25,058 nucleotides of DNA. Source: a virus. Each line of letters starts with the position of its first letter. The first letter of the stretch is position 1. The stretch is from positions 1 to 25,058 of the IMG/VR virus record IMGVR_UViG_3300028837_000401. One strand, 5' to 3'. The notes under the pieces were generated by a model, which searched no databases, was not told where the DNA came from, and saw only the letters and a program-made list of their open reading frames with translations. Positions 1 through 25,058 of this stretch are shown here, in pieces. Both the position numbers and the translations under genes were made by a program.

Positions 1-321
1 TTTACATGCATAATAAACGTTGAGCATTATCCGGGAGTAGGGCCAGTTATAACTACAATAAAGCAAGAGTCCGGTGTCCATGTTGCTACGGCAGTCGTGA
101 CATGGAACGCCAACACAGAATCGGACCTCGCAGGATATAAAGTCTACTATGGAACGGAGTCAGGACAATATACGATCTCTATTGATGTAGGCAATGTCAC
201 CCAACGAAAAGTGTCTGGACTGGAAGTTGGCGGTGTTTATTATTTCGTCGTGACAGCGTATGACTTAAACGGCAATGAAAGTGCTCCTTCGGGCCAAGTT
301 GCTTATTCGGTGGTGAAATGA
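1..321 (+). CDS. Fibronectin type III domain protein, C-terminal part (5' end outside window)
   Basis: The frame is open from base 1, so the gene probably begins outside the window; a GTG at 97 could start a 74-residue product but would cut into the first strand of the domain. The visible residues form one fibronectin type III repeat: an early VVTW strand, the DLAGYKVYYG segment, a central GL..G..YYF strand and the closing VTAYD..GNES..S signature. FN3 repeats in phages usually decorate tail fibres or other surface proteins and bind weakly to glycans or cell surfaces. The stop overlaps the start of the next gene (ATGA at 318-321), so it is cotranscribed with the HTH gene. Whether this is a virion protein cannot be told from one domain. 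Confidence 0.7.
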   Translation, partial: FTCIINVEHYPGVGPVITTIKQESGVHVATAVVTWNANTESDLAGYKVYYGTESGQYTISIDVGNVTQRKVSGLEVGGVYYFVVTAYDLNGNESAPSGQVAYSVVK

Positions 322-638
322 ACTGGACCGGCACTAAAATAAAAGCTTTAAGACTTTCGATGAATGAAAAACAAAAAGACTTTGCCCCAAGGATAGGATT
401 GAAACCAAAATACTTGAGTCAGGTTGAAAGCAATAACCTAAACGTGTCGATGGCGGTATGCATGTTACTTGACCAAGTAAGTGGGGCCGTGAAAGTAAAT
501 CCATCGCTTGATCAGTACAGGGCCGAAAAGATATTCCCAGCACTTCTGTACTCGGTAGCGGTTACACACGGCAACAGCAGACAAGAGCGGATTGTTGACG
601 AGGCAATGAGAACAGTTGAAAGGATGAGAGGAACATGA
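318..638 (+). CDS. Small XRE-type helix-turn-helix protein
   Basis: A 106-residue protein whose residues about 8-56 match the XRE/Cro-CI helix-turn-helix pattern: IKALRLSMNEKQKDFAPRIG, then LKPKYLSQVES as the turn and recognition helix. The C-terminal half is helical and basic (ERIVDEAMRTVERMRG) with no recognisable domain. It should bind DNA, but the operator and target are unknown. It is an odd passenger in a late-gene direction: its start overlaps the FN3 gene (ATGA) and its last bases overlap the next ATG (635), so it is translationally coupled to membrane and structural genes rather than standing alone as a lysogeny repressor. It could be a late-gene regulator or an antitoxin-like protein; no toxin partner is evident. 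Confidence 0.65.
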   Translation: MNWTGTKIKALRLSMNEKQKDFAPRIGLKPKYLSQVESNNLNVSMAVCMLLDQVSGAVKVNPSLDQYRAEKIFPALLYSVAVTHGNSRQERIVDEAMRTVERMRGT

Positions 639-1084
639 AAATAATTATATTAATGCTATTTCTATGCGTACCATTAGAAGCGCAAGAATTAAAAATCAAC
701 TGGTTTAAAACCGGCGCACTTGTCACATCCCTTTGTGGATCATATCTGGAGGCCACAAAGGAACAGGACAAATTAAATACTATTCAGGGCCAGGGATATC
801 ATGAAATCAAGTATGCAGCAACATTCTGCTTTGCAACTGCTGGCTTTGTGACGGGAATCAATTTTTCAAGAGATAAAAAACCAGTTGGAAAGTATATTCT
901 TAGGACGGTCGGACTCATGTTGATAAATTGGGTATTCTGGGAACAGCGGTATGCAAAACTTGCGGGGGATCTTGGAACCTACAACGGATGGCCGTTTAAA
1001 AACCATTGGCTCGATCAAAGGTATATTCCACTGTGGGACGTGGGAAGGCTATTGGTTGGGGGATTATTGTATCTTTTAAACTGA
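635..1084 (+). CDS. Exported/membrane protein of unknown function with signal peptide
   Basis: 149 residues. It starts with a short Sec signal peptide (MKIIILMLFLCVPLEA) and a predicted cleavage site directly before Gln17. The mature part is rich in aromatic and hydrophobic stretches (about residues 63-80, 88-103 and 134-148), so it may stay membrane-associated, perhaps in the outer membrane or periplasm of a Gram-negative host. I do not recognise a family. It overlaps the HTH gene at ATGA and is followed 13 bases later by another small gene. It sits on the side opposite the main lysis cassette but, if the genome is circularly permuted, could belong to a host-surface or superinfection function; that is inference only. 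Confidence 0.6.
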   Translation: MKIIILMLFLCVPLEAQELKINWFKTGALVTSLCGSYLEATKEQDKLNTIQGQGYHEIKYAATFCFATAGFVTGINFSRDKKPVGKYILRTVGLMLINWVFWEQRYAKLAGDLGTYNGWPFKNHWLDQRYIPLWDVGRLLVGGLLYLLN

Positions 1085-1097
1085 CTCAGGGGACGTA

Positions 1098-1316
1098 ATG
1101 ATGAAAAAAAGAACAAACCCCGGCATAACAGAATGGCGCAAGGCCAATGCTAAATTCGAAATGAAGCACAAAAAGATTCTGTACGTAGATTGGTGTATGC
1201 AGGAAATTCTACGTACAAACAAAGCAGAGGGGCGTTTTGTTGAAATTCAATGGAGAAACAAACGAACAGAATGTAGGGTTGCAAGCCGTAAAGAAGATTC
1301 GTATGAAGTAATATAA
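1098..1316 (+). CDS. Small basic hypothetical protein
   Basis: 72 residues, rich in Lys and Arg (MMKKRTNPGITEWRKAN...), with no signal peptide, membrane segment or metal motif. The start is supported by GGGGACG just upstream of tandem ATGs at 1098 and 1101; either could be used. No family recognised. It sits immediately before the packaging genes, separated by a 49-base gap (1317-1365), the only real gap in this part of the cluster. I see no convincing promoter or terminator in that gap. Confidence 0.5.
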   Translation: MMKKRTNPGITEWRKANAKFEMKHKKILYVDWCMQEILRTNKAEGRFVEIQWRNKRTECRVASRKEDSYEVI

Positions 1317-1365
1317 AAACGCATAGTTACGGAAAAACGGTAAAAAGTACTAACTGAGAGTCTTT

Positions 1366-1800
1366 ATGCCTCTTACTCCAAAACAAGAACGATTCTGCGA
1401 TGAATACTTAGTCGATTTAAACGCGACTCAGGCTGCTATTCGTGCCGGGTATAGTAAAAAGACCGCTCCTGTTATTGGCTATGAAAACCTAATAAAACCT
1501 TATATTCAAGAACACATTCAAAAATTAAGAAGAGATCAGTCAGAGCGTACTGAGATTACGGCGGATTATGTTTTGACAAGCTTAAAAGCTGTTGCTGATA
1601 GGTGCATGACATCTGAGGCCGTTATGATTAGGGATGGAAGTGAGTTGATTGAATCGGGTGAATATAAGTTTGATTCATCTGGCGCAAACAAGGCGCTTGA
1701 ATTACTCGGAAAGCATTTAGCATTATTCACCGACAACTTTAATCACAAGGGTGAGATAAGTTTAATTGATGCAATAAAAAAAGCCAATGAACAGGACTGA
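1366..1800 (+). CDS. terS: Terminase small subunit
   Basis: 144 residues matching the Terminase_2 small-subunit family: the N-terminus has the hallmark LTPKQERFCDEYLVDLNATQAAIRAGYS region, a helix-turn-helix that recognises the packaging site, followed by an ITADYVLTSL segment and a C-terminal region that normally mediates oligomerisation and contact with the large subunit. It acts in the cytoplasm by binding concatemeric phage DNA and loading the motor. The length is normal for the family. GAGAG precedes the ATG at weak Shine-Dalgarno spacing. It overlaps the large-subunit start by 14 bases, the usual terS-terL coupling. Confidence 0.92.
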   Translation: MPLTPKQERFCDEYLVDLNATQAAIRAGYSKKTAPVIGYENLIKPYIQEHIQKLRRDQSERTEITADYVLTSLKAVADRCMTSEAVMIRDGSELIESGEYKFDSSGANKALELLGKHLALFTDNFNHKGEISLIDAIKKANEQD

Positions 1801-3241
1801 GGCTGAACAGATTGCTAAGATATGGCGATCCTATCAAAATAATTGGAATGGGTTTGCACATGACATACTCAGGGTTAGACTTGATAGCGAACAACAGACC
1901 ATCCTTGATGCAATACAGGAGAATCCAAGAGTGAGTGTTTCAAGTGGACACGCAAGGGGAAAGGATTACATTGGTGCAGTAGCGTCTTTATGTTTTTTGT
2001 ACTTGCTCTATCCATCCAAGGTAATCAGTACAGCTCCAACGGGCCGCCAGGTTGTCTCAATTATGATGTCGGAAACAGCGAAGATTCATAAAAACGCTTC
2101 GATCCCGTTACCTGGGAAAGTTTTATCTGAAAAGATTCTTATACCCAATGAACCAGATTGGTTTCTTCAGGGCTTTAAAGCAGGCGACAAATCAACAGAA
2201 TCGTGGACAGGTTACCATAGCCCTAATGTCATGGTAGTCGCAACTGAAGCGTCTGGGTTAGCGCAAGAAACATTCGATGCAATCGAGGGGATATTAACAG
2301 GGCATTCAAGGCTGTTAATAATCTTCAATCCAAACAGGACAACAGGGGAAGCGTACAAGAGTGCAAAATCTCATCGGTATAAGTTTTTTAAATTGAGTTG
2401 CCTGACCGCCAAAAATGTTATTGAAAAGAAAATTATAATTCCTGGTCAAGTTGATTACCCATGGGTTAGAGATAAAATTGATATGTGGTGCGAGGAAATA
2501 TCGAAAGAACAATTTGGTCAAGATGTATATGATTTTAAATTTGAGGGTAAGCACTATCGGCCCGGCGATCTGTTTGCTATAAAGGTACTTGGCGAATTCC
2601 CGCGAGAAGCGGAGGGTCAATTGATACCCTTGGCATGGGTGGAAAGATCAATCGCATTATGGAAGAAGTCCGAAAGGCCACAAGCTGATTGTAAATGGGG
2701 CGTTGATGTATCCGGTATGGGAAGAGATAAAACTGTGTATTTGCCCCGTTATGGTAACTACGTCGATAAGGCCCAAAGTGATTTAAAGTCAGATCATATG
2801 GCCATAGCCGGAAATGTGGTCAACCTGTTGAGACATGGCGGTGATGCGTATATTGATTCAATAGGTGAGGGTGCAGGTGTTCAGTCCAGGTTGAAAGAAT
2901 TAGGGGTCAAAAGTAATGGGATCAAGTTCTCTAAATCTGGAAAAGGATTGAAAGATTATACAGGTCAAAGAACATTTGCCAATTTAAGGGCTTACTGTTG
3001 GTGGGCTATTAGAGACGCACTTGATCCAAAGAATGATTTTAACCTTGCGTTGCCAGATGATCCTTTTTTGGTTGAAGACTTGACAGAGCCACAATGGGAA
3101 TATAGAAGCAATGGGGATATACTTATTGAGGATAAGGAAGAGATAAAAAAGCGGCTTGGAAGATCCCCGGACTATGGGGATGCGTTGGCTTTGACCTTTG
3201 CCCCAGATCGACGGCTCAAATATGATGGTGCGAGGTATTAA
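1787..3241 (+). CDS. terL: Terminase large subunit (packaging ATPase and nuclease)
   Basis: 484 residues, a complete two-domain large terminase. The ATPase domain has SGHARGKD (K59, D60) at the Walker A position, the coupling-type TAPTGRQV segment, and VVATEASG at Walker B with T153 and catalytic E154. The RNase H-like nuclease domain starts near residue 302 and shows the expected acids: D307 in GVDVSG, D357 in YIDSIGEGAGV, and D462/D465 in SPDYGDALALTFA. It translocates DNA into the prohead through the portal and cuts the concatemer. Oddity: Walker A carries Asp where Ser/Thr is usual and Walker B carries Thr where Asp is usual; both changes are visible in the sequence. The stop abuts the portal ATG directly. 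Confidence 0.93.
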   Translation: MNRTEAEQIAKIWRSYQNNWNGFAHDILRVRLDSEQQTILDAIQENPRVSVSSGHARGKDYIGAVASLCFLYLLYPSKVISTAPTGRQVVSIMMSETAKIHKNASIPLPGKVLSEKILIPNEPDWFLQGFKAGDKSTESWTGYHSPNVMVVATEASGLAQETFDAIEGILTGHSRLLIIFNPNRTTGEAYKSAKSHRYKFFKLSCLTAKNVIEKKIIIPGQVDYPWVRDKIDMWCEEISKEQFGQDVYDFKFEGKHYRPGDLFAIKVLGEFPREAEGQLIPLAWVERSIALWKKSERPQADCKWGVDVSGMGRDKTVYLPRYGNYVDKAQSDLKSDHMAIAGNVVNLLRHGGDAYIDSIGEGAGVQSRLKELGVKSNGIKFSKSGKGLKDYTGQRTFANLRAYCWWAIRDALDPKNDFNLALPDDPFLVEDLTEPQWEYRSNGDILIEDKEEIKKRLGRSPDYGDALALTFAPDRRLKYDGARY

Positions 3242-4222
3242 ATGGGTTATATCACCGAACAAGACTTACTAAATTATAACCTTGCGGTCAATGCTCCGAT
3301 GACTAAGGGCATGGTATTGAAAAACATTATCACAGAGGATGAGGCCAGCCAGGAAAAAGAGAATATGCTCAAGGGTGTTAATTATTACAAAGTAGAGAAT
3401 GACATCCTTAATGAAGATTTCAGGGTATATTATGATCAATTCGGTATAGAGAGAACAGACAAGAACGCTGCTAACAATCGATTGCCCCACGGGTTTCATA
3501 GAAAGATGGTGATTGAGAAAGTGGCATATCTGCTGAAGAAAAAGCCCACAGTTAGTTATACCGACCCCAAAACAGACAAAGAGGTTGAGGAAAATGTAGG
3601 TGATGTTGAGGATCTACTTGGCAATGACTTTCATGATATTTTGCAGGATTGGTGTACGGGCGCATCAAATAAAGGGCGTGAATGGCTGCATGTGTTTCTG
3701 GATGGTGAGGCATTTGATTACGCTATTGTCCCAGCAGAGCAAATAATCGCTATCTATGAGACATCGCGACAGAAGAAACTTGTTTCGCTGATAAGGTATT
3801 ATACTTTGACTGTGAACACCGCAGGAAAAGAGTCCAAGAAGTATTTCGCTGAATGGTGGTATCCAGATCATGTTGATTATTACGAGGAAGCCGCTGATGG
3901 TGGAGCTTTTACGATAGTAGAATCTAATCAACCGCATTTTGAGATATTTAATACAGCGGAACCGGACAAGGTAGAAAATGGAAGCTGGGGCCGCGTTCCA
4001 TTTATTCAGCTAAAAAACAATTCAGATGCGTTGTCAGACCTTGCGCCGATAAAGGCGTTGGTTGATGGTTATGATATGGGTGAGTCATTATTTCAGAATG
4101 ACCTTGACGACTTGCAAGAGGCCGGGCTTTTCGCATCCGGTGTTTCTGAGTCCCCACATGACCTGAGAGACAATTACAGGCAATCAAAGGTAAGCGTTGA
4201 AGTGGGAAACCATGCCGTTTGA
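3242..4222 (+). CDS. Portal protein, N-terminal part (gene disrupted)
   Basis: 326 residues matching the SPP1 gp6-type portal: early clip/wing-like region, HRKMVIEKVAYLLKKKPT, the DWCTGASNKGREWLHVFLD block, PAEQIIAIYE, RVPFIQLKNN, and a stem region LAPIKALVDGYDMGESLFQNDLDDLQEAGL. It would form the dodecameric ring for DNA entry and exit. After DLRDNYRQSK (near 4189) the frame runs to a stop at 4220-4222, while the rest of the portal appears in the next frame from 4194. Compared with the family, about 50 residues (the strand, long helix and tunnel-loop region before the conserved xGVALK motif) are absent at this point. A deletion of length 3n+2 would explain both effects. It is either a true lesion or an assembly error. 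Confidence 0.85.
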   Translation: MGYITEQDLLNYNLAVNAPMTKGMVLKNIITEDEASQEKENMLKGVNYYKVENDILNEDFRVYYDQFGIERTDKNAANNRLPHGFHRKMVIEKVAYLLKKKPTVSYTDPKTDKEVEENVGDVEDLLGNDFHDILQDWCTGASNKGREWLHVFLDGEAFDYAIVPAEQIIAIYETSRQKKLVSLIRYYTLTVNTAGKESKKYFAEWWYPDHVDYYEEAADGGAFTIVESNQPHFEIFNTAEPDKVENGSWGRVPFIQLKNNSDALSDLAPIKALVDGYDMGESLFQNDLDDLQEAGLFASGVSESPHDLRDNYRQSKVSVEVGNHAV

Positions 4223-4538
4223 TTTGAAGGTGGGGCTTTTAGAAATTAAACTGATTCGAGCCTTAAATGAATTAATGTGGTTCACGTCTGAATTTTTGAA
4301 CAGGACCGAGAGTAAGAACATCGATCCCAATGGATACGGGTTCGCGTTTAACAAAACTGTCATTGTGAACACAACAGAGCAGATAAGCAACGCCATCGCC
4401 TCAAATGGTTTCGTAAGCAAGACGACAGCACTTACTATGCACCCGGAAGTTTCTAACGTAGAAGACGAGTTAAACAGGATCAAAGAAGACAATAAACAAT
4501 TAGAACTTATTCCGTTGGATGACGATGACAACGAATGA
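4197..4538 (+). CDS. Portal protein, C-terminal fragment in a shifted frame
   Basis: 113 residues if translated from TTG at 4197. The frame is closed by TAA at 4191-4193, so only GCG at 4194 precedes it. The text reads ALKWETMPFDLK then LLEIKLIRALNELMWF, which corresponds to the conserved ALK.....DLKA and the crown helices of SPP1-type portals, followed by FAFNKTVIVNTTEQISN and an acidic tail (DDDDNE), all typical of portal C-termini. AAAGG lies six bases before the TTG, so low-level independent initiation is possible, but I infer that this is the 3' part of one broken gene. It overlaps the next gene's ATG at 4519. With the upstream piece it totals about 430 residues, short of the usual 480-500. 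Confidence 0.7.
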   Translation: MKWETMPFDLKVGLLEIKLIRALNELMWFTSEFLNRTESKNIDPNGYGFAFNKTVIVNTTEQISNAIASNGFVSKTTALTMHPEVSNVEDELNRIKEDNKQLELIPLDDDDNE

Positions 4539-5511
4539 ATTAAATAATCACATTGAAAAACTGTTCGGTCTGAGTGACCGGCAGATTGATTTATTCGGCG
4601 ATGCCACGGATCTAAAGATGATCGAAGCACTCAAGAAAAGTATGGGGAATGTACAGGCGGAACTTGGGAAAAGATTCGTGAAGTTAGGTGATAAAATAAC
4701 CCTTGCAGAGATGCGAAAATTCAACCGGCTTGAAGAGTTGGAAAAGGTTATCCGAGAAGAGATTATCCAACTTGGAAGAAACCTAAAGTCTGACATTACA
4801 GCAAATATCAAGTACGACCTTCAGGCCGGATACTATCACACAGGTTACATCATGGAAACGCCGCTGAATATAAATCTCGGATTCAAGGGACTCAATCCCG
4901 ATTTGATCCGGGCCAATATACTGAATCCTTTGGACGCGATCAAGTGGCCCGATAGTCTCAGGGGCCATCTCACTGTTTTAAACGAACAGCTGAGGCGAGA
5001 AATAACAACCGGACTCATCCAGGGGAAAGGATTTGGAACCATAGCCAGGTCATTCAGAAACAAGTATGAAATGGCAGCATATAAAGCCGAACGGATCGTA
5101 AGAACGGAATCACAGAGGGCCAGGTCGATAGGTCGTAACCTTGGATTTGATCGATCTAAAGAGGCCGGCGAAACATTGGGAATGGGTGTTAAGCAAATAT
5201 GGAATGCCGCACTTGATACACGGACAAGGTCGGAACATCGTGCGCTTGATGGAAAAAAGGCGAGTGATGAAGGGACGTGGCGGTTTTCAGACGGCGTTAC
5301 CACACGAGGCCCGGCTTTGTCCGGCGTGGCAAGACATGATATCAATTGCAGATGCAGTACATTCACGCAGGTTGGCGAAGTTTCCCCTGAATTCAGACGT
5401 GACAACATGACAAAACAAGAAATACAATATGTCCCTTACGAACAGTGGGCAAAGGATAACAAGATACCGTTCGAGAGTCAGGAACTTTTAAGAATAAGAG
5501 CAGCAGCATAA
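4519..5511 (+). CDS. Minor head protein, Mu gpF / SPP1 gp7-like
   Basis: 330 residues. The C-terminal half carries the Mu F-like head morphogenesis domain: IVRTESQRARSIGRN near residue 195, WNAALDTRTRSEHRALDGK, and the closing ARHDINCRCSTF signature with the conserved H, C and C. The N-terminal half is helical. In SPP1 and Mu such proteins bind the portal, are packaged in a few copies and take part in prohead assembly and DNA ejection. It overlaps the end of the portal fragment by 20 bases in a third frame, the standard portal-gp7 arrangement. No toxin domain is fused at the C-terminus. Confidence 0.88.
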   Translation: MTMTTNELNNHIEKLFGLSDRQIDLFGDATDLKMIEALKKSMGNVQAELGKRFVKLGDKITLAEMRKFNRLEELEKVIREEIIQLGRNLKSDITANIKYDLQAGYYHTGYIMETPLNINLGFKGLNPDLIRANILNPLDAIKWPDSLRGHLTVLNEQLRREITTGLIQGKGFGTIARSFRNKYEMAAYKAERIVRTESQRARSIGRNLGFDRSKEAGETLGMGVKQIWNAALDTRTRSEHRALDGKKASDEGTWRFSDGVTTRGPALSGVARHDINCRCSTFTQVGEVSPEFRRDNMTKQEIQYVPYEQWAKDNKIPFESQELLRIRAAA

Positions 5512-5570
5512 TTAGAAGGATCGTCGATGCACGTCGCATCTAAAAAACGAAATGGAAAAAGGAGTTTGGC

Positions 5571-6230
5571 ATGCAGAAAGAAGAGCTTGAGAAGTTGGGT
5601 GAAGATTTAATCGCTCAGATCAAAGAAAAAGGAATCGATCTTGATGATTTTGTCAGCAAAAAAGACGGCGCTTATATCCCCCGTGAAACCTTCAACAAAG
5701 AGCAGGACAAGTTGAAGCAAGAAATCAAAACGCTCCAAGACCAGGTTGCTGAACGTGACTCTGGTTTGGAAGAGCTTAAAAAGAAAGTTGCCGCCGGTGA
5801 AGATGCCACTGAAAAGATCAAGGAACTGGAACTGAAAAATCAGGAGTCCCAGAAGAAGTATGACAGCGATCTTCTCTTGATCCAGAAAAAAGCACACGCC
5901 AAACTGTTGTTGACAAAAGCAGGAGCGATCAATCCAGAGTTGTTGGTTGATAAGATCGATTACGAAACGGTTACCCGTATCGATGACAATACCTTTCCAG
6001 GGCTTAATGAGCAGATTGAGGCAATGAAGACAACCTCGTATAAATCTCAGTTCGGAAAAACTGTCTTAAAGGGCGAACCGACGAATCTTGATGTTGAAAA
6101 TCCAACTCCAAAAGCAGACCTTGACAAACTCCAGGCGGCCCATACGGAAGCCTTAAAAAACGGGAAAACGTTGGAGGCTTTAAAAATCAACCGACAAATA
6201 ACAGAATTACAGCAAAAGAAACAGGAGTAA
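5571..6230 (+). CDS. Capsid scaffolding protein, GP20-type
   Basis: 219 residues, highly charged, with a long predicted coiled coil (about residues 38-110, Lys/Glu-rich heptads such as LKQEIKTLQDQVAERDSGLEELKKKV) and then the GP20-type segment KKAHAKLLLTKAGAINPELL before the capsid gene. Scaffolds of this kind line the inside of the prohead and leave before packaging; the Lys-rich C-terminal ELQQKKQE is the probable capsid-binding end. A strong ribosome site (AAAAAGGAG, six bases before the ATG) fits high expression. The 59-base gap upstream contains a small hairpin (GATGC at 5526-5530 with GCATC at 5536-5540) of uncertain meaning. The major capsid ATG follows three bases after the stop. Confidence 0.85.
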   Translation: MQKEELEKLGEDLIAQIKEKGIDLDDFVSKKDGAYIPRETFNKEQDKLKQEIKTLQDQVAERDSGLEELKKKVAAGEDATEKIKELELKNQESQKKYDSDLLLIQKKAHAKLLLTKAGAINPELLVDKIDYETVTRIDDNTFPGLNEQIEAMKTTSYKSQFGKTVLKGEPTNLDVENPTPKADLDKLQAAHTEALKNGKTLEALKINRQITELQQKKQE

Positions 6231-6233
6231 TAA

Positions 6234-7169
6234 ATGGCTATTACAGGCTCAAGTTGGGACTTGCCAAACTATATTGGCGAACTTTACAGCGCATCCCCAA
6301 CGCAAACACCCATCCTCAGTTTGGTAGGTGCAAGAAGCACTTTGCAGACTCAGAATGATGAATTCCCTCTTTCCGTGGAACACGCGCTCCCCGCAGCGGC
6401 TCAGAATGTACGGTCTGAGAATGACGCGGTGACAGCACCCACGGCGGTGGATGTAACTCAGTCACAGACAAAGAACGTTATCCAAATCATGCAACATGCT
6501 ATCCAGGTAACATATAAGACTCAGTCCAACACGAACCGCCTCACTGGAATTGCTGATGCGTCCGGCGTTGTGTCTGTTCAGGACCAGGTTGATTTTCAGC
6601 TTGCCCGGAAACTAGAAATTCTGGCAAGGGACAGTGAGTACACCTGGATCAATGGAACGCACGTTGCAAGTTCGGCGGAAACCGTGGCCCAATCAAGCCG
6701 TGGATTGTTTGAAGCAATCTCAGACGCTTCGAATGGTGTTGCCGCCGCCGGTGCCGATCTTTCAAAAGCTCTTATCAATCAGATGATGAGGGAAGCTTAC
6801 GCAGACGGTGCCTTTTTCAGCGATATTGTGCTGGTTGTGAACGCTTTTCAGAAACAGCAGATTTCCGACATCTATTCCTACGTGCCCACGGATCGATTCC
6901 TTGGCGGGTCCAATATTCAGGCCATTGAAACGGATTTCGGACGTGCGCTGGTTGTTTTGAATCCTTTCATGGATACGGACGATTTTCTGATGATGGAACT
7001 CTCGGTATGCAGCAATGTTTTCCAACCCGTTCCCGGTAAGGGTGCTGTATTTGCCGAAGATTTGGGAATCGCGGGCGCGGCTGTACGGAAACACGTTTAT
7101 CAGCAATTCGGTCCCGATTACGGCCCAGCGTGGGCACATAATGCAATCACCGGACTTTCAACCAGTTAA
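6234..7169 (+). CDS. Major capsid protein, SU10-like HK97 fold
   Basis: 311 residues. The start SWDLPNYIGELYSASPTQTPILSLVG and the region of LARKLEILARDSEYTWINGT are characteristic of the SU10-type major capsid family, which adopts the HK97 fold and builds the icosahedral shell. No N-terminal scaffold domain is fused, consistent with a separate scaffold gene upstream. CAGGAG sits seven bases before the ATG. The C-terminal AIRKHVYQQFG-like segment (AAVRKHVYQQFGPDYGPAW) matches the P-domain end. The family assignment is from recognition of motifs and gene order, not from a search. Confidence 0.87.
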   Translation: MAITGSSWDLPNYIGELYSASPTQTPILSLVGARSTLQTQNDEFPLSVEHALPAAAQNVRSENDAVTAPTAVDVTQSQTKNVIQIMQHAIQVTYKTQSNTNRLTGIADASGVVSVQDQVDFQLARKLEILARDSEYTWINGTHVASSAETVAQSSRGLFEAISDASNGVAAAGADLSKALINQMMREAYADGAFFSDIVLVVNAFQKQQISDIYSYVPTDRFLGGSNIQAIETDFGRALVVLNPFMDTDDFLMMELSVCSNVFQPVPGKGAVFAEDLGIAGAAVRKHVYQQFGPDYGPAWAHNAITGLSTS

Positions 7170-7179
7170 GGAGGACAAA

Positions 7180-8220
7180 ATGAAAAAGTATCTTTTAATT
7201 ATGCTCGTTGTCCTCCTTATTACTGGAGTTGCGGCTCAGTGGAGCCGGTTGGGAAGTGGTGTACAACCCAAAGTCAGGGATGCCATTACTGAACTCAGGG
7301 AAAGGGCTGATGGCGAAGGTGTCAATTATGCCCGAACACTTGAGAACGGTAAGCGTGTCGTATATGTTGATGTAGCAAATACAGGCGGTGCCGAAGACGG
7401 TAAAACCTGGGGAACTGCTTACAATACATTAACTGAAGGGATTAACGCGGCTCGGTATGACCTGGGAACCACTGACCTGGACGACGATAAAAATCAGCAT
7501 GCTTACATATATGTGGCACCGGGTCAGTACAATAAGACATCATACACATCATTCAGTGGGTATGGTCTTCATATAATCGGTGTAGCCCGTGGAAATGGTG
7601 ATTATGGCGTAACGATAAATTATGCCAACACTTGCACGGGTGCGCCCTCTGTTATGGTCTGCGGCGGCGCAGAAATTGAGCTTGCTAATCTTACTATTTG
7701 CGGCGATGAAGCTTATCCGCTTCTTTATTTCACCGCTGCTGATTACGTGAAAATTCATAATGTCCACTTTAAATGTGATGCAGCAAACGTTACCTACGGT
7801 ATCCAGTTTGACAACGCGAAACACGTCGAGATTTATGATTGTGTTTTTGAAAACTGGGAAACTGCGGGGATCTATTTCAACGGCGGTGCCGATCAATACA
7901 TGATTTATTGTAATATCCATCATAATGTATTTAAAGCTGACGCTGGGGGAACTGCTGGCGGTTCGGGGATTCTTATTGATTCCGATGTTACCAGTTACGC
8001 CACTCGAATATGGGCCAATATGTTTGATGTATCCGGTCAAGGTTCGGGTGCATTCGGCGTTGATAATAATGCTTCCAATACAACGCACTCGTGTTTTATC
8101 TACGACAATCTAGCTGTTGGTGATGCTTCATTTGTTGGTTTTACATCTACCCAAAGGGGTATGTGGAATAATGCGTACTCTGCAAATGGAACCATGACGC
8201 TTGATGTCGATGATGATTAA
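7180..8220 (+). CDS. Signal-peptide protein with right-handed beta-helix (candidate head fibre or surface protein)
   Basis: 346 residues from the ATG at 7180, chosen over in-frame starts back to 7015 because AAGGAGG precedes it and it begins a signal peptide (MKKYLLIMLVVLLITGVAAQ, cleavage before Q20). The mature part starts with a linker, then VVYVDVANTGGAEDGKTWGTAYNTLTEGI, the standard entry of pectate-lyase-like parallel beta-helices, followed by coils with regular V/I and N/G spacing (YIYVAPGQYN, LHIIGVARG, IELANLTICG, VKIHNVHFKC, VEIYDCVFEN). Such folds bind or cut polysaccharides; no catalytic residues are recognisable. Placed ten bases after the capsid stop it would be expected to be a capsid or tail appendage, yet the signal peptide predicts export. 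Confidence 0.78.
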   Translation: MKKYLLIMLVVLLITGVAAQWSRLGSGVQPKVRDAITELRERADGEGVNYARTLENGKRVVYVDVANTGGAEDGKTWGTAYNTLTEGINAARYDLGTTDLDDDKNQHAYIYVAPGQYNKTSYTSFSGYGLHIIGVARGNGDYGVTINYANTCTGAPSVMVCGGAEIELANLTICGDEAYPLLYFTAADYVKIHNVHFKCDAANVTYGIQFDNAKHVEIYDCVFENWETAGIYFNGGADQYMIYCNIHHNVFKADAGGTAGGSGILIDSDVTSYATRIWANMFDVSGQGSGAFGVDNNASNTTHSCFIYDNLAVGDASFVGFTSTQRGMWNNAYSANGTMTLDVDDD

Positions 8221-8228
8221 AGAGGTGT

Positions 8229-8414
8229 ATGATGGAAACAAAGGCCAAGGTTTTACAGGCATTACAGAAAACACAGCAAGCCATTGACAAGTTGGCCTCT
8301 ATTGAACTGACTTCAGATATTGAATCTGCCGATGTAATGATTCAGTTGCGGGTTGTTTATAATTCTATGGTAGAACATAAAGCGACATTGCAAACGGTAT
8401 ATGATTCGATGTAA
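8229..8414 (+). CDS. Small helical hypothetical protein
   Basis: 61 residues, predicted almost wholly helical with amphipathic character (KVLQALQKTQQAIDKLASIEL...IQLRVVYNSMVEHKATLQTVYDSM). The start is one of two ATGs at 8229 and 8232, preceded by AAAGAGGTG. It has no signal peptide and lies between two exported-looking genes, nine bases after the beta-helix gene. A short trimeric or oligomeric helical protein in this place could be an adaptor for a head fibre or a second scaffold-like factor; neither is shown. A strong hairpin follows its stop. Confidence 0.6.
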   Translation: MMETKAKVLQALQKTQQAIDKLASIELTSDIESADVMIQLRVVYNSMVEHKATLQTVYDSM

Positions 8415-8422
8415 CTTTTAAC

Positions 8423-8445
8423 AGCCGGGGCTAGATGCCCCGGCT
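8423..8445 (+). other. Intergenic GC-rich hairpin (9-bp stem)
   Basis: AGCCGGGGC (8423-8431) pairs perfectly with GCCCCGGCT (8437-8445) around loop TAGAT. No U-run follows (TTAACAAGGAG), and the next gene's ribosome site begins five bases downstream. It is therefore more likely a processing or mRNA-stabilising element, or a leaky terminator reducing expression after the capsid block, than a strong terminator. Confidence 0.65.
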
Positions 8446-8461
8446 TAACAAGGAGTTCTAA

Positions 8462-8776
8462 ATGTCTAAAGCGGACGATATTAAACCAAAGAAATCTTTC
8501 GACCTTGAAAAAGCCCAATCCATTGGGATCAAGGCAGGAAGTTCGAAGACTTACAAGATGGATGTTAAAACGGTCTGGGACAAAGACAAGGACCGCGCTC
8601 TTGTCTCTTCCGAAGTCAATGACAAGGGTGAACAGTTCGTGAAAACCAGTGATACGGCACTTCAACAGAAGCTAGAGGGGCTTGGATACCAGGCCGATAA
8701 AATGGTCAAGGTCATGCACACACCATCACCCGCTGCAAAGCAAGGTGCAAAAGCTCAGTCCGAACTTGAGAAATAA
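8462..8776 (+). CDS. Hypothetical charged protein in the head region
   Basis: 104 residues, Lys-rich at the start (MSKADDIKPKKSFDLEKAQ), with a predicted small beta-rich centre (SSKTYKMDVKTVWDKDKDRALVSS) and a C-terminal helix ending AKAQSELEK. No signal peptide, unlike both neighbouring blocks. The ribosome site is AAGGAG, six bases before the ATG, after the 8423-8445 hairpin. Family not recognised. Its place after the capsid is compatible with a minor head or connector-associated factor. Confidence 0.6.
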   Translation: MSKADDIKPKKSFDLEKAQSIGIKAGSSKTYKMDVKTVWDKDKDRALVSSEVNDKGEQFVKTSDTALQQKLEGLGYQADKMVKVMHTPSPAAKQGAKAQSELEK

Positions 8777-8785
8777 GGGGGAGCA

Positions 8786-9241
8786 ATGAAACGGTTTATA
8801 TTTTTATTGATATTGATTCCCATGATTGCATCCGCTCAGATGCGGGAACGATTTGCGCCTGTATCTCTTGAGACGAATGCCGGATCTACTGCGTGGGCAA
8901 TCAATAAAACGGCGGACGACACAAGCGCGGTGTTTGATCTGTTCTCGAATCAATCGATAAGTTATAACATGTGGGATCCTACCGCCAGCGATTCAGTAGA
9001 TTATGATATCACCGTTTATATTTCCCATGCGATAGCTTCTACGCCTGATTCCACTTTTTCATTGCAGCAGTCAATAGCTGTGAATTCGTCAGGGTATGAT
9101 ATGACTGCATTCAGTATGCCTGTTGGTAGGAAGGCTTATATTATCGTAACGGGTGGATCTGATAATGGTGCCGAATGCGAAGGTGTGTTCACTTTGCTTG
9201 GTTTTTCTGACGCCGATAAGATGGCAGGGCGGATGAAATGA
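8786..9241 (+). CDS. Small exported protein with Gln+1 signal peptide
   Basis: 151 residues beginning with a signal peptide (MKRFIFLLILIPMIASA, cleavage before Q18). The mature part looks all-beta: alternating hydrophobic residues, Asp/Ser-rich turns (TADDTSAVFDLFSNQSISYNMWDP; DSVDYDITVYISHAI; AYIIVTGGSDNGAECEGVFTLLGF). It may be a decoration or adhesion module. GGGGGAG precedes the ATG. The stop overlaps the next gene by four bases (ATGA at 9238-9241), and the next gene starts with an almost identical signal sequence, so the two are likely a functional pair. Confidence 0.7.
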   Translation: MKRFIFLLILIPMIASAQMRERFAPVSLETNAGSTAWAINKTADDTSAVFDLFSNQSISYNMWDPTASDSVDYDITVYISHAIASTPDSTFSLQQSIAVNSSGYDMTAFSMPVGRKAYIIVTGGSDNGAECEGVFTLLGFSDADKMAGRMK

Positions 9242-9990
9242 AACGCTTAATACTCGTCATTGTATTTCTGCCTGTCTTTCTTTTTGGACAATGGCAATCT
9301 CCCCGCATTGCTGTGACCACCGTAGACGATACCCGGAACATTCATGCCCATGAAGTTATCGGGAACAAAGATGACACCGTGTTGGGCACTTCAATTGTGG
9401 CATTGGAAAAAGTTGCTATCGCTGAAACCGACACCGTTCAGACGGAAACAAACAAAATAGATCTTGCTGCCACGGATGGTTTGAGTGGTGTTAGTAGTTC
9501 GTTGTCCTATCGAGTACATGAAATAGAAAGACATCTTCATAATTATGAACATTGGTTTGAAACCGCCGCATCTGCTTCAGGGGAAACGCATGTTGCGAGT
9601 CATATAGGCGATGGTTCAGGTGCATTTCAAATTGATGCTGGCAATGATGACTGGGGTTCGTGGGTTCAGATATTGGGAAGCTCAGACACTCCGCACATTG
9701 TGGGGAAAACCCATTTTGACTTTAATCAGTTCTTTGTAGAGGGCACGGAAAAGGCAGGCACTTATTTCCTTCAGTTTGCTTTTGGTGCGTCTGGTGCCGC
9801 TGCATTAACAGCAAATACCGTTACTGAAATAGTTTATGTCGGTACAGTGGGTGCCGGGAATCCATTGCCGGTTATAGTGCAAACCGAGCGCATTACAGCA
9901 GGGACCAAAGCATGGGCTAGATGTAAAGCACCCGGAATCAATACATCGACACTAGATTTGTATTTTGGACTTCACGAATACGAAGGTTAG
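9238..9990 (+). CDS. Exported protein with helical stalk and C-terminal beta domain
   Basis: 250 residues. Signal peptide MKRLILVIVFLPVFLFG, cleavage before Q18. The mature chain has a Thr/Asp-rich linker, a helical segment (SSSLSYRVHEIERHLHNYEHWF, about residues 85-107) able to trimerise, and a compact beta-sandwich-like C-terminus with WGSWVQILGS, an H.DFNQFFVEGTEKAGTYFLQFAFG stretch and the ending TLDLYFGLHEYEG. The C-terminal module resembles ones I associate with phage surface proteins, but I cannot name its family. Position, stalk and beta head suggest a fibre or decoration; the signal peptide suggests export. It is coupled upstream by ATGA and followed two bases later by the connector gene. 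Confidence 0.68.
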   Translation: MKRLILVIVFLPVFLFGQWQSPRIAVTTVDDTRNIHAHEVIGNKDDTVLGTSIVALEKVAIAETDTVQTETNKIDLAATDGLSGVSSSLSYRVHEIERHLHNYEHWFETAASASGETHVASHIGDGSGAFQIDAGNDDWGSWVQILGSSDTPHIVGKTHFDFNQFFVEGTEKAGTYFLQFAFGASGAAALTANTVTEIVYVGTVGAGNPLPVIVQTERITAGTKAWARCKAPGINTSTLDLYFGLHEYEG

Positions 9991-9992
9991 TC

Positions 9993-10571
9993 ATGGCAAT
10001 CATAACCCGAACAAAAGTTAAAGAACTTCTCCAGATCACGGACTCCTCAAAGGATACCGTGATTGATGCACTGATTCCGGTTATCCAGAATCATGTGGTC
10101 GAAGACCTTTCTAACAGGTTTCACTTGAAAGATACCGACGGAACGGATGCGATTTGGATATCAGCGGAAACGATTGCCTTTGTCAACTCTGGTCCAGATA
10201 CGATCACGGACAGCGGGTCCGGTTTTGTGGATGCCCTGTTTTCTGATGGGATTGATATTGACATAATTGGATCTAAGTACAACAATGGAATCTTTGGAGT
10301 CAACACCGTTGCAGCCGGAACGATGACACTTGAAACTGCTGAGGAACTGGTTGCCGAAGCCGCCGGGGAAGCGATAACGATTTCAAGAGTCCAATTTCCA
10401 AAAGGCATGTGGTCCACTATTGCCGACATGATACTTTGGAAGGTTGACAAGAAAAGGCTTGTGAGTTCGTGGGCGTTGGCTGATTACCGCGAAGTCAAAA
10501 CAGGACGCGGCGGGATTCCCGTTGATCTTTGGAAGGAATTAAATCCCTGGAGAAAATTTAGGTGGAATTAA
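9993..10571 (+). CDS. Head-tail connector (adaptor, gp6/gp15-like)
   Basis: 192 residues. The N-terminal ITRTKVKELLQITDSSKDTVIDALIPVIQNHVVEDLSNRF is the start of the HK97 gp6/SPP1 gp15 adaptor family, which binds under the portal ring and extends the channel. The C-terminal helices (KGMWSTIADMILWKVDKKRLVSSWALADYREVKTG) complete it. Between them, residues about 55-135 form an inserted beta domain (ETIAFVNSGPDTITDSGSGF ... AITISRV). The core family is near 100-120 residues, so the insertion explains the extra length. The next gene starts directly after the stop. Confidence 0.78.
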   Translation: MAIITRTKVKELLQITDSSKDTVIDALIPVIQNHVVEDLSNRFHLKDTDGTDAIWISAETIAFVNSGPDTITDSGSGFVDALFSDGIDIDIIGSKYNNGIFGVNTVAAGTMTLETAEELVAEAAGEAITISRVQFPKGMWSTIADMILWKVDKKRLVSSWALADYREVKTGRGGIPVDLWKELNPWRKFRWN

Positions 10572-10988
10572 ATGTCTATTGAAGACCTATTTGTCTCAGG
10601 TTATACGGCGATTAAAAACACGGAGGGCCGGGATGCTGGCGGAGCCGTGACGAACACGCTTTCAACGGATACCGATATTGGAACCGATGGGGTGTTTTCT
10701 GCACATCAAAGGCAATTATCGGGGGATGAGATATTACGATATGCGAGGTTTGGAGTTGAAGAAGTTGCCAGATTTTACACGCAAGTTACGGGATTGACCA
10801 CCGAGCATTTGATCACCGATCTTGACGGCAAGGAGTGGAATATAATAAATATTGACGATCCTCATGATTTGGGTATGTTTCTTCAAATCGATGCGTCAAG
10901 GCGTTCCTGGAAAACATCACCGTTGTTATATTCAGAAAATAATGTTTCGATAATAACAGAAGATGAACAGCAAATAGTTCTTGGGTGA
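10572..10988 (+). CDS. Probable head closure (stopper) protein
   Basis: 138 residues. By position after the adaptor, and by the beta-rich LITDLDGKEWNIINIDDPHDLGMFLQIDASRR segment, it fits the small head-closure/stopper proteins that plug DNA until tail joining. The middle HQRQLSGDEILRYARFGVEEVARFYTQVTG is helical. It ends with IITEDEQQIVLG, a short acidic tail motif that recurs at the end of the protein encoded at 17531-18031. Assignment rests mainly on order and general fold pattern. Next gene three bases away. Confidence 0.62.
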   Translation: MSIEDLFVSGYTAIKNTEGRDAGGAVTNTLSTDTDIGTDGVFSAHQRQLSGDEILRYARFGVEEVARFYTQVTGLTTEHLITDLDGKEWNIINIDDPHDLGMFLQIDASRRSWKTSPLLYSENNVSIITEDEQQIVLG

Positions 10989-10991
10989 TTT

Positions 10992-11498
10992 ATGGCTGAT
11001 GGTAATTGGAATATTGGCGGAGTGATGAAGGCACAGCATAAAAGGCTGGATGCAAAGCTTTTACTTGCGGCTAATATTATGGTTGCAGAGATAAGGCCAT
11101 TAATCCCTGTTGATAAGGGAGATTTAAAGGGTGCCTTGGATCAAAAGAAAGTTCGGGATCTTCACTACAGAGTATTTAACGATAAAGAATATGCTCCCGA
11201 TGTGGAATTCGGAACAAAACCCCACGAGATTAAAGCAAAGCCCGGAAAGGTATTAGCATTTAACGTGCAGGCCGGATCTAAGCTCGGAACACGGAAAGCA
11301 TTGTATAGAAACAAGAAAACAGGAAAATTGCAACAAGCGAAAAACAAGAATACTGTGATATTTGCAACTAAGGTGAACCATCCCGGAACAAAAGCCCAAC
11401 CTTTTATGAGGCCGGGATTCAGGCGAGCCAAGGCAAAAATACGAGTCGCATTTGCTAAAGGTGGATTTGCTGCTGTTTACGGGAACGAGGTCGTATGA
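10992..11498 (+). CDS. HK97 gp10-like tail completion/neck protein
   Basis: 168 residues. The segment IMVAEIRPLIPVDKGDLKGALDQKK, followed by DKEYAPDVEFGTKPH and the late HPGTKAQPFMRPGFRRAKAKI, is the HK97 gp10-like pattern (a helix, then VDKG/L, then Y...VEFGT, then AQPFM.P). These proteins act at the head-tail neck or tail terminator. A basic insert (KNKKTGKLQQAKNKN region) is longer than usual. It overlaps the following gene by four bases (ATGA at 11495-11498). Confidence 0.85.
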   Translation: MADGNWNIGGVMKAQHKRLDAKLLLAANIMVAEIRPLIPVDKGDLKGALDQKKVRDLHYRVFNDKEYAPDVEFGTKPHEIKAKPGKVLAFNVQAGSKLGTRKALYRNKKTGKLQQAKNKNTVIFATKVNHPGTKAQPFMRPGFRRAKAKIRVAFAKGGFAAVYGNEVV

Positions 11499-11884
11499 AC
11501 ACCGCACTAAGAACAGGAATTGCAACATTGGCAGGAACAGTTCGGGGATTATCGTCTTTGAATGTGTATTATCAGGAATTGCCATACGAAAAAAAGGAAT
11601 TGACTTGCGTATTTTTAGGTGTGACAAATCCGCCCACGATAGATTCTGGATCGCATCTTAATTTTGACGTTGTCCAGTTCGATTTTTACGGCCCGACATT
11701 GTCCGCACTGGAAACGGTTGTAGAGGCTTTTGATACTGTATTCGATCTGTCTGAAAGTTTGGTCGTTACTGGATATTCAACGCATCCACTCCGAAAAGTT
11801 TTAGAACGCGGCCCCACAAAAGAGGGATCACAGTGGCGAATCATTAGAGATTACCTATTTATAACAGAAAAGGAAAGATCATGA
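11495..11884 (+). CDS. Probable tail terminator (gp17-like tail completion protein)
   Basis: 129 residues. Small alpha/beta protein with the layout of tail terminators: an N-terminal helix, ELTCVFLGVTNP, the central strand NFDVVQFDFYGPTLSALETVVEAFDTVFD, and a last strand WRIIRDYLFITEK. These form a ring capping the tail tube and joining the neck. Order (gp10-like, this gene, tube) supports it. ATGA overlaps on both sides (11495 and 11881) tie it to its neighbours. Confidence 0.68.
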   Translation: MNTALRTGIATLAGTVRGLSSLNVYYQELPYEKKELTCVFLGVTNPPTIDSGSHLNFDVVQFDFYGPTLSALETVVEAFDTVFDLSESLVVTGYSTHPLRKVLERGPTKEGSQWRIIRDYLFITEKERS

Positions 11885-12060
11885 GCAAGACTAACACCAT
11901 CGAATTCAGACGAAATTGTCCTCAAGAGCGTATTGATGCACGGCTTGAAGGATTAGCGTCAAAGGGATTCAAAGTCAAAAAAATAACGAATCTCAAGTAT
12001 GAATTGATCAAGAAAAAGCCAAAGGAGAAAAAATCATGGCCAAATACACGGGAACTTTAG
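11881..12060 (+). CDS. Small basic protein between tail terminator and tube genes
   Basis: 59 residues from ATG at 11881 (ATGA overlap with the previous stop) to TAG at 12058-12060. It reads MSKTNTIEFRRNCPQERIDA then RLEGLASKGFKVKKITNLKY and a Lys-rich end. It overlaps the tube gene by 25 bases in another frame. The stop-start overlap, good coding texture and absence of any other gene in 11885-12035 argue that it is real. No family recognised; the LEGLASKGFKVKKI portion looks like a small alpha-beta unit. Confidence 0.6.
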   Translation: MSKTNTIEFRRNCPQERIDARLEGLASKGFKVKKITNLKYELIKKKPKEKKSWPNTREL

Positions 12061-12398
12061 GAGGCGTTACTTTTGCCACGGAAACTCTTCACGTGACGAA
12101 TTTCACTTTTACCTCGTCTGAACCGATCCTCGATACTACGGACTCGGAGAGTTCGGGATGGGAAGAGAAAATCGCAAAAGGAATCACCGGGACAACCGCG
12201 TCAGTATCAGGTCATTTTGATTCTGACGATACTCTCCCGGTTGCAGGGGATAGCGGTTCGGCTGTGTTCACGTTTGACACTGCTGTAACTGTCACCCAGA
12301 CAATGCTTGTTGCGTCAATTGAAAAAACGGTTGACGTGCCAGGTGAGACACCAAACCAGTATAGTCTTGAACTTATCGGAACAGGAGCAGTTAGCTAA
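12036..12398 (+). CDS. Tail tube protein, copy 1
   Basis: 120 residues, all-beta, resembling short major tail (tube) proteins: MAKYTGTLGGVTFATETLHV, the NFTFTSSEPILDTTDSESSGW block, GITGTTASVSGHFDSDD, and a final strand DVPGETPNQYSLELIGTG. Tube proteins stack as hexamers around the tape measure. AAGGAG lies six bases before the ATG. The next gene encodes a clear paralogue, joined by TAATG. Copy 1 is the shorter and simpler, so I infer it is the main tube subunit. Confidence 0.72.
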   Translation: MAKYTGTLGGVTFATETLHVTNFTFTSSEPILDTTDSESSGWEEKIAKGITGTTASVSGHFDSDDTLPVAGDSGSAVFTFDTAVTVTQTMLVASIEKTVDVPGETPNQYSLELIGTGAVS

Positions 12399-12991
12399 TG
12401 GCCAAACATTCAGGCAGTAATGCAAAGGTAGAGATCGGAGCGGCCACAGTCATCACGGCTGCTTCGCATAACGCCGGAACTGTTACCGTTACGGCTGCTG
12501 GTCATGGCCTTTCTGTTGGCCGCTCGATTCTTATGGCCGGCGTGGTTGGAATGACTGACCTCAACACATATTTCGTTGTGGATGCCATTAATGGAAATGA
12601 TTTTGATGTCACGTTGACAACTGCACAGACCTACACCTCAGACGGCACGGTTCAACAGAGAATAGAGGTGACGAATATTTCATTCACTGAATCTGAGGCG
12701 ATCCTTGAGGATACAGATTCTTCGAACGCAGGATGGAAGACACACACGGCGAAAGGGATATCTAAACTATCTGGCACCTTGACAGGATTTTTCGATTCTG
12801 GATTGGTGCCGGAAACCCTTGTCGGTGAGAGTCTTTCATCTGTTAAAATCTACACCGAAACCGGGTATTATTGGTCTGGTACTTTGCTTGTAGGTCAGGT
12901 TGAACAGGCGGTAGACGTTCCCGGTGAAAGTCTTGTACAGATCACATATGCGTTTGAAGGGACTGGAGAATGGACGGAAACAACGCCGTAA
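12398..12991 (+). CDS. Tail tube protein, copy 2, with inserted beta domain
   Basis: 197 residues, paralogous to the preceding gene: MAKHSGS start, NISFTESEAILEDTDSSNAGWKTHTAKGISKLSGTLTGFFDS and DVPGESLVQITYAFEGTG match copy 1 block by block. Residues about 18-88 hold an extra domain (SHNAGTVTVTAAGHGLSVGR ... VVGMTDLNTYFVVDA ... TYTSDGTVQQ) resembling the FCCH-like beta fold known from E1 enzymes and common in phage structural proteins. It may be a minor tube subunit with an exposed decoration, or the subunit next to the tail tip. Its 3' end overlaps the next start by 22 bases. Confidence 0.7.
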   Translation: MAKHSGSNAKVEIGAATVITAASHNAGTVTVTAAGHGLSVGRSILMAGVVGMTDLNTYFVVDAINGNDFDVTLTTAQTYTSDGTVQQRIEVTNISFTESEAILEDTDSSNAGWKTHTAKGISKLSGTLTGFFDSGLVPETLVGESLSSVKIYTETGYYWSGTLLVGQVEQAVDVPGESLVQITYAFEGTGEWTETTP

Positions 12992-15900
12992 AGATTGAGC
13001 GAAAACAGAAAGACGTTGAAATATTTGGCAGGACTCTAAAACTGACAGAACGCTCCGTGGGTGTTATTTATAAACTGTCAGAATTTGGAAGTAATGGCAA
13101 TCCCAACGGCCCAATATTCGCCTATGTCGCAGGCATTGCCGATGCGCTTAAATGGAACTGGCATAGTCTTTCAAGGTGGAAGCCTGAACGCAGGAAACTA
13201 AAGAAGCTCTTGTCTCCTGCTAATCTTCGCCGAAGGAAAAATAAAGTAATGGCAAACGAAGAACTTGCAACTTTATATGTGGACGTTGTGGGCCGTCTTG
13301 ACGGCCTGGAAAAACAACTGAGACGCGCCCAGAAAGAAAGCGAAAAGTCTGTCGGCAAAATGAACAAAGCGTTTAATAAGTTTGACGCTAAGATTGCCAA
13401 GATGAAGCTCAGTGAATTACGTGTTCTTCGGAACAAACTTCAAAATGAATTCCAGCGGAAAATTAAACTGAATGTCAGCGGGAAAAGTCTTGATACGACA
13501 CGCCGAAAACTAGCCATGGTTGAAGGTGCGCTTCAGGGCGTTGAGACAAAGGCGCCCAAAGCGGCCAACATATTTCAAAGTGCATGGTTGAGAGCAGCCG
13601 CAGCGGTTACCACTGTTATTATTGCGGTGCGCAAAGCATTTAGTTTTGCAAAGGAAGTCAAGAACGCGGCTCGTGACGCAGAGGAAACAGAAAACAAATT
13701 TCTAACTGTCTTTGAGAATATCCAGGATAAGGCCAGGTCTACGGCTTCAGTGCTGGCAACATCTTACGGGATGGCAAATAGTACGGCGCAAAATCTTTTG
13801 GGGTCCACGGGTGATTTACTTGTGGGTTTTGGATTTACTGAGGACGCTGCACTTGGACTTTCAAAGCGGGTGAATGAGCTGGCTGTTGATCTTGCATCAT
13901 TCCAAAATATAGAGGGTGGGACCGAGAGAGCGAGCGAGGCACTGACAAAGGCTATTCTTGGCGAGACTGAATCCGCTAAAGCTTTGGGTATTGTTATTCG
14001 CCAGGATACAAAGGAATTCAAAGACAGTGTTGAGGCAATACAGAAGTCCCGTGGTGTAAACGAGAAACAAGCAAGATCCATAGTCATCCTGGAAGAAGCA
14101 TATAAACAGTCAAAAAAGGCGGTTGGTGATTTTGCCAGGACTCATGATCAACTTGCAAACCAGGAACGGATTGCCAAAGAAGAAGCGAAGAAATTTCGCG
14201 AAGAGATAGGCAGAAATCTTCAACCCACATTTCTATCGGCTACAAAGCTAGCAATTAAATTTTTTAGGGCAATCACGGAAACGGACCTAGACCAAACTAT
14301 TAGACAATTGGGTGAGTTGGGAGCAAGTGCTGAAACTTTGGTCCGGCTAAACGCAAGTAATACGCTTTTAAAAAACCTGAAAGCTGAAAAGGGAATAAGG
14401 GAAGATATTGCCAAACTTACCTTTGAAGCAGATCTTGGAGCGGGTAAAAAGTTTAAAACATTTGGAGGGATTCCAAGTCCAAAATTTGAAGGTGCTACAG
14501 AAGAAATGGAGCGTTTCAAAAATACCCTCAAAAGTCTACAATCAGGTCAACTGGATGCCGCTGCGAGAAATGAGTTAATTACTAATACTACATTCGAACT
14601 GACAGACGCACTGAAGGAAGTTGCCGACATTCAGGCACAAGGGAAAAATGTTCCAAATGCAATTAAGGATCGCGCAAATGCTTTGCAATATATGATCGAT
14701 AAATACTCTGGAATCATTGCTAATCTTGCTGCTATGGACGAGATGACAAGAAAAAACACGATTGCACAGAAGATATTACGCGGTGAGATGACAAAAACCA
14801 GTGATGCGTTTTCTGTTAAGCTTGGCAAGATGAATCTTGGTGAGCTGGGAAATTTGAGAAATGAACTTGAAAAAGAGTTGGGAAGAAAAATAAAGCTTAA
14901 TGTTAATCTTGAAAGCCTTGATGAAACCCGGCACAAGTTACGGCTTGTTGAGAATGCTATAGGCGACCTAGATAACGTTACCGACAAAACAGGGGATGCG
15001 GCAAAAGAGCGTGAATCGATCATCGAAAACTATTACAATACTGTTCGCTTTATGGATGCTAATTATGTAAAATATAGAGAGGCACAGATTCAGCAAGAAG
15101 TTGATGCTGTATTTCGTGCGACAAAAGACAAGGACAAAGCCGAACAGTTGGCGAATAAAAGGCGAAAAGAGCTTAATGATGATTTTTTGCAATATGCTTC
15201 TTCGAGGGTTGATGAGAATGTAAAAATACAGAGTGATGGAAATGAGAAGATTATCGAGGGGGAAGGTGAGACATATGTAGAACGTCTTAAAATTAGTAAA
15301 GATTTCTGGGAACAAATGCAAGAGCAGATTCAAAACTTCAATGATTTGCAGTATGCCGCCTTCGATGCCTTTGCCACGGGGTTTGAATCTATGCTTGACA
15401 CTGCCACAACAGGCCGCGAAGCATGGCAAGAAATGGCGGATACATTCATCGCAGCAGTGAGGCGGATGATTGCTGAATGGATTGCACTAAAGGTAGTAAT
15501 GGGACTTACAGAGCTTATTACTGCTGGCGTGAAATTAATTTCAGGTGCACCTAGTGCAGACTTTGGCCCTGCATCTTCAGCTCTTGCCGGTCACTCAGGC
15601 GGAACCTTTCAAGGCACCTCTAAGGGTGTTCAGAAAGTACAAGGTTTTTCAAAGGGTACAAACGGATTCATTGACCCCTCTTCCTTATCTGTACCCGCCG
15701 CCCATACAGGCGGAACTTTCAAGGGTACGTCTTCAGGGGTTGAAAAGGTTCAAGGTTTTTCAAAGGGTACGGATGGATTCATTGATCCATCCGCTTCCCC
15801 TGCCGCACGTACGGGTGGGACATTCAAGGGCACCTCTAAGGGTGTTCAGGAAGTCCAAGGCTTTTCAAAGGGTACAAACGGTTTTATCAACCCCTGGGCA

Positions 15901-16194
15901 ACCGCTCCAAAGTTTGCAGCCGGAACAAATAGTTTTATCGTGCCTGGCGGGTTTCCTAATGACTCTTATCCGCTGAGAGTTGAATCAGGTGAACGGGTAA
16001 AAGTCACTCCAACAGCCAGGGCCGGGGATGAATCGAAACAACTTGCAGCAATTAACAATTCCGTCCAGGCGTTGAATATGAATCTCATATCATTAGAGCG
16101 ACAGGTCAATGTAAATGCACAAGTGAAAGTTACGGATAGAGACTTGGAATTATTAGTGCAACGATCAGAACGCAGAAATAACGGGATTCGGTAA
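12970..16194 (+). CDS. Tail assembly chaperone fused to tape measure protein
   Basis: 1074 residues in one frame. Residues 1-93 (DVEIFGRTLKLTERSVGVIYKLSE ... LKKLLSPANLRRRKNKV) look like a tail assembly chaperone, expected between tube and tape measure genes. Met94 (13249) opens the tape measure proper: ANEELATLYVDVVGRLDGLEKQLRR, long coiled coils, a hydrophobic stretch AAAAVTTVIIAV near residue 215, a 44-residue module present twice, a C-terminal hydrophobic segment (WIALKVVMGLTELITAG), Gly-rich tandem repeats, and the typical GGFPNDSYPLRVESGERV ending. The tape measure sets tail length; about 980 residues implies roughly 150 nm by the usual 1.5 angstrom per residue rule. No stop separates the two parts, but TAA overlaps the 13249 ATG in another frame. 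A separate start at 13249 is quite possible. Confidence 0.85.
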   Translation: MDGNNAVKIERKQKDVEIFGRTLKLTERSVGVIYKLSEFGSNGNPNGPIFAYVAGIADALKWNWHSLSRWKPERRKLKKLLSPANLRRRKNKVMANEELATLYVDVVGRLDGLEKQLRRAQKESEKSVGKMNKAFNKFDAKIAKMKLSELRVLRNKLQNEFQRKIKLNVSGKSLDTTRRKLAMVEGALQGVETKAPKAANIFQSAWLRAAAAVTTVIIAVRKAFSFAKEVKNAARDAEETENKFLTVFENIQDKARSTASVLATSYGMANSTAQNLLGSTGDLLVGFGFTEDAALGLSKRVNELAVDLASFQNIEGGTERASEALTKAILGETESAKALGIVIRQDTKEFKDSVEAIQKSRGVNEKQARSIVILEEAYKQSKKAVGDFARTHDQLANQERIAKEEAKKFREEIGRNLQPTFLSATKLAIKFFRAITETDLDQTIRQLGELGASAETLVRLNASNTLLKNLKAEKGIREDIAKLTFEADLGAGKKFKTFGGIPSPKFEGATEEMERFKNTLKSLQSGQLDAAARNELITNTTFELTDALKEVADIQAQGKNVPNAIKDRANALQYMIDKYSGIIANLAAMDEMTRKNTIAQKILRGEMTKTSDAFSVKLGKMNLGELGNLRNELEKELGRKIKLNVNLESLDETRHKLRLVENAIGDLDNVTDKTGDAAKERESIIENYYNTVRFMDANYVKYREAQIQQEVDAVFRATKDKDKAEQLANKRRKELNDDFLQYASSRVDENVKIQSDGNEKIIEGEGETYVERLKISKDFWEQMQEQIQNFNDLQYAAFDAFATGFESMLDTATTGREAWQEMADTFIAAVRRMIAEWIALKVVMGLTELITAGVKLISGAPSADFGPASSALAGHSGGTFQGTSKGVQKVQGFSKGTNGFIDPSSLSVPAAHTGGTFKGTSSGVEKVQGFSKGTDGFIDPSASPAARTGGTFKGTSKGVQEVQGFSKGTNGFINPWATAPKFAAGTNSFIVPGGFPNDSYPLRVESGERVKVTPTARAGDESKQLAAINNSVQALNMNLISLERQVNVNAQVKVTDRDLELLVQRSERRNNGIR
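13399..13530 (+). repeat. Tape measure internal module, copy 1
   Basis: 44 codons (fusion residues 144-187) reading KMKLSELRVLRNKLQNEF then RKIKLN and SLDTTRRKLAMVEGA. They align without gaps to 14827-14958; I count 27 identical residues of 44 by eye. Confidence 0.8.
14827..14958 (+). repeat. Tape measure internal module, copy 2
   Basis: 44 codons (residues 620-663) reading KMNLGELGNLRNELEKEL then RKIKLN and SLDETRHKLRLVENA, the partner of 13399-13530. The copies lie 1428 bases (476 codons) apart, and the DNA has diverged more than the protein. Confidence 0.8.
15592..15912 (+). repeat. Three tandem Gly-rich repeats in the tape measure C-terminus
   Basis: Three units starting at 15592, 15703 and 15808 (111, 105 and about 105 bases) each encode [HR][ST]GGTF.GTS.GV..VQGFSKGT[ND]GFI[DN]P. 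Units 1 and 2 share the identical 20-mer CAAGGTTTTTCAAAGGGTAC. A decayed fourth unit follows (AAGTNSFIVPGG). The period keeps the frame, so unit gain or loss would be tolerated. Confidence 0.85.
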
Positions 16195-17531
16195 TGTCTT
16201 ACACACGATCAAATACTTATACATGGCCTGCCGCCCATATCTCTGATAGTACAATGCAATTCGTATTGACCGTTGTCTATGAAAAAGAAACCGGGCCGTC
16301 TAGTGGATCATCTCGTAATGCCGCCGAATATGGATTATCAATTCTTGATGCTGGCAGTCTCGAATGGGCTTATGAATTTGAGGATGCACTATTGACTCCA
16401 GGAACTATGAGTATAAAAATCGGTGATCGGGATTTACTTTTACAGGATGATATTTTTGGTGATGGGCATACAAACCCGTCTATAAAATTAGAACTGAAAT
16501 TAAACGGAGAAACCGAATTCATCGGTTATGCTTTGGCATCAACGATAAAATTCAGCCAGGCGGAACGGGCTTTGACTTTTACGGCATCGCCACAGATTGA
16601 TCTGATTAACAAACAAATGGTCTATGATGAAGACGGAGATAGCCTGAATCCATTTGAGTATGATTTTTATGGTCCTTACGTGGACTATGGCCCCAAGATT
16701 TATAATATGATAGAGGATATTTTTCAACTTGTTGATTCAAGTATCACCCTCGCATCTGGCAAACTTGAAATTATTCATGATTGGATATTTAGAGGGCAAA
16801 GATATAATCCGGCGACAGGAAGATTTTTGACCGGTGTATATAAAGATGATTTTGTATTCAATGACCTGTTCGTAAATCCTACTTTAATGTACGATGATAA
16901 TTCAATAGGAATTTCCACCACAGGCGATGTTCTTAGAAGATTAGCAGCGGATTTCGGAGCGTTCACCGGGATGATCCATACAGAAAGGGCATTCTTTAAA
17001 AAGTTGTTTCATTATTCAGCTACGAATCTACAAGTAATTGATGATGTGCTTGATTGGCAACAAACATACAGATATAATTTGATAGACTACGTAAAAATAA
17101 TAAATAAAATTGAAGAGTTTTCAGGGACGCAAACATACCACGCGCCAAACGAGGATGCTTTCACGGAGCTTGCAGATAGATTCATCTCCCGGACTTCTGT
17201 AATCGGTTTTTATGTCGATGGTATTTATTCGCAAAGTAACGTTCAAGCAAGGACACAACTTCCATCACAGCATTATTATATTCAGCAGGCAAAAGACACT
17301 TCTTTTGATCCAGACTTTCAAGATCATGGTGAGCTATTATCAAATTTCTGGTATAACTTTCGTGGCGAAATAACAAGGTGTAGAGTAGATCCTTTCCGTA
17401 TAAGTGGATTAAATTATGAGTTTCTTAAAGACTTTAATTATGGCGGTTTTAAATATCAGCCTATTCGTTTGAAAAAGAATTGGGCCGAAAATGAAACTGA
17501 AATAGATGCTCTATATTTAGGAGCTGTTTAA
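16194..17531 (+). CDS. Tail tip / baseplate hub-type protein
   Basis: 445 residues, joined to the tape measure stop by TAATG. The first 150 residues are beta-rich (LEWAYEFEDALLTPGTMSIKIGDRDL; KLELKLNGETEFIGYALASTIKF; RALTFTASPQ), as in distal tail or hub domains, followed by a mixed alpha/beta body with several YN/YD-rich stretches and a final strand YQPIRLKKNWAENETEIDALYLG. Position after the tape measure is that of Dit/Tal or gp27-like hub proteins. I do not recognise a catalytic or lectin domain. Assignment is positional with weak fold support. Confidence 0.55.
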   Translation: MSYTRSNTYTWPAAHISDSTMQFVLTVVYEKETGPSSGSSRNAAEYGLSILDAGSLEWAYEFEDALLTPGTMSIKIGDRDLLLQDDIFGDGHTNPSIKLELKLNGETEFIGYALASTIKFSQAERALTFTASPQIDLINKQMVYDEDGDSLNPFEYDFYGPYVDYGPKIYNMIEDIFQLVDSSITLASGKLEIIHDWIFRGQRYNPATGRFLTGVYKDDFVFNDLFVNPTLMYDDNSIGISTTGDVLRRLAADFGAFTGMIHTERAFFKKLFHYSATNLQVIDDVLDWQQTYRYNLIDYVKIINKIEEFSGTQTYHAPNEDAFTELADRFISRTSVIGFYVDGIYSQSNVQARTQLPSQHYYIQQAKDTSFDPDFQDHGELLSNFWYNFRGEITRCRVDPFRISGLNYEFLKDFNYGGFKYQPIRLKKNWAENETEIDALYLGAV

Positions 17532-18031
17532 TGTCAATCTTTGGTGACAATGAGCCTAAAATAGTAACACTTAGCGATGTGACGATTAACCTTGACAAAA
17601 CTTTGATTGTCAAGGATGAGCCGGATTACAGAAGAATCCGTCAAGAGGATGTTGTGAGCAGTGCGGGAATCATTTACAATAATACAAGGGGAATGCACTG
17701 GCTGTTCTGGGTTACTATTCACTTGTTTAAATATTCAACGGACCACGGCGACAAGTTTGACGCCCTTTATGATACTTTAAATAAAAACGTCACTCTTCAT
17801 CGACACAGAGACAAAGATTCGTTTAAAGATTCCAATGGCAATGTGGTCCCTTTTTATTTCGCTGAAATAGTTCCATTTTATTTTGATAGTCCGAATTACA
17901 GAGATGTTTTACTTCTTAAATTTGAAAGTACGGCATTTGTCGATTTACAGAGCACTACTTTTACAACCTTAATCGCAGAAGACGAAACCCCGATCACAAC
18001 AGAAGATGGTCAGGGGATAATAGTTGCTTAA
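17531..18031 (+). CDS. Small tail tip protein
   Basis: 166 residues. TAATG junction with the preceding gene. The text KIVTLSDVTINLDKTLIVKDEPDYRRIRQEDVVSSAGIIY and the later NVVPFYFAEIVPFYFDSPNYRDVLLLKFEST suggest a compact beta protein, perhaps a tail-tip ring or fibre adaptor. The C-terminus ends LIAEDETPITTEDGQGIIVA, a short acidic motif similar to the end of the 10572-10988 product. Its stop lies 13 bases before the fibre ATG. Specific function unknown. Confidence 0.58.
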   Translation: MSIFGDNEPKIVTLSDVTINLDKTLIVKDEPDYRRIRQEDVVSSAGIIYNNTRGMHWLFWVTIHLFKYSTDHGDKFDALYDTLNKNVTLHRHRDKDSFKDSNGNVVPFYFAEIVPFYFDSPNYRDVLLLKFESTAFVDLQSTTFTTLIAEDETPITTEDGQGIIVA

Positions 18032-18044
18032 AAAGGAGTATAAA

Positions 18045-20999
18045 ATGAAACGTTTATTATTTCTTTTGGTGTTTTTGCCAACACTAATTTTTGGTCAAAT
18101 AAAAATTAGCGAAATGCTTTGGCTCAGTGCGCCGGATGATTCAACTCGGTTTGTTGTTGTCTGGGATTCATCCGGGACCAAAGTATCCCGGCAGTTCGTT
18201 TGGGACCGGCTACGCGAAGCCCTTCCCGATGATGTGACCCTTGAGATATCCGGCGGGGAAATGATCATAAAGGCAGGTGGAGTTTCAACTGCGAAGATAG
18301 CCGATTTAGCCGTGACAAATGCTAAGATTGCAACTGACGCGGTGGCCGCTGGGAATATCGCAGACGGAGGCGTTGACAATACCGCCACTCTTGCTGATTC
18401 CATTGTTTCGAAGCCGAAACTCACAGAGGCGCTTATACAATTTATTGGGGCGGGTGGAGCGATTGAAAATAGCCCTGATGAGCTTACCATTGATTTGAGA
18501 ATTGTTGGTGTTGACACAACCCTCATGGTCATGGAGGCCATGATCGACACCGTGGGGATGGGTGATGATTTTCCTTTCGTTTATGGGAATAGCCTTGACA
18601 TTCAAACAAAATTTAATTCGACAACAGGAAACCTGCAAACGTCAGGTGGGGATCATTCTTATTCTGGGAATTATCTAGTAAATACCCAAAACCTCCCCGA
18701 CATAGCAGCAGGAGCGGAGAAAACAGGGTATTGGTTTGATGGGGTGGATGATGATATAACCGTGTCTGACGATGCTGATTTGGATTTTGGTACAGGTGAT
18801 TTTTCTATTTTAACAACATGCAAGATTTATGATGGAGACGGTGCTAATACCCCTATTGTTGCAAAACATTTCGCACTTAATAATCGTGCGAACGCTCCTG
18901 CTTATTCTGTACAGTGGGCCACAGATAATAAATTATATTTATATATTGGAGCTACTGGCTTTGTACGAACAGCGGCTATAACTGGCCGGAATGACGGAAT
19001 TAAGTATTTGGCTACAGTTAGAAGTTCAACCCCTAAAGTGTACATCAATAGCGAAGATGTTACAGATGACAATTCTGGTCCAACAGTTGATGTAGACAAT
19101 GCTATAAACTTGCATTTTGCTGGCGATGCCAACAATACTGCGTTTGGAAACCTTGAAATGTATTCCACGTATATCTTCAACCTCGCCCTCACAGCCGCAG
19201 AAGTAAAGGAATACCAAAACGGCCCGGTACCTTATAAGTATCTTGGGGCGAGTCAGACGGAATTAATGCCAAATCAAGTTGATAGAGACTTTTCCGGTGC
19301 AAGCGCATGGGCCAACGTAGACATAAATGCTTATGATGAAACAGGTGATTTGACTATTACTGCAACAGCAGCGGCTCAATATTGTACTTGTCCGGTTGCG
19401 AGTGCGCCCACGACAATTGGTAAACGGTACAGGATGACATATGATCTTGCAAATATAGTTGAAACATGGACAGTGAAATCGTTTGACGGCACTCAAACGA
19501 TTGGAACAATCAGTGCAAATGGGACACAGGCTCAATTGGAATGGACAGCAACAACGACCGGTGGATATAGGATAGTATCAGTGGCAACAACATCAAGCGG
19601 CGATTTTGATAATTTCACATTAACACAAATCGGCTGTGTAGCCCAATATGAACCCCAAAACATAACCTCCACCACTTGGTTCGATGCAAGCGGGAATAAA
19701 TTAGACGGTACGGTATCCGGTGCAGTCGTTACGAATCCCCGCGAATGGCTTTTCGTCGATCAAACCGATCCAAGTGCGAACAGAAAACTTGTGTCAATCA
19801 ATAAAACTGTTTCTGGCTCACAGACGGAATTGTTTTCGATTGATGAGGATGGGGATGTGGTGATTGATGGTGGGGATGATGCTAATACCCTAACGGTAAC
19901 TAGCACATATACAGCTTATCCACAAGTACATTTGACCACAACGGGAGATAATGGAATCGGGCCGTCAATACAATTCGAATTAGATCAAGATAATCCTGCT
20001 GATGATCAAATCATTTCTATAATACAGGCCGAAGCTGATAATTCTGGTAATTCAAACCAAATATATGTAACGGAATGGACCAGGGCTGAAGATATTACCA
20101 CAGGTGACGAAGCTGGAAGCTACGACTTAAAAATAAGCATAGACAGCGACTTGAAAAGCTTTATCAAGGCCGATGGATATAATGGATCTGTCAACGAAGG
20201 AACCATCACTCTAAACGATGATTCAGAGGATGTAGACTTTCTCGTTGAATCCGACAACCTCACAAATGGTATTTTCATGCGCGGCTCTGACGGTGATGTA
20301 GACCTGGGCGGATCTTCTCCTACTGGTGATTTCCAAGTAACACGCGGAGCAGCCAATTCTTATATTGATGCTGGAGATGCCGCGTGGACAGGAACGTCCG
20401 ATAAGTCATTAAAAGAAAACATTCGGGAAATGCCTTCGCTCCTGGAAAAGCTTGATGATTTTGAAGGTCCGAAAATATGGAACTTTAAAAAAGAAAAAAT
20501 GATCGTTGAATTTCCAACCAAAGAATACACAGACAAATTAAACCGCCGAAAAGTCATTGAAAGTATGTCTGACGAACAAAAGAAAAATAATGGCGCATGG
20601 GTTGTAATCGATTCTGTGGCGAAGTATAAAACAAAAACGCGATGGGTTCAGGAAAGTGATACGGTTTTTGTTCCCGTGGTTGACACGGTTGATGTAAAAT
20701 GGAAGTATGTCAAGGAATATCAAATAACTGAATCCGAATTTGACAAACTGAAAGGTGACATGCTTGATGAAATGAGTGTTGATTGGTACAGGAATCAAGT
20801 TTCCATCGCCAATGAAGTTTCTGCCAAAACTCGATACGGTCCAATGGCCCAGGATTTCAACGGTACATTCTTTGATGATCCAAGTCGAAAAGTCTTGGAA
20901 GGCGGAAAAGTTGAAGCCGTTCAATGGAAGTTAATCATGGAGCTTTACGAAGAAATCAAGGCCTTGAAGGTTCGCGTCACTGCGTTGGAAAACAATTGA
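18045..20999 (+). CDS. Large fibre with signal peptide, LamG-like lectin domain and S74 chaperone end
   Basis: 984 residues from ATG 18045, preceded by AAAAGGAG; an upstream in-frame TTG is less likely. Order: signal peptide MKRLLFLLVFLPTLIFG with cleavage before Q18; an N-terminal attachment region; shaft repeats (AKIADLAVTNAKIATDAVAAGNIADGG); a concanavalin/LamG-type domain near 225-390 (YWFDGVDDDITVSDDADLDF); a carbohydrate-binding-like beta domain near 400-540; further beta shaft; then the S74 intramolecular chaperone from about S785-D786 (TGTSDKSLKENI), with RYGPMAQDF and a terminal coiled coil (LYEEIKALKVRVTALENN). S74 domains trimerise the fibre then cut themselves off after the Ser. 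This should be the receptor-binding fibre. A Sec signal peptide on such a protein is unexpected. The chaperone has a long Lys-rich insertion. Confidence 0.85.
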   Translation: MKRLLFLLVFLPTLIFGQIKISEMLWLSAPDDSTRFVVVWDSSGTKVSRQFVWDRLREALPDDVTLEISGGEMIIKAGGVSTAKIADLAVTNAKIATDAVAAGNIADGGVDNTATLADSIVSKPKLTEALIQFIGAGGAIENSPDELTIDLRIVGVDTTLMVMEAMIDTVGMGDDFPFVYGNSLDIQTKFNSTTGNLQTSGGDHSYSGNYLVNTQNLPDIAAGAEKTGYWFDGVDDDITVSDDADLDFGTGDFSILTTCKIYDGDGANTPIVAKHFALNNRANAPAYSVQWATDNKLYLYIGATGFVRTAAITGRNDGIKYLATVRSSTPKVYINSEDVTDDNSGPTVDVDNAINLHFAGDANNTAFGNLEMYSTYIFNLALTAAEVKEYQNGPVPYKYLGASQTELMPNQVDRDFSGASAWANVDINAYDETGDLTITATAAAQYCTCPVASAPTTIGKRYRMTYDLANIVETWTVKSFDGTQTIGTISANGTQAQLEWTATTTGGYRIVSVATTSSGDFDNFTLTQIGCVAQYEPQNITSTTWFDASGNKLDGTVSGAVVTNPREWLFVDQTDPSANRKLVSINKTVSGSQTELFSIDEDGDVVIDGGDDANTLTVTSTYTAYPQVHLTTTGDNGIGPSIQFELDQDNPADDQIISIIQAEADNSGNSNQIYVTEWTRAEDITTGDEAGSYDLKISIDSDLKSFIKADGYNGSVNEGTITLNDDSEDVDFLVESDNLTNGIFMRGSDGDVDLGGSSPTGDFQVTRGAANSYIDAGDAAWTGTSDKSLKENIREMPSLLEKLDDFEGPKIWNFKKEKMIVEFPTKEYTDKLNRRKVIESMSDEQKKNNGAWVVIDSVAKYKTKTRWVQESDTVFVPVVDTVDVKWKYVKEYQITESEFDKLKGDMLDEMSVDWYRNQVSIANEVSAKTRYGPMAQDFNGTFFDDPSRKVLEGGKVEAVQWKLIMELYEEIKALKVRVTALENN

Positions 21000-21238
21000 T
21001 GGATTTTCTGTACCACATTATACTATGCGCTTGTATCACCTTTGTCGGCGGCTGGCCGGTTGGTTTATGGTCCGGTTTTTTCCTGGAATGTGTCCAGGCT
21101 GAATACGGTCGTAATTATATTTGGAAAAAAGTATTCTGGGAAAGATTGTCAAGCGAAGATTCATGCAGGGATATGTTTGCCGATCTGATTGGTGTTGGAA
21201 TTGGGTTATTAATTCGGAAATTGATTTTGAAATCATAG
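20999..21238 (+). CDS. Small membrane protein of the lysis region
   Basis: 79 residues from ATG 20999, overlapping the fibre stop (TGATG); a start at 20924 inside the fibre gene is possible but unnecessary. Two hydrophobic segments: DFLYHIILCACITFVGGWPVGLW near the start and DLIGVGIGLLIRKLIL at the end, separated by a charged loop with WKKVFWERLSSEDSCRDMFA. The SCRDMFADLIGVGIG stretch loosely recalls the small YfiM/DUF2279 envelope proteins found in lysis cassettes of Bacteroidota phages. It could be a holin accessory or spanin-like component. Confidence 0.55.
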   Translation: MDFLYHIILCACITFVGGWPVGLWSGFFLECVQAEYGRNYIWKKVFWERLSSEDSCRDMFADLIGVGIGLLIRKLILKS

Positions 21239-21248
21239 TGAGGTTGAA

Positions 21249-21662
21249 ATGGAACCTATCAAATTAATTGTACCGGATCATAAACAATTCGGCACGATTG
21301 AAAACGGTGGAAAGCGGACATACTACAAACTCAATTGGAAGGGAGTATCTACATTCCTTGGCGTGGTCGTACTTATAATGGGTTTCGTTTTTACAGGAAC
21401 TAAGTGGGTCTTGGCCCAGACGGATACAACTAAAACAGTAAAGGTGCTTGAGGTACGGGTTGACTCGTTAGAAACAAATTCAATCCAGGTCGCCGTTGAT
21501 AATACTATGATGTGGGAATTACAAAAACGGATATATAAAAAAATAGATCCCATCGGAGCGGAAGAAACAATTGGTATGTTGGAGAAAATGCGGAAAACAA
21601 GAAAGGAACAACTGGAGAAGCAAGCCATGGCCAAAAAAGAACGTTCTAATGGTGATGGGTAA
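21249..21662 (+). CDS. Single-pass membrane protein with coiled coil (lysis accessory)
   Basis: 137 residues. A soluble N-terminal 30 residues is followed by one membrane segment (VSTFLGVVVLIMGFVFTGTKWVLA, about 31-54), then a helical coiled-coil region (VKVLEVRVDSLETNSIQVAVDN) and a Lys/Glu-rich tail. The layout resembles XhlA-type holin accessories or inner-membrane spanins, though orientation is not determined. It joins the endolysin gene by TAATG, which supports a lysis role. AGGTTGAA is a modest ribosome site. Confidence 0.58.
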   Translation: MEPIKLIVPDHKQFGTIENGGKRTYYKLNWKGVSTFLGVVVLIMGFVFTGTKWVLAQTDTTKTVKVLEVRVDSLETNSIQVAVDNTMMWELQKRIYKKIDPIGAEETIGMLEKMRKTRKEQLEKQAMAKKERSNGDG

Positions 21663-22108
21663 TGCCAACCTATTCCCAAACATCTGAAGAACGCCTTAAA
21701 TCCTGCCATGCTGATTTAAGAATAGTTTTTTATGAGATGATTAGAAAGTTTGATCATACTATAATATATGGCTATCGTTCACCTGAAGAACAATTCGAAC
21801 TGTTTAAAAGAGGCCGGAAAGAAGAAAACGGGATCTGGGTCATTGAAAATAAATTAGAAATTGTAACATATAAAGATGGGTATGAGAATAAAAGCGAACA
21901 CAACTATGAGCCTTCAAATGCTTTGGACGCAGCACCCTATCCGATCAACTGGAACGACCGGGAAAGGATGTGCTATTTCGCCGGGCACATTATGGAGAGA
22001 GCCGATAAACACGGTATCAAATTAACCTGGGGTGGTGATTGGGACAATGACACAGAGATCCGGGATCATGCCTTATCTGACCTTGTACACTTTGAGAGAA
22101 GATCATGA
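21662..22108 (+). CDS. Endolysin, M15-type L-alanyl-D-glutamate peptidase
   Basis: 148 residues, a single-domain zinc peptidase of the M15C/CwlK and T5-endolysin type. Visible signature: YGYRSPEEQFELFKRGR, then SEHNY.PS.ALDAAPYP with zinc ligands H80 and D89, WGGDW (123-127), and the final LVHFE with H143 as third ligand. It cleaves the peptide stem of peptidoglycan between L-Ala and D-Glu at the end of infection. There is no signal peptide, so it needs the holin to reach the wall. No cell-wall-binding domain is fused, normal for Gram-negative hosts. It overlaps the next gene at ATGA (22105-22108). Confidence 0.88.
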   Translation: MPTYSQTSEERLKSCHADLRIVFYEMIRKFDHTIIYGYRSPEEQFELFKRGRKEENGIWVIENKLEIVTYKDGYENKSEHNYEPSNALDAAPYPINWNDRERMCYFAGHIMERADKHGIKLTWGGDWDNDTEIRDHALSDLVHFERRS

Positions 22109-22383
22109 ACAAAAAACAAATGAAATCAATGATCACACAAGCAAGGGACGTATACAAAGAGAAACTAAATGACACCATGGTTGAATTATCGGCCATGGAG
22201 AAATTCAAATGGACCATTATAAATGGATGGGATGCAATAGACCAGGCGGTCAAATTCCGAGAATCAAGAGAGAGCAAGTGGAAACGATTTACAAAAAAGT
22301 TCTTGAAAATCTCGGAAGCTATTTTAATGATTGCCGCGTATTTTGCAGCCCGTAAATTACCTATCGCAAAACTCATAAATTGA
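22105..22383 (+). CDS. Small protein with C-terminal membrane segment (lysis region)
   Basis: 92 residues: an amphipathic charged helix region (QMKSMITQARDVYKEKLNDT; FRESRESKWKRFTKKFLK) and one C-terminal hydrophobic stretch (ISEAILMIAAYFAARKLPIAKL). It has no cysteine for lipidation. Coupled to the endolysin by ATGA and followed by the holin-like gene after 11 bases. It could be a tail-anchored lysis regulator. No family recognised. Confidence 0.58.
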   Translation: MNKKQMKSMITQARDVYKEKLNDTMVELSAMEKFKWTIINGWDAIDQAVKFRESRESKWKRFTKKFLKISEAILMIAAYFAARKLPIAKLIN

Positions 22384-22394
22384 AGGAGCAAACA

Positions 22395-22559
22395 ATGAAT
22401 AAGAAATGGTATGCATCAAAAACGATCTGGGTAAATGCAATTGCAATCGTCGGGATTATTGTGGCTGGCAAAGAATTCGATCCTCAGATCGTTGCGACCG
22501 TGTTGGCGGTTGTCAACTTTGCCTTGCGAGCTTTAACCAAAGAAAATATCACCTGGTAA
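22395..22559 (+). CDS. Holin-like small membrane protein
   Basis: 54 residues from ATG 22395 to TAA 22557-22559, with GAAGGAG eight bases upstream. MNKKWYASKTIWVNAIAIVG gives a first membrane segment, then IVAGKEFDPQIVATVLAVVN a short loop and second segment, ending ALRALTKENITW. The short W-SKT-W-N opening, two helices around a DP turn and the LR..T...I.W ending fit a common type of small phage membrane protein annotated as holin. It is the last gene of the late operon, directly before the terminator. The assignment is by pattern and place. Confidence 0.65.
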   Translation: MNKKWYASKTIWVNAIAIVGIIVAGKEFDPQIVATVLAVVNFALRALTKENITW

Positions 22560-22582
22560 AAACTCCCACTTGCTCCTCCGCC

Positions 22583-22609
22583 AGGTCCGGCGTAAAAGCC
22601 GGGCCTTTA
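22583..22609 (+). terminator. Rho-independent terminator of the late operon
   Basis: AGGTCCGGC (22583-22591) pairs with GCCGGGCCT (22598-22606), nine pairs with one G-U, loop GTAAAA, followed by TTATTAT. It lies 23 bases after the holin-like stop and 39 bases before the next promoter. Confidence 0.85.
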
Positions 22610-22647
22610 TTATAAGCCCCGCTAATAATAATTATTAGAATATTTAA

Positions 22648-22679
22648 TTTGACAATGCTTGACAGATTGATTATCTTTG
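22648..22679 (+). promoter_or_regulatory. Promoter of the second transcription unit (Bacteroidota-type and sigma70-like)
   Basis: TTTG (22648-22651), 20 bases, then TATCTTTG (22672-22679) fits the Bacteroidota -33/-7 pattern TTTG and TAnnTTTG. The same bases read TTGACA (22649-22654), 17 bases, TATCTT (22672-22677), a good sigma70 match. The predicted start is about 22685, a few bases before the first hairpin. Confidence 0.75.
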
Positions 22680-22689
22680 TTTGGAAATT

Positions 22690-22924
22690 AACCGGGGAGC
22701 CAAACATGAAATCCAATTCGAAATTAAACGCCTTGAGCCAGCATTCTCCCCGGTTTGCATTCAGGGCGTTTTCAATGGTGGGCGTGACTAGGGGTCACGA
22801 TGAACAACCCACTACCTTCACCAAACGCGGGGGAGCCGTCTTGCCGGACCTTTCCCCCGCTAAATTAAATCACTCTCATTACCTTTCCTCAATAGGGTGC
22901 GTGTGTCTAACAGCACACGTACCC
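22690..22924 (+). ncRNA. Candidate structured RNA / leader with four hairpins
   Basis: Four helices in 235 bases immediately after the promoter. P1: AACCGGGGAG (22690-22699) with CTCCCCGGTT (22746-22755), 10 bp. P2: outer TGGTGGG (22776-22782) with CCCACTA (22808-22814, one G-U), inner CGTGAC (22783-22788) with GTCACG (22794-22799), loop TAGGG. P3: GCGGGGGA (22827-22834) with TCCCCCGC (22853-22860), 8 bp. P4: GGGTGCGTGTG (22895-22905) with CACACGTACCC (22914-22924), 11 bp with one G-U. P1 encloses the ATG at 22706 and buries its GGGGAG. GGGGAGCC occurs twice (22694-22701 and 22830-22837), so alternative pairing with CTCCCC at 22746 is possible. It may be a cis regulator, a trans-acting RNA or both. 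I do not recognise a known class with certainty. Confidence 0.55.
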
Positions 22925-23044
22925 ACCCCTCAAACTGGAATCGCTGACATTATTAGCGCATTTTTCGCGGCGTGTTTCTTTATTATTGTGGGTATTGTGA
23001 TCGGGGCGTGTGTATATGCATATCTTACAAGGAGGTTGAAATGA
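22706..23044 (+). CDS. Small membrane protein overlapping the structured RNA
   Basis: 112 residues if started at ATG 22706 (GGGGAG six bases upstream, inside hairpin P1); another start is ATG 22775 after AGGG (89 residues). The first two thirds (RFAFRAFSMVGVTRGHDEQP ... HYLSSIGCVCLTAHVPTPQ) look like translation of structured RNA rather than a fold. The last 36 residues are a convincing membrane segment plus basic end (ISAFFAACFFIIVGIVIGAC, then YAYLTRRLK). The stop overlaps the next ATG (ATGA at 23041-23044), which argues that the frame is translated. The odd FSMVGVTR-type text recalls, weakly, Ash/Icd-like phage proteins that are encoded over C4- or P4-type regulatory RNAs; this is a hint only. 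Confidence 0.5.
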   Translation: MKSNSKLNALSQHSPRFAFRAFSMVGVTRGHDEQPTTFTKRGGAVLPDLSPAKLNHSHYLSSIGCVCLTAHVPTPQTGIADIISAFFAACFFIIVGIVIGACVYAYLTRRLK

Positions 23045-23430
23045 TCTGGAATATTATAGGGTTATTCATTGCGTTTTTTCTGGGAATGTTCATACTTGCT
23101 CTTGTGAGTTTGCACCGCCAGAATAAGGCTGATGCCGAATTAAAACTTTCAAACAGATACCTCTCTGACGCATATAAGTGGATAGAGGAACTTGGACAAT
23201 TGGCCGACAAGAATTACAAGCGAATTGTAGCACTGGAAAAATTGGCCGATGAAGCACGGTTACAGGTTGCATATTACAAAAAGAAATACGGTGAAGAACA
23301 GGACAGTATTCAACGTGTAATTTTGGGATCAGATGAAACGGTAATTCAAGATGCCCTTGCCGATGCAGAATACAAAGCATACAGCCGCCTGGAAGAAGAG
23401 GGCAAAGGCCAAAGCCGAGGTGAACGCTAA
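23041..23430 (+). CDS. Membrane-anchored coiled-coil protein
   Basis: 129 residues from ATG 23041 (AAGGAGG six bases upstream; an in-frame TTG at 22972 lies inside the previous gene and is rejected). One N-terminal membrane anchor (MIWNIIGLFIAFFLGMFILA) followed by about 100 residues of charged helix (SNRYLSDAYKWIEELGQLAD ... LEKLADEARLQVAYYKKKYG). The form resembles small phage proteins that sit on the inner membrane early in infection. Function unknown. It is coupled to the preceding ORF by ATGA and followed by a GC-rich hairpin. Confidence 0.65.
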   Translation: MIWNIIGLFIAFFLGMFILALVSLHRQNKADAELKLSNRYLSDAYKWIEELGQLADKNYKRIVALEKLADEARLQVAYYKKKYGEEQDSIQRVILGSDETVIQDALADAEYKAYSRLEEEGKGQSRGER

Positions 23431-23437
23431 ACGAAAA

Positions 23438-23477
23438 CCCCTGCCCGCCGTGTAGACCTTTCGCGGCGGGTTAGGGG
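23438..23477 (+). other. Intergenic GC-rich hairpin in the early unit
   Basis: CCCCT (23438-23442) and CCCGCCG (23444-23450) pair with CGGCGGG (23464-23470) and AGGGG (23473-23477), with one unpaired G opposite TT and a 13-base loop. GATTATTAAC follows, with no U-run, then the next ribosome site. Probably a processing or attenuating element rather than a full terminator. Confidence 0.6.
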
Positions 23478-23500
23478 GATTATTAACAGGGAGCATTATC

Positions 23501-23746
23501 ATGGGAGCTTATATCTGTAACGAATGTGGCGGATTGTTTTGTTCGAGCGAGGATGTCTGTCATGAAGATCCAACGAACAATCTTGAATTAATCTGTGATA
23601 CTTGCTATGAAGAAAAACATGGCGGTGGCGAGTTCGATGACTTATCCGATGCCGACAAAGCCCGATACATCAAGATGTACAAAGAGGGCATGGAATGGAC
23701 TGAGATCATTGACATCCTGGAAGGAGAGGCGGTGACCGATGAGTGA
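23501..23746 (+). CDS. Small zinc-binding protein
   Basis: 81 residues. Metal-binding pairs are visible: C6-x2-C9, C14, C20-H21 and C32-x2-C35 (MGAYICNECGGLFCSSEDVC, ICDTCYEE), a double treble-clef or ribbon type cluster. The C-terminal half is acidic and helical (YIKMYKEGMEWTEIIDILEG). CAGGGAG lies upstream of the ATG. The protein may be a nucleic-acid or protein adaptor; many phage early operons carry such fingers next to recombination genes. It overlaps the nuclease start by eight bases. Confidence 0.65.
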   Translation: MGAYICNECGGLFCSSEDVCHEDPTNNLELICDTCYEEKHGGGEFDDLSDADKARYIKMYKEGMEWTEIIDILEGEAVTDE

Positions 23747-24584
23747 ACGATTCAGAGTCTACCCCGAAATTCAGCGGATTGATATGTTCGATGAACGCTG
23801 GTATCAACTGACCCTTGAAGGTGGGAAGGTTGAGGATTTTCGCGGTGTGACAACGTGGCTGGAAGCCTTCCCGAAAGGCGCGGCTTTCAAGAAGTGGCTC
23901 AAAAATAATGGTGTCAATGCAGACCGGATTTTCAAAGAGGCTGGTGAGTTTGGTTCCAAGTTTCACGAGTTGCCGGAAAGAACACTGTTAGGCGATACCG
24001 TGACATGGGAAGAAGTGAACGACATCGACCTGTGGGAACGGTTCATAACATGGTGCGGATTCTGGCGGACATTGACACGGGCCAACGAGGTTAAGGTTGA
24101 TCCGCAATTCATTGAGTACATCGTTCACGATCTTGATGATAGGGCCGCTGGCACCGTGGATGCCTGTATATGGGTAAACGGTGAGCCTATTGTGATGGAT
24201 TGGAAGTCCGGTAATTATGTTGGCGATGAAGCACAGATCCAGCTTTCAACCTATGCCATGTATTCACGCAGGGTCTTTGATCTGGACATTAAACGAGCTT
24301 GGATTATTCACATGCCAGCCAAGAAACCGAACATTCGGGGATACAAAATCTATGAAATCACTGAGGGCAAGGTTGAGCCGATTGAGCAGATTAAGGTTTC
24401 TGATGTGAAAGCTTCAATCCAGGAAAACTACGATGACTTTCACCACACCCAGAAACTATACACCCGTACTCATCCCAACGAAAAACCCAAGTACAAAAAC
24501 TATCCAACGTCTATCAACCTTGGCACCATCGCAAAAGATGAAATTGTCAAGGACGGATTATCAGTAAAAAGAGAGGCTGCATAA
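23739..24584 (+). CDS. PD-(D/E)XK nuclease, RecB/Cas4-like exonuclease
   Basis: 281 residues. The core motifs are in order: H76 in the FGSKFHEL helix, D141 in AGTVDACI, D154-x-K156 in IVMDWKSG, and Q166/Q168 with Y172 in AQIQLSTYAMY. This is the RecB-family arrangement seen in phage and Cas4-type exonucleases. No Fe-S cysteines of Cas4 are present. It probably resects DNA ends for phage recombination or replication, together with the next gene product. The stop overlaps the next ATG (TAATG at 24582-24586). Confidence 0.85.
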   Translation: MSERFRVYPEIQRIDMFDERWYQLTLEGGKVEDFRGVTTWLEAFPKGAAFKKWLKNNGVNADRIFKEAGEFGSKFHELPERTLLGDTVTWEEVNDIDLWERFITWCGFWRTLTRANEVKVDPQFIEYIVHDLDDRAAGTVDACIWVNGEPIVMDWKSGNYVGDEAQIQLSTYAMYSRRVFDLDIKRAWIIHMPAKKPNIRGYKIYEITEGKVEPIEQIKVSDVKASIQENYDDFHHTQKLYTRTHPNEKPKYKNYPTSINLGTIAKDEIVKDGLSVKREAA

Positions 24585-24949
24585 TGGAAATGTTTGTCAA
24601 AAAATTTGTAGGCAAGGAAACATACACTTTCGTTGTTAGCGGTAAGAGCTTGCACGAATGCCTGACAGAAGCCAAAAAGATTAGTTTCTATCAAATATCT
24701 AAGTGTGGACTCTGCGGGAGTGATGAACTCTATTTGACCGCATATACGACCCAAGAAGAGAGCTACGAATACGTTAAGTGTATTTGTAGGGAATGCAAAG
24801 CTTCTCTGACGTTCGGGCAACCCAAGAAGGAACCGAACACCTTTTATCCACGCCGTGATGACAATGGAAAATACGTGTGGAAAAAATTCGAGGGCAAGGA
24901 AACCGCGGCCACGACACCAGAACCAGCAAGCGATGATTTGCCCTTCTGA
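24584..24949 (+). CDS. Zinc-ribbon protein with SSB-like DDLPF tail
   Basis: 121 residues. N-terminal alpha/beta part, then a zinc ribbon C41-x2-C44 ... C68-x2-C71 (C66 adjacent), a disordered Thr/Pro/Glu linker, and the C-terminal tip DDLPF. The tip matches the acidic-hydrophobic end of bacterial SSB, which recruits RecO, RecQ, Exo I, PriA and others. I infer a phage ssDNA-binding or recombination mediator working with the upstream nuclease; DNA binding itself is not demonstrated by the sequence. TGATG joins it to the next gene. Confidence 0.65.
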   Translation: MEMFVKKFVGKETYTFVVSGKSLHECLTEAKKISFYQISKCGLCGSDELYLTAYTTQEESYEYVKCICRECKASLTFGQPKKEPNTFYPRRDDNGKYVWKKFEGKETAATTPEPASDDLPF

Positions 24950-25058
24950 TGAACACCAAGAACATAAAAGCCAAGTTAGCCCAAAAGCGGGACATGCTGA
25001 AGACCTGCATTCCCGCTAACAGGGAACGACTTGAAAAGGAAATTGAAGTCCTTGAAAA
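24949..25058 (+). CDS. Start of a helical protein, cut by window end
   Basis: ATG 24949 overlaps the previous stop (TGATG). The 36 residues visible (MNTKNIKAKLAQKRDMLKTC ... ERLEKEIEVLE) are charged and helical. It belongs to the recombination/replication cluster by position; no family can be named from this part. Confidence 0.55.
   Translation, partial: MNTKNIKAKLAQKRDMLKTCIPANRERLEKEIEVLE

Follow-up and report, generated by a model that had tools for sequence, protein, structure and literature searches.

We analyzed a window of 25,058 bases, a linear IMG/VR contig whose (+) strand carries the terminase (1787), portal, head, and tape measure genes through the endolysin (21662). The endolysin is followed, in order, by a terminator-like hairpin, a promoter, a structured region, and genes 23041, 23501, 23739, and 24584. 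Ahead of the hairpin, the likely gene is a 54-aa holin-like ORF at 22395-22559 (MNKKWYASKTIW...), and the mechanically listed ORF at 22406-22615 is out of frame with it. The features of this part of the window are as follows:

22583..22606 (+): intrinsic-terminator-like hairpin at the 3′ end of the upstream lysis/late unit (terminator scan)
22622..22638 (no strand assigned): perfect palindrome CTAATAATAATTATTAG, upstream of the −35 element (repeat search)
22649..22679 (+): predicted promoter TTGACA-N17-TATCTT(TG) (scan)
22690-22699/22746-22755 (+): helix P1, 10 bp, perfect, AACCGGGGAG/CTCCCCGGTT
22690..22699 (+): 5′ arm of helix P1, AACCGGGGAG; the leader Shine-Dalgarno sequence lies within it (−7.3 kcal/mol for its duplex with the 16S tail)
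22706..23044 (+): leader ORF, 112 aa, with a C-terminal membrane-type segment
22726..22736 (+): 5′ arm of helix S2, AAACGCCTTGA, in the loop of P1 (repeat search, folding)
22746..22755 (+): 3′ arm of helix P1, CTCCCCGGTT, a perfect 10-nt anti-Shine-Dalgarno in the loop of S2
22761..22771 (+): 3′ arm of helix S2, TCAGGGCGTTT (repeat search, folding)
22776..22814 (+): nested hairpin P2 (folding)
22827..22860 (+): hairpin P3, 8 bp, perfect, GCGGGGGA/TCCCCCGC at 22827-22834/22853-22860
22895..22924 (+): hairpin P4, 11-12 bp, with arms at 22895-22905/22914-22924
23041..23430 (+): next gene, 129 aa, with an N-terminal membrane segment and a coiled-coil-like stretch
23501: small gene
23739: exonuclease gene
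24584-24949: Lar-like (restriction alleviation) small protein (TIGR03655, E 8.5e-05, below the family cut-off)

Further analysis of the signals upstream revealed that TTGACA-17-TATCTT at 22649-22677 is the only TTGACA-type match of such strictness in the window, in agreement with the strong promoter that an earlier sequence-only reading of this DNA had placed here. From this predicted promoter, the transcript is expected to start near 22685. The Bacteroidota −7 promoter consensus is TAnnTTTG, and the −10 region TATCTTTG also fits this form. Since the terminase is nearest to those of Bacteroidota prophages (~45-53% identity) and the −10 region fits TAnnTTTG, the host is probably Bacteroidota-like, though not certainly so because many genes in the window carry recognizable Shine-Dalgarno sequences. 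The palindrome CTAATAATAATTATTAG looks operator-like, and a protein may bind there. Its left arm recurs in inverted form over 10 nt as ATTATTAGCG (22949-22958; complement of 22620-22629), 319 nt downstream and within the leader ORF.

The leader ORF starts 6 nt past GGGGAG, and its stop codon shares ATGA (23041-23044) with the start codon of gene 23041. All of the helices lie in or just before this ORF, with P2 to P4 inside it, and no in-frame ATG, GTG, or TTG precedes its membrane segment except within the RNA region. Its in-frame codon-usage score of −0.01 falls under nearly every recognized gene and over the other frames, as expected of a coding stretch bent by RNA structure. Profile searches against Pfam, PHROG, and NCBIfam returned no significant match for the leader ORF, weak PspB/LapA/Rz-like matches only for gene 23041, and no recognized antirepressor among the neighboring or downstream genes. 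Membership of the leader protein in an Ash/Icd-like family was considered and dropped; PF10554 gave no match to it, and the control likewise gave none.

On the (+) strand, 22685-22930 has a folding energy of −89 kcal/mol (z −5.59), compared with a z of only −1.49 on the (−) strand. Because most of the folded region lies within an ORF, codon constraint was tested as an explanation. None of 500 synonymous-codon permutations of 22706-22924 folded as well (z −5.9), and the observed fold stood at z −5.2 against synonymous redraws and at z −5.1 against codon-order shuffles of the same stretch, so that codon constraint fails to explain the fold. The RNA structure is thus genuine and strongly selected-looking, and it overlaps the leader ORF. 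The claim that nothing comparable occurs elsewhere in the window is close to right without being exact: it holds for energy excess, which is largest here in a scan of 210 stretches of 240 nt each; it does not hold for z, which is larger at 15646-15885, albeit from 16 shuffles only. This second folding outlier is on the (−) strand, antisense to the C-terminal repeats of the tape-measure gene.

Repeat search and folding showed that helices P1, P3, and P4 are present at 10, 8, and 11 bp, as the sequence-only reading had described them, with CTCCCCGG pairing with CCGGGGAG in P1. P2, described there as 7+6 bp, is indeed a nested hairpin with an asymmetric loop but has two segments of 7 bp each, of which the final pair is G-U, together with an 8-nt asymmetric bulge and a 3-nt loop. 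All of the named helices exist; what the list had missed is S2 (22726-22736/22761-22771), which competes with P1 and whose arms match over 11 nt with one mismatch (12 bp in the fold). Likewise, a structured RNA does stand behind the promoter, and there is good support for placing it between the late and early units, yet it is more than a short 5′ RNA: it overlaps the leader ORF, and the ribosome-binding site (RBS) of that ORF forms one arm of P1. P2 and P4 were considered as duplicates of each other, a candidate that we rejected with the likeness near chance (p ~0.02-0.03).

The complement to the Shine-Dalgarno sequence is a perfect 10 nt located 40-50 nt into the leader coding sequence, compared with 7 nt at most for the longest RBS complement among the 25 other genes of the window. 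Shuffling the codon order produced a complement of 10 nt in 67 of 20,000 trials, and permuting synonymous codons did so in 889 of 20,000 (4.4%); by the latter control, it is only moderately rare. The antisense loop has one perfect complementary site upstream and, downstream, only GGGGAGCC inside P3. The latter sequence is present twice, at the leader RBS (22694-22701) and in the region of the P3 5′ arm (22830-22837), and through it P3 could compete for the anti-Shine-Dalgarno segment.

P1 and S2 interleave and are either mutually exclusive or joined in a pseudoknot. The two are nearly isoenergetic, with forced P1 at −88.1 and forced S2 at −89.3 kcal/mol. In the folding of a growing transcript, P1 is present once 22756 is reached and is displaced by S2 at 22773; in the full-length fold, the predicted Shine-Dalgarno sequence is partly paired in both the P1 and the S2 states.

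We tentatively read the element, with confidence just short of even, as a translation switch made up of the structured leader of an early-type phage operon and the first stretch of its coding sequence. The RNA would begin near 22685 and head an operon that leads to the exonuclease gene. In the off state, P1 would pair the leader Shine-Dalgarno sequence with CTCCCCGGTT and shut leader translation, while in the on state S2 would hold CTCCCCGGTT in its loop and leave the ribosome site free; during transcription, P1 could form before S2. Translation of the leader ORF would then melt P2 to P4 and bring ribosomes to gene 23041, coupled through ATGA. The element would thereby set the frequency of leader translation and, via the overlap, probably the expression of gene 23041, though this coupling may be unneeded because gene 23041 has a strong RBS of its own (AAGGAGG). 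P2 to P4 probably provide a stable scaffold, used in processing or by a partner acting in trans, a role at which we can only guess. S2, if released as a hairpin, could act in trans to repress further RBS copies.

The sequence-only reading named C4 antisense RNA and the phage P4-type RNAs as the closest concepts. These are apt comparisons, but the C4, c4-a1b1, and isrK models all stayed below their cut-offs. The covariance search against Rfam that it had proposed, C4 included, matched no family at the gathering score in the window, isrK (RF01394) and riboswitches among them. The best match of the C4 model (RF01695), at 22771-22819 on P2, reached 10.2 bits (E 0.85) against a gathering score of 45; the model scores phage P1 itself at 68.8 bits. 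The upstream target element c4-a1b1 (RF03163) was not matched anywhere in the contig, even at E values as high as 10. The unusual part of P2 is not its internal loop, which had been suggested as a recognition element, but the C4-like sequence of its 5′ arm, ATGGTGGGCGTGA, which carries the C4 5′ motif ATGGTGGG(G)CGTGA. The conserved 5′ arm of the C4 closing stem is ATGGTGGGGCGTG. Among 7,469 real hairpins comparable to P2 in GC and stability, just 0.13% are as close to the thirteen C4 sequences as P2 is. When the base pairs of P2 were re-dealt, p was 0.000-0.008 on the P1-sequence and mean scores and 0.02-0.06 on the best-match score.

The reference loci for C4 comprised phage P1 and twelve further phage loci taken from a C4 search, of which all 12 carry C4 above the cut-off and several also isrK or c4-a1b1. 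In several reference phages, C4 lies within a reading frame, where its translation reads ...IMVGRxG..., a parallel to FSMVGVT here. Annotated antirepressor ORFs at two loci (L186 1-729, mEp460; L192 1-726, cdtI) traverse the isrK and C4 RNAs, i.e., C4 is part of a fused coding sequence there. The element resembles the c4-icd-ant system of phage P1 in having a same-strand antisense element beside the RBS that it targets and a small leader gene joined to the next by ATGA, the enterobacterial C4 copies in lying inside an ORF, and C4 in the motif of the P2 5′ arm. In contrast to C4, P2 lacks the two inner hairpins that bear the antisense segments a′ and b′, the antisense segment lies in S2 rather than in the C4-like hairpin, and the complement is one block of 10 nt instead of two of 7-8 nt. 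We do not file the element as C4, to which it may be remotely or convergently related.

These comparisons bear on the leading alternative, namely a trans-acting antisense immunity RNA of the C4 or P4-CI type, in which a processed RNA (the S2 loop with CTCCCCGGTT plus P2 to P4) would give immunity by pairing with, and so blocking, the leader RBS of another copy, whether infecting or induced. The antisense loop does complement the RBS on the same strand and the same transcript, as in phage P1 c4, P2 shares its 5′ motif with C4, and P2 is the sole match of the C4 model in 25 kb at E up to 10. We nevertheless consider this reading rather doubtful, given the low C4 score, the missing c4-a1b1 element and inner hairpins, the lack of a recognized antirepressor downstream, and the single evident target site. 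A C4 model built here gave P2 only 6.2 bits and ranked hairpin P4 and several unrelated places above it. C4 was also not found in 395 Bacteroidota genomes, where the controls were likewise unmatched.

A design of this kind is proven in the Salmonella prophage Gifsy-1: the isrK-orf45-anrP locus has the RBS of orf45 in alternative helices, translation of orf45 is required for anrP with the overlap AUGA giving coupling, and orf45 is conserved in nucleotides, not in protein (PMC4825925). The locus described here shares with it a promoter followed by a structured RNA that a leader ORF overlaps, a leader RBS in one of two exclusive helices (P1 versus S2, predicted only), and a leader stop codon that overlaps the next start. 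Whereas isrK is a trans-acting RNA with a terminator of its own, no separate small RNA with a terminator is seen here; the present locus also differs in that the RBS pairs within its own ORF and the downstream gene is not a recognized antirepressor. The isrK model scores Gifsy-1 at 79.3. As in phage P4, where the CI RNA acts with seqA and seqC, an early-operon leader carries a hairpin loop complementary to an upstream site on the same transcript; unlike in phage P4, a convincing second site downstream, equivalent to seqC, was not found. A single-sequence model of this RNA (R1) had no match in the phage P4 genome.

Leaders that sequester the Shine-Dalgarno sequence at the 5′ end of a transcript include RNA thermometers, riboswitches, and attenuator leaders. 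The element resembles them in that one of two exclusive helices would sequester the RBS and differs in having both the sequestering and the competing arms inside the coding region and no match to an Rfam riboswitch. Overall, it is best read as a putative translation switch in the isrK/C4 style, in an unrelated phage.

A nucleotide search for relatives had also been proposed; blastn and tblastn found no homologue in phages, plasmids, or E. coli genomes. With the leader ORF, gene 23041, the exonuclease, and the Lar-like gene as queries, protein-guided scans yielded no relative, no relative of the exonuclease was found in 395 Bacteroidota genomes, and the leader protein was not found in 20 Bacteroidota genomes. 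A terminase scan recovered one identical 4.3 kb contig (L007) and relatives at 47%, none of which spans the structured region. Matches to DNA patterns for P2, for the Shine-Dalgarno/anti-Shine-Dalgarno pair, and for the P2 5′ arm were read as chance hits in unrelated DNA. Two weak matches of the single-sequence covariance model, which was run over 1.5 Mb of loci and the 395 Bacteroidota genomes, were put down to chance as well. In the genome set, this model was run with strict filters, so diverged relatives could have escaped. No homologue emerged from any collection searched. Computation supports the fold beyond coding constraint, the complementary segment, both competing helices, and the overlap of the two genes; where the RNA starts, that the helices switch, that translation is coupled, and any effect in trans are inferred.

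A second alternative is that RNA polymerase or Rho, and not the ribosome, is the target of the hairpins, which would form a cis-acting leader for antitermination or transcription control (put-like, or attenuation through lost leader translation). The hairpins begin near the predicted transcript start and head a unit toward the exonuclease, and TTTTC follows S2, but the terminator scan called none of the named hairpins a terminator, and such a leader would leave the precise complementarity to the RBS unexplained; we regard it as improbable. We give still less credence to structure needed at the DNA level, such as an origin or packaging site, or to protein-binding hairpins, with an RNA-binding regulator occupying P2 and P4. 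Inverted repeats are indeed numerous and P2 and P4 are mildly alike, but that likeness is near chance, and the folding excess is on the (+) strand, which favors RNA. Finally, chance, or an unusual protein-coding sequence without RNA function, would fit a single occurrence with no evidence of conservation but is highly improbable given that no synonymous permutation folded as well.

Returning to the translation switch, a bolder version is that the coding sequence of a leader gene folds into a pseudoknot-capable, two-state RNA that sequesters the RBS of that gene, contains a stripped-down C4-like hairpin, and serves at the same time as an antisense immunity RNA. This would be a new class of phage leader RNA, occurring outside Proteobacteria, and seems unlikely at present. 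In the literature compared, the documented cases of RNA control of phage early operons via overlapping leader ORFs (C4, IsrK, P4 CI) come from proteobacterial phages only. The locus is small, and the prediction is testable with two pairs of compensatory mutants. If true, a sequence-unrelated case in a phage that is Bacteroidota-like by its terminase would suggest a general, repeatedly evolving design; alternatively, it may imply that C4-type RNAs extend much further than their models detect.
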